This document shows, one piece after another, positions 1 through 45,105 of a stretch of DNA of 45,105 nucleotides. The DNA lies in assembly GCA_937867305.1 (NCBI GenBank), contig CALMKJ010000026.1:1-45105 (forward strand). Direction: 5' to 3'. Position numbers and translations under genes: made by a program. The stretch comes from an uncultured Ectothiorhodospiraceae bacterium. GTDB lineage: Bacteria; Pseudomonadota; Gammaproteobacteria; JAABTG01. Positions within the stretch are counted from its first letter, which is position 1; every line of letters begins with the position of its first letter. The notes below the pieces were generated by a model that saw only the letters and a list, made by a program, of their open reading frames with translations, did not search any database and was not told where the DNA came from.

Positions 1-192
1 GACCCGCAGGTCGTGGTGGACCTGGACCTGGACCTGGGCCTCGAACTGGGCCTGGACCGGCGCCGGGGCCTGGGCCTGGGCCTGGGCCGGGGCCGGTGGG
101 GCCACGGTGAGGGCGAGCACGCCGAGGAGCGCTGGAACCCGGAAGGGTGTCCGGTGGTCAGGGTAGGGGTAGGCAGAACAGGACATCCGCAT
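1..192 (-). CDS. Exported protein, N-terminal part (possibly M1-family peptidase)
   Basis: Partial gene running off the left edge; only about 64 codons are visible. The N-terminus has a basic stretch, a hydrophobic segment (VPALLGVLALTVAPPAP) and an AQA-type cleavage region, so export is likely. After it comes a low-complexity Gln-Ala/Gln-Val run written in CCTGGG/CCTGGA hexamers on the plus strand, then HHDLRV. That short motif resembles the first strand of exported M1 aminopeptidase-like proteins, which can neighbour ChaN-like genes; this is an inference from very little sequence. ATG codons lie at 192 and 186. The outer one overlaps the start codon of the divergent ChaN-like gene, so one of the two starts is probably misplaced or the promoters lie inside the genes. 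Confidence 0.4.
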   Translation of the reverse strand, partial: MRMSCSAYPYPDHRTPFRVPALLGVLALTVAPPAPAQAQAQAPAPVQAQFEAQVQVQVHHDLRV

Positions 193-1384
193 GAACCTCT
201 TCGCTCGTTCCGGTACGGTCGCCGCGGCCCTTGCGGTGCTGCTCCTGTCGGCCCCTTCCGCTGCGGTCCCCGCTGCCGCGGCCTCCGGCGCGGGGCCGCG
301 CGAGCCGCCGGCGCAGGCCATGGCGGTGCCGGAAGGATCGTCTGTCGCGAGGGCCCTCGATATGCGCGCAATGCCCGCCCTGGAGCGGATCATCCCACGT
401 CTGGACCGGACGCGGGTCGTGTTCGTCGGGGAGACTCACGACCGTCTCGATCACCACCTGAACCAGCTCGAGGTGATCCGCGGCCTCCACGCGCGGCGCC
501 GGGCGATCGCCATCGGCATGGAACAGTTCCAGCAGCCTTTCCAGGGCGTCCTGGACGACTACGTGGCGGGCCGCATCTCCGAGCGCGAGATGCTGGAGGG
601 CACGGAGTACTTCGAGCGCTGGCGCTTCGACTACCGCCTGTACCGGCCCATCCTGCAGTATGCCCGGGAGCACGGGATCCCCGTGGTCGCCCTGAACGTC
701 CCCGCCGAGATCACCACGAAGATTGGCCGCGAGGGCCTCGGAGGTCTGAGCGAGGCCGAGCGCGCCCAGGCGCCGGCGGAGATCGACCGCCACGACGAGG
801 CCTACCAGGCGCGGCTGCGCACCATCTTCGAGCAGCACCCGAGGAACGGTGAGCAGGCCTTCGAGCGCTGGCTCGAGGTGCAGCTGACCTGGGACGAGGG
901 CATGGCGGAGCGCGCCGCCCGTTACCTCAACGAGAACCCCCGCCGCACGCTGGTCGTGCTGGCCGGTTCCGGGCACCTGGCATACCGCTCGGGGATCCCC
1001 AATCGGGTGGCGCGCCGTACGGGCGTCTCCGGAATGGTGCTCTTGCCCGTGGACGGTGTGGCGCTCGAGCCCGAGGTGGCCGACTTCCTCCTGACCTCTC
1101 AGGCGCGGAGTCTTCCGCCGTCGGGCCGGTTGGGGGTCGGAATCGAAGCGCAGGAGGGCCGGGTGCGGGTGGCCTCGGTCGAACCGAACAGCGGCGCGGA
1201 GGAGGCAGGCGTGCGGGAAGGCGACGAGATCGTCGCCATCGACGGTCATCCGGTCGCGCGGTTCTCGGACGTGCGCCTCGCGCTCTGGGAGCGGTCGGCC
1301 GGTGAGAAGTCCACCGTCGAGATCCTTCGCCGGCGCTGGATCGGGCCGGACGAGCCGGCGACGCTCACGGTCACCCTGCGCTAG
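191..1384 (+). CDS. ChaN-like exported protein with C-terminal PDZ domain
   Basis: A 397-residue protein. Residues 1-31 form a signal peptide (hydrophobic AAALAVLLLSAPSAA). Residues about 70-300 match the ChaN/haem-binding uptake fold: VVFVGETHDR near 76-85, GMEQF at 109-113, and an AGSGHLAYRSGIP segment near 258-270. Residues about 313-395 are a PDZ domain (LGVGIEAQEG, then a GVREGDEIVAIDG core). ChaN-family proteins are lipoproteins implicated in iron/haem handling; this one has no clear lipobox, so it is probably a soluble periplasmic protein. The start is supported by AGGA about 8 nt upstream. It begins back-to-back with the leftward exported gene. The precise substrate is unknown; the PDZ fusion suggests protein-protein or proteolytic-quality-control contacts. 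Confidence 0.8.
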   Translation: MNLFARSGTVAAALAVLLLSAPSAAVPAAAASGAGPREPPAQAMAVPEGSSVARALDMRAMPALERIIPRLDRTRVVFVGETHDRLDHHLNQLEVIRGLHARRRAIAIGMEQFQQPFQGVLDDYVAGRISEREMLEGTEYFERWRFDYRLYRPILQYAREHGIPVVALNVPAEITTKIGREGLGGLSEAERAQAPAEIDRHDEAYQARLRTIFEQHPRNGEQAFERWLEVQLTWDEGMAERAARYLNENPRRTLVVLAGSGHLAYRSGIPNRVARRTGVSGMVLLPVDGVALEPEVADFLLTSQARSLPPSGRLGVGIEAQEGRVRVASVEPNSGAEEAGVREGDEIVAIDGHPVARFSDVRLALWERSAGEKSTVEILRRRWIGPDEPATLTVTLR

Positions 1385-1391
1385 GCCGCGC

Positions 1392-2645
1392 TCAAGGGCG
1401 GTACATGGGGCAGGCCGAAACGCGCCGGTCGACGTCGTCCAGCACCTCCTGGTAGGCGGGGCTCCCCACCTCGCCGTACCGGTGTCGAAGCTCGCTTTCG
1501 GAGAGATACTCGGGCAACCCGTCGACCACCGGCATGAAATCGGCCTCGGTGGCCTCCGCCGCGAGCCGGGCCCGCCAGGCACGCGCGGCGTCGGGCGAGC
1601 GCACGGCGAGCTCTCCGAAGCGGGTCCCGGCCCGGTCCGCGGCCAGGTCCGTGAAGCTGAAGCCGCTGCCGCTGCGGGCGTCGGCGAGCTCCTTGGAGAG
1701 ACCGAGGGCCTCGGAGACGGCGCTGCCGGAGGCCGCGGCGACCGCGGCGGACGCGAGGAAGTGCTGGGCAAGGTCGGCCCGGCCCCGCAGGACCAGGCGG
1801 GCCCCGCGCCGGGGAGCCGCCTCGGCATCGGGGGCGAGCAGGCGCAGGTCCTTGCCGAGGGCGTGGGCGGCGAGCACGACGAGCAGGGCCCGGTTCTCGG
1901 CCGGCGCGTCGTCCCCGGTGGGCTCATCCGTGCGGGCGAGGTCCCGGAGGGCGCCCGCGAGCGGCAGCGACCGTCCGGCGGGCACGCTCGCGAGGGTCGC
2001 GAGGAGCCTGCGCTGGAACGCCGCGAGGCGCTCTCGGTCCGCGGGCGGCACGAGCTGATCCCGAGCGGCGCCGAGTAGTTCGGGCCGCCACTCGTAGCGG
2101 ATCCTGAGTGTGTCGGGCGCGACCTGGACCTCGCGGATCGATTCCCGCGCGACGAGAAAGCCCGGCTCCTTTGCCAGTCGTTCCCAGGTCCGCCGCCAGG
2201 CCCAGGCGGCCAGGGTGTCCGGTACGGGAACCCGGCCGACCCGCAGGTCGCCGAGCGAGAGCTCGGTGCCCCTCGGGCGCAGGGTCGCCTCGACGTTCAG
2301 GAAACGTCCCACCGGGTTCTCGGGCAGCTCCCGGCTGCCGGCCAGGCGCACCTCTCCGGTCCCCAGGGTCGCCCGCATCGCGGCCATCCCGACGTGCTGG
2401 CCGAGGTAACCCGCCAGCGCGTTCACGTCCTGGGCGCTCAGGGAGAGCGTGCGGTCGCCGGGTTCCGACTGCCGCCGCGGATCGTGCTCGCGCAGGACAC
2501 GCTCGGCCCGGTTGAGCTCCTCGGGCGAGAGGGGGGCGGCATGGGTCACCAGGGGCTGGTCGTCGAGGGCCAGGACCGCGAGCAGCCCCAGGGCGGCCAG
2601 GGTGATGGCGGGGAGCAGCAGGACCAGACGCAGGATCAGTCGCAT
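1392..2645 (-). CDS. Uncharacterised membrane-anchored protein
   Basis: A 417-residue protein that I do not recognise. It starts at an ATG directly before a strong N-terminal hydrophobic segment (LILRLVLLLPAITLAALGL, residues 2-20) that would anchor or export it. The remainder is Arg/Ala/Leu rich and mostly soluble, with no cysteine motif, nucleotide-binding loop or repeat that I can see; the last 40 residues are more acidic (MPVVDGLPEYLSESELRHRYGE). It converges on the ChaN-like gene with 7 bp between stops and diverges from efpL. Codon use is typical of the region, so it is a real gene. No function can be assigned. Confidence 0.75.
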   Translation of the reverse strand: MRLILRLVLLLPAITLAALGLLAVLALDDQPLVTHAAPLSPEELNRAERVLREHDPRRQSEPGDRTLSLSAQDVNALAGYLGQHVGMAAMRATLGTGEVRLAGSRELPENPVGRFLNVEATLRPRGTELSLGDLRVGRVPVPDTLAAWAWRRTWERLAKEPGFLVARESIREVQVAPDTLRIRYEWRPELLGAARDQLVPPADRERLAAFQRRLLATLASVPAGRSLPLAGALRDLARTDEPTGDDAPAENRALLVVLAAHALGKDLRLLAPDAEAAPRRGARLVLRGRADLAQHFLASAAVAAASGSAVSEALGLSKELADARSGSGFSFTDLAADRAGTRFGELAVRSPDAARAWRARLAAEATEADFMPVVDGLPEYLSESELRHRYGEVGSPAYQEVLDDVDRRVSACPMYRP

Positions 2646-2711
2646 GGCGGGCACCCTGGCATCGGAGGTTGGGGCACCGTAGGATCGCGCCCGGTTCCGG
2701 AGGGGTCGGCA

Positions 2712-3275
2712 ATGAAGGCAAGCGAGCTCAAGCGGGGCACGGTAGTCTCCATCGAGGGCCGCACGTACATGGTACGCGAGGTGAGCGTCCAATCGCCCTC
2801 CTCGCGCAGTGGAAACACCCTGTACAAGGTCCAGTACCGGGACGTGGTGACGCGCCAGAAGCTCGAGCAGTCCTACCGGGGCGACGACGACCTGCCGGAG
2901 GTGTCTTTCGAGCGCCGGCCTGTGCAGCTCCTGTTCCGGGAGGTGGACTCTTGCACCTTCATGGACCTCGAGGACTATCAGCAGTACCCGATGGACCACG
3001 AGGCGATCGCCGCCGAGCTCCCCTATCTCGTGGACGGGCTCACGGGCCTCTACGCCTTGGTCTCGGAAGGCACCGTTCTCGGGCTCGAGCTTCCGGCGAC
3101 GGTCGAGCTGGAGATCGTGGACTGCGCCCCTTCGATGAAGGGCTCTTCGGCGTCCGCCCGGACCAAGCCGGCCACTCTCTCCACGGGGCTCGTCGTCCAG
3201 GTGCCGGAGTACATCGCCCCGGGAGAGCGGGTGCGGGTGAACACGGTCACCGGCGAGTTCATGGCACGGGCCTGA
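2712..3275 (+). CDS. efpL: Elongation factor P-like protein EfpL (YeiP)
   Basis: A 187-residue protein, the usual length for the EF-P/YeiP family, which acts on ribosomes stalled at proline-rich motifs. It is colinear with E. coli YeiP: N-terminal KOW-like domain (MKASELKRGTVVSIEGRTY), a loop SPSSRSGNT with Arg32 near the tip in place of the Lys/Arg that contacts the P-site tRNA, a middle OB domain, and the C-terminal signature (KGSSASARTKPATLSTGL, then VPEYIAPGERVRVNT). The longer loop and the YeiP-like C-terminus separate it from true EF-P. The ATG is chosen because GGAGGGG lies 6 nt upstream. It stands alone on the plus strand. A proline-rich client in this window is the PPP-containing linker of the multiheme protein at 14261-16237 (inference). 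Confidence 0.93.
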   Translation: MKASELKRGTVVSIEGRTYMVREVSVQSPSSRSGNTLYKVQYRDVVTRQKLEQSYRGDDDLPEVSFERRPVQLLFREVDSCTFMDLEDYQQYPMDHEAIAAELPYLVDGLTGLYALVSEGTVLGLELPATVELEIVDCAPSMKGSSASARTKPATLSTGLVVQVPEYIAPGERVRVNTVTGEFMARA

Positions 3276-3455
3276 GGGGCGGTCTCGCGGCTACGCGGTT
3301 GCCCTGGGTGGTCGCGTCGAGACCGTGCACCTGGAGCACCCCGAGGGCCCGGTGGTCCTTCCGCAGAACCCCTGATCGCCGCTCCATCAAGTGCCACGGA
3401 CGGGTGCCGATAAGTCCTCCGAGCCCGGGTCGGTGTACCGCGTGAGGAGGCCGCT

Positions 3456-4646
3456 TTGCTGGAGAAGAGAGTCACTCTCAGGCAACTGTGCCCGGGCATG
3501 TACGTCTCGCGACTCGACCGCCCCTGGCTCGGGACGCCGTTCTCCTTGCAGGGCTTCCAGATCCGGGTGGGCTCGGACATCGCGGAGCTGCGCAAACACT
3601 GCAAGTACGTCTTCATCGACGTCGAGCGGGGACTCGACGCCAAGCCCGAGAAGCTCGACATCCCGCCGCCCACCCTGAGGACCAAGCCCGACCCGGTGGA
3701 GGCCCAGGTCGAGCTGCCGAAGGCCAGGCAGAGCGCGGAACAGGTGTCCAGCGAGCTCGCCCGGATCTTCGATGGTGCCAAGTCCGGCGGCCGGGCCATC
3801 CAGACCGCCCAGCTCAGGGAGGGGATCACCGGTCTGGTCGACAGCGTCCTGCGCAGCACCGATGCCGCACTGCTCCTCGCCCGACTCAAACGCAAGGACA
3901 ACTACACCTACACGCACGCCCTCAGTTGCTCGCTGCTGGCTGTCGCCCTCGGCAAACAACTCATGCTCGAGAAGGCGGAACTGCAGAAGCTCGCCCTCGC
4001 GGCATCCCTGTTCGACATCGGCAAGACCCATGTTCCGGACGAGTTGCTGGTGAAGAGTGGCCCCATGACGGCGGCGGAATTGTCGCTCCTGCGCCGGCAC
4101 GTCGAGTTCGGGTTGAAGGTGCTGAAGGAGATGCGGGACATCGACGAGGGCACCATCAACGCGGTCCGCTACCACCACGAGCGTCACGACGGCAGTGGCT
4201 ACCCTGAAGGGCGGATGGGCAGGGACATCCCGCTCTTCGCACGCATCGTCGGGCTCGTGGACGCCTACGACGCGATGACGAGCACCCGCGTGTACCGCAG
4301 CGCGATGTCCCACGAGAGCGCGATACGCGAGCTCTACGAGCTGCGCGACAGGCACTTCCAGCCGGAGCTGATCGAACACCTGATCCAGTGTCTCGGAACC
4401 TACCCGGCGGGCACGCTGGTGGAGTTGACGACCGGTGAGGTGGCGATCGTGGTGGAGCAAAACCTGGTCCGCAGGCTGCGGCCCAAGGTCATGGTGGTCC
4501 TGGACGCCGACAAGAGGCCGCTCGATCACTTTCCCCAGATCGACCTCCTGAGCGAGTCGGTCAGCGACCACGGGGCACCCGTCGCGATTGCCTCGACGCT
4601 CGCCCCCGGAAGCTACGGGGTCGACGCCAGCGAGTACTTCATCTGA
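3456..4646 (+). CDS. DUF3391/HD-GYP domain protein, HD pair degenerate
   Basis: A 396-residue likely cyclic-di-GMP phosphodiesterase or its non-catalytic relative. Residues 9-55 match DUF3391 (LCPGMYVSRLDRPWLGTPF, GFQI), which commonly precedes HD-GYP domains. The HD-GYP domain occupies about 125-330: YTHALSCS, LFDIGKTHVPDELL at 185-198, HHERHDGSGYP at 240-250, and VDAYDAMTSTRVYR. The canonical HDIGK reads FDIGK (Phe186-Asp187), so one metal-binding His is replaced although the GYP signature is intact. The start is a TTG with a near-perfect GAGGAGG Shine-Dalgarno 5 nt upstream. It is followed 47 bp later by an EAL gene, so the two probably form one signalling unit. Activity is uncertain; it may be a c-di-GMP receptor. 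Confidence 0.9.
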   Translation: MLEKRVTLRQLCPGMYVSRLDRPWLGTPFSLQGFQIRVGSDIAELRKHCKYVFIDVERGLDAKPEKLDIPPPTLRTKPDPVEAQVELPKARQSAEQVSSELARIFDGAKSGGRAIQTAQLREGITGLVDSVLRSTDAALLLARLKRKDNYTYTHALSCSLLAVALGKQLMLEKAELQKLALAASLFDIGKTHVPDELLVKSGPMTAAELSLLRRHVEFGLKVLKEMRDIDEGTINAVRYHHERHDGSGYPEGRMGRDIPLFARIVGLVDAYDAMTSTRVYRSAMSHESAIRELYELRDRHFQPELIEHLIQCLGTYPAGTLVELTTGEVAIVVEQNLVRRLRPKVMVVLDADKRPLDHFPQIDLLSESVSDHGAPVAIASTLAPGSYGVDASEYFI

Positions 4647-4693
4647 CGGTCGGCGAGCCTCTCGGCAGCACGGGACGAACGGACACGCGACGG

Positions 4694-6058
4694 ATGGCGC
4701 TCGATCAGCAACCCCTCGGCCGATCCCAAGAGACCTGCCAGCGCCTGTCGCGCACGGGGGTGGTCTCTCTGGTCGCGGACGAGCTGGGGCGCAACCCGGG
4801 CTCGCACGCCGCGCTCATCCTCCTGTCACTGCGTACCTATCGCGTCATCAACACCACCTTCGGATACGGTGCCGGCGAAGAGTTCGTGCAGCAGGTCGGT
4901 ACCATGCTGCAGGCCCAGTTGCGCCCGGTGGACCGCGTGGCCAAGCTGGGCGGCGGAGAGATCGCGGTCGTCCTGCCGGGGTTGAAGAACCCTGAGCACG
5001 CGCTGCTCGCCGTGGCCAAGGTCAGACGGTTGCTGACCGGCAAGCTGAGGGTCGGCGCGGAACTGTTGGGGATGAATTCGACGCTCGGCGTGGCGGTCTT
5101 CCCCGCCCACGCGGCGACCCCCGAAGGCCTGGTGCAGCGCGCCGACGTCGCGCTCGGGACGGCCCTCAAGCACGGAAAGCCCTTCGTTCCGGCGACTGCG
5201 TTGGAAGGGCAGCCCGACAGCGCACTGCTCCTGGCGCAGGAGCTCGAGGCCGCGATCGCGGCCGACGACCTCACGCTGTACTACCAGCCGAAGGTGGCCC
5301 TGGCCGAAGGGCGCATCTGCGGGGTGGAGGCGCTGAGCCGCTGGCGCAGTCCGACGCGGGGCTTCGTCTCTCCCGACCGGTTCGTGACGGTCGCGGAGGA
5401 GCACGACCTCATCAAGCCCCTCACCCTCTGGTCGCTCAACGTCGCGCTGAAGCACGCGCGGGACTGGAGCGAGGTCTGGCCGGGGGCGAGCGTGGCGGTC
5501 AACCTCTCGGCGGCACTCCTCGCGGACGCGGAGATCACCGCGCTCGTCCAGCAGGCGCTCAACATCTGGGACGTGGTCCCCGACCGCCTGACGCTCGAGG
5601 TCACCGAGAGCGCGATCATGGAGGACCCGGAGCGCAGCCTCGCGACCCTGGGGCGTCTGCGCGAGATCGGGGTGGGTCTGGCGATCGACGATTTCGGGAC
5701 GGGCTACTCGTCGTTCAACTACCTGCGCAAGCTGCCCGTCGACGAACTGAAGATCGACAAGTCCTTCGTTCTCGGGATGCTGGGGGACCCGAGCAGCGCC
5801 AAGATCGTGAAGGCCGTCGTCGACCTCGGCCACACCTTCGGTCTGAAGATCGTCGCCGAGGGCGTGGAAGACACCGACACGGTGCAGGCGCTCACCGAGC
5901 TCGGCTGTGATTGCGGACAGGGCTACCACTACGCACGCGCGCTGCCCGCCGAGGATCTGAGGCAGTGGCTCGCCTCGCCCCGCAGCGGACTCCTGCCGAG
6001 TGCGCCGGCGAGCCCGGAGCGGGTCACTCGATACCGAGCAGCTCCACGTCGAAGATGA
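4694..6058 (+). CDS. Degenerate GGDEF-EAL protein, probable c-di-GMP phosphodiesterase
   Basis: A 454-residue cytoplasmic protein with no membrane segment. The GGDEF half (about 35-165) keeps the fold (LRTYRVINTTFGYGAGEEF, TLGVAVFP), but its signature reads GGGEI at 86-90, so cyclase activity is unlikely. The EAL half (about 180-435) has the full catalytic set: VEALSRW at 211-217, VNLSA, LEVTESAIM, IDDFGTGYSSFNYLRKLP, LKIDKSF and KIVAEGVED. It therefore probably hydrolyses c-di-GMP, perhaps gated by nucleotide binding to the dead GGDEF domain. It sits 47 bp behind the HD-GYP gene. Its last 35 bp overlap, tail to tail, the FKBP gene on the other strand. The ATG has only a weak upstream ribosome-binding site. 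Confidence 0.92.
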   Translation: MALDQQPLGRSQETCQRLSRTGVVSLVADELGRNPGSHAALILLSLRTYRVINTTFGYGAGEEFVQQVGTMLQAQLRPVDRVAKLGGGEIAVVLPGLKNPEHALLAVAKVRRLLTGKLRVGAELLGMNSTLGVAVFPAHAATPEGLVQRADVALGTALKHGKPFVPATALEGQPDSALLLAQELEAAIAADDLTLYYQPKVALAEGRICGVEALSRWRSPTRGFVSPDRFVTVAEEHDLIKPLTLWSLNVALKHARDWSEVWPGASVAVNLSAALLADAEITALVQQALNIWDVVPDRLTLEVTESAIMEDPERSLATLGRLREIGVGLAIDDFGTGYSSFNYLRKLPVDELKIDKSFVLGMLGDPSSAKIVKAVVDLGHTFGLKIVAEGVEDTDTVQALTELGCDCGQGYHYARALPAEDLRQWLASPRSGLLPSAPASPERVTRYRAAPRRR

Positions 6059-6818
6059 GCGTCTCGTCCGGCCCGATGACCCCGCCCGCCCCGGCGTGGC
6101 CATAGGCGAGGTCGGAAGGAACGAAGAGCTGCCAGCGTGAGCCGACCGGCATCCGGGTGAGGGCCTGCTGCCAACCCTCGATCACCTGGCCGACGCTGAG
6201 TACCGTCGGCTCCCCGCGCCGGTAGGAACTGTCGAACTCCGTGCCGTCGATGAGGGTCCCGGCATAGTGCACCCGCACCTGGTCGGTGGACTGGGGCACG
6301 GGACCGGTGCCGGCCTTGACGACGCGGTACTGCAGGCCCCCCGGGAGCTCCACCACGTCGGGGTTGTTGCGGTTCGCCGTGAGGAATGCCGCCCCCTCGC
6401 TGCGGTTGCGCTCCGCCTCGGCGAGTCCCGCCTGACCCTGTTTCGCCTCGAACTGGCGCAGCACGTTCTCCCGGTCGCCCGCGGAGAGCCGCGGCGGTGA
6501 GCCACCGGCGCCATCCTGTACCCCTCGTGCCAGGATGGAGGCATCCAGGGGCAGCGCCTCGCGTCGCAGTTGCTCTCCCAACTGGTAACCGATGGTGTAG
6601 CTGAGGCGACGGGCGTCGGTGTCGAGGCGCGGGCCCTCGCCGCTCGGCGTACTCCCGGGTGCGGAAGGGGCATTCCCCGCGGTGGGGGGCGGCGCGCCGT
6701 CCCCGCACCCGGCCAGGACTGCAGCGAGCAGGGCGGGCAGCACCTGGCGCGTCAGCGTCAGTCGAGACCCGTCAGAGCCTCCCCTCGGGATGGAAGTTCC
6801 GGTGTGTGCCGCCCTCAC
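6024..6818 (-). CDS. FKBP-type peptidyl-prolyl isomerase lipoprotein (FkpA/Mip-like)
   Basis: A 264-residue periplasmic foldase. Residues 28-38 form a lipoprotein signal (LPALLAAVLAGC, Cys38). Residues about 70-155 are the helical FKBP N-domain (RLSYTIGYQLGEQLRRE, then a long helix). Residues about 160-264 are the catalytic FKBP fold: GGLQYRVVKAGTG, VRVHYAGTLIDGTEFDSSY, GWQQALTRMPVGSRWQLFVP, LAYGHAG and LIFDVELLGIE. The open frame begins at a GTG one base after the stop of the rhodanese-like lipoprotein gene upstream, so the two are probably translationally linked; a GAGGGGAGG further in hints that translation may start later. It is the last gene of the leftward redox operon and could help fold its exported cytochromes and rhodaneses. 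Confidence 0.9.
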   Translation of the reverse strand: MRAAHTGTSIPRGGSDGSRLTLTRQVLPALLAAVLAGCGDGAPPPTAGNAPSAPGSTPSGEGPRLDTDARRLSYTIGYQLGEQLRREALPLDASILARGVQDGAGGSPPRLSAGDRENVLRQFEAKQGQAGLAEAERNRSEGAAFLTANRNNPDVVELPGGLQYRVVKAGTGPVPQSTDQVRVHYAGTLIDGTEFDSSYRRGEPTVLSVGQVIEGWQQALTRMPVGSRWQLFVPSDLAYGHAGAGGVIGPDETLIFDVELLGIE

Positions 6819-6819
6819 C

Positions 6820-7563
6820 TCAACAGCCCTCGTTCACGATCAATCCCCCGCCGCCGGCCGGTTCGGCGGGTGCCGCCGGGAATGCAGGAGCCGTGGGTGG
6901 GCTGGGCGCGGCCGGTGCCGCGGGCGCCATCGGCGCAACCGGAACCGCCGGAGCCGCCGGAGCCACCGGAGCCGCAGGAGCCACCGGTGCGTGTGCGGGG
7001 GAGGCTGCGTCCGCGACGCGCACGAAGCCGCTCGCGCGTGCCCGGGCCCACTCGGCGGACTCGCGACAGGCCGCGGCGAGCCGCTTGCCGTCGGCCGGGT
7101 CCCCGGCCCCCGAAGCCGCTGCCTGACCCAGGTGGGCAAGCCAGCCGCGGTAGCCGCCGTCGAGCGAATAGGCCTCGACCCCGGTGAGGCGCAGCAGCAG
7201 CGCGGCCTGGGCCCCGGACGACGCCTCGTCCCCGTACACCACGACCACGCCGCCCGTGCCCAGGCGCTCGGTGCCGGCCCGGCTCACGGCCTCCGGGAGT
7301 GGCATGTGCTCGGCGCCCCGGATCGGCCCCGCGTCGAACTCGGAGTGGGTGCGCAGGTCCACGAGCCGCAGCTTGCGGTTCCCCGCGGCGACCCAGTCCG
7401 AGAGCTGCTGCGCCGTCACGCGGTACTCCCCCTTGGCCACGCCGGCTGCGACCTGCGCCAGAGAGGGGGCGGCGGAGGCCACTGGAGCCCTCTCGCAGCC
7501 GGCCAGGGGGGCGCTCGCCAGGGCCGCGGCCAGGGCGGCAATACGAAAGGCGTTCGCGTTCAT
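6820..7563 (-). CDS. Rhodanese-like lipoprotein without catalytic Cys, Pro/Ala-rich tail
   Basis: A 247-residue protein. It has a lipobox (LASAPLAGC, Cys23), then a single rhodanese fold: YRVTAQQLSDWVAAG, LRLVDLRTHSEFDAGPIRGA and LDGGYRGWL. The active-site loop reads VVVYGDEASSG, with Gly where sulfurtransferases have Cys, so catalysis by the usual persulfide route is not expected. The C-terminal third is an APVAPAAP-type repeat followed by GGGGLIVNEGC at the very end. The start is the ATG at 7563, 8 bp after the NrfD stop. It is the seventh gene of the leftward operon and probably a membrane-tethered binding or scaffold partner of the oxidoreductase; this role is inferred. Confidence 0.82.
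   Translation of the reverse strand: MNANAFRIAALAAALASAPLAGCERAPVASAAPSLAQVAAGVAKGEYRVTAQQLSDWVAAGNRKLRLVDLRTHSEFDAGPIRGAEHMPLPEAVSRAGTERLGTGGVVVVYGDEASSGAQAALLLRLTGVEAYSLDGGYRGWLAHLGQAAASGAGDPADGKRLAAACRESAEWARARASGFVRVADAASPAHAPVAPAAPVAPAAPAVPVAPMAPAAPAAPSPPTAPAFPAAPAEPAGGGGLIVNEGC
6901..6990. repeat. 9-bp-unit repeat coding for Pro/Ala tail
   Basis: Imperfect 9-bp units (GGAGCCGCC, GGAGCCACC, GGAGCCGCA) recur along this stretch. On the minus strand they encode Ala-Pro-Val/Ala-Pro-Ala triplets in the tail of the rhodanese-like lipoprotein. The plus strand in another frame gives a collagen-like Gly-x-y reading, which is a by-product. Confidence 0.7.
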
Positions 7564-7571
7564 GGTCTCGT

Positions 7572-8582
7572 TCACTCCCGAGTTGAGTTGAGCCGCTCCA
7601 GCCACCGGGCGTCGTACTCCTCGACGTACTGCTGGTAGGCGGTGCGCTGTCCGATGTCCACGGTGATCTCGCGCAAGAGGTATCCGCCCACGAGGATGAG
7701 CAGTGGCGCGGCGAGGAACCAGAGGCAGATCCCCCTCAACTCGAGCACCTCGAGCCCGAGCGGCACCAGGAGCCCCAGGCCCACGAAGAGGACCCAGAAG
7801 GCCAGCGCCTGCTCACCGGAGAACACCTCGCGGGCAGCCTCCACCTGGACCGCGCTGCCCGTCGCGAGGCTCACGAGGAGGAGCGCGACGAGCACCAGCT
7901 CGGCCAGGATGAGACCGATGTCGATGCGGGTGAAGAGGGTCTTCTCCTCGTGGTGGAAACGCGCCGCGAGGACGATGAGCGCTGCCGCGGTGGAGAGCCC
8001 CGACACCAGGAAGAGTGGCCCGAGGACGCCGGAGTTCCAGAAGGGGCGGGCGTTGAAGGCGCTCAACAGAATCCCGGTGTAGACCCCCAGCGCGGCACCG
8101 GAGACCAGGGTCACCGCCGCGATGGGGCGGCGTCCCCGCTCGGCCGCGTTCATCAGGGCGGACATGCCGGGCACGCGGGCCGCCTGCGCGGCGAGCGCCG
8201 GATAGCCGGCCCGCAGGCTCGCCAGGATGAGGGCGATGCTGGCCGGGTAGACGAGGAGGAGGAACCAGGCGCCCCAGGACATGGGCGAGGTCGGTTCGAA
8301 GGTGGTGTAGAAGCGGTAGACGTAGAGCTTGTGGGAGAGGTCGAGGAACAGGAAGAGCATGCCCGCGGAGAGCACCAGGGGGGCCAGCAGGATGGCCTGC
8401 CGGCCGGCGAAGGGGGCCTGCTCCTCGCGCCGGGCGAGCACGATGACCGCGGCGAACACCATGAGCCCTGCGGTGAGTCCCCCGAGGTAGAGGTAGAGCG
8501 GGATCTCCCAACCCCAGACGGAGAGCACCGGATCGATGCCGGGGTTGTGGCGCAGCGTGACGAGGAGCTCTTCGGTGGCCAT
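7572..8582 (-). CDS. NrfD/PsrC-type membrane anchor subunit
   Basis: A 336-residue polytopic inner-membrane protein with about eight to nine hydrophobic segments, of the NrfD/PsrC family that exchanges electrons between quinones and periplasmic iron-sulfur partners. Family-like features are IPLYLYLGGLTAGLMVF near the N-terminus, LFLFLDLSHKLYVYRFYTTF, SPMSWGAWFLLL and VYTGILLSAFNARPFWNS. Its ATG follows the ferredoxin stop with no gap, and that gene in turn overlaps the molybdoenzyme gene. The three therefore form a classic catalytic/electron-transfer/anchor (A-B-C) set. The C-terminus is extended and charged (QYVEEYDARWLERL). Reaction direction (quinol oxidation or reduction) cannot be told from sequence. 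Confidence 0.92.
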   Translation of the reverse strand: MATEELLVTLRHNPGIDPVLSVWGWEIPLYLYLGGLTAGLMVFAAVIVLARREEQAPFAGRQAILLAPLVLSAGMLFLFLDLSHKLYVYRFYTTFEPTSPMSWGAWFLLLVYPASIALILASLRAGYPALAAQAARVPGMSALMNAAERGRRPIAAVTLVSGAALGVYTGILLSAFNARPFWNSGVLGPLFLVSGLSTAAALIVLAARFHHEEKTLFTRIDIGLILAELVLVALLLVSLATGSAVQVEAAREVFSGEQALAFWVLFVGLGLLVPLGLEVLELRGICLWFLAAPLLILVGGYLLREITVDIGQRTAYQQYVEEYDARWLERLNSTRE

Positions 8583-9125
8583 CTAGGTGAGGTAGTACAC
8601 GTTGGGCTGGTTGCCGGTCTCCGGAAGCAACACCTTCCAGGCGCGGGTCGCCAGCAGGCGGCTCACCGTGCTCGCGGGGTCGTCGAGCACGCCAAAGTGC
8701 ATGCAGTGCGTGGGGCAGGTCGCGACGCACGCGGGGTCGAGCCCGCGCTCCACGCGGTGCGCGCAGAAGGTGCACTTGTCCACGTAGCCGTCCGGGCGCA
8801 TCACCAGCCGCGCGTCGTAGGGACAGGCCGCGATGCAGGCCTTGCAGCCCGTGCACTTCTCCGGCGCCACCAGCACGATGTTGGTGTCGCCCCAGAAGTG
8901 GCTGGCCCCGGTGGGGCAGGTGTAGACGCACGTGGCGTGCGAGCAGTGGTTGCAGCGCTCGCTGCGGAACTCCGTCGCGAGGTCCGGGTAACGGCCGTGG
9001 GTGGCCTCGACGACCCAGTCGCGGTTCAGGCCGTCGGGGACGCGGTTCTCGGTCTTGCAGGCGACCACGCAGTCCCCGCAGCCGATGCACAGCCGGGTGT
9101 CGATCACCATCGCGTAGCGGGTCAC
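8583..9125 (-). CDS. Four-cluster ferredoxin subunit (PsrB/PhsB/NrfC-like)
   Basis: A 180-residue electron-transfer subunit with four cysteine groups typical of DMSO-reductase-family B subunits: CIGCGDCVVAC at the N-terminus, CNHCSHATCVYTCPTG, CTGCKACIAACPYDA and CTFCAHRVERGLDPACVATC. These would hold four [4Fe-4S] clusters. There is no signal peptide, as usual for such subunits, which are exported bound to the Tat-bearing catalytic subunit. The GTG start overlaps the TGA stop of the molybdoenzyme gene (GTGA), implying translational coupling, and the stop touches the start of the NrfD gene. It links the molybdenum centre to the quinone-binding anchor. Confidence 0.93.
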   Translation of the reverse strand: MTRYAMVIDTRLCIGCGDCVVACKTENRVPDGLNRDWVVEATHGRYPDLATEFRSERCNHCSHATCVYTCPTGASHFWGDTNIVLVAPEKCTGCKACIAACPYDARLVMRPDGYVDKCTFCAHRVERGLDPACVATCPTHCMHFGVLDDPASTVSRLLATRAWKVLLPETGNQPNVYYLT

Positions 9126-11311
9126 GCCGGCTTGCCCTCCGCCATCAGGGTCACGAAGTTCGCGCGCATGCCCGTACCGCCCATCAGCGGGTCGACCTTC
9201 ACCCGCGTCATCAGGCCCGTGTCGTCAGCCCCGGCCCCGCGGGCGAGGTTGAGCCCGGGCGCGGTGTGGCCGAAGCCGTGGGCGAGGTACACGCAGTCGG
9301 GGCGGATCCGCTCGGTGACGCGCACGCGCACCGGCAGGCTCACCGCGCCGTCCTGGTTCTTCAGGCGCACCCGTTGCCCGCTCGCGAGGCCGCGCGGACG
9401 GGCGGCGTCCGGGTGCACCCACAGGGTGTTCTCCGGCATCAACTGGAAGAGCAGCGGGTTGTTGCCGGTGCGCCCGAAGGTGTGGGCGGGCGCGCGGCCG
9501 TAGACGAGGCGCAGGAAGCCAGCGGGCGTCTCCTCGGGCGGGGTGTAGCGGGGCAGGGGGTCGAGCCCGGCCTTCGCGAGCTCCGTGGAATGGAGCTCGA
9601 TCTTGCCCGTCGGTGTCCGGAAGCGCACCGCCTGTCCCGGCGTGAAGTACGCTGCGGTCTTGCGCGGGAAGCGCTTGAGCCCCACGCGCTGCATCTCCGC
9701 GAGGGAACTGCCGACCTGCTGCAACTGCCAGTCCAGCACCTCCGCGTAGTCTTGCCACGGGAACCAGGCGCCGAGCCCCAGGCGGTGGCCCAGCTCGCGC
9801 GCGATCCACCAGGCCGGCTTCGTCTCGTAGCGGGGGGCTAGCGCAGGCATGCGCAGGGCGAGGGAGGGCTCGCGCTCGGGGGCGTTGCGCAGCTCGTCGT
9901 AGCGCTCCAGGTAGGTGCACTCGGGCAGGACGACGTCCGCGTACCCCGTCACCTCGGCGGGCTGCACGTCCACGACGACGAAGAGGTCCAGTTTCTGCGA
10001 GGCCTCCTCGAGCTTGCCGGTGACCGCGGGGATGCTGAGTGGAAGGTTCGTGCCGTAGACGATCCAGCCCCGATAGTAAGGCCGCTCACCCACCGAGGCG
10101 TCGATGACGGCGTTGGTGACGTCGGCGTCGGCGAACGGGAACCCCCCGCGCCGGGCCTGGAGGTCCGCCGCCTTCGACTTGGGGTAGGGCGGCGTCGGGT
10201 ATTCCGGCAGGCTCACCTTCTCCGGCGCGTAGAAGCCGCCCGGCCGGCCCCAGGACCCGAGAAGCGCGTTCAGGATGGCGATGGCCCGGCTGCGCTGGGT
10301 GTCGTCCCCGTACCACGTGACGTGGCGGCCCGGGTGCACCAGGGTCGCGGGGGCGTGCCGCGCCATCTCGCGGGCGGTCTCGCGGATCACCTGCGGGTCG
10401 ATGCCCGTCTCGAGCCAGGCCCACTCGGGGGTGAACGGCTCGACGTGCCGGGTCAGCTCGGCGAGGCCGTGGCAGTAGCGCTGGACGTAGTCGCGGTCGT
10501 AGAGCCCCTCGCCCACGATGACGTGCGTCCAGGCGAGCAGGAGCGCCAGATCGGTGCCCGGGCGGATCGGCAGCCAGTACCGGGACTTCGCGGCGGCGAC
10601 CGAGAACCTCGGGTCGACCGTGATGACGCTGGCACCGGCCTCGATCGCCCCGATGAAGTCCTGCACCTGCCCGTTGTGCAGGTTCTCCCCGAGGTGCGAG
10701 CCGATCAGCACGATGCAGCGCGAGCGTGCCATGTCGGTGCGCTCGGGGGAGCCGAGCAGCTCCCCGAAGGTCAGCCGGAAGCCGACGTCGCGCGGACCCC
10801 GACACTGGGCGAAGGAGGGCGCGGCGTAGGTGTCCGCGCCATAGGCCCGCAGCAGGTGTCGGAAGAAGGCCCCGCCGGAGCCGTGGCTGAAGAGCGCGAC
10901 CCGCTCGGGGCCGTGCTCCCTCGCGATCCGCTGCAGGCGCTCGGCGATGTAACCGAGCGCTTCGTCCCAGGAGACGGGCCGGAAGCGCTGCTGCCCGGGC
11001 TTCCCTTCGCGCAGCAGCGGCTGGCGCAGCCGGCTCGGGTCGTCCCAAGCCCCCGGTCCGGCGGTGCCCCGGGTACACAAGCGCCCGCCCGAGTGCGGGT
11101 CGTCCGGGTGGCCGCTGACCTTCCAGGGCCGCCCGTCGTGCACGTGGGCGTAGCCCGCGCACCTCCAGAAGCACACCTCGCAGACGGTCGGGGTGACCAC
11201 CGCCTCCGAGTCCCGGGGCACGCGGGGCTCGACCCCGCAGCCGGGGAGCGCCCCCGTGGCGGCACCGAGTCCGGCGGCGCCGGATATCCGGATGAAGTCA
11301 CGCCGTTTCAA
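9122..11311 (-). CDS. Tat-exported molybdopterin oxidoreductase (PsrA/PhsA-like)
   Basis: A catalytic subunit of about 729 residues in the DMSO-reductase superfamily. The proposed TTG start gives a clean Tat signal (KRRDFIRISGAAGLGA); an upstream GTG at 11368 would add 19 residues read through a hairpin, so I prefer 11311. A [4Fe-4S] ligand set follows (C44-x2-C-x3-C-x27-C79), then the molybdopterin domains. The likely Mo ligand is Cys170 in SFAQCRGPRD, as in polysulfide, thiosulfate and tetrathionate reductases rather than Ser or SeCys enzymes. The segment GALPGC at the signal end is lipobox-like. Neighbouring rhodaneses, like Sud next to psr genes, favour a polysulfide or thiosulfate-type substrate, but this is inference. 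Confidence 0.9.
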   Translation of the reverse strand: MKRRDFIRISGAAGLGAATGALPGCGVEPRVPRDSEAVVTPTVCEVCFWRCAGYAHVHDGRPWKVSGHPDDPHSGGRLCTRGTAGPGAWDDPSRLRQPLLREGKPGQQRFRPVSWDEALGYIAERLQRIAREHGPERVALFSHGSGGAFFRHLLRAYGADTYAAPSFAQCRGPRDVGFRLTFGELLGSPERTDMARSRCIVLIGSHLGENLHNGQVQDFIGAIEAGASVITVDPRFSVAAAKSRYWLPIRPGTDLALLLAWTHVIVGEGLYDRDYVQRYCHGLAELTRHVEPFTPEWAWLETGIDPQVIRETAREMARHAPATLVHPGRHVTWYGDDTQRSRAIAILNALLGSWGRPGGFYAPEKVSLPEYPTPPYPKSKAADLQARRGGFPFADADVTNAVIDASVGERPYYRGWIVYGTNLPLSIPAVTGKLEEASQKLDLFVVVDVQPAEVTGYADVVLPECTYLERYDELRNAPEREPSLALRMPALAPRYETKPAWWIARELGHRLGLGAWFPWQDYAEVLDWQLQQVGSSLAEMQRVGLKRFPRKTAAYFTPGQAVRFRTPTGKIELHSTELAKAGLDPLPRYTPPEETPAGFLRLVYGRAPAHTFGRTGNNPLLFQLMPENTLWVHPDAARPRGLASGQRVRLKNQDGAVSLPVRVRVTERIRPDCVYLAHGFGHTAPGLNLARGAGADDTGLMTRVKVDPLMGGTGMRANFVTLMAEGKPA

Positions 11312-11346
11312 GTTCTTCGGGCTCTCGAAAAAGGTCGGAGATCGAT

Positions 11347-11371
11347 GGGGTGCCCCGCAAGGGGACACCCC
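11347..11371 (-). other. Intercistronic GC hairpin
   Basis: A near-perfect inverted repeat (GGGGTG-T-CCCC pairing with GGGG-CACCCC around a TTG loop, minus strand) lies between the triple-rhodanese gene and the molybdoenzyme gene. No T-run follows directly; TTTTT occurs about 14 nt on. It may be an mRNA stability or partial termination element that sets different levels for the two genes. Confidence 0.5.
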
Positions 11372-11408
11372 AAGTGTTGCACATCTTCGCCAGTCCGTCG
11401 CTCGCCCC

Positions 11409-12710
11409 TCACTCGAAGACGTAGCTGCCGTCGCCCTTGATGGTGAGCGCGTCGTTCAGGAAGCGCACCTGGTCGTAGCCGAGCTTCTTCAGGAACTGGT
11501 ACGCCATCTCGGAGCGGGATCCGTTGGTGCAATAGGCGACGATGGGACGGTCCTTCGGCAGCGACGAGGGATCCGCCTGCAGCTTGTCGAGGGGCAGGTG
11601 CGTCGAGCCCTTCAGCACACCCATCGCGGCCTCCTTGGCGTCGCGCACGTCCAGCAGCAGCGCGTTGCCGGGCGCGGCGACCACTTTCGCGAACTCCTCG
11701 GTCGACAGCGAGCCTTCCTTCGGCTTCTTCGTGTAGGCGATCTGGGTCGGGGCTTCGCCGGTGACCGTCGGCCGGCCCTCCTTCACCCACGCCTGGTAGC
11801 CGCCCCCGAGGATCGTGGCGTTCTTGTAGCGGTACTTCTTCAGCTCCGCGAACGCGGTGAGGACGTCCTCGCCGTTGTCCGTGTTGCCATAGACCACGAT
11901 GGGCGCCCCCATGTCGGCCACGCCCGGGAGCCTCGCCGGTGCCTTCTCGGCGATGAATTTCTGGGTCATCGCGGGGAACGCCGCGGACTCGATCGACACC
12001 GCCCCCGGCAGGTGCCCTGCGGCCACCTCCGCCTTCGGGCGCACGTCGATGACGACGTGATGCGGGTCGAGGTGGGCCGCGACCCACTCGGGTACCGAGG
12101 TCACCGGCTTGCCGGCCTTCTTCCACGCGGGAATGCCGGCCTGGAAGCCCTTCAGGTTGGTGTGGCCGGCCTTGGTGGCGATCTCGATGGAGCTGCCCGT
12201 GTAGGGACAGGTGGGACCACCACAATAGAAGATGACCATCGTGCCCTTGTCGGTGGGCAGCTTGTCCAGGTTGTTCGGCAGGTCCTTCCAGAAGATCTGG
12301 ATGGCGCCCGGGATGTGCCCTTCGAGGTACGGTCCCTTCGGGCGGGCGTCGACTAGCAGGAACGGGTCCTTGCCGGCGCGGATCCGCTCGAGCTCCTCCA
12401 TGCTGATCTCGGCCCCGGGCGGAAGGGCGAACACCACCTTGGTGATCCGGGTGGCCGGCTGACCGGGCGTGTGCTCGACCTTGATCAGGTCCGGGGTGCC
12501 GAGCTCCTTGATGCCCGCCGCGTTGACGAACTCGGTCTGCGGACCGAAGAGCACGACCTGGGACTTTCCGCTCACCTCGACCTGGATGGTGTTGGCCTTG
12601 TTCGAGATGTCTTCGATGCGGCCCTCCACGGTGTCGGCCCGGGCGGTCGGGACCAGGGCGAGCAGGGCGGCGAGCAGGGCGGAGAGGGGCGTCGGGCGCG
12701 GGATCGACAT
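11409..12710 (-). CDS. Periplasmic triple-rhodanese protein, copy 1
   Basis: A 433-residue protein with a signal peptide (LSALLAALLALVPTARA, cut near residue 25). An N-terminal beta-rich domain (DTVEGRIEDISNKANTIQV, about 26-95) precedes three rhodanese domains. Domain 1 has FYCGGPTCPYTG (Cys163 and Cys168), domain 2 reads VVYGNTDNGED with no catalytic Cys, and domain 3 has VAYCTNGSRSEMAY (Cys394). It ends in IKGDGSYVFE. It is a tandem duplicate of the upstream gene at 12866-14170, and the two align along their full length. A role as a sulfane-sulfur carrier or polysulfide-binding protein for the downstream molybdoenzyme is likely by analogy with Wolinella Sud, but not shown. The ATG is preceded by an AGGT-like site. 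Confidence 0.92.
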   Translation of the reverse strand: MSIPRPTPLSALLAALLALVPTARADTVEGRIEDISNKANTIQVEVSGKSQVVLFGPQTEFVNAAGIKELGTPDLIKVEHTPGQPATRITKVVFALPPGAEISMEELERIRAGKDPFLLVDARPKGPYLEGHIPGAIQIFWKDLPNNLDKLPTDKGTMVIFYCGGPTCPYTGSSIEIATKAGHTNLKGFQAGIPAWKKAGKPVTSVPEWVAAHLDPHHVVIDVRPKAEVAAGHLPGAVSIESAAFPAMTQKFIAEKAPARLPGVADMGAPIVVYGNTDNGEDVLTAFAELKKYRYKNATILGGGYQAWVKEGRPTVTGEAPTQIAYTKKPKEGSLSTEEFAKVVAAPGNALLLDVRDAKEAAMGVLKGSTHLPLDKLQADPSSLPKDRPIVAYCTNGSRSEMAYQFLKKLGYDQVRFLNDALTIKGDGSYVFE

Positions 12711-12777
12711 GAGCGGATACCTCGCAGGTGGCTGAGTTCCCGGTGGGGCACGCTGCGCGGGGCAACACCACCAACCC

Positions 12778-12797
12778 GGGGGGCCCGAAGGCCCCCC
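12778..12797 (-). other. UUCG-capped intercistronic hairpin
   Basis: A perfect 8-bp stem (GGGGGGCC/GGCCCCCC) with a TTCG tetraloop on the minus strand, in the 155-bp gap between the two triple-rhodanese genes. No T-tract follows, so it looks more like a stability or processing hairpin than a terminator. Confidence 0.6.
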
Positions 12798-12865
12798 TGA
12801 GTATAGGCCCTGACGACGACCGTCCGCGATGAGTATCTGGTTGTTTTAACTAAGATTAATATCGT

Positions 12866-14170
12866 TCACTCGAGGACGTAGCTGCCATCGCCCTTGATCA
12901 CCAGTGACTCGTTCAGGAAGCGGACCTTCTCGAAGCCGTTCTTCTTCAGGAAGTCGTACGCCATCTCCGAGCGAATGCCGTTGCTGCAGTAGGTGATGAC
13001 GGGCTTGTCCTTCGCCAGGACGGACGGGTCGGCCTGAAGGCGGTCGATGGGGATGTGCAGCGCTCCCGGCAATTTGCCGCCTGCCACCTCCTTGTCCTCG
13101 CGCACGTCCACCAGGATCGTGTCGCCCCGGTTCTCGACCAGCTTCGCGAACTCGTCCCGGGACACCGCGCCGGGCTTCAGCTTCTTCACGTAGCTGATCT
13201 GCGTCGTGGCCGCCCCCGCCTCGATCGGCAGGCCCTGCTTCACCCATTCGGGGTAACCCCCCTTCAGGATGGCGGCGTTCTTGTACTGGTACTTCTTCAG
13301 CTCCCCGTAGGCCGTGAGCACGTCCTGCCCGTTCTCGGTGTCCCCGTACACGACGATGGGAGCCGCCATGTCGGCGACACCCGGCAACCGGGCCACCTGC
13401 TTCTCGGCGACGAACTTCTGGGTCATCGCAGGGAACTCCGCAGCCTCCATCGCCACGGCCCCTTTGACATGACCTTTGGCCGATTCGGCCTTCGCGCGCA
13501 CGTCGATCACCACGGTGTTCGGGCCGAGACCGGCGGCGACCCACGAGGGGCTGGCGACGACCGGCTTGCCGGCCTTCTTCCAGGCGGGAATTCCGGCCTG
13601 GAAACCCTTCAGGTTCGTGTGGCCGGCCTTGGCCGCGATCTCGATGGACTGCCCCGTGTACGGGCAGGTCGGGCCGCCGCAGTAGAAGATGAGCATCACC
13701 CCCTTGTCGGCCGGCAGCTCGTTCAGGCGGTTCGGCAAGTCCTTCGGGAAGATGTTGATGCTGCCCGGCAGGTGCCCCGTGACATATTGCTTCTCGGGAC
13801 GGGCGTCCACGAGGACGAAGGGTTCCTTGCCCGCGCGAATCGCCTCGAGCTCCTGCAGGCTCACCTCCGCTCCGGGTGGCAGGCCGAAGACCACCTTGGT
13901 GATCCTGGTCGCGGGCTTGCCGGGGGCGTACTCGACCTCGATCAGGTCCGGCGAGCCGAGGTCCTTCACGCTGGCCGCGTTCACGTACTGCGTCTCCGGT
14001 CCGAAGAGAACCGTGACCGGCGGCTGGCCTTCGGGGGTCAGCTTGATGGTGGACCCCTTGTTGGAGATGTCGTCGATGCGGCCCTTGACGGTGTCCGCAC
14101 CAGCGCCGGCCGACAGCGCGAGGCCGCCGGTCAAGACGAGGACGAGGCAGGTGATTCGCCTGTGGGACAT
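12866..14170 (-). CDS. Periplasmic triple-rhodanese protein, copy 2
   Basis: A 434-residue paralogue of the downstream copy, with the same architecture: signal peptide (ITCLVLVLTGGLALSAGAGA), N-terminal beta domain (DTVKGRIDDISNKGSTI), then three rhodanese domains. Domain 1 has FYCGGPTCPYTG (Cys164, Cys169). Domain 2 has VVYGDTENGQD, where Gly276 replaces Cys. Domain 3 has ITYCSNGIRSEMAY (Cys395). The C-terminus again reads IKGDGSYVLE. Both copies lack the middle-domain cysteine, so this loss predates the duplication. The ATG follows AGGAGGATAGGAGC, a strong ribosome-binding site. It lies 90 bp behind the multiheme gene, and that gap contains AGGCAA repeats that may be regulatory. Probable periplasmic sulfur relay protein. 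Confidence 0.92.
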   Translation of the reverse strand: MSHRRITCLVLVLTGGLALSAGAGADTVKGRIDDISNKGSTIKLTPEGQPPVTVLFGPETQYVNAASVKDLGSPDLIEVEYAPGKPATRITKVVFGLPPGAEVSLQELEAIRAGKEPFVLVDARPEKQYVTGHLPGSINIFPKDLPNRLNELPADKGVMLIFYCGGPTCPYTGQSIEIAAKAGHTNLKGFQAGIPAWKKAGKPVVASPSWVAAGLGPNTVVIDVRAKAESAKGHVKGAVAMEAAEFPAMTQKFVAEKQVARLPGVADMAAPIVVYGDTENGQDVLTAYGELKKYQYKNAAILKGGYPEWVKQGLPIEAGAATTQISYVKKLKPGAVSRDEFAKLVENRGDTILVDVREDKEVAGGKLPGALHIPIDRLQADPSVLAKDKPVITYCSNGIRSEMAYDFLKKNGFEKVRFLNESLVIKGDGSYVLE

Positions 14171-14196
14171 GCTCCTATCCTCCTCTGGTTCTGCGT

Positions 14197-14247
14197 TTGC
14201 CTATGGGATATTGCCTCCCTAACTATGACCCAAGTGTATTGCCTATG
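14197..14247. promoter_or_regulatory. Phased TTGCCTATG direct repeats
   Basis: TTGCCTATG occurs at 14197-14205 and 14239-14247, and the related TTGCCTCCC at 14211-14219. The spacings are 14 and 28 bp. They lie in the short AT-richer gap upstream of triple-rhodanese copy 2 (AGGCAA on the coding strand). This looks like an operator array, but no regulator gene is present here. Confidence 0.35.
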
Positions 14248-14260
14248 TAAATTTCGTTCG

Positions 14261-16237
14261 CTAGGGGAGGAGGCAGTTTGCGGTGGGGTCGGTCGGCGTG
14301 GGTGGGCAGACGAAGGCGAGCACCCCGCCGTCAGGTCGGACCTCGATGCGCAGGTCCTGCAGGCGAGAGAGCACGTCCATCCCGAGCACCGGCTTCCAGT
14401 GGCTGTCCGCGGAGGCACAGGCGAGCGCCCGCACGCCGGGCAACACGCAGGAACCGATGCGCAGTCCTTCGAGGAGGTAGTGCCTTGCCTCGGCGCCACC
14501 ACCGTGGATGAGCTCCACGTTCACTTCCCCGAGGGGCAGCGCCCGGTTGCGCCCGCACATGCGCTGCAGGTGCGGGTGGGGGAGCACGGTGACGGCCGAG
14601 CCGGTGTCGAGCAGCAACGAGAGGTCCGGGTCCTGCACGCAGCCCACGAGCCGGACCGGGACGTGCAGCAGTCCCTCGCGCAGGGTGAGGGGCACGCGCT
14701 CGGGACCGTTGCGCTCGGCAGGGGCCTCGCCGGGCGGGGGAGCGGCCGACGGAGCGGACGGGGGAGCGGACGGGGGAGCGGACGGGGTAGCGGGCGGGGG
14801 AGCGGGCGGCGTGCCGTGGCAGCTCCCGCAGGCCCGCGCCGGCCCCACCGTGTGCGGGCTGATGGGCACGAGCTCGCGCCACGACCGCACCGCCGCGGGC
14901 CCGCCAGCGGGAGGCGGGAACTCCGCGCTCATGGCCATGCCGGGGACGAAGGGTGCGATGCGCCCGTCGGGTCGCTCCCCGAGGTTCGGCACGACGGGCT
15001 GCATCTTCCCGCGGTCCGCGAGCCAGCGCCCGGGGGTCAGCCGGCGCTCGTGATGGTCCCACTGCTCGGCGCCCGGCTCGAAGCGCACGTGGCAGCCCTC
15101 GCACTGGGGCGCCCACTGGCTGTGGCAGGCCTCGCAGGTGAGGCGAGCGTGCTCGCGCGCGTATGGGTGGGCGGGCATCCGCGCCTTTCCGCCCTCGCGG
15201 TGGCAGTCCTCGCAGACGGGACCGGCCTTCCCCGCCAGGCCCATCACCTGGGTCCCGCGGTGACAGTCGACGCAGCGCATTCCCGCCCGGTGGTGGGCGT
15301 CGCCCGGGACGCGCTCCACCAGTCGGCCGTCGGGGAGCCGCCCCAGGCGTGACCGGTCCACCCGTGCGAGCGCGGACTCGTCCACCTCGGCGAGGCCGGA
15401 GTAGGCGAGGGCCATGCGCGTGGCGCGGGAGTGACAGCCGAAGCAGCGCTCGTCCCGCACCCGGGCGGAGAGCTCGGCGTGCGCACCCGCGGGGTAGTCG
15501 TTCAGGTGGCAGGCGAGGCACCCGCCCCCGCGGTCGCGCACCGGGTCGAGCGCGTGCCGGGCCTTGGGGTGCGCGATGTGGCAACTCGCGCAGAGCTTGC
15601 GAAAGAGCGAGTCGGCCGGTGACTGGCCGAGGCTGGCGACGCCCGCGGCCGCCGCCGGGGCGGACTTCCGATCGCCTGCGGGGGCCTCGCCAAAGGCCTG
15701 CCGGTTGCCCGTCACCATCCCGCGCAGGGTCGCCATGGGACTCGCGCGCACACCGGCCAGCTCTGCCGGGTGACAGCGCCCGCAGGTCCGCTCCGCGTTC
15801 TCCAGGTTCCCCGGGAAGGCGACGAGCCCGGCGTGCGCGAGCTCCCGTGTCGCGGCCGCGGCGTCGCCGGCGTGGCAGGCGGTGCAGTCTCCCGCAGCGA
15901 AGGCATGTCCCGCCGGGTGGCCCTGGTCGCGGACGGGGTGGCAGCCGAGGCATCCGGGGACGGCGGCTGCGGCCACCGCTTCGAGGCCGAGAAGGGCCGT
16001 GAGGGGCAGGGCGGTGAGGGCCAGGGGCGTCAGCACGAGGGGCGCCAGGGTGAGGAGCGCGAGGGCCAGGAGCGGCGCGCGCACGCTCCCGCCGGCGCGG
16101 CGGTCCGACCGGCCCGGGCTCCCCGCAAGCGGGGCCACGAATGGAGCCGCGCTTCGCCTCCCCGCAGATTTGCGCCAGATCAAGTGGCCTGCATCTTGGT
16201 CAAGGACCTGGTGGACGCACTCCGGTTCGTCACTCAT
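14261..16237 (-). CDS. 11-heme cytochrome c fused to retropepsin-like protease domain
   Basis: A 658-residue protein with an unusual domain order. After a hydrophobic export segment (residues about 53-90) come eleven CxxCH haem sites between residues 96 and 474, beginning CLGCH and CTACH and ending CEGCH and CGSCH. A proline-rich linker (about 476-510, PPP and APPS units) follows. The C-terminal 140 residues resemble a single-domain clan AA aspartic protease: LLLDTGSAVTVLP with Asp544, and a matching VLGMDVLSRL near 617-626. The ATG at 16237 has GAGGG 5 nt upstream but places about 50 charged residues before the signal segment; a GTG at 16084 gives a cleaner signal peptide but a poor ribosome-binding site. 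It heads the leftward operon. Likely a periplasmic electron carrier; the function of the protease part is unknown. Confidence 0.85.
   Translation of the reverse strand: MSDEPECVHQVLDQDAGHLIWRKSAGRRSAAPFVAPLAGSPGRSDRRAGGSVRAPLLALALLTLAPLVLTPLALTALPLTALLGLEAVAAAAVPGCLGCHPVRDQGHPAGHAFAAGDCTACHAGDAAAATRELAHAGLVAFPGNLENAERTCGRCHPAELAGVRASPMATLRGMVTGNRQAFGEAPAGDRKSAPAAAAGVASLGQSPADSLFRKLCASCHIAHPKARHALDPVRDRGGGCLACHLNDYPAGAHAELSARVRDERCFGCHSRATRMALAYSGLAEVDESALARVDRSRLGRLPDGRLVERVPGDAHHRAGMRCVDCHRGTQVMGLAGKAGPVCEDCHREGGKARMPAHPYAREHARLTCEACHSQWAPQCEGCHVRFEPGAEQWDHHERRLTPGRWLADRGKMQPVVPNLGERPDGRIAPFVPGMAMSAEFPPPAGGPAAVRSWRELVPISPHTVGPARACGSCHGTPPAPPPATPSAPPSAPPSAPSAAPPPGEAPAERNGPERVPLTLREGLLHVPVRLVGCVQDPDLSLLLDTGSAVTVLPHPHLQRMCGRNRALPLGEVNVELIHGGGAEARHYLLEGLRIGSCVLPGVRALACASADSHWKPVLGMDVLSRLQDLRIEVRPDGGVLAFVCPPTPTDPTANCLLP
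14736..14807. repeat. 12-bp tandem repeat coding for Pro-rich linker
   Basis: Six 12-bp units, consensus GGGGGAGCGGAC, with two adjacent identical copies at 14760-14783. On the minus strand they encode four-residue Pro/Ala/Ser units joining the cytochrome to the protease-like domain. The linker contains PPP tripeptides, the kind of site relieved by EF-P-type factors. Confidence 0.8.
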
Positions 16238-16283
16238 GATTCCCTCACCGTCTTTGGGGTGATTTTCTTCAACAATAACCTGG

Positions 16284-17597
16284 ATGAATCGGATGGAGGT
16301 CGTCGTGCGCAGCCGCTCACTCGTCCTGACCCTCGCTCTCGTGCTGATCGGAGGTTTCCCGGCGCATTCGGCGTACGCCGCCCGTACGACGGCGGACGAC
16401 GAGGCCGAAGAGCCGTTCCAGGGAAGGACCGTTCAGTATTATCGCCCGGAAGCTTGCAAGAAGTGCCACGAGGAAATCTACAACCAGTGGAAGTCCTCGA
16501 TGCACGCGAAGAGCACGGCGCTGAAGGACCCCATCCACGAGGCGATGTACCAGATGGAGGTCGGCTCGCCGACGGAGGAGGGCGTCAAGCACAAGAAGTC
16601 TCAGACCTATCCGGTCTGCCTGCAGTGCCACGCGCCGGTCGCGGCGATGGAGAAGAAGACCAAGCTTGACGAGAAAGAGGCCTACAGCAACGGCGTCGGG
16701 TGCGTGGTGTGCCACTCCTTCGCCCACTTCAAGGGCATCAAGAAGCCGGACGGCAAGTACCAGCTCGGCCAGCTGGCCTATCAGGTCGACACCGAGCAGC
16801 TCTACGGGCCCTCCGGCATCTCCTACACCAAGAAGCGGGTGCCCAAAGGGTCTACGTGGCCGATTCCGGTCAACCACCCCCAGCCCATCAAGGGCAGCAA
16901 GGCGTCGCTCTTCAAGAGCAACGACCTCTGCATGGGATGCCACGACCAGCGCAACAACCCGAAGGAAGTGCCCCTCTGCATGACCGGCCCCGAGTACGAG
17001 AAGGGCAAGGCCTTCATCAACTGCCAGGCCTGCCACATGGCGCCGACCGAGGTGGTGAACAAGGACGGCGAGAAGGTCAAGGTGTTCGACCACACCATGG
17101 CCGGTGGGCACCACGACAAGATGATCACCCAGGGTGTCGCGTTGAGCATGGACGTGAAGCGCGAGGGGGACAATTTCAAGGTCGACATCACGCTGCGTAA
17201 CCGCCTGCCGCACGCCTACCCGACCGGCGCGCCGTTCCGCAACGCCATCGTGCGGGTGGCCGCGTACGACAAGGACGGGAAGCTGCTGTGGCAGAACTAC
17301 GAGAAGCACCCCTCCAAGGACGACCCCAAGGCCTTCCTCCTCCTCGCCCTCGGCAAGGACGGCAAGCCGGTGATGCCACCCGAGGCCACCGAGATCCTGA
17401 ACGACTCGCGCCTGCAGCCGGACGAGACCCGCGCGCTCGAGTACAGCTTCACCGCCGCGGGCGTCGGCATCGTGCGCACCGAGCTGCTCTACCACCTGCT
17501 GACGCCGCCGGTGCTCGAGATGTTCGGGGACAAGCTGCCGGAAGAAGTGAAGAAGGCAAGGGTCGCGGCCTCGGCCGAGGAACGCTTCGAAAGCTGA
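16284..17597 (+). CDS. Exported pentaheme cytochrome c
   Basis: A protein of up to 437 residues. The signal peptide is RSRSLVLTLALVLIGGFPAHSAYA. Five CxxCH sites follow (CKKCH, CLQCH, CVVCH, CMGCH, CQACH), all in the first 250 residues, interspersed with His residues suitable as distal ligands. The C-terminal 180 residues carry no haem and form a beta-rich domain (VDITLRNRLPHAYPTGAPFR, AYDKDGKLLWQNYEKHP), seen in several multiheme cytochromes of the c554-like group. ATG codons lie at 16284 and 16293; a GTG at 16305 has GGAGG 5 nt upstream and gives a neater signal peptide. It heads the rightward operon, divergent from the 11-heme gene, and probably receives or donates electrons in the periplasm. 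Substrate unknown. Confidence 0.88.
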   Translation: MNRMEVVVRSRSLVLTLALVLIGGFPAHSAYAARTTADDEAEEPFQGRTVQYYRPEACKKCHEEIYNQWKSSMHAKSTALKDPIHEAMYQMEVGSPTEEGVKHKKSQTYPVCLQCHAPVAAMEKKTKLDEKEAYSNGVGCVVCHSFAHFKGIKKPDGKYQLGQLAYQVDTEQLYGPSGISYTKKRVPKGSTWPIPVNHPQPIKGSKASLFKSNDLCMGCHDQRNNPKEVPLCMTGPEYEKGKAFINCQACHMAPTEVVNKDGEKVKVFDHTMAGGHHDKMITQGVALSMDVKREGDNFKVDITLRNRLPHAYPTGAPFRNAIVRVAAYDKDGKLLWQNYEKHPSKDDPKAFLLLALGKDGKPVMPPEATEILNDSRLQPDETRALEYSFTAAGVGIVRTELLYHLLTPPVLEMFGDKLPEEVKKARVAASAEERFES

Positions 17598-17713
17598 GGA
17601 CCCCGGCGGCGAAACGCGGTTCCCGGGGCGGGCGGGGCGCCAGCACGCCCGCCCCGTGAGAGGCCGCAGCGGTCGGTCGAGCCCCACGGTATCGGTGGTC
17701 AGGAGGATTGACG

Positions 17714-18430
17714 ATGGTCTCGCTTGGAACATGGCTTCGGTCGCGCGCCCTGTGGAGCGGAGCCTGCCTGGTGGCCCTGCTGCCCCTCGCAGCGGTGGGT
17801 GACGGGGCGAGCGACGAGGTGAGCGACAAGCCCGCGGTCGCCCGACCGGCGCCCCGCACCCTGGAGACGGTCCACCCGGAGGCGAACCCCGCCAAGACAG
17901 TGGACGGCCAGGCGCCGTTCGAGGAAGCCCCGCTGTTCCGGGTCGTCACCCGGAAGAAGGACTCGGACATGCACCCCTGCGGGGATTGCCACGACGAGAC
18001 GCTGTCGGACTTCAAGCCGCGGGACCTGCAGCGGCCCCACGACGACTTCAAGCTCGAGCACGGGCTGCACGGCCGCGGCGAGTTCTGGTGCTTCACCTGC
18101 CATCGCGTGAAGGGCACGGGCGGCCTGAAGACGATGGAGAGCGAGCGGCTCGGGTTCGACGACGCCTACGTCATCTGTTCCCAGTGCCACGCCCAGGAAG
18201 CCCGGGACTGGACCCACGGCGCCCACGGCAAGCGCGTGGGGGGCTGGGAGGGAGACCGCACGCTGCTCAGTTGCACCGTCTGCCACTTCCAGCACCGCCC
18301 GAAGATGGACCCGCGCAAGGCCGAGGAGCCTCCGCCGGTGCGCCGGGGCCTCCCTCGCCAGGACACCAATCCCCACGAGCCGTTGCCGGTGTGGGAGCGC
18401 CACGGGGCCCAGGGCCCGGTGACCAAGTGA
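17714..18430 (+). CDS. Exported tetraheme cytochrome c
   Basis: A 238-residue protein with a signal peptide (WSGACLVALLPLAAVGDGA) and four CxxCH haem sites (CGDCH, CFTCH, CSQCH, CTVCH). A proline-rich, basic C-terminus follows (KMDPRKAEEPPPVRRGLPRQ). His residues such as HDDFKLEHGLHG and HGAHGKR are likely second axial ligands. The ATG at 17714 has AGGAGG 7 nt upstream. It lies between the pentaheme gene (116 bp before) and the iron-sulfur subunit gene (60 bp after). It resembles the small multiheme subunits that pair with iron-sulfur and NrfD-type proteins in Hmc/Dsr/Nrf-type transmembrane complexes. It is probably the cytochrome partner of the two downstream subunits. Confidence 0.9.
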   Translation: MVSLGTWLRSRALWSGACLVALLPLAAVGDGASDEVSDKPAVARPAPRTLETVHPEANPAKTVDGQAPFEEAPLFRVVTRKKDSDMHPCGDCHDETLSDFKPRDLQRPHDDFKLEHGLHGRGEFWCFTCHRVKGTGGLKTMESERLGFDDAYVICSQCHAQEARDWTHGAHGKRVGGWEGDRTLLSCTVCHFQHRPKMDPRKAEEPPPVRRGLPRQDTNPHEPLPVWERHGAQGPVTK

Positions 18431-18490
18431 CCGGGTAACTCGGCGGCACCCAAACATCCGGATCGAACACGTACACGGACAACGTTGGCC

Positions 18491-19420
18491 ATGAGCGACC
18501 ACGACCAGCACGACGACGCACCCGACCGCGCCCGCCGGCGCTTCCTGCAGCGGGTCGGTACCGTGGCAGCCGCAGCCGCGGCGGCCCCGGCGAGCGAGGG
18601 GGCCTGGGGCGGCAAGACCCTCGAGGACGCCCTGGGGGAGTTCTTCCAGGACAACTACCGGCGCATGACGCCGGAAGAGGTGAAGGAGGCGATCGGGCGC
18701 ATCGAGCGCCGGGCGAAGCGCCTGTACGGCGTGGACATCACCGTCGGCAACGAGCCGCCGCTGCCCGGGGTCGTCTTCGGGTACGCGATCAACGTCTCCA
18801 AGTGCCGCGGATACCGGGACTGCGTTCGCGCCTGCGGCGAGGAGAACAACCAGAGCCTCGACATGCAGTACATCCGGGTGCTGCAGCTCGACCAGGGCAG
18901 CCTGAACTTCGAGCAGGCCGAGCACTACTACCCGGGCGACCAGGTCCCGGTCGAGGGCAAGCACTACGTCCCGGTGCAGTGCCAGCAGTGCGACAACCCC
19001 CCGTGCGTGAAGGCCTGCCCGGTCGGCGCGACCTGGAAGGAGCCCGACGGCGTCGTGGTGGTCGACTACGACTGGTGCATCGGTTGCCGGTACTGCATGG
19101 CGGCCTGCCCTTACCAGGCCCGCGTGTTCAACTGGGGCGCGCCGGACCTGCCGGCCGAGCGCATCAACCCCAAGACCCACTACCTCGGCAACCGCCCGCG
19201 GCAGGCCGGATCGGTCGAGAAGTGCCACTTCTGCCTGCAGCGCACGCGCGTCGGCAAGCTGCCCGCCTGTCAGGAGGCCTGCCCGACCGGGGCACGGGTG
19301 TTCGGGAACCTGCTCGATCCGGAGAGCGAGATCCGCTACGTGCTCGAGCACAAGGTCGTCTTCCGGCTGAAGGAGGACGTGGGGACCGAGCCGAAATTCT
19401 GGTACTACCGGGACGTCTGA
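18491..19420 (+). CDS. Tat-exported iron-sulfur subunit (DsrO/HmcB/NrfC-like)
   Basis: A 309-residue protein with a Tat signal (RARRRFLQRVGTVAAAA), so it acts in the periplasm. Four cysteine groups follow. The first reads C105-RGYRD-C111-x3-C115, with Tyr108 where the canonical second Cys would be. The others are complete: CQQCDNPPCVKACPVG, CIGCRYCMAACPYQA and CHFCLQRTRVGKLPACQEACP. The first site may thus hold a three-iron cluster or use another ligand. The ATG at 18491 is used; a TTG 6 nt upstream is an alternative. It is followed after 13 bp by the NrfD-type gene, giving the usual iron-sulfur/anchor pair that exchanges electrons between quinone and cytochromes. Confidence 0.9.
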   Translation: MSDHDQHDDAPDRARRRFLQRVGTVAAAAAAAPASEGAWGGKTLEDALGEFFQDNYRRMTPEEVKEAIGRIERRAKRLYGVDITVGNEPPLPGVVFGYAINVSKCRGYRDCVRACGEENNQSLDMQYIRVLQLDQGSLNFEQAEHYYPGDQVPVEGKHYVPVQCQQCDNPPCVKACPVGATWKEPDGVVVVDYDWCIGCRYCMAACPYQARVFNWGAPDLPAERINPKTHYLGNRPRQAGSVEKCHFCLQRTRVGKLPACQEACPTGARVFGNLLDPESEIRYVLEHKVVFRLKEDVGTEPKFWYYRDV

Positions 19421-19433
19421 GGAGGGGTGAGGC

Positions 19434-20693
19434 GTGGCCCTGTTTCGATTCCTTTCCAATGGAGTGCGGCATGCCTTCCGGGGCTCGCCGACCTACTGGG
19501 CGTGGCTGGGATTCCTGGTGCTGGTGATCGCGAACGGGCTGTGGGCCTATTCGCACCAGCTGTCCGAGGGGCTCATCGCCACGAACATGAGCAGCCAGGT
19601 CTCCTGGGGCTTCTACATCGCGAACTTCACCTACCTGGTGGGGGTCGCCGCGGCGGCCGTGCTGCTCGTCATTCCCGCCTACATCTTCCATCGCCAGGAC
19701 GTGAAGGACGTGGTGCTGCTCGGCGACACCATGGCGGTCGCCGCGGTGATCATGGCGATCCTGTTCGTGGTGGTCGATCTGGGGCGGCCGGACCGCATCT
19801 GGCATCTGCTGCCGGGGGTTGGCATCTTCAACTTCCCGACCTCGATGCTGGCCTGGGACGTGGTGGTGCTCTCGGGCTACCTGCTGCTGAACCTCGGGAT
19901 CTCGTTCTACATCGTCTACAGCCACTACCGCGGCCGCCAGCCGGTGCTGCGCTATTACTTCCCCTTCGTGCTGCTGGCGATGTTCTGGGCGATCTCCATC
20001 CACACCGTGACGGCCTTCCTGTTCTCCGCGAACAGCGGCCGGCCGTTCTGGTCGAACCCGCTGCTCGCGCCGCGGTTCATCGCCTCTGCGTTCGCCTCGG
20101 GACCCGCGCTCAGCATCATCGCCCTCACCATCGTGCGCAAGACGACGCGCTACCCCGTGCAGCAGAGCGTGATCGACATGCTCTCGGTGGTGATGACGGT
20201 GGCGCTCCAGATCACGCTCTTCTTCGTGGGCGCGGAGCTCTTCACCGAGTTCTACAACGAGGGGCACCACGCGGCGTCCGCGCGCTACCTGTTCCTCGGC
20301 CTGCACGGGCACGGCGTGCTGGTGCCCTGGATCTGGACGGGCATCGGGATGCTCGCGGTGGCGGTCTTCATCCTGATGGTCCACCCGCTTCGCCGGCAGC
20401 CGATCCTGCTGCTGCTCGCCTGCGTGCTGACCGCGGCGGGGGTCTGGATCGAAAAGGGGATGGGCCTCGTCATCCCCGGCTTCGTGCCCACCACCATGGG
20501 GGAGGTCTACGAGTACCTGCCGAACTTCCTCGAGGTAAGCGTGGCGCTCATGGTCTGGGCCGTGGGGCTGCTGCTCGTGACGGTGATGATGAAGATCGCC
20601 GTCGCGGTGGAGTGCGGCGACATGCGCGACCGCAAGGCGGCGGACAGGACCGTCGACGTCCCGCCGGCTTGCGCTGAGCCCGCGGCGTCATAG
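19434..20693 (+). CDS. NrfD/DsrP-type membrane subunit
   Basis: A 419-residue polytopic inner-membrane protein with about ten hydrophobic segments, of the larger NrfD branch that includes DsrP and HmcC. Family-like features are VSWGFYIANFTYLVGVAAAA, VVDLGRPDRIWHLLP, FNFPTSMLAWDVVVL, IHTVTAFLFSANSGRPFW and PGFVPTTMGEVYEYLP. It would bind a quinone and pass electrons to the Tat-exported iron-sulfur protein and the tetraheme and pentaheme cytochromes encoded just upstream. The GTG start has TGAGG close upstream. A strong inverted repeat 19 bp after the stop probably ends the operon. It is clearly longer than, and only distantly like, the NrfD protein of the leftward operon, so the two units are not a recent duplication. 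Confidence 0.92.
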   Translation: MALFRFLSNGVRHAFRGSPTYWAWLGFLVLVIANGLWAYSHQLSEGLIATNMSSQVSWGFYIANFTYLVGVAAAAVLLVIPAYIFHRQDVKDVVLLGDTMAVAAVIMAILFVVVDLGRPDRIWHLLPGVGIFNFPTSMLAWDVVVLSGYLLLNLGISFYIVYSHYRGRQPVLRYYFPFVLLAMFWAISIHTVTAFLFSANSGRPFWSNPLLAPRFIASAFASGPALSIIALTIVRKTTRYPVQQSVIDMLSVVMTVALQITLFFVGAELFTEFYNEGHHAASARYLFLGLHGHGVLVPWIWTGIGMLAVAVFILMVHPLRRQPILLLLACVLTAAGVWIEKGMGLVIPGFVPTTMGEVYEYLPNFLEVSVALMVWAVGLLLVTVMMKIAVAVECGDMRDRKAADRTVDVPPACAEPAAS

Positions 20694-20711
20694 AGGACGA
20701 GACGGAGGGTT

Positions 20712-20737
20712 GTCGGCGGGCTTTACAGCCTGCCGAC
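20712..20737 (+). terminator. Hairpin ending the rightward redox operon
   Basis: 11-bp inverted repeat (GTCGGCGGGCT/AGCCTGCCGAC, one G-T pair) around a TTAC loop, 19 bp after the NrfD-type stop. It is followed by a pyrimidine-rich stretch (CCCCTTCTTTC) rather than a clean T-run. Confidence 0.65.
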
Positions 20738-20885
20738 GACCCCTTCTTTCGTGACGTTTCTCATGCCTTCCAATGGGTTGCAGGCCTGTTCGGAACCTTC
20801 TTCCGAGCTTTGGGCCCTGAACCTCCGTCGGCAGTCTTGACGGGGGCTGCCCGATATCTCCTGTAACCCCAGGAAATCTCTCGCC

Positions 20886-20901
20886 TGGTGCAGAATTTGC
20901 A
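20886..20901 (+). promoter_or_regulatory. Sigma-54 (-24/-12) promoter of the VPLP-CTERM gene
   Basis: TGGTGCAGAATTTGCA fits the RpoN pattern TGGYRYRN4TTGCW at every defined position, with GG and GC ten bases apart. It lies 134 bp before the ATG of the sorted protein, giving a predicted start near 20911. PEP-CTERM-type genes are known to be driven by RpoN with PrsK/PrsR-type systems, which supports this call. Confidence 0.75.
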
Positions 20902-21035
20902 GCTTCTTTCCGCAAGCAGGTGTGACGGGTTTCACAGAAGATTTGATCCTCCGGTCACGAGACCAGAGAATGGCCCCGCTCCTGCGGTTGAAGTGGCGGT
21001 GGCAGGGAAGCATAGGCTCGATGGGAGTGAGTGGC

Positions 21036-21713
21036 ATGAAAAAGGCGGGTGTTCTCACAGGTTTGCTGGCTGGTCTGCTGGTGGCGTTCGGCCCGGCCCG
21101 CGCGGATTTCGTGAAGTACGTGGAGTACTCGGGTTACAGTTCCTCGACCGACGGGTTTTTCGAGCCGGGCGGCACCTACGCCGACGGCAACAAGCTGGTC
21201 ATCGGGCTGAGCAACTTCACGGCCGACGGCGCTGCCGTGATCAATGCCTTCGACACGTTCTCCTTCTACGCGAAGGCGCCGGCCGGTTTCTACATCACGC
21301 ACGTCGAGTACAGCGAGTCTGGCCTTGGCAGCAACACCGGCGGCGCTGTGGCGCTTGCGACCGGCTCCATTGTCGTGGATGGAGTGTCCTACAGTCTCGC
21401 GTCGACGATCCTGCCCTCGTCCCCCCTGCCGAGCACCCAGACCTGGAGCCTCGGCGGCTTTGCCATTCCTGTCTACGCCCCGGTGACGGAGGGTGAGCAG
21501 GGACCCGTATCCATCCAGGTCACGAACAGCCTCGTGGCGGTGGACGTGCCGGGTGGAAATGCCAGCATCACCAAGGATTCGGCGTTCATCATCGCCCAGC
21601 TTGCCGAGATTGCAGCGGTCCCGCTCCCGCCGTCGCTGTGGCTGCTGGGCTCGGCCCTGTTCGGCGTCGGGCTCCTGAGTCGGCGTCGGAACCGCGTCGG
21701 GAGTGAAGGCTGA
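21036..21713 (+). CDS. Exported protein with VPLP-type PEP-CTERM sorting signal
   Basis: A 225-residue exported protein. The ATG at 21036 begins a signal peptide (KKAGVLTGLLAGLLVAFGPARA). The mature part (residues 24-190) is beta-rich and Ser/Gly/Thr-rich (SGYSSSTDGFFEPGGTYADG) with no recognised enzyme motif. Residues about 195-225 form the tripartite sorting tail: VPLPPSLWLLGSALFGVGLL, a basic SRRRNR cluster, and a short end. Such tails direct processing by an exosortase; the VPLP form matches the XrtD-type exosortase encoded at 39795-41402. A sigma-54 promoter lies upstream. The protein is probably secreted into or anchored in the extracellular polysaccharide matrix. Specific function unknown. 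Confidence 0.9.
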   Translation: MKKAGVLTGLLAGLLVAFGPARADFVKYVEYSGYSSSTDGFFEPGGTYADGNKLVIGLSNFTADGAAVINAFDTFSFYAKAPAGFYITHVEYSESGLGSNTGGAVALATGSIVVDGVSYSLASTILPSSPLPSTQTWSLGGFAIPVYAPVTEGEQGPVSIQVTNSLVAVDVPGGNASITKDSAFIIAQLAEIAAVPLPPSLWLLGSALFGVGLLSRRRNRVGSEG

Positions 21714-22039
21714 CGATCATCACCCTCTCATGGGGTATGCCCCTTTAGGGGGCTTGGCCGCACCGACCGGAGGGCAGGTCGGCCGGCGCATCGGATGAGG
21801 AGCCAGATACCAACCGGTCCCCGGGAAGGGGCCCGGGACGGGAGGGGAGGCGCCAGGACCCCGACCGGCCTGTGAGGAGCCCTTGAGACCCCGCTTCGGC
21901 GGGGTTTTGTTTTTGTGGCAGGCATCGCTCCCGGCCGCAGAATGGATGCCTGGCCTCAAGAACCGGAGCCGACGCACGCAATTAGACGCATCTGTTGCTA
22001 AACTGTGGCAAGTCAGGCGGTGGGGCAAGCGAGGCAGCG
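21714..22039. other. Hairpin-rich intergenic region before the export genes
   Basis: No gene seen. GGGG(21732)-CCCC(21740)-GGGG(21748) can form two mutually exclusive hairpins. CCGACC/GGTCGG forms a 6-bp stem at 21763-21782. A 9-bp stem with one mismatch lies at 21814-21836. CCGACCGG (21763, 21861) and TGAGGAGCC (21796, 21873) each occur twice. An intrinsic terminator closes the set. It could be a structured 3' UTR, a small RNA or an attenuator-type leader. Confidence 0.45.
21889..21914 (+). terminator. Intrinsic terminator with TTCG loop
   Basis: CCCCGC-TTCG-GCGGGG followed by TTTTGTTTTT: a textbook rho-independent terminator on the plus strand. It lies 175 bp after the VPLP-CTERM gene and 126 bp before the export-protein gene, so it may end the former or attenuate a leader of the latter. 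Confidence 0.9.
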
Positions 22040-22705
22040 ATGGACGCGACGGCGATGCGAGCGGTGACCTGGCAGCGGACCGGTGAGGCGGTTGCCGGCG
22101 TTCTGGTGCGGGTGATGGCGTGGGGGCGGTACCTGGTCGGCGCACCCGTGGTGCTCGCCGGGCTGACGGTGGCCCTGCTCGGGACCCCCGCGGCGCAGGC
22201 CCAGGAGACGGCGGTCGCCAGCGAGTACCTGGTGCGCCCCGGTGACATCCTCCAGGTCTCGGTCTGGAAGGAGCCCGAGCTGACCCGGGAGCTCCTCGTG
22301 CGGCCCGACGGCGGCTTCTCGTTCCCACTGGCCGGCCAGGTCCACGCCCAGGGGCGGCCGGTCGCGGACATCGAGCAGGAGATCAAGTCCCGAATCGAGC
22401 GCTACATCCCCGAGCCGGTGGTGACCGTCTCGGTGATGAAGGTGCTCGGCAACAACGTCAACGTCGTCGGCAAGGTCAACCGGCCTGGCGAGTACATCAT
22501 GAACGGTCCGGTGGACGTCATGAAGGCCATCAGCATGGCGGGGGGGACGACGGTCTTCGCCGACCTCGACGACATCGTGGTCCTGCGCCGCGAGGTCGAC
22601 GGTTCCCAGAGCGCCATCCCCTTCGATTACACGGAGGTGGAGGCGGGCCGGCGACTGGAGCAGAACATCCAGCTGCAGGCCGGCGATGTCGTGGTGGTGC
22701 CCTAG
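22040..22705 (+). CDS. Polysaccharide export protein (Wza-like, exosortase locus)
   Basis: A 221-residue periplasmic/outer-membrane export protein. A basic N-terminus is followed by a hydrophobic signal (VVLAGLTVALLGTPAAQA, ending near residue 54). The polysaccharide-export domain begins YLVRPGDILQVSVWKEPEL and contains VRPDGGFSFPLAGQVHAQG. An SLBB-like segment follows (NNVNVVGKVNRPGEYIMNGP, DVMKAISMAGG, ending AGDVVVVP). It is shorter than E. coli Wza and typical of the compact versions in exosortase-associated exopolysaccharide loci. The ATG at 22040 has GAGG 7 nt upstream; an upstream TTG at 21995 is less likely. It heads the export/assembly run 22040-27734, all on one strand. Confidence 0.9.
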   Translation: MDATAMRAVTWQRTGEAVAGVLVRVMAWGRYLVGAPVVLAGLTVALLGTPAAQAQETAVASEYLVRPGDILQVSVWKEPELTRELLVRPDGGFSFPLAGQVHAQGRPVADIEQEIKSRIERYIPEPVVTVSVMKVLGNNVNVVGKVNRPGEYIMNGPVDVMKAISMAGGTTVFADLDDIVVLRREVDGSQSAIPFDYTEVEAGRRLEQNIQLQAGDVVVVP

Positions 22706-22744
22706 CCGGACGGGTCCGGCGCACCTCACCTTCGAGCGGACGGC

Positions 22745-24052
22745 GTGACACTGCCCCGACCGCAGGGTGCCCCCCCGGCAGCGAGAGCGACCCGGGCGTT
22801 GGCGGCTGCCGTCATCCTTCTCCTGCCTCTGGCTGCGCTCGCCGACGAGTGGTCGGCGCGGCCCCGGATCAGCTCGCGGCTGGTCTACGACGACAACCCG
22901 CGGTTGTGGCGCGACCACACCAACGACGCACTGGGGGTCGTCACCGAGGCCGCCGTCGACCTGGGCTGGTCGGACGGGGCGAGCCAGCTCACCTTCACCC
23001 CGCGGCTGCGTCACAACGAATACGGATCCGACCACCCGGAGCTCGACAGTCTCGACCAGTACTACACCCTGAGCGGCACGACGAGCACCGATCGCGCGAA
23101 GTTCGGCCTGAGCGCGAGCGCCAGCTTCGCCACGGTCCTCTCCACCGAGGACGTGGTGGAGGAGACGGGTGGCCGCGAGCGGCGCGACCGCAAGGTCGAC
23201 CGCGACAGCCTCAGCATCACACCGTCCTTCTCCTACGTCCTGAGCGAGCGCAACACGCTCGGCATCGACTTCACCGCCTCCGATGTCGACTACCAGGGGC
23301 CGGGCTACCACGACTACCAGTTCTACACCGCCAACCTCTCCCTCGGCCACGCGCTCAGCGAGCGGGATACGGTGAGCGCCATCGTCTACCTGTCCCGGTA
23401 CGACCGCACGATGCTCGAATCGGGGACCACCCTGCGGGTCCCCTTCGGTGGCGGCTCGCTGCTGGTCCCGGTGCGGGGCGACGTGGACGCCACGACCGAC
23501 AGCATCGGCGCCCAGGCGGGCTACGAGCGTGCGCTCACCGAGACCCTGAAGGGCCGGGTCGCCGCGGGTGTGGTGCGCTCCGAGCTGAGCGCCGAGAAGG
23601 CCCGGTTGCCATGGGGTCTCGGCAGCGTGGAGCTCGTCGAGGACAGCACGGACTGGGGCCAGCTCCTCAACTTGAGCCTGAGCGAGAAGCTCGAGCGGAT
23701 GACGTGGGACCTCGCCGCCTCGCGGACCCTCAGCCCGACGGGCGACGGCGTGCTGGTACGCAGGGACGAGGTGAGCGGTGGCCTCACCCGGGAGCTTGCC
23801 CCCCGCACCTCGGGCCGGCTGCGGCTCGTCGGGTTCCGGGAGGACGGTCTCAAGAGCAGCGTGGACTACTCGGACCGCAAGTACGCTCGCCTCGAAGCCG
23901 GCGTCAGCTACCGCCTGACGCCGTTCTGGACGCTGTCCGGGCAGTACCAGTTCCGTTACGAAAAATACGAGTACGCGGACGACGGCGCCAACTCCAACGC
24001 CTTCTGGCTCAGCATCGGCTACCAGGGCGACAAGTGGGCGGTGTCCCGGTAG
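22745..24052 (+). CDS. Outer-membrane beta-barrel protein (PEP-CTERM-associated, TIGR03016-like)
   Basis: A 435-residue protein with a signal peptide (TRALAAAVILLLPLAALA). It is followed by alternating polar/hydrophobic strands with aromatic girdles throughout (ISSRLVYDDNPRLWRD, FTPRLRHNEYGSDHPEL, LSGQYQFRYEKYEYADDG), ending in FWLSIGYQGDKWAVSR. Size, strand pattern and position between the export protein and the chain-length determinant fit the outer-membrane proteins of exosortase loci, thought to take part in exopolysaccharide passage. The GTG start has only a weak GAGCGGAC upstream. No enzymatic motif is visible. Family assignment rests on context plus barrel character. Confidence 0.82.
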   Translation: MTLPRPQGAPPAARATRALAAAVILLLPLAALADEWSARPRISSRLVYDDNPRLWRDHTNDALGVVTEAAVDLGWSDGASQLTFTPRLRHNEYGSDHPELDSLDQYYTLSGTTSTDRAKFGLSASASFATVLSTEDVVEETGGRERRDRKVDRDSLSITPSFSYVLSERNTLGIDFTASDVDYQGPGYHDYQFYTANLSLGHALSERDTVSAIVYLSRYDRTMLESGTTLRVPFGGGSLLVPVRGDVDATTDSIGAQAGYERALTETLKGRVAAGVVRSELSAEKARLPWGLGSVELVEDSTDWGQLLNLSLSEKLERMTWDLAASRTLSPTGDGVLVRRDEVSGGLTRELAPRTSGRLRLVGFREDGLKSSVDYSDRKYARLEAGVSYRLTPFWTLSGQYQFRYEKYEYADDGANSNAFWLSIGYQGDKWAVSR

Positions 24053-24137
24053 AGTCTTCCCTCAAGCTCCCGGCCCCTCCGGCCGAGAACCCAGCGTACG
24101 GCACCGGCCGTGCCCGCATCGCCGCACCGACAGAACC

Positions 24138-25883
24138 ATGGACCAAGACGTCAAGACCCTGCACGACTATCTGAGCGTCGTAGGCCGCCGCAAGTCGCAG
24201 ATGCTGTGGGCGGGGCTCCTCATCCTGGCGGCGAGCCTTGCCGTCGCGTTCGGGCTGCCGCCGGTGTACCGGTCGACCGGCACCATCCTGATCGAGCAGC
24301 AGGAGATCCCGGTGGAACTGGTGCGGTCCACCGTCACCAGCTACGCGGACGAGCGCATCCAGGTCATCGGCCAGCGGGTGATGACCAGCGCCAACCTGCT
24401 CGGCATCATCGACAAGTACGGCCTGTACCCCGACGAGCGCAAGCGCGAGCCCGCGGAGGTCGTGGTCGAGGACATGCGCGGGGACATCAAGGTCGATATG
24501 GTGAGCGCGGAGGTCGTCGACCCGCGCACGGGGCGCCCCACCCAGGCCTCGATCGCGTTCACGGTCTCCTACGAGAGCCGGTCTCCCCAGCTGGCCCAGC
24601 GGGTCTCGAACGAGCTGGTGTCGCTGTACCTGAACGAGAACCTGAAGACCCGCGCCCAGCTCGCCTCGGACGCCGCGAAGTTCCTCGCCGAGGAGGGCAA
24701 GCGCCTGTCGGAGCAGATCGCGGAGCTCGAGAAGAAGCTCGCGGAGTTCAAGGAGAAGAACGCGGGTCTCCTGCCCGAGCTCGCCCAGCTCAACCTGCAG
24801 ATGATGGACCGCACCGACCGCGAGATCCTCGAGGTGGAGCGCCAGATCAGCTCCCTCGAGGAGCGCAAGATCCTGCTCCAGGCCCAGCTCGCCCAGGTCA
24901 ACCCCATGGAGAAGCTGGTCGCGGAGACCGGCGAGCGGATCCTGGGGCCCGCGGACCGCCTGAAGGTCCTGCAGAGCCAGTACGCGAGCCTCAGCGCGCT
25001 CTACGGCCCCGATCATCCCGACGTGGTCAAGACCCGCAAGGAGATGCGTGCCCTCCAGGCCCAGGTCGGCGGCGCGGACGCCTCCTCGGACCTGCAGCGC
25101 CGGCTCGACGGGGCCCGGGCAGAGCTGGCCGCGGCGGGGCAGAAGTACGGCCCGGAGCACCCCGACGTGCGGCGCGCCCAGCGCAGTGTCGCGAGCCTGG
25201 AAAGAGAGCTGGCCCAGGCGGGTGTCCGGCGTGGCAGCGTGCGCTCGAGCGCGCCGCCCGACAACCCGGCCTACGTGCAGTTGCAGGCCCAGGTCAACGC
25301 CGCGGACACCGAGCTGAAGACCCAGCGCAGCAAGCGCGAGGAGCTGAAGCAGAAGCTCGCCGAGTACGAGAATCGCCTCACGCAGGGCCCCCAGGTCGAG
25401 CGTGAGTACCGGGCGCTCACCCGGGACTACGAGAACGCGGTGGCGAAGTACCAGGAGATCAAGGCGAAGGAGATGCAGGCCCAACTCGCGGAGTCGCTCG
25501 AGACCGAGCGCAAGGGCGAGCGCTTCACGCTCATCGAGCCGCCCCTGCTGCCCGAGGAGCCGGTGAAGCCGAACCGGCTGGCCATCGCCTTCCTCGGCCT
25601 GGTGTTCTCTTTTGCGGGCGGCATCGGCAGCGCGGCGGTCTCGGAGAGCCTCGACACCACCGTGAGGGGCCGAGCCGCGGTGGCGGAGTTGCTGGGCGCA
25701 CCGCCGCTCGCGAGCATCCCGCGCATCGAGACCGACCGGGAGCGCCGGCGCAGGAATCGCCGCCCGGTGTGGTGGGTTCTGGGTCTGCTCGTGCTCCTCG
25801 CCGCGGCGGCGTTGTTCGTGCACCTGTTCGTGATGCCGCTCGACGTGGCGTGGTACGTGGCCATGCGGCGGATGGGGTTGTAG
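24138..25883 (+). CDS. Polysaccharide chain-length determinant (Wzz/GNVR, exosortase locus)
   Basis: A 581-residue co-polymerase of the PCP-2 type. A Wzz domain starts near residue 6 (LHDYLSVVGRRKSQMLWAG), with the first membrane segment at about 22-41. A long periplasmic part with two coiled-coil blocks follows (about 190-265 and 370-470; for example EQIAELEKKLAEFKEKNAGL). Next are the GNVR region (GPQVEREYRALTRDYENAV) and a second membrane segment around 490-510. Residues 536-581 add a basic stretch and a further hydrophobic segment. It lacks the kinase domain, which the next gene provides, so the pair forms a split chain-length/tyrosine-kinase system that controls polymer length. No clear ribosome-binding site precedes the ATG. 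Confidence 0.92.
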   Translation: MDQDVKTLHDYLSVVGRRKSQMLWAGLLILAASLAVAFGLPPVYRSTGTILIEQQEIPVELVRSTVTSYADERIQVIGQRVMTSANLLGIIDKYGLYPDERKREPAEVVVEDMRGDIKVDMVSAEVVDPRTGRPTQASIAFTVSYESRSPQLAQRVSNELVSLYLNENLKTRAQLASDAAKFLAEEGKRLSEQIAELEKKLAEFKEKNAGLLPELAQLNLQMMDRTDREILEVERQISSLEERKILLQAQLAQVNPMEKLVAETGERILGPADRLKVLQSQYASLSALYGPDHPDVVKTRKEMRALQAQVGGADASSDLQRRLDGARAELAAAGQKYGPEHPDVRRAQRSVASLERELAQAGVRRGSVRSSAPPDNPAYVQLQAQVNAADTELKTQRSKREELKQKLAEYENRLTQGPQVEREYRALTRDYENAVAKYQEIKAKEMQAQLAESLETERKGERFTLIEPPLLPEEPVKPNRLAIAFLGLVFSFAGGIGSAAVSESLDTTVRGRAAVAELLGAPPLASIPRIETDRERRRRNRRPVWWVLGLLVLLAAAALFVHLFVMPLDVAWYVAMRRMGL

Positions 25884-26004
25884 GGGGCCACGGCGGCGGG
25901 TGGGGGAGCTCGGACCCACCCCATGCGGGCGGTTGACGGTTCGCCGGCATCCCGCCGCGCGGTCCTGGCGGTAGCGTGCCTGAATCGAGCGAGTCCGAGA
26001 GACC

Positions 26005-26844
26005 ATGGAACGAATCAAGCAAGCCCTCGAGAGAGCCCGCCTGGAGCGCGGCGAGGCACCGTCGCCGGGGATGCCCCCTGCGGGAATGCCGCTGTCCGGT
26101 GCGGGGACCGCGCGGCGCGCCCCAGCAGGCGCCGAGCCCGTCAAGGTCACCTACACCGAGACCCGCACCTTCCAGCCGCCCCTCGCCATCCTGAGGGCCA
26201 ACCGGATCCTCGGCGGCATCGAGGAGCCCTCCGTGCTCGCGGCGTACAAGATGCTGCGCACGCAGGTCCTGCAGCGCATGAAGGAGAAGGGCTGGCGGGC
26301 GCTCGCCGTCACCAGCGCGGGGCCGGGGGAGGGCAAGACGCTCACCGCGGTCAACCTCGCGATCAGCCTTGCCCGCGAGGTCAACCACACCGTGCTGCTG
26401 GTGGACCTCGATCTGCGCAACCCCTCGGTGCACGAGTGTTTCGGCTTCCAGCCGGAGAGGGGGGTGGCGGACATCGTCCTGCAAGGAGTCCCGGTCTCGG
26501 AGGTGCTCATCCACCCCGGGATCGATCGCCTGGTCGTGCTGCCGGGGCGTGAGCCCCTGGCCCATTCCTCCGAAGTGCTGTCCTCGCCCGCGATGCTCGC
26601 CCTGGTGCAGGACCTCAAGCACCGCTACGCGAACCGGATCGTGCTGTTCGACCTGCCGCCGCTGCTCTCGGCCGACGACGCGGTCGCCTTCGCCCCGCAC
26701 GTGGACGCCGCGCTGCTGGTGGTGGAGGAGGGCAAGACCACTCGTGACGAACTCACTCGCGCGGTTGGTTACCTGCGCAACACCGAGCTGCTCGGCACCG
26801 TCCTGAACAAGTCCGAGGAGTCCGTCGCCGGGTACTATTACTGA
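26005..26844 (+). CDS. Exopolysaccharide tyrosine autokinase (CpsD/CapB type)
   Basis: A 279-residue bacterial tyrosine kinase. A Pro/Gly/Ala-rich N-terminus precedes the P-loop kinase core: AGPGEGKTLTAVNLAISLAR (Walker A at 105-112), LLVDLDLRNPS (Walker A', 131-141) and RIVLFDLPPLLSADDAVA (Walker B). The chain ends in GYYY, the tyrosine cluster that such kinases autophosphorylate. The interaction segment VLAAYKMLRTQVL lies just before the P-loop. It is 121 bp behind the chain-length determinant and 8 bp before the AAA+ gene. The family is exosortase-locus kinase TIGR03018-like. Phosphorylation state presumably controls assembly with the chain-length protein. Confidence 0.93.
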   Translation: MERIKQALERARLERGEAPSPGMPPAGMPLSGAGTARRAPAGAEPVKVTYTETRTFQPPLAILRANRILGGIEEPSVLAAYKMLRTQVLQRMKEKGWRALAVTSAGPGEGKTLTAVNLAISLAREVNHTVLLVDLDLRNPSVHECFGFQPERGVADIVLQGVPVSEVLIHPGIDRLVVLPGREPLAHSSEVLSSPAMLALVQDLKHRYANRIVLFDLPPLLSADDAVAFAPHVDAALLVVEEGKTTRDELTRAVGYLRNTELLGTVLNKSEESVAGYYY

Positions 26845-26852
26845 CGAACGCG

Positions 26853-27734
26853 ATGTACGAGACGCACTTCGGCTTTCGCGAGAAACCCTTCTCGCTGCTC
26901 CCCGACCCGGGCTTCCTCTACCTCGGGCGCCGGCACAGCATGGCCCTCGCCATGCTCCAGTACGGCGTGCGCAGCCAGGCGGGCTTCACGGTCATCGCGG
27001 GCGAGATCGGCTCCGGGAAGACCACCCTCATCCGCCACCTGCTCGACCAACTCGAGTCGGACGTCACCGTCGGCCTCATCTCCAACACGCACAGCTCCTT
27101 CGGGGAGCTCCTCGAGTGGGTCCTGCTCGCCTTCGGCATCCCGCACCAGGGGCTCGACAAGGTCGCGCGTCACCACCGCTTCACGGAATTCCTGATCAGC
27201 GAGTATTCGAAGCGCCGGCGCACCGTGCTCATCATCGACGAGGCGCAGAACCTGGCGCCCGAGACGTTGGAGGAGCTGCGCATGCTCTCCAACATCAACG
27301 CCGACAAGAGCCTGGTGCTCCAACTCGTCCTGGTGGGTCAGCCGGAGCTGCGCATGTTGCTCCGCCGACCCGGTCTCGAGCAGTTCGCGCAGCGGGTCTC
27401 GGTGGCCTATTATCTCGAGGCGCTCTCTCTCGAGGAGACCGTGGCCTACGTGCGCCACCGGCTGAAGGTCGCTGGCGGCAATCCGCGGCTCTTCGACAGC
27501 GACGCGCTGGAGTGGGTCCACCGGGCCAGCCGGGGTGTGCCGCGGGTCGTCAACACCATCTGCGACATGGCATTGGTGTACGCGTACGCCAGCGGTCAGA
27601 CCCAGGTCGACCGTGCCACTGTCGAAGAGGTGGTTCGCGACCGCGTGGCGACGGGTCTGTTCACTGCCCCGCAGGACGAAGAGCGCGAGCCTGCGCGCCT
27701 CGGCGACACCCAGAAGCTTCGCCCGGTGGGGTGA
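26853..27734 (+). CDS. ExeA-like AAA+ ATPase of the exosortase locus
   Basis: A 293-residue ATPase. The N-terminus MYETHFGFREKPFSLLPDPG is typical of the ExeA/TIGR03015 family. Walker A is GEIGSGKT (50-57), Walker B is VLIIDE (125-130, followed by AQNL), and there is a sensor-like LQLVLVGQPELR. A C-terminal helical lid follows (ASRGVPRVVNTICDMALVYA). There is no membrane segment or peptidoglycan-binding domain. These ATPases occur next to the tyrosine kinase in exosortase-type polysaccharide loci, where their role is not well defined. It is 8 bp after the kinase stop and ends the conserved assembly block. Confidence 0.92.
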   Translation: MYETHFGFREKPFSLLPDPGFLYLGRRHSMALAMLQYGVRSQAGFTVIAGEIGSGKTTLIRHLLDQLESDVTVGLISNTHSSFGELLEWVLLAFGIPHQGLDKVARHHRFTEFLISEYSKRRRTVLIIDEAQNLAPETLEELRMLSNINADKSLVLQLVLVGQPELRMLLRRPGLEQFAQRVSVAYYLEALSLEETVAYVRHRLKVAGGNPRLFDSDALEWVHRASRGVPRVVNTICDMALVYAYASGQTQVDRATVEEVVRDRVATGLFTAPQDEEREPARLGDTQKLRPVG

Positions 27735-27763
27735 AAAGCGCTCGATCCGCTCCCGGGTGAGTC

Positions 27764-28735
27764 ATGGGGACGCGCCGGTACATCCTGGGCTGGACGGAGG
27801 AGGGACGCATCGCGCCCCAGGACGCCCGGCGCGCGCTGCGCACGGCCGGGGCGCTGCCGACCGGCCCCCAGTGGCGGCAGTTCGTCGCCCGCTTCCTCAT
27901 CTGGCTCGGCACCGCCCTGGTCGCGGCCGGGGTGGTCCTGCTCCTCGTGTACAACTGGCAGATCCTGGGGCGCTTCGCGCGCCTCGCGGTGGTCGAGGGA
28001 CTGTTCGCCGCGGTGCTGGGGGTGATCGGTTGGTTCGGGCTCGCGCGGATCGAGGGTAAGCTCGCGCTCCTCGGGGCGGCGGTGCTGGTGGGGGCGCTGC
28101 TCGCACTCGTCGGTCAAACCTACCCGACCGGCGCCGACAGCCACGGACTGTTCGTCGCCTGGGGCCTCGCGCTCGTGCCGCTCGCCGCCGTCGGCGGGAT
28201 GCCGACCCTGTGGCTGCTCCTGCTGGCCGTCGCGAACGGGGCCTTCCTCGCCTACTTCAGGGCCTTCGGCGGGCTCTTCGGCGTCCCCCTGGGCGTGGAG
28301 GGGCTGCTCTGGGCGCTCGTCGCCCTGAACACCGCCGTCCTGGTGCTCTGGGAGGTGCTGGCCTGGGTCGGGGCCGCCGGGCGCTGGGGCCCGCGCCTCG
28401 TGGGAGTCGTGTCGGGGGGGCTGGTCACGGGGCTCGCGCTCTGGAGCATCGTCGACCCCGCGGGGGGATCGGGCTGGGGGGTGCCGGCCTGGATCCTGTG
28501 GCTCGGGGCCGTCTACGCCGTGTACCGGCGCGTCATCCATGACGTGTTCCTGCTGGCGACGGCGGTGTCCTCGATTGTCCTGGTCGCCGCAACCTTCCTC
28601 ATCTGGCGCGCCGACATCCCCGAGTCGAACGCCCTTCTGATCGTCAGCCTGGTGGTGATCGGCGTCTCGGCGGCCGGCGCGCGCTGGCTGCGCGCGGTCT
28701 CGGCAGAGGAGCCCTCGGAGGAGGAGCCCCAGTGA
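27764..28735 (+). CDS. DUF2157 membrane protein
   Basis: A 323-residue polytopic membrane protein. A soluble N-terminus (ILGWTEEGRIAPQDARRAL, then GALPTGPQWRQF) leads into about nine hydrophobic segments, starting FLIWLGTALVAAGVVLLLVYNW. This matches DUF2157, which usually travels with DUF4401 and GDYXXLXY proteins, exactly as here. The function of the triad is unknown. The next gene's GTG overlaps this stop (GTGA), so translation is coupled. An acidic tail (EEPSEEEPQ) ends the protein. It lies 29 bp after the ATPase gene but is probably not part of the exosortase system proper. Confidence 0.88.
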   Translation: MGTRRYILGWTEEGRIAPQDARRALRTAGALPTGPQWRQFVARFLIWLGTALVAAGVVLLLVYNWQILGRFARLAVVEGLFAAVLGVIGWFGLARIEGKLALLGAAVLVGALLALVGQTYPTGADSHGLFVAWGLALVPLAAVGGMPTLWLLLLAVANGAFLAYFRAFGGLFGVPLGVEGLLWALVALNTAVLVLWEVLAWVGAAGRWGPRLVGVVSGGLVTGLALWSIVDPAGGSGWGVPAWILWLGAVYAVYRRVIHDVFLLATAVSSIVLVAATFLIWRADIPESNALLIVSLVVIGVSAAGARWLRAVSAEEPSEEEPQ

Positions 28736-29808
28736 GCGCACCCACCCGCGCCGAAGTCTGGTCGCGGATCGCGGCGGCCGGGATCGTCACCGGCGAGGTG
28801 CCGCCGCACCGCCCCCGCGTGCCCTGGTACGTGCGCCTGCTCCAGGGGGTCACCGGCTGGCTCGGGGCGCTCTTCCTGCTCGCCTTCCTCGGGAACACCT
28901 TCTCCTTCCTCTTCACCGACGCGGTGGGGGCGTTCCTCGTGGGCGCGGCGGCCTGCGTGGGCGCGGCCATCGGCTTCCGGCGCTATCCGGAGAGCGACTT
29001 CGCGGGCCAGCTCGGGTTCGCAGTCAGCCTCGCCGGCCAGTCGCTCCTCGGCTACGGCTTCTGGCAGCTCCTCGGGGAGCACTTCGGGCTCCTGGCCGTG
29101 GCGATGGTCACGGTCGAGATCGGGCTCTTCATCCTGGTGCCGAACTATGTGCACCGGGTCTGGAACGCCTGGGCGGCGGCGTTCTTCGCCTGGCACGCAC
29201 TGTTGCAGTTGGGGCTCGGGCCCCTGGGGCCGGGGCTGCTGACGGCGGCCCTCGCCTGGATGTGGCTCGAGGAGCCCGAGCTCGCCCACTACGGCGAGCG
29301 GGCCCACGCGGCGGCCTGGGGGCTCGCGCTCGCGACCCTGCAGTTCCCCATCTGCGGACGACGGGTGTGCGACCTCACGGTGCTCCTCGGCTGGCCTGGC
29401 GGTGACTCGCTCGGGGTCTGGGTCGAGTGGGCGGGCTCGGTACTGCTCGTCGTGGTCCTGGTCGCGGTGGTCTGGCGGCTCCTGAGGCGCGAGGGCCACT
29501 CGCTCTCCACCCGCCCGGGGGCGGTCGCGCTCGCCGGCGCGAGCATCCTCGCCATCACGAGCCTCAAGGCCCCGGGTTTCTCCCCGGCGATGGTGGCGCT
29601 CCTCGCGGGCTTCTCCGCCGGTTCCCGGCAGCTCACGGCGCTCGCCGTCTTCGCGCTGGTGGCGTACCTGACCCGCTACTACTACGCGCTCGAGGCGCCG
29701 CTGCTCGACAAGGCGCTCCTGATGATGATCACCGGCGGCGCACTGCTCCTGGTCGCCCTGGCCCAGCGTGAGCTCTGCACCTGTGGGCTCGAAGAGGACT
29801 GCGGGTAA
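28732..29808 (+). CDS. DUF4401 membrane protein
   Basis: A 358-residue polytopic membrane protein. A short soluble N-terminus (VPPHRPRVPWYVRLLQG) is followed by about ten hydrophobic segments (GWLGALFLLAFLGNTFSFLF, and LAWMWLEEPELAHYGER between later helices). The chain ends with three closely placed cysteines or acidic residues (CTCGLEEDCG). It matches DUF4401 by topology and by its place as the middle gene of the DUF2157/DUF4401/GDYXXLXY triad. Its GTG start overlaps the preceding stop. Function unknown; no catalytic motif is visible. Confidence 0.87.
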   Translation: MSAPTRAEVWSRIAAAGIVTGEVPPHRPRVPWYVRLLQGVTGWLGALFLLAFLGNTFSFLFTDAVGAFLVGAAACVGAAIGFRRYPESDFAGQLGFAVSLAGQSLLGYGFWQLLGEHFGLLAVAMVTVEIGLFILVPNYVHRVWNAWAAAFFAWHALLQLGLGPLGPGLLTAALAWMWLEEPELAHYGERAHAAAWGLALATLQFPICGRRVCDLTVLLGWPGGDSLGVWVEWAGSVLLVVVLVAVVWRLLRREGHSLSTRPGAVALAGASILAITSLKAPGFSPAMVALLAGFSAGSRQLTALAVFALVAYLTRYYYALEAPLLDKALLMMITGGALLLVALAQRELCTCGLEEDCG

Positions 29809-29812
29809 CGCC

Positions 29813-29902
29813 ATGGGCTCGAACGCCATGGGTCCCAACGCCCTGGGTCGCAGCGTCCTGGGCCGCAGCGCCCTGAGCCGCAGCGCCCTGGGCCCCAACG
29901 CC
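29813..29902. repeat. 15-bp tandem repeat, six units
   Basis: Six consecutive 15-bp units, consensus CTGGGYCSCARCGCC, each starting with ATGGG or CTGGG, plus a partial seventh (ATGGGCCGC). It forms the start of the GDYXXLXY gene; because two of the six units, and the partial seventh, begin with ATG, copy-number change would move or multiply possible starts. Confidence 0.85.
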
Positions 29903-30397
29903 ATGGGCCGCTGGGTTGCCGTTCTCGTCGGCCTGCTCGTCCTGGGCGCCGTCAACTACACGGTCTACCAGCGCGAGCGGCATCTCCGGGCCGGAGAGCT
30001 GGTGCTGTTGGAGCTTGCGCCGGTGGATACCCGGGACCTGAAGGAGGGGGACTTCCTCGCGCTCCGCTTCCGCGTCGTGGACGAGGCGTTCGGCAGGGGT
30101 AATCTCGTTGGGGTGAACGGCGAAGGTCGTCTGGTGCTGGACCTCGACCCCTACCAGATTGCGAGCTTCGTGCGCTTCGACGACGGCACGCCGCTCACCG
30201 TGGACGAGATGGCGGTGCGATTCCGGGTGCGCATCGGCGAGCCGACGATCGGGGCCAACGGCTTCCAGCTCCGCGAGGCCAACGCCCAGCGCTACGCCGC
30301 GGCCCGCTACGGGGAACTGCGGGTCGACGCGGCGGGCGAGGCGATCCTGGTCGACCTGCGGGACCAGTACCTCGCGAGCCTCGGCGGGCCGTGGTGA
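29813..30397 (+). CDS. GDYXXLXY-domain protein with repeated N-terminus
   Basis: A 194-residue protein. The first 30 residues are six five-residue repeats of the form (M/L)G-x-(N/S)-(A/V), written as a 15-bp DNA repeat. A single membrane segment follows (WVAVLVGLLVLGAVNYTVY), then a soluble extracytoplasmic domain with TRDLKEGDFLALRF, the family's GDYxxLxY-like signature. Later segments are PYQIASFVRF, FRVRIGEPTIGANGFQLREA and YGELRVDAAGEAILVDLRDQ. ATG codons occur in three of the repeat units (29813, 29828) and just after them (29903), so the true start is uncertain; 29813 fits the 4-bp spacing from the previous stop. Function unknown. Confidence 0.8.
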   Translation: MGSNAMGPNALGRSVLGRSALSRSALGPNAMGRWVAVLVGLLVLGAVNYTVYQRERHLRAGELVLLELAPVDTRDLKEGDFLALRFRVVDEAFGRGNLVGVNGEGRLVLDLDPYQIASFVRFDDGTPLTVDEMAVRFRVRIGEPTIGANGFQLREANAQRYAAARYGELRVDAAGEAILVDLRDQYLASLGGPW

Positions 30398-30455
30398 GCG
30401 GGGCGGGCGAAGTGCCCCGCGCGGAGTGTGGCACCGAGCTCAGAAGCCATAGGGA

Positions 30456-31040
30456 ATGACCGAGATGGCCACTCGCGCCGAAGACCTGATCCGCCGCCAC
30501 CGCTACACGGTGGAGGAGTTCCTGCGTATGGGCGAGGCAGGGATCCTGCGGGCGGACGAGCGGGTCGAGCTGATCGAGGGAGAGATTGCCGAGATGGCAC
30601 CGATAGGAAGTCGGCACGCCGGGACAGTGAAGCAGATAGGCGCCATCCTGATGCGGACCGTGGGTGAGGGCGCCATCGTGTCCGTGCAGGACCCGATCAT
30701 CCTGGGACCTCGCTCGGCTCCTCAGCCCGACCTCGCCCTGCTCCGGCCGCGGGCGGATTTCTACAAGGCCGCCCACCCGCAGGCCAAGGACGTGCTGCTC
30801 GTCATCGAGGTGGCCGACACCACCCAGCGCTACGACCGCCAGGTGAAGCTCCCGCTGTACGCCCGTCACGGGGTCCCGGAGGTGTGGCTGGTGGACCTGG
30901 AGCAGAATGCGATGGAGGTCTTCCGCGAGCCCAGCGCGGACGGCTACCGGCACGCAGAGCGCCTGGCCGATCTCACCAGCGTGTCCGTGGCGGGGCTGCC
31001 CGGCGTGGTCGTCGACCTGCGCGAGCTGTTCCGCTCGTAG
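30456..31040 (+). CDS. Uma2-family (DUF820) putative restriction-fold nuclease
   Basis: A 194-residue protein of the Uma2 family with a PD-(D/E)XK-like fold. YTVEEFLRMGEAG and ERVELIEGEIAEMAPIGS form the N-terminal part, PQPDLALLRPR carries the first acidic residue, and VLLVIEVADTT with YDRQVKLPLYARHGVPEVWLVD completes the presumed catalytic region. These proteins are common orphan genes, often acquired horizontally, and their biological role is unclear. Two ATG codons lie at 30456 and 30465; AGGGA sits directly before the first. It is unlinked in function to its neighbours and marks the boundary where GC content falls. Confidence 0.9.
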   Translation: MTEMATRAEDLIRRHRYTVEEFLRMGEAGILRADERVELIEGEIAEMAPIGSRHAGTVKQIGAILMRTVGEGAIVSVQDPIILGPRSAPQPDLALLRPRADFYKAAHPQAKDVLLVIEVADTTQRYDRQVKLPLYARHGVPEVWLVDLEQNAMEVFREPSADGYRHAERLADLTSVSVAGLPGVVVDLRELFRS

Positions 31041-31050
31041 GCTCCCTGCC

Positions 31051-31077
31051 GAGAACGCTGAGTACGCCGAGTACGCC
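31051..31077. repeat. Three 9-bp direct repeats
   Basis: GAGAACGCT, GAGTACGCC and GAGTACGCC in tandem, just after the Uma2 stop. No gene lies between 31041 and 31264. Confidence 0.55.
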
Positions 31078-31264
31078 GAGGACGTCCTGTTCTGCTTCCG
31101 AGCCCCGACGGCCTGACGACGCGGAGGGCGCTCGGCGATACCCCTTCAACGGATTCATCTACTCGTAGTCGGTCCGCAGCAACGCACAGCAGTATGCGGT
31201 CCGGGCACAATCGCGTCAGCAATCGGCAAAGGGCATGGTCTGCTCGGACGCAGGTGCGTAACAC

Positions 31265-32674
31265 ATGGATCACAGCAAGTATTCCCCGGCAAGCACGCAT
31301 CGTGCGCGCCCCGACGGTGTGACGATGGGGGGAATGACGGGTACCCGAGAAGCCCAAGTACTGCCCTCAGCGCAGTCGCCCCAGGGCTCCTCGTGGCTGT
31401 TTCTGCTACCACTTAGTGCGGCGTTAGTCGCCGCAACGGTGAGCCTTGGGCGCGTCAGTGGCAACGCTTCGACCGCAGGTGGGATACTGGAGGGCGACCT
31501 GCGCAGAGCTCTTCTGTTTGGCCCTATTTACGCGTTTGCGGGGCTGTTGCTGCTTCGACGGCCCACACAGGCATTGAACCTGGCTCGGACGCAGCCGGCC
31601 CTGTGGGCACTAATCGCGTATGCTGCGCTATCTGCCGTATGGTCGAGCTATCCAGGCGCGGTGATGACATTCGCCGGCCATATGCTTGGCTACGCATTCA
31701 TCGCAATGGCGGCGTCCATTGCTGCGAGAGGGTCCGCGGGTATCGTCGCGAAGACCCTCTGGATCCCCGGTTTTTCCCTCCTGATTGCCACCATTGTCCT
31801 CGTCTGGGGACAGCCACGGCTCGCAATCATGGAGATCGGAGATCAGTTTCGCTGGGCGGGGCCAACGTTTCACCCGAACATCCTCGGCGTGGTCTCGCTG
31901 CTGACGACATGGGCCAGCATTGTTCTCATAACCAAGGGCGGGAGTGTCTGGAGGACTCTCATCGCAAGTGGCAGCGCGTTATTGGCTGCGGTGTGCCTTC
32001 TTGGCAGCAACAGCGTGACCTCCGCCATACTTTCCGGAGCGCTTTGGGTGTTTTTGTTTCCGATGCTCCTGATTGCTCATTCCCCCACCGGATCTCGAAG
32101 ATTGATGTGGGCCGTTGCGCTTTTCGGGATGCTCATGGGCTTCCTGTGGCTCACGTTAACCGCGCCGGAGTTGTTGACGTGGGATAAGCTTATGGCGGCT
32201 CTCGGTCGCACGAAGAACCTGACCGGAAGACTCGCGCTGTGGGAAGCGGGATGGAAGGCATTCCTGGCGCGTCCACTTGAGGGATGGGGTTTCGATTCCC
32301 TGGCTAGTGTGACCACCGTCCAAAGGCTCGGGGTGGGTCAGTTGCATAACGGCTACATCGATGTGCTCGTCCGAGGAGGAGTTGTGGCCGGCATGTTGAC
32401 ACTGGCCTTCCTCTGGACAACGGCGCGGAATCTCTGGCTCGTCCGGCGGACACGCCGCGCGGACGCGACGGCCTTCGCGGCAGCTTTGGTTGCCGTCCTG
32501 ATGCACAACGTTACAGAAGGGTCCCTTGTTCGCAGTCCTCACCCAATATGGCTGCTGGCGTGTGTGGTGGCTTTCCAGGTATCCGCGATGAGACACGCAG
32601 TCCCGAATGTGGGGGACTCACGTGCCCAGGAGGTCCCCAGGCGACATCTGTCTCCCAGAATCCAGCATCCCTGA
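31265..32674 (+). CDS. O-antigen ligase-like polysaccharide polymerase
   Basis: A 469-residue protein with about ten to twelve hydrophobic segments. It has the O-antigen ligase/Wzy pattern: LWALIAYAALSAVWSSYPG, then FRWAGPTFHPNILGVVSLL and a periplasmic loop with NLTGRLALWEAGWKAFLARP-type sequence leading to LEGWGFDSL and GVGQLHNGYIDVLVRGGVV. The His in LHNGYID is the residue usually conserved in this superfamily. It could polymerise repeat units or ligate glycan. The start is uncertain (ATG 31265, 31325 or 31334). It is the first gene of the lower-GC glycan cassette and lies 10 bp before the flippase start. Confidence 0.85.
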   Translation: MDHSKYSPASTHRARPDGVTMGGMTGTREAQVLPSAQSPQGSSWLFLLPLSAALVAATVSLGRVSGNASTAGGILEGDLRRALLFGPIYAFAGLLLLRRPTQALNLARTQPALWALIAYAALSAVWSSYPGAVMTFAGHMLGYAFIAMAASIAARGSAGIVAKTLWIPGFSLLIATIVLVWGQPRLAIMEIGDQFRWAGPTFHPNILGVVSLLTTWASIVLITKGGSVWRTLIASGSALLAAVCLLGSNSVTSAILSGALWVFLFPMLLIAHSPTGSRRLMWAVALFGMLMGFLWLTLTAPELLTWDKLMAALGRTKNLTGRLALWEAGWKAFLARPLEGWGFDSLASVTTVQRLGVGQLHNGYIDVLVRGGVVAGMLTLAFLWTTARNLWLVRRTRRADATAFAAALVAVLMHNVTEGSLVRSPHPIWLLACVVAFQVSAMRHAVPNVGDSRAQEVPRRHLSPRIQHP

Positions 32675-32684
32675 GGACCTCAGT

Positions 32685-33935
32685 GTGGGTTTGAGGAGCA
32701 ACCTGCTGCTGAGTGTCCTAGACCAAGGAGTAGTCAGCGCGACCAACTTTGGTGTGGCGCTGCTGCTGGTTTACCTCGCACCAAAGGAGAGCTATGGGCT
32801 ATACGCTCTCGGGTTCGGATTGATCACCCTGGTGACCAGTATCGGCAACGCCCTCGTGGTGACGCCCATGACGGTAAATGCGCCGAGACTGGAGGTCGGC
32901 GCGCAGGACGCGTACTGCAAGAGCTTGTTGGCGTCGGAGGCACTCGCGGCGTTTCTCATCGCCGGTCTCGTCGGCACGGTCGTAGGCGTCGCGATGCTCA
33001 CGGGGCTCGTGGAATTAGACGACGGGCTCTTCTGGACGGCAATTGCCTTTGCGGGGGCTGGTGTTCTGCTCCATGAGTTCTTTCGTCGCTTCTTCTTCCT
33101 GAAAGGCAACGCCCGGAACGTCCTGATCATGGATTTCGCTCTTGGCCTGGGATTCCTTTCCGCCCTCGCGGTCGGTGGTGTCTCGGGACTCGAGCGGATG
33201 CACACGTGGGCCATAGTCTTCTACGGCACATCAGCCGGGCTGATCGCGCTTTTCGTCGCGCGCACCGGGGCGCTGCCTGCCTTTGCTGGATGGAGCCAGT
33301 CGCGGAGGAACCTTCTGGAGGCCTGGACCGATGGGCGATGGGCCCTCGCTGGCGTCACTGTGACCTGGGTTCAAAGCCAAGCGTACGCCTACGTTTTGGC
33401 AGTCATGCTTGGAACCGCAAGCCTCGCTGAGGCAAACGCCGCACGGCTCCTTTTTGCTCCGGTGGCAATGCTCGGTACGGGCCTGATGAACGCCGTTATG
33501 CCGGAGTCGGTGAAGCGCAAGGCGAGGGGGGACGGACCGGGAGCCGAGCGGGTTGCGCGCCGTATGCTGGCCGTGCTGCTCTTGCTTACGGGCCTTTATA
33601 CGGTGGCGGTGGCGGGCGGGCAGCGCGCCCTGGTCGGATGGGTCCTTCCTGAAGATTACGCTGGTGTTGGGCCATACGTTCTGACCTGGGCGGCGGTGGT
33701 GTTACTCCAGGCGGTTCGCGCGAACTCGTCCATGCTGCTTCAGGTCTTCCGGCAGTTCCGGGCGATTACCGTCGCCAACGCCTGGACGGCCCTCCTGGTC
33801 GTTGTGCTGACCCCAGGGCTCATTCACTTCTACGGTGTTGGGGGCGGCATCTCGGCTCTTGGGGTCGGAGAACTGGCCCTCGGCCTGCTTCTGTGGAGAG
33901 CCTTCTCACATGTCCGTAGATTCGATGCGGGTTGA
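32685..33935 (+). CDS. Polysaccharide flippase (Wzx/MATE-like)
   Basis: A 416-residue membrane protein with about twelve hydrophobic segments. It begins GLRSNLLLSVLDQGVVSATN, a typical flippase start, and has the family's VTPMTVNAP and AEANAARLLFAPVAMLGTGL segments. It would translocate lipid-linked repeat units across the inner membrane. The GTG at 32685 is chosen because GAGG lies 8 nt upstream and overlaps the stop of the polymerase gene; an earlier GTG or ATG would overlap that gene by about 70 bp. The glycosyltransferase that follows overlaps its last 26 bp, so polymerase, flippase and transferase are tightly packed. Confidence 0.85.
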   Translation: MGLRSNLLLSVLDQGVVSATNFGVALLLVYLAPKESYGLYALGFGLITLVTSIGNALVVTPMTVNAPRLEVGAQDAYCKSLLASEALAAFLIAGLVGTVVGVAMLTGLVELDDGLFWTAIAFAGAGVLLHEFFRRFFFLKGNARNVLIMDFALGLGFLSALAVGGVSGLERMHTWAIVFYGTSAGLIALFVARTGALPAFAGWSQSRRNLLEAWTDGRWALAGVTVTWVQSQAYAYVLAVMLGTASLAEANAARLLFAPVAMLGTGLMNAVMPESVKRKARGDGPGAERVARRMLAVLLLLTGLYTVAVAGGQRALVGWVLPEDYAGVGPYVLTWAAVVLLQAVRANSSMLLQVFRQFRAITVANAWTALLVVVLTPGLIHFYGVGGGISALGVGELALGLLLWRAFSHVRRFDAG

Positions 33936-34824
33936 TATCTGCATCGCGACGTTCCGGCGGCCGGCGCAACTGGCGGTGCTTCTTGAAAGTCTTTTGAAAC
34001 AGCGGCTTCCCGAGGGTGTGAGTCTTCGAATCATTGTCGTCGACAATGACAGGCTGGCATCGGGAATGTCCACGGTGGAGCGGTTCGCCGGGGACTGTCC
34101 GTGGCCTGCGGTCTATGTGGTGGAGCCCGAGGCCAACATTTCCCGCGCCAGGAACCGCGGGCTCTCCATGGCCGATGGGACCTACGCGGCCTTCATTGAT
34201 GACGACGAGGAGGCCGATCCCGAGTGGCTTGCCGAGTTGCTCGGCGCGGCGCGACGGTATGCTGCAGACGTTGTATTTGGTCCGGTCATCCCGGTGTATC
34301 CGGAAGGCACTCCGCGCTGGATCATTCGTGGTGAGTTTTTTGACCGTCCGAGGTTCCCAAGCGGCACTCAACGCCCACATGGAGGTTCAGGTAACGTGCT
34401 TTTGTCCCTCTCGGCAGCGCCGTTGTCCGTGAGCCAGTTCAACGAAGGCTTCGGTCGCACAGGCGGAGAAGACACGGAGTTCTTCTGGAGGACCCATCAA
34501 AGCGGGGCTCACATGGTGTGGTGCGATTCGGCCCGTGTCTACGAGAAGGTTGAGCCGGAGCGGATGCGAGTGGGGTGGCTTGTGCGGCGCGCCTTTCGGG
34601 GCGGGCAGATGTACGGAAGGATCTTCATGGGGCGGACGAGCCTCGCAAGAAAGGCGCCGTGGGCGCTTCAGCGCGTCGCCTTTCTCAGCGTTGCCATGGC
34701 AGCCTTACCGATCGCTTGGCTTGGCGGCAGGGCGAGAGGGGTCCGGATCCTACAGAAGGCGGCGGCGAACCTCGGTCAGCTTTCGAGCGTGAGCGGCCGC
34801 TACTACGAAGGCTATGGCCATTAG
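33910..34824 (+). CDS. Family 2 glycosyltransferase
   Basis: A 304-residue GT-A enzyme. It begins MRVDICIATFRRPAQLAVLL after a short leader, then IIVVDND (41-47), NISRARNRGL, and the metal-binding AFIDDDEEADPEWL (Asp97-Asp99). The acceptor part has GSGNVLLSLSA and GGEDTEFFWRTHQSGAHMVW. One hydrophobic segment near the C-terminus (VAFLSVAMAALPIAWL) suggests membrane attachment. ATG codons lie at 33910 and 33925; the first has GGAGAG nearby and overlaps the flippase stop. It probably adds one sugar to the repeat unit; donor and acceptor are unknown. Confidence 0.9.
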   Translation: MSVDSMRVDICIATFRRPAQLAVLLESLLKQRLPEGVSLRIIVVDNDRLASGMSTVERFAGDCPWPAVYVVEPEANISRARNRGLSMADGTYAAFIDDDEEADPEWLAELLGAARRYAADVVFGPVIPVYPEGTPRWIIRGEFFDRPRFPSGTQRPHGGSGNVLLSLSAAPLSVSQFNEGFGRTGGEDTEFFWRTHQSGAHMVWCDSARVYEKVEPERMRVGWLVRRAFRGGQMYGRIFMGRTSLARKAPWALQRVAFLSVAMAALPIAWLGGRARGVRILQKAAANLGQLSSVSGRYYEGYGH

Positions 34825-36262
34825 CGTAATTCCGCCAGCGGTGACCCTTCGGCCATGCACAACTGCTCGGGTGCGTGCATCTTGTGTGACTCCTCGGAGG
34901 GGCCTGCGCGTTGCGAATAGCATAGTCTTCAGGGGCGCTTGCATTGGTCTGCGAGAGTTGTGGGGCTCTTTGCGGAATGCAGGAGCGCCTTGTCGCGCGT
35001 GGGTCGCGGTGCTGATGTGCTTTGTCTCTGGTGTAGGGGGCTCCGCGGAGCTCTCTGCCGAGACACTTCGGCGCTCCGGAGAAGCGGTGACCCTTGACTA
35101 CTTTGGGCTTCACATGCATCGAGTGCACACGGTGACGCCCTGGCCGTCGGTGTCGTTTGGGAGCTGGCGGCTCCTCGATGCATACGTAAACTGGTTCAAC
35201 TTGGAGCCAAAGCGCGGTCAATGGGACTTTAAGACACTTGACCGGTATGTGCAGCTCGGGGAGCAACACGGTGTCTCGCTTCTACTTCCGCTTGCGTTTC
35301 CTCCCTCGTGGGCGTCTAGAAGTCCTGGGGAGAAGGGAGCATATGGAGCCGGGAGTGCCGCGCCGCCGCGGGATCTTGGCGAGTGGCGTCAGTACGTCAG
35401 GGTTGTGGCGGAGCGATACCGACAGAGCATAAATGAGTTCGAAATCTGGAATGAGCCGAACCTGCGAAACTTTTTTAGCGGAAGCCAAGATGACCTTGTT
35501 CTGTTGGCACGTGTGGCGCATGAGACGCTACGAGAGGTCACTCCAAGAAGCCGGCTTGTGTCTCCGAGCGTGACGGGTGGAGTAGAGCACGTGAAGTGGC
35601 TGGATTCCTACCTTGAGCGCGGGGGGGGGCAGTATGCGGACGTGGTTGGGTTTCACTTCTACGCGCCACAGAAGGAGCCAGAGGCGATGTTGCCTCTGAT
35701 CAGGGACGTGCAGGCAGTGATGAAGAGGCGAGGGCTTCAGGAAAAGCCTCTGTGGAACACAGAGAGCGGGTGGTGGATAGCGAATACAGACGGAACTCCG
35801 GAAGAGGTTGCCGTCCACCCCTCTTGGAGGCGTCTCGACCCGGAACTGGCGGCAGCATACGTGGGTCGGGCATTGATACTGGGTTGGGCGGCCGGCCTGG
35901 ACCGCTTCTACTGGTACGCGTGGGACAATTACAGCATGGGGTTGATAGAACCCGGTCGAAAGACCATGAAGCCAGGGGCCGTGGCTTACGCTACGACGGT
36001 TGACTGGCTGTTGGGAGCGGTTGTTTCGGAGTGCGTGCGGAGACCGGAGGGGCTGTGGGTGTGCGAATTGTCCAGAGGGGTGGAGGAGGCATTGATTGTC
36101 TGGACTGAGAGGGGAGAGAAGGAGTTCATGTTGCCCGCTGAGTGGAAGGCTGAAAGGTTCGATACGATACTCGGCGAAGCACGGAAGATAGCTCCTGGAA
36201 GTCGGTCGGTTACCGTTTCGGAGGCTCCGCTCCGAATCGTTCGAGCGATTCATGGGCGGTAA
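34814..36262 (+). CDS. Exported glycoside hydrolase, TIM-barrel (GH39-like)
   Basis: A protein of up to 482 residues. An internal signal-like segment (CRAWVAVLMCFVSGVGGSAE, about 60-79) suggests export and a start downstream of the ATG at 34814; that ATG overlaps the preceding gene by 11 bp. The catalytic barrel includes FGLHMHRV, NWFNLEPKRGQWDFKTLD, FEIWNEPNLRNFF with the likely acid/base Glu214, and PLWNTESGWW with the likely nucleophile Glu317, plus DRFYWYAWDNYSMGLIEPG. These match clan GH-A enzymes of the GH39/GH5-like type. It is unusual inside a polymer assembly cassette and may trim or remodel the polysaccharide. GC content is clearly lower than in the exosortase genes. Confidence 0.85.
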   Translation: MAISVIPPAVTLRPCTTARVRASCVTPRRGLRVANSIVFRGACIGLRELWGSLRNAGAPCRAWVAVLMCFVSGVGGSAELSAETLRRSGEAVTLDYFGLHMHRVHTVTPWPSVSFGSWRLLDAYVNWFNLEPKRGQWDFKTLDRYVQLGEQHGVSLLLPLAFPPSWASRSPGEKGAYGAGSAAPPRDLGEWRQYVRVVAERYRQSINEFEIWNEPNLRNFFSGSQDDLVLLARVAHETLREVTPRSRLVSPSVTGGVEHVKWLDSYLERGGGQYADVVGFHFYAPQKEPEAMLPLIRDVQAVMKRRGLQEKPLWNTESGWWIANTDGTPEEVAVHPSWRRLDPELAAAYVGRALILGWAAGLDRFYWYAWDNYSMGLIEPGRKTMKPGAVAYATTVDWLLGAVVSECVRRPEGLWVCELSRGVEEALIVWTERGEKEFMLPAEWKAERFDTILGEARKIAPGSRSVTVSEAPLRIVRAIHGR

Positions 36263-36475
36263 GTCGTTCTAGGCATGGAAGTGCTGCGGAAGAATGGTTC
36301 GGGTTGCGTCGGCCGTCTAAACATTGGACACGGCTGGGGACGCGTTCAGATCTTCGGAACATGTGGTGCGACTGCAGAGGGCGTCGCGGGTTTGTGCTTG
36401 TATTTCTGGTGTCGTGAGTTGTCGAGCGTGTGCACAAAGGTGGACCTGTTTTAGACGGTCGGGGCGAAGAGAACG

Positions 36476-37606
36476 TTGTCTAGAGTGGTCATCGTCCAGC
36501 GTGTTGTCCCCCATTATCGGGTCGCATTTCTAGACGGGTTGCATGACCGTCTCTGGCGTTCTCTAGGGGTCGAACTCGTGATTATCTATGGGCAGGAACG
36601 CGCTGGTACGGTACCGCGTTCCGAGGTATATGAGCGGCCCTGGAGTGTCCGGATCGTAAATCGCTACCTTCGGGTTGGAGAGACGGACTTAACTTGGCAG
36701 CCCTGCCTGTCGTGGATGGCAGGCGCAGACTTGGTGGTCGTTGAACAGGCGAACCGGCTGCTTTTGAATTACCTCCTGATTGCCCGGCGGAGTGTTGGGC
36801 TGGGTCGGTTGGCATTCTGGGGGCACGGTAGGAACCTTCAGAGAGCTGTTGGAGGCGGGTTCCGTGAGACATGGAAGCGGCTTACAGTGGCGAATGTTGA
36901 CTGGTGGTTTGCCTATACGGAACACACAAGGCAGTACCTGCGCGGGGTGGGAGTTCCTTCCGCGCGGATAACAGTCGTTAACAACGCGATCGATACGGCT
37001 GAGTTGTCGCAGGCCGCTGTTTCTTTGCAGGACAGGGAGCTCTACGCGCTGCGGACGGGGCTTGGGATTCGGAGTGAGCGCGTAGGCGTGTACTGTGGGG
37101 GGATCTACCCGGGGAAGCGACTGGACTTTCTGATTGAGGCCGGGGACCGTATCCGGTCGGACCTGGGTGACTTCGAGTTGGTTGTGGTTGGGGACGGCCC
37201 TTCGGCCAGCTTTATCGTTGATGCGTCCGTTTCTCGCTCGTGGCTGCATTACGTGGGTGCCCGGTTTGGGCGTGATCGCGTGCCTTACCTCCAGCTCGGA
37301 AAACTCATGATGATGCCTGGGCCTGTAGGGCTGGTCATACTTGATTGCTTCGCGCTGGGCATTCCTCTGTTTACCACGGACCTGGCGACCCACGGGCCGG
37401 AGATCGCGTACCTTCAGGCGGGCATCAACGGAGTGATGACGGCGAACAATACGCGGGCATACGCCGACGCCGTTGTGGCGTACTTCGGCGACCCGGACCA
37501 GCAGGCGGCGCTCGCGGGCGGGTGCCTTGAGAGCGCCCGGCGATACACTCTTGAGGGGATGGTGGATCGGTTCGCGGATGGGATTATGCGCTGCCTCGCC
37601 ACCTGA
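36476..37606 (+). CDS. GT-B glycosyltransferase (family 4-like)
   Basis: A 376-residue GT-B enzyme. The N-terminal domain has RVVIVQRVVPHYRVAFLDGL and FWGHGRNLQ; the C-terminal domain has GVYCGGIYPGKRLDFLIEAG, LVVVGDGPS and MMMPGPVGLVILDCFALGIP. In the last motif, Asp and non-acidic residues stand where the usual E-x7-E glutamates are, as in some family 4 members of capsule clusters. The start is a TTG at 36476, preceded by AAGAGA; no ATG lies near. A 213-bp gene-free stretch precedes it, so it may have its own promoter. The next transferase begins 3 bp after its stop. It probably extends the repeat unit. Confidence 0.87.
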   Translation: MSRVVIVQRVVPHYRVAFLDGLHDRLWRSLGVELVIIYGQERAGTVPRSEVYERPWSVRIVNRYLRVGETDLTWQPCLSWMAGADLVVVEQANRLLLNYLLIARRSVGLGRLAFWGHGRNLQRAVGGGFRETWKRLTVANVDWWFAYTEHTRQYLRGVGVPSARITVVNNAIDTAELSQAAVSLQDRELYALRTGLGIRSERVGVYCGGIYPGKRLDFLIEAGDRIRSDLGDFELVVVGDGPSASFIVDASVSRSWLHYVGARFGRDRVPYLQLGKLMMMPGPVGLVILDCFALGIPLFTTDLATHGPEIAYLQAGINGVMTANNTRAYADAVVAYFGDPDQQAALAGGCLESARRYTLEGMVDRFADGIMRCLAT

Positions 37607-37609
37607 CCA

Positions 37610-38821
37610 GTGCGCATCCTTCAGGTCCACAACCAATACCGGATACGGGGCGGCGAGTGCCGGGTCGTGGACACTGAGCGGACGCTTCTGCAGCGAGCCG
37701 GGCACACGGTGGAGTTGTTTGGAAGGCGAAGTGCAGACCTCGAGGGTTCATCCGCTCTGCGGAGACTTGAAGGACTTGCACGGACACCCTGGAACAGGGC
37801 TACCGCCCGAGCCCTCGCGGGCGTGGTCAGGCGGGACAGGCCGGATGTGGCCCACGTCCACAACGTCTTTCCGCTGATCTCGCCGTCGGTGTATGCGGTG
37901 CTGGCGGCGCTTGGCGTCCCGGTCGTCCAGACGGTCCACAACTTCCGTTTGTTTTGCCCTAACGGCCTCTTCTTCAGGAGCGGCCAAGTCTGCGAGGAGT
38001 GCCAGACCAGAGGCCTCTTCTCGGCGGTTCGGCGGCGATGCCTGCACGGCAGCTTCCTGGTGAGCGCCGCCTACGCAGGTGGGGTATGGATGGCGTGGAG
38101 GAGGGGCCTCTTGCGGAACGCCGTCACCCGCTTCATCGCGCTGAGCCAATTCGGCGCGGAAAGGCTTGTTGGCCGGGGGCTCCCACCGAGCCGGGTGACG
38201 GTCCTCGGAAACTTCGTCGAGCGATTCGCAGAAGGCCCTGTGCGAAAGGGGGACTACGTCCTCTACTTGGGGCGCCTCAGTCCCGAGAAAGGCGTCATGA
38301 CCCTCCTTGAGGCGGCAGGGCGGCTCCCGGACATGCAGTTGCGGATTGCTGGCGCCGGGCCACTGGAAGATGAGATTCGGCGGTGGGTGGTTTCTCATCC
38401 CGAAGCTAAGGTGCGGCTTGAGGGAATCGTGGCGGGAGAAGTGAAGGAACGTCTGATTCAGGAAGCGCTGTGCACCGTGGTGCCCTCAGAGTGCTTCGAG
38501 AGCTTTGGGCTCAGCGCGGCGGAATCCCTCTCTCTCGGTACGGCAGTTGTCGCAACTCGGATGGGTGGCTTGCCGGAACTGGTCGAGAACGGAGTGACGG
38601 GGGTCATCTGCGAGCCGGGTGATCCGGAGAGCCTGGCGGGAGCACTCGCGACGCTCGTAAACGAGCGTGGGCGTGCTGAGGCCATGGGGAAGGAAGCCGT
38701 GGCATCGGCGCGTGTCTACCTCAGTCCAGAAAGGCATCTCAGGGGATTGCTAGGCATCTATCGGCGCGCTGTCGTGGCTAAAGGCAGGGCGGGCGAGAGA
38801 GGGAGGAGCGGTGAGCCTTGA
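37610..38821 (+). CDS. GT-B glycosyltransferase family 4
   Basis: A 403-residue enzyme. The N-terminal domain begins MRILQVHNQYRIRGGECRVV and has RPDVAHVHNVFPLISPSV and QTVHNFRLFCPNGLFFR. A cysteine group follows (CEECQTRGLFSAVRRRC), seen in a subset of family 4 transferases. The C-terminal domain has YLGRLSPEKGVMTLLEA, LRIAGAGPLEDEI and the donor-binding VPSECFESFGLSAAESLSLG with both glutamates of the E-x7-E motif. The GTG start is 3 bp after the previous stop. It is probably a retaining transferase for the same glycan; the sugar is unknown. Confidence 0.92.
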   Translation: MRILQVHNQYRIRGGECRVVDTERTLLQRAGHTVELFGRRSADLEGSSALRRLEGLARTPWNRATARALAGVVRRDRPDVAHVHNVFPLISPSVYAVLAALGVPVVQTVHNFRLFCPNGLFFRSGQVCEECQTRGLFSAVRRRCLHGSFLVSAAYAGGVWMAWRRGLLRNAVTRFIALSQFGAERLVGRGLPPSRVTVLGNFVERFAEGPVRKGDYVLYLGRLSPEKGVMTLLEAAGRLPDMQLRIAGAGPLEDEIRRWVVSHPEAKVRLEGIVAGEVKERLIQEALCTVVPSECFESFGLSAAESLSLGTAVVATRMGGLPELVENGVTGVICEPGDPESLAGALATLVNERGRAEAMGKEAVASARVYLSPERHLRGLLGIYRRAVVAKGRAGERGRSGEP

Positions 38822-39019
38822 TCATCGATACGATGCCTCTTGTCCGTGTTCGCAGGGGAAGAGGCGTGTGCATCACCTCTGGCCGCCGCTCACAAGCGTG
38901 GCGGTGCATTGGCTTGCGAGGAAGCCCGAAGGAGCGCAGGTGTGAGGTCCGAGGCGGGATTGGAGAAGGAAGGGCAGTGTTACAGGAGCCGGGGCGACTT
39001 CAGACGGCCCGAGGGGAAC

Positions 39020-39805
39020 GTGCCGCCTTCTGTAGCAGTCGTGCGGCTGCGTGGAGTTCCGTTTCCGAACACCGATTATGATGCGGTGCTGGCGGTATTC
39101 TCGGAGTGGTTGCGCGGGGTGCGAACGCCCCGGCAGGTCTGCACCGTGAACGTTCACACCTTTGTCACGGCGCTCCGGGATGAGAGACTCTCGGAGGTCT
39201 TTCGCCGGGCGGCGTTGCTGACCATGGATGGGCAGCCGATCCGCTGGTACGCGAACTTGGTGCACCGAGCTGGGGTGCGGGAGACGGTCGCCGGACCCGA
39301 ATTGATGCTGCGCTGCCTCGACAAGGGGCGGGCATTTGGATGGCGACACTACCTTCTCGGTGGCCGCCCAGAGGTATTGGTCGCATTGCAGAAAAGAGCG
39401 GAAGCATTATGTCCAGGCGTTCTGATCGTCGGAAGCGAGGCACCGCCCTTTCGGTCGCTGACGGTGGAAGAGGAGTCTGGCATTGTAGAGCGGATCAATG
39501 CAGCGCAGGCCGACTTTCTGTGGGTTGGCCTGGGGGCACCGAAGCAGGAGTTCTGGATATCGAGGAATCTCCACCGGGTTCGGGTGCCTGTTCAGGTTGG
39601 GGTGGGTGCCGCGTTCGATTTTCACTCGGGGACGATACCGCGCGCGCCGGCGTGGGCGAGCCGACTGGGGATGGAGTGGATGTACCGAGCACTTCACGAC
39701 CGGCGTCTCTGGCACCGTTATCTCAGCACGAATCCGGCCTTTGTCGGCATGCTCTTGAACGACTTGGTGCGCAGCCGGTTGGGGAGACTGCGGGATGACT
39801 CATAG
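39020..39805 (+). CDS. WecG/TagA/CpsF-family glycosyltransferase
   Basis: A 261-residue enzyme. It starts at a GTG with GAGGGG 3-4 nt upstream, giving a normal family length; the frame stays open upstream to 38840, but that part is unlike the family. Motifs: VRLRGVPFPNTDYDAVLAVF, CTVNVHTFVTALRDERL, LLTMDGQPIRWYANL, HYLLGGRPEVL, LWVGLGAPKQEFWISRN and VGVGAAFDFHSGTIPRAPAW. It transfers a sugar such as a UDP-ManNAc type to a lipid-linked acceptor, so it may act early in repeat-unit building after the WecA-like enzyme at 41409. The exosortase gene overlaps its last 11 bp. Confidence 0.88.
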   Translation: MPPSVAVVRLRGVPFPNTDYDAVLAVFSEWLRGVRTPRQVCTVNVHTFVTALRDERLSEVFRRAALLTMDGQPIRWYANLVHRAGVRETVAGPELMLRCLDKGRAFGWRHYLLGGRPEVLVALQKRAEALCPGVLIVGSEAPPFRSLTVEEESGIVERINAAQADFLWVGLGAPKQEFWISRNLHRVRVPVQVGVGAAFDFHSGTIPRAPAWASRLGMEWMYRALHDRRLWHRYLSTNPAFVGMLLNDLVRSRLGRLRDDS

Positions 39806-41402
39806 AGATTCAGACACGCAAGCCATGACAGAAGTCAGGGTCCGGGGATGGAGGGTGGGCCTGGCGGGTTGGCTTGCGATGGGGATTGCTGTGTTCCTGT
39901 TGGCCGTCGCCTACTGGGCGGCCTTCGAAGAGCTGCTCTTTCGCTGGGAGACGATTCAAGAGTACAGCCACGGCTACTTCATCCCGCTCATTGCCCTCTT
40001 CCTCGCCTGGCAGAAGAAGAACGAGCTGGCGGAGCTGCCGTTCGCAGGCTCTGGATGGGGCCTGGTGCTGCTGGTCCTGGGTGTCCTGCTCTACGCCCTC
40101 GGCACGCTGAGCACCATCTTCGTCGTCGTCCACTACTCCCTGTTGGTGGTGTTGACGGGACTCGTGTTGACTCTGCTCGGTTGGCGCGGGCTGGGGCTGC
40201 TCTGGCCGGCGCTCCTTGTTTTGGTCTTCATGATCCCGCTGCCGAACTTTATCTATCAGCAGCTCTCCGGAAAGCTTCAGCTGATCTCCTCCGAGATCGG
40301 GGTCGTCATCATCCGTGCCCTCGGCATGAGCGTGTACCTGGAAGGGAACATCATCGACCTCGGGGCGATGAAGCTCCAGGTGGTCGAGGCCTGCAATGGC
40401 CTGCGGTATCTGTTCCCGCTGATGAGCTTCGGCTTCCTCGCGGCCTACTTCTTCCACGCCCCGCTGTGGCAGCGGCTGCTGGTGTTCTTCTCCACCATCC
40501 CGATCACGGTGCTCATGAACAGTTTCCGCATCGCGGTCACCGGGGTGCTGGTGGAGAACTACGGCACCGAGCACGCGGAGGGCTTCCTGCACGACTTCGA
40601 AGGTTGGGTCATCTTCATGGCCTGCGTGGCCATCCTGCTGGCGGAGATGTGGCTGCTGAACCGCTTCTTCAGCAAGGAGCGTCGGCCCTTCCGGGAGGTG
40701 TTCGGGATCGACTTTCCGGAGCGGCTGCCGAAGCCGGCGGAGACCCGGGTGCGCCGGCTGCCGGCGACCTTCCTCGCCTCGGTGGCGGTGCTGGCGGTGG
40801 CGGCGGCGCTCTCGGTCGGACTCGCGAACCGTACGGAGGCAATCCCGGCCCGGGCGGAGTTCGTGGACTTCCCGGTGGCGCTGGGGGAGTGGACGGGCCG
40901 GCGGGAGACGCTCGACCTGGACGTGCTGGCGGAGCTGGAGCCGACGGACTATGTCATCGCCGACTTCCAGACCCCGAGTGGAGAGTGGGTTGACTTCTAC
41001 TCGGCCTACTACGAGTCCCAGCGCGCCCAGGCTTCGGCCCACTCGCCGCGCTCCTGCATCCCGGGCGGCGGCTGGCTCATCGCGGACCTCTCGGAGCGGG
41101 AGCTTCCTGGGGTGTCGGTGAACGGCCAGCCCCTGGTGGTGAACCGGGTCGAGATCGCCAAGGGGGACTTCCGTCAGGTGGTGTACTACTGGTTCCAGCA
41201 GCGCGGTCGGGTGATGACCAATGAGTACCTGGTGAAGTGGTACCTGCTCTGGGACGCCGTTACCCGCAGGCGAACCGACGGGGCGATGGTGCGTCTGACG
41301 ACCCAGGTGCGCCCGGGCGAGGCGCCGGAGAAGGCGGACGAGCGCCTGGCGGCCTTCGCGCGGGAGGTGGTGCCCCGGCTCGAGGCGTTCGTGCCGAACT
41401 AG
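39795..41402 (+). CDS. xrtD: Exosortase XrtD fused to EpsI domain
   Basis: A 535-residue fusion. Residues about 20-305 form the exosortase, with about eight membrane segments and the catalytic triad region: VVEACNGLRYLFPLMSFGF (Cys200), MNSFRIAVTGVLVENYG (Arg245) and EGFLHDFEGW (His266). Residues about 325-535 are an EpsI (DUF3485)-like periplasmic domain: FPVALGEWTGRRETLD, VDFYSAYYESQRAQASAHSP and SCIPGGGWLI. The fused form is characteristic of XrtD, the exosortase associated with VPLPA-type sorting tails. This agrees with the VPLP tail of the protein at 21036-21713. The ATG overlaps the previous gene's stop. It cleaves and probably transfers sorted proteins at the outer face of the inner membrane. 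Confidence 0.92.
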   Translation: MTHRDSDTQAMTEVRVRGWRVGLAGWLAMGIAVFLLAVAYWAAFEELLFRWETIQEYSHGYFIPLIALFLAWQKKNELAELPFAGSGWGLVLLVLGVLLYALGTLSTIFVVVHYSLLVVLTGLVLTLLGWRGLGLLWPALLVLVFMIPLPNFIYQQLSGKLQLISSEIGVVIIRALGMSVYLEGNIIDLGAMKLQVVEACNGLRYLFPLMSFGFLAAYFFHAPLWQRLLVFFSTIPITVLMNSFRIAVTGVLVENYGTEHAEGFLHDFEGWVIFMACVAILLAEMWLLNRFFSKERRPFREVFGIDFPERLPKPAETRVRRLPATFLASVAVLAVAAALSVGLANRTEAIPARAEFVDFPVALGEWTGRRETLDLDVLAELEPTDYVIADFQTPSGEWVDFYSAYYESQRAQASAHSPRSCIPGGGWLIADLSERELPGVSVNGQPLVVNRVEIAKGDFRQVVYYWFQQRGRVMTNEYLVKWYLLWDAVTRRRTDGAMVRLTTQVRPGEAPEKADERLAAFAREVVPRLEAFVPN

Positions 41403-41408
41403 ACACCC

Positions 41409-43037
41409 ATGAACAGCATCCTGATTCCCGTGATGGCGCTCGCCATCAGCATGGTGGTCATCCCCGTCATGCTGCGCGTCGCGCCCGCGCTCGGGCTGGT
41501 CGACCGGCCGAGCGCGCGCAAGGTGCACAGCGTGCCCATGGCGCGGGTCGGGGGCTGGGGCATCGTACTGGGCGCCGTGGTGCCGGTGATGGTCGGGCTC
41601 TCGCTCGAGGACCCCGTCGTCCAGACCTACCTCTGGGGTGTGCTGGTGCTGCACGCCTTCGGCACCTGGGACGACTCCCGCGAGGTCGGGCACTACTGGA
41701 AGTTCCTCGGGCAGTTCATCGCCGTGCTGCCGGCGGTGACCTACGGCGGGCTGGTGGTCGAGGAGCTGCCGTTCATGGAGCTCGGCAGCCTGCCGCAGGA
41801 GGTTGCCGTCCCGTTCACGGCGCTGGCGATGGTCGGCGTCATCAACGCCATCAACCACTCGGATGGGCTGGACGGGCTGGCGGGGGGCGAGGCGCTGCTC
41901 ACCCTGCTGGCGATGGTGCTGCTGGCCGTCGTTGCTGGTGGCAACCGGACGGTGGTCATCGGCCTCGCGGCGATCGGCAGCACGCTCGGGTTCCTGCGCT
42001 ACAACACCCACCCGGCCCGGCTCTTCATGGGCGACTCGGGCAGTCAGTTCCTGGGCTTCACCGTCGCCTTCCTGGCCATCCTGCTGACCCAGAAGGCGAA
42101 TCCCGCGATCGCGCCGGCGAGTGTCGCGCTCATCCTGGGCTTGCCAGTGGTGGACATCGTCACGGTGCTGGCCCAGCGCATTCACGGAGGCATGAACTGG
42201 TTCAAGGCGACCAAGAACCACATCCACCACCGGCTCCTCGACTTTGGGCTCAGCCACTACGAGGCGGTGGTCATCATCTACTCGGTGCAGGCGCTCTACG
42301 TGCTGACGGGGGTGGTGCTGCGCTACGCCGACGACGCGCTGATCCTCGCCGTCTATATGGCCTACAACGTGGCGCTCTTCGCGGTGCTGCTGGGGCTGAA
42401 GAAGCGCGGGTGGCAGGTGCGGGCCGACGAGCCGACCCCTCTGGGGCAGGCGCTCGCCATTGCCCGGACGAACCAGTGGTGCCGCAGGCTGCCGCTCTAC
42501 GTGTTGGCGGTGGCGTTGCCGGTGTTCGTGATGGGTCAAGGGCTGGTTGTCTCGGTGGTGCCGCGGGACTTCGGGGTAATGGGGGCAGTGCTTCTGGTGG
42601 TGCTTGCGACCGAGCTGGTGTTGCGACGCTCGGTGAACTCGATCACGGTGCGCGGGACCGTCTACGCCACCCTGACTTTCCTGGTCTATCTCTCCGTGCA
42701 TTACTCGCCGGACCCGTTCGGCCACTGGTCGCCGCCGGAGGTGGCGTTCTTCGTGCTGGTTGCACTCGCTGTTGCGTTGACCGTGCGCTGTTCCCGCCAG
42801 GACACCTTCCGCACCACGCCCATGGACTACCTGATGGTTTTCGTGCTCCTGGTGCTGGGCGTTCTGCCCCACGACCTGTTCGGGGAGGGGGCGGCGACCG
42901 AGATCGTCATGAAGGGGATCATCCTGCTCTACGCGAGCGAGCTGTTCCTGCACGAGGTCTCCCGGCGTTGGAACCCCGTGAGCCTTGGCACCCTCGTCGC
43001 GCTGGGGGTCATGGCGTATCGGGGTCTTGCAGGCTGA
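41409..43037 (+). CDS. WecA/MraY-like undecaprenyl-phosphate sugar-1-P transferase, long form
   Basis: A 542-residue polytopic membrane enzyme that starts glycan assembly by moving a sugar-1-phosphate (usually GlcNAc-1-P) onto undecaprenyl phosphate. Motifs of the family: VHSVPMARVGGWGI, FGTWDDSREVGHYWKFLGQF (Asp88-Asp89), INAINHSDGLDGLAGG, ARLFMGDSGSQFLGF and KNHIHHRLLDFG. It is much longer than typical WecA (about 370 residues): residues about 340-542 add four or more hydrophobic segments of unknown role. It begins 6 bp after the exosortase-gene stop and is followed by a strong terminator, so it ends this operon. Confidence 0.9.
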   Translation: MNSILIPVMALAISMVVIPVMLRVAPALGLVDRPSARKVHSVPMARVGGWGIVLGAVVPVMVGLSLEDPVVQTYLWGVLVLHAFGTWDDSREVGHYWKFLGQFIAVLPAVTYGGLVVEELPFMELGSLPQEVAVPFTALAMVGVINAINHSDGLDGLAGGEALLTLLAMVLLAVVAGGNRTVVIGLAAIGSTLGFLRYNTHPARLFMGDSGSQFLGFTVAFLAILLTQKANPAIAPASVALILGLPVVDIVTVLAQRIHGGMNWFKATKNHIHHRLLDFGLSHYEAVVIIYSVQALYVLTGVVLRYADDALILAVYMAYNVALFAVLLGLKKRGWQVRADEPTPLGQALAIARTNQWCRRLPLYVLAVALPVFVMGQGLVVSVVPRDFGVMGAVLLVVLATELVLRRSVNSITVRGTVYATLTFLVYLSVHYSPDPFGHWSPPEVAFFVLVALAVALTVRCSRQDTFRTTPMDYLMVFVLLVLGVLPHDLFGEGAATEIVMKGIILLYASELFLHEVSRRWNPVSLGTLVALGVMAYRGLAG

Positions 43038-43039
43038 AC

Positions 43040-43116
43040 ACCACCACCACGAGGGGCCTCGCGCGCGTACGCTACGCGCGCGCGGGGGTATGGTGGTAAC
43101 TGTGGTGGTGGTTTTT
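43040..43116 (+). terminator. Nested palindromic terminator
   Basis: ACCACCACCAC (43040-43050) pairs perfectly with GTGGTGGTGGT (43102-43112), followed at once by TTTT. Inside is a second stem, GCGCGCGTA/TACGCGCGC (43061-43081) with a 3-base loop. It begins directly after the WecA-like stop. Confidence 0.7.
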
Positions 43117-43119
43117 AGA

Positions 43120-43139
43120 GATCTAGGTTTTTCTAGATC
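43120..43139. repeat. AT-rich palindrome
   Basis: GATCTAG and CTAGATC flank a GTTTTT loop. It follows the terminator by a few bases and, with its own T-run in the loop, is not itself a normal terminator. Confidence 0.6.
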
Positions 43140-43202
43140 CCTTACTCTGAGGTAGGTTCTGGATCGCGCGCGCGGATCTTTACCGCGCAGTTTCGGAGCG
43201 AC

Positions 43203-43318
43203 GGGTGTGCGCACAGGGTGTCCCGTCTGCGGGACGGGGGTGTACCGTTCTGGGACGCGTCGGGTTTTTGACGCCGGGTGTCCCGTTCTGGGGCGCCAGG
43301 GGTTCCATTCCAGGGCGG
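43203..43318. repeat. Degenerate direct repeats, GGGTGTCCCGTTCTGG family
   Basis: Related copies start at 43203 (partial), 43216, 43238, 43276 and 43299 (most degenerate). The best pair, 43238 and 43276, share GGGTGT-CCGTTCTGGG-CGC. Spacing is 13, 22, 38 and 23 bp. They may be a decayed intergenic repeat family. Confidence 0.5.
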
Positions 43319-43501
43319 TCCACCGGGGATGGGACGGCGCTCCGCTCGGGTGGCGGGGAGGGTGGACCGGCGCGAAGAGCCATGCAGCGAAGGCGAGGGA
43401 CGGGGTCATGGGGGTGAGCTTGCGGTTTTTTGTGTGGCTGCTAGTATGTCGATTACGCATCAACCTCCACGAGTATGGCCTGATGATTGCTCATCCGCAA
43501 G

Positions 43502-43599
43502 GAAATGGGGACATTCTGGTTTTCAGGCCGATGGAGCCGGGCGCTCTGCGGCGCGGGGTAGCCCTCGAGGAAACATGAAAACCAGAATGTCCCCATTTC
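43502..43599. repeat. REP/MITE-like element with 24-bp perfect inverted ends
   Basis: The 24-base arm at 43502-43525 (beginning GAAATGGGGACATTCTGG) is repeated as an exact inverted copy at 43576-43599, with 50 bp between. A third partial copy of the core, CCAGAATGTCCC, lies at 43628-43639 in the orientation of the right arm. The pattern resembles REP/BIME elements mobilised by REP-associated tyrosine transposases; no transposase is present here. Confidence 0.7.
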
Positions 43600-43627
43600 G
43601 GTGCTTTGCGGTCTGGAGCGCGGGGAG

Positions 43628-43639
43628 CCAGAATGTCCC
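43628..43639 (+). repeat. Third copy of REP-like core
   Basis: CCAGAATGTCCC, identical to the core of the right arm at 43582-43593, 31 bp upstream of the gmd start. It may belong to the same element. Confidence 0.6.
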
Positions 43640-43669
43640 GACTTCCTCCATGCGCCGCGAGAGCACCCC

Positions 43670-44767
43670 ATGACCCACAACGGCAACGTCGCGCTGATCA
43701 CCGGCGTCACCGGGCAGGACGGCGCCTACCTCGCCGAGCTTCTGCTGGAGAAGGGCTACACGGTGCACGGCGTCAAGCGCCGGGCGTCTTCCTTCAACAC
43801 CGAGCGCGTCGACCACCTGTACCAGGACCCGCACGAGCGCGGGCGGCGTTTCATCCTGCACTACGGGGACCTCACCGACGCGACGAACCTCATCCGCGTG
43901 GTGCAGGAGGTGCAGCCGGACGAGATCTACAACCTCGCGGCGCAGAGCCACGTGGCGGTGTCGTTCGAGACCCCGGAGTACACGGCCAACGCCGATGCGC
44001 TCGGCACGCTGCGCCTGCTCGAGGCCATCCGCATCCTGGGGCTGCAGGGCAAGACCCGCTTCTACCAGGCCTCCACGAGCGAGATGTTCGGCAAGGTGCG
44101 CGAGGTCCCCCAGAGCGAGACCACGCCGTTCTACCCCCGGAGTCCTTACGGCGCGGCCAAGGTGTACGCCTACTGGATCACCGTGAACTACCGCGAGGCG
44201 TACGGCATGCACGCCTCGAACGGGATCCTCTTCAACCACGAGGGCCCGACCCGCGGCGAGACCTTCGTCACCCGCAAGATCACGCGCGCGGTGGCCCGCG
44301 TGAAGCTCGGGCTGCAGGAGCGGCTCTTCCTCGGGAACCTGGACGCGCGGCGCGACTGGGGCCACGCGCGAGACTACGTGCTGGCCCAGTGGCTCATCCT
44401 GCAGCAGGACGAGCCGGACGACTACGTGATCGCCACGGGGCGCCAGTGGGCGGTGCGGGACTTCGTCGACGCGGCGTTCGCCGAGATTGGCGTCAAGCTC
44501 GAGTGGCGGGGTAGCGGGGTCGAGGAGAAGGGGGTCGACGCGAAGACTGGAAAGGTGCGGGTGGAGGTCGACCCGCGCTACTTCCGCCCGACCGAGGTCG
44601 AGACCCTCCTCGGCGACCCGGCGAAGGCGAAGCGCAAGCTCGGCTGGGAGCCCCGGATCACGCTCGAGGAGATGGTCGGCGAGATGGTGCGCGAGGACCT
44701 GAAGGCCGCCGAGCGGGACTCGCTCTGCCGGCGCGAGGGGTACTGGACCCCCGACCACCACGAGTGA
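43670..44767 (+). CDS. gmd: GDP-mannose 4,6-dehydratase
   Basis: A 365-residue cytoplasmic short-chain dehydrogenase-type enzyme that converts GDP-mannose to GDP-4-keto-6-deoxymannose, using bound NADP. The Rossmann motif is GVTGQDG (12-18). Catalytic residues are in STSEMFGK (136-142) and [12 protein letters not shown] (Tyr160, Lys164). Further family segments: [60 protein letters not shown] and DWGHARDYV. The ATG at 43670 gives the normal family N-terminus; only GAGAG lies before it. The fcl gene follows after 52 bp, so both steps to GDP-L-fucose are encoded together. This supplies a deoxyhexose donor for the glycan built by the upstream transferases. Confidence 0.96.
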
Positions 44768-44819
44768 AGGGGGACAGGGGGAGGGTTGGCCCGCCCCTTC
44801 GACCGACGAGGACTGCGCG

Positions 44820-45105
44820 TTGATTCCACGGGAAGCAAAGATCTGGGTGGCAGGGCACCGGGGCCTGGTGGGCTCGGCCATCGTCCGGGCGCTGCAGGCG
44901 CGCGGCTACGAGCGGGTCGTGACCCGCACGAGCGCGGAGCTCGACCTGCGCGAGCAGGCCGCGGTGCGCGCCTTCTACGCGGCAGAGCGGCCGGAGTACG
45001 TGTTCGTCGCTGCGGCGAAGGTCGGCGGGATCCTCGCGAACGACACCTACCCGGCCGAGTTCCTCTACGACAACCTGATGATCGAGGCGAACGTCATCCA
45101 CGGCG
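44820..45105 (+). CDS. fcl: GDP-L-fucose synthase, N-terminal part
   Basis: Partial gene, cut by the right edge after about 95 codons. Starting from a TTG with GAGGA 8 nt upstream, it reads [20 protein letters not shown] (NADP-binding GxxGxxG), then [39 protein letters not shown] and [13 protein letters not shown]. These are hallmark segments of GDP-4-keto-6-deoxymannose 3,5-epimerase/4-reductase. It follows gmd and completes the GDP-L-fucose route. Confidence 0.94.

Follow-up and report, generated by a model that had tools for sequence, protein, structure and literature searches.

The locus analyzed here raises the question whether a retropepsin-like domain, which follows a multiheme cytochrome in one reading frame, is a genuine part of this protein and, if so, what it may do there. 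The frame is located on the minus strand of the window, i.e. the whole stretch of 45,105 nucleotides that was analyzed. A sequence-only reading had counted eleven CxxCH sites in this one open frame, followed by a linker rich in Pro, whose coding DNA is a 12-bp tandem repeat, and by a C-terminal domain with DTG and LG motifs; examination of the ORF, the motif counts, and the repeat array confirmed this description. The frame comprises the following features:

14261..16237, stop included (minus strand): whole fusion ORF of 658 aa, with signal region, 11-heme ExtM-like cytochrome, Pro-rich linker, and retropepsin-like domain (from sequence; identical copy in assembly G001)
15959..16237 (minus strand): N-terminal extension and hydrophobic export signal, residues 1-93 (from sequence)
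14816..15952 (minus strand): eleven CxxCH heme-binding sites, ExtM-like cytochrome, residues 96-474 (NF040943, E 3.5e-39; CxxCH invariant in 12 aligned proteins)
14714..14815 (minus strand): Pro/Ala/Ser-rich linker, residues 475-508 (from sequence)
14731..14809 (array in the DNA, no strand assigned): 12-bp tandem repeat coding the linker, 6.6 copies, 86% matches
14264..14713 (minus strand): retropepsin-like clan AA domain, residues 509-658 (PF13975 above cutoff; leave-one-out profile)
14600..14608 (minus strand): DTG active-site motif, Asp544 (sequence motif)
14375..14386 (minus strand): LGMD second motif, residues 618-621 (L and G invariant in alignment A2)

The frame runs from 16237 to 14261 without any internal stop. 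A GAGG-like stretch is located upstream of the annotated ATG, and an in-frame GTG at 16084 (residue 52) provides an alternative start. Initiation at this GTG would yield a compact, more usual Sec-type signal peptide, and the true start may therefore lie downstream of the annotated ATG. The unit length of the linker array is such that expansion or shrinkage keeps the frame. Furthermore, third-position GC was 0.90 in the retropepsin-like domain as compared to 0.91 in the cytochrome part; hence, by this measure the two halves resemble a single coding sequence of this genome. The open-access literature searched contained no description of a fusion between a multiheme cytochrome and a clan AA domain, in agreement with the earlier reader, to whom no such described protein was known.

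The fusion was found in two genomes only, namely the window genome and one congeneric assembly (G001), in which the same gene is located on a 744-kb contig; the 4974 bases compared are all the same. An artefact of assembly could be considered, as the linker is a tandem repeat and identity to the sister assembly is interrupted at another place in the window, near 9.2 kb. However, that interruption is 5 kb away from the junction, the frame remains open through the 12-bp repeat, and the same junction is present on the 744-kb contig of the second assembly, the independence of which is not sure because source data were possibly shared. An assembly chimera was thus rejected on account of the G001 contig, and we regard an artefact as very improbable. 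The existence of two copies argues against a single assembly error at the junction; being identical, these copies say nothing on selection.

Between about 9.18 and 25.83 kb, window and G001 show no difference, and left of 9.2 kb they diverge clearly. Comparison of window positions 77-31663 with G001:C1 (L109, L110) revealed a mosaic, with about 90.6% identity left of 3.3 kb and clear divergence from 3.3 to 9.2 kb; the differences in the NrfD and NrfC genes are mostly found at third codon positions. This mosaic points to recombination or to an assembly in which strains were mixed.

The sequence-only reading had proposed a search for the same fusion in other genomes, but recurrence was not borne out: the fusion was seen in one genus only, with two identical carriers. 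It was not found among about 370 sampled genomes of the class with the domain as a query, nor among about 400 genomes of the phylum with the whole protein. Twelve genomes that carry unfused relatives of the cytochrome yielded no match to the domain (E 0.001), a weak result as this search had no positive control. A plasmid search also returned no match.

The cytochrome half was analyzed for its family. Its CxxCH sites start at residues 96, 118, 152, 216, 240, 265, 322, 342, 368, 379, and 470; shuffled copies of the protein contained 0.06 such sites on average and at most 2 in 2000 trials. The best family was NF040943 (ExtM, selenite/tellurite reduction) with the best stretch at residues 90-355, and the score of 134.6 bits stayed below the equivalog cutoff of 800; therefore, this half is termed ExtM-like and not ExtM. 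All 12 members of the cytochrome alignment A5 match the same profile, the eleven CxxCH sites are invariant among them, and the number and placement of the hemes are as in the gammaproteobacterial subgroup. These matches place the cytochrome half in the ExtM family as a divergent member, an assignment that the earlier reading had missed.

In Geobacter sulfurreducens, ExtM carries 12 hemes, and its gene lies in a cluster that also encodes a rhodanese-like protein, a porin, ExtKL, and a Rieske/cytochrome b pair; selenite and tellurite were reduced less when the porin, ExtI, was lost (PMC5877670). The fusion cytochrome belongs to the same profile family as ExtM of the extHIJKLMNOPQS cluster, and genes for rhodaneses and an ExtKL-like cytochrome are located nearby, as in the ext cluster. 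In contrast to ExtM, it carries 11 hemes, scores 135 vs 800 bits, and has its tail swapped for a protease-like domain. Also unlike in the ext cluster, ExtI and ExtOP are absent among the neighbours examined, and a Psr/Phs-like molybdoenzyme and DsrOP-like subunits are encoded instead.

A model of cytochrome plus domain was good in the cytochrome part, with a pLDDT mostly below 50 in domain and linker. Foldseek with this model gave no match at E ≤0.001, and the best VIA-align match, octaheme nitrite reductase (Z 3.4), was too weak to use. A segment between hemes 10 and 11 (model residues 292-374, protein 376-458, window about 14864-15112) is predicted with confidence in model m6ad503a41aad and is mostly beta; Foldseek found no significant match to it in the PDB.

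A scan of 84,980 prokaryote species revealed 189 encoded relatives of the cytochrome, the best 80 of which were examined. In the frames of these best 80 of 189 the DTG motif was absent, and a clan AA profile run on their loci detected no significant protease, either fused or free. The closest unfused relatives, ExtM-like cytochromes mostly from Gammaproteobacteria (L029-L042, L045; G002), share about 40-53% identity with the fusion protein, carry 11 CxxCH sites in the same places, and belong to the same cluster. They differ from it in that they keep a conserved tail and have no clan AA domain, fused or nearby. This heme-free tail of about 75 residues follows the last heme in the 15 closest relatives and in six more from the order of L029, with the pattern ALGLGxG...DGLPxxAWT...RPxxxxE or a close variant, also written ALGLGxG...DGLPADAWT...FNxxE. 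It is missing from the window protein, where linker and domain stand in its place. Evidently, the fusion lineage has replaced the conserved tail of the cytochrome by a linker and a retropepsin-like domain. The tail itself probably had a binding role.

Additionally, the loop between hemes 8 and 9 is mostly missing from the window protein, with a spacing of 26 as compared to about 89 in most close relatives. The window cytochrome is located on a long branch of the tree, and support around this branch is low. The same loop (about 90 residues; window 15134-15202) is also mostly missing in L029, L269, and L271-L275. We do not read this loss as shared descent with L029 and L269-L275, since the window protein falls outside their group in the tree; apparently, the loop was lost more than once. 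One of the relatives, L042 (JABDRC010000269.1), is titled as a Halobacteria archaeon and contains the whole gammaproteobacterial-type cluster with a cytochrome 47% identical; it is probably a misbinned contig, otherwise a case of transfer.

The following genes surround the fusion ORF:

12866..14170 (minus strand): RhdA, three-rhodanese-domain protein (PF00581, three stretches)
11409..12710 (minus strand): RhdB, three-rhodanese-domain protein, tandem paralogue of RhdA (about 75% DNA identity to RhdA)
9122..11368 (minus strand): PhsA/PsrA-like molybdopterin oxidoreductase (PF00384; NF012032 473 bits, under cutoff 694)
8583..9125 (minus strand): NrfC-like 4Fe-4S subunit (profile matches)
7572..8582 (minus strand): NrfD/PsrC-like membrane subunit (PF03916)
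6820..7605 (minus strand): RhdC, single rhodanese protein
16284..17597 (plus strand): ExtKL-like multiheme cytochrome, divergent neighbour (NF040886 79 bits, under cutoff 250)
17708..18430 (plus strand): small multiheme cytochrome, divergent neighbour (profile match)
18485..19420 (plus strand): DsrO-like Fe-S subunit, divergent neighbour (NF045797 192.6 bits, cutoff 200)
19434..20693 (plus strand): DsrP-like membrane subunit, divergent neighbour (NF045798 404 bits, over cutoff 350)

The position of the cytochrome gene beside rhodaneses and a molybdoenzyme, to which the sequence-only reading had pointed, is a conserved trait: rhodaneses and/or the molybdoenzyme complex were found in 13 of the 15 closest loci, where genes for the molybdoenzyme, NrfC, NrfD, and rhodaneses accompany the cytochrome (only part of them at contig ends). 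L035 and L038 depart from this pattern, with the ExtKL-DsrOP part present instead in L038. L041 and like unfused relatives contain one copy of the three-rhodanese gene as compared to the tandem RhdA/RhdB of the window. A cluster of dsrOP homologues with a tetrahaem gene was described in cable bacteria, where its function is not known (PMC13047784). It resembles the plus strand of the window in that a small multiheme cytochrome is encoded together with DsrO-like and DsrP-like proteins, but no fused protease was described there. The neighbourhood suggests that the cluster may serve redox reactions of sulfane sulfur, thiosulfate, or selenium oxyanions in the periplasm. Further along, window 24138-25883 encodes an XrtA-system polysaccharide chain-length determinant (TIGR03007, 277 bits, just below cutoff) in an apparent exopolysaccharide region.

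The C-terminal half was compared to clan AA proteases. Residues 509-658 contain LLLDTGSAVTVLP with Asp544 and VLGMDVL with LGMD from 618; both the catalytic hhh-D-T/S-G motif (LLLDTGS) and the second hh-G motif (VLGMD, 617-621) of clan AA are thus present. The domain alone matched PF13975 with 30.3 bits (E 6.5e-7, cutoff 28.2); within the whole fusion protein the score was 27.8 bits, just under this cutoff. A leave-one-out profile was built from 12 other clan AA proteins, with the fusion domain excluded to avoid circularity. It scored the domain with 52.9 bits, whereas the best of 5000 shuffled copies reached 7.5 bits. Nine columns are invariant in the 13-member clan AA alignment, including the active-site D, T, and G and the L-G of the second motif. 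Hence, the earlier claim of a multiheme cytochrome joined to a clan AA domain stands, with DTG and LG intact.

A chance resemblance to clan AA would be compatible with the failed single-sequence structure prediction and with the scores for PF13650 (23.6 bits, cutoff 24.3) and for the clan AA subfamily TIGR02281 (25.5 vs 57.95 bits). It is strongly disfavoured by the result of the shuffling, by the PF13975 score of the domain, and by the occurrence of both motifs in the right order; a chance motif was rejected on the basis of the leave-one-out profile and PF13975, and we give this explanation hardly any credence. Pattern scans for further homologues of the domain returned only weak clan AA look-alikes, and viral contigs yielded no homologue suitable for a structure alignment. 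The structure prediction proposed in the earlier reading was run on the monomer; the domain alone, predicted from its single sequence, reached a pLDDT of 34, too low to be informative on the fold.

Profile-profile comparison (hhalign) assigned 93% to a family of small exported clan AA proteins of the same class (A3) vs 57% to a TIGR02281-like set (A4). The A3 proteins (L014, L020, L023, L124) give the best profile match and share Cys positions with the domain, which contains one Cys after the IG(G/S) turn and one near the C-terminus; these two residues presumably pair. Unlike the fusion domain, A3 proteins are free-standing with about 180-195 aa, and their identity to it is 17-25%. The flap region of the domain reads IHGGGAE, where relatives have A-N/D/S-G. 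The domain alone gave no significant solved relative by phmmer, whereas the best solved match of the clan AA family profile was APRc of Rickettsia (5C9B/5C9D) with E 1e-17. APRc (RC1339) was shown experimentally to be a dimeric protease, the self-processing of which depends on the catalytic Asp (PMC4140852). Both are clan AA single domains with DTG, but APRc is not attached to a cytochrome and its activity and dimer were established by experiment, whereas for the fusion domain both are predictions.

The function that we tentatively favor is a working periplasmic aspartic protease, which would dimerise and be tethered to the cytochrome. The exported 11-heme cytochrome would pass electrons in a periplasmic system with the rhodaneses, the Psr/Phs-like molybdoenzyme, the ExtKL-like cytochrome, and the DsrOP-like membrane module as partners, a role proposed from the gene cluster. 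Since c-type hemes are attached in the periplasm, the retropepsin-like domain should be exported too. It would fold like other clan AA proteases, and as a single domain supplies one of the two catalytic Asp residues, we infer that two copies come together to form the full active site. By analogy with APRc, the paired domain may then cleave the linker that tethers it, or else partners from the cluster that are close by. This reading is supported by the presence of DTG and LG in columns invariant among 13 aligned relatives and by APRc as the best solved relative. It is weakened by the pLDDT of 34, by the unusual flap, and by the fact that the two carriers are identical in sequence and thus provide no evidence of selection on Asp544. 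A bolder version, in which the cytochrome delivers, positions, or gates the protease and the cleavage or release of sulfur/selenium respiratory components thereby comes under the control of heme loading or electron flow, appears quite improbable.

Almost as likely as a working protease is a structural module, which would dimerise the cytochrome or dock a partner in place of the lost tail, proteolysis being irrelevant. The replacement of a heme-free tail with a probable binding role fits this proposal, as does a flap that departs from clan AA relatives. The cytochrome half keeps all its hemes, which also agrees with a structural role of the domain and makes electron transfer the probable selected function; however, a pure scaffold would have no need of the intact DTG and LG motifs. 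These motifs argue likewise against a recent and nearly neutral fusion, in which the cytochrome lost its tail and acquired, in frame, an exported protease domain as a passenger with no selected role yet. Occurrence in one genus only, the long cytochrome branch, and the further loss of the loop between hemes 8 and 9 are in line with such an event, but a decaying passenger is expected to be damaged unless very young, and here the frame is open with a third-position GC much like that of the cytochrome part. We therefore consider a neutral fusion unlikely.

Both halves are of known kinds, and joining them has given a known cytochrome family a new architecture that is specific to this lineage; it is not a widespread enzyme class. 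If the domain works as the protease that we favor, the protein would be, as far as found, the first multiheme cytochrome with its own protease, and turnover or release of a respiratory carrier could be part of the carrier itself. Even if it does not, the fusion demonstrates that the tail of ExtM-like cytochromes is exchangeable, which helps to locate their partner-binding part; furthermore, the little-studied ExtM family is linked to a conserved rhodanese/Psr-like cluster in Gammaproteobacteria.

Free A3-type genes were also observed in other genomes. G002, from the same family as the window genome, contains an unfused cytochrome gene with a normal tail and a separate free A3-type protease gene; with 17% identity, the latter is no direct donor of the fused domain. 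In G013 (L267:1513-7117), a free A3-type clan AA gene divergently adjoins genes that by eye appear to encode Rieske, cytochrome b, and cytochrome c1 proteins, and a DegS-like gene, also annotated by eye, is located downstream in this locus.
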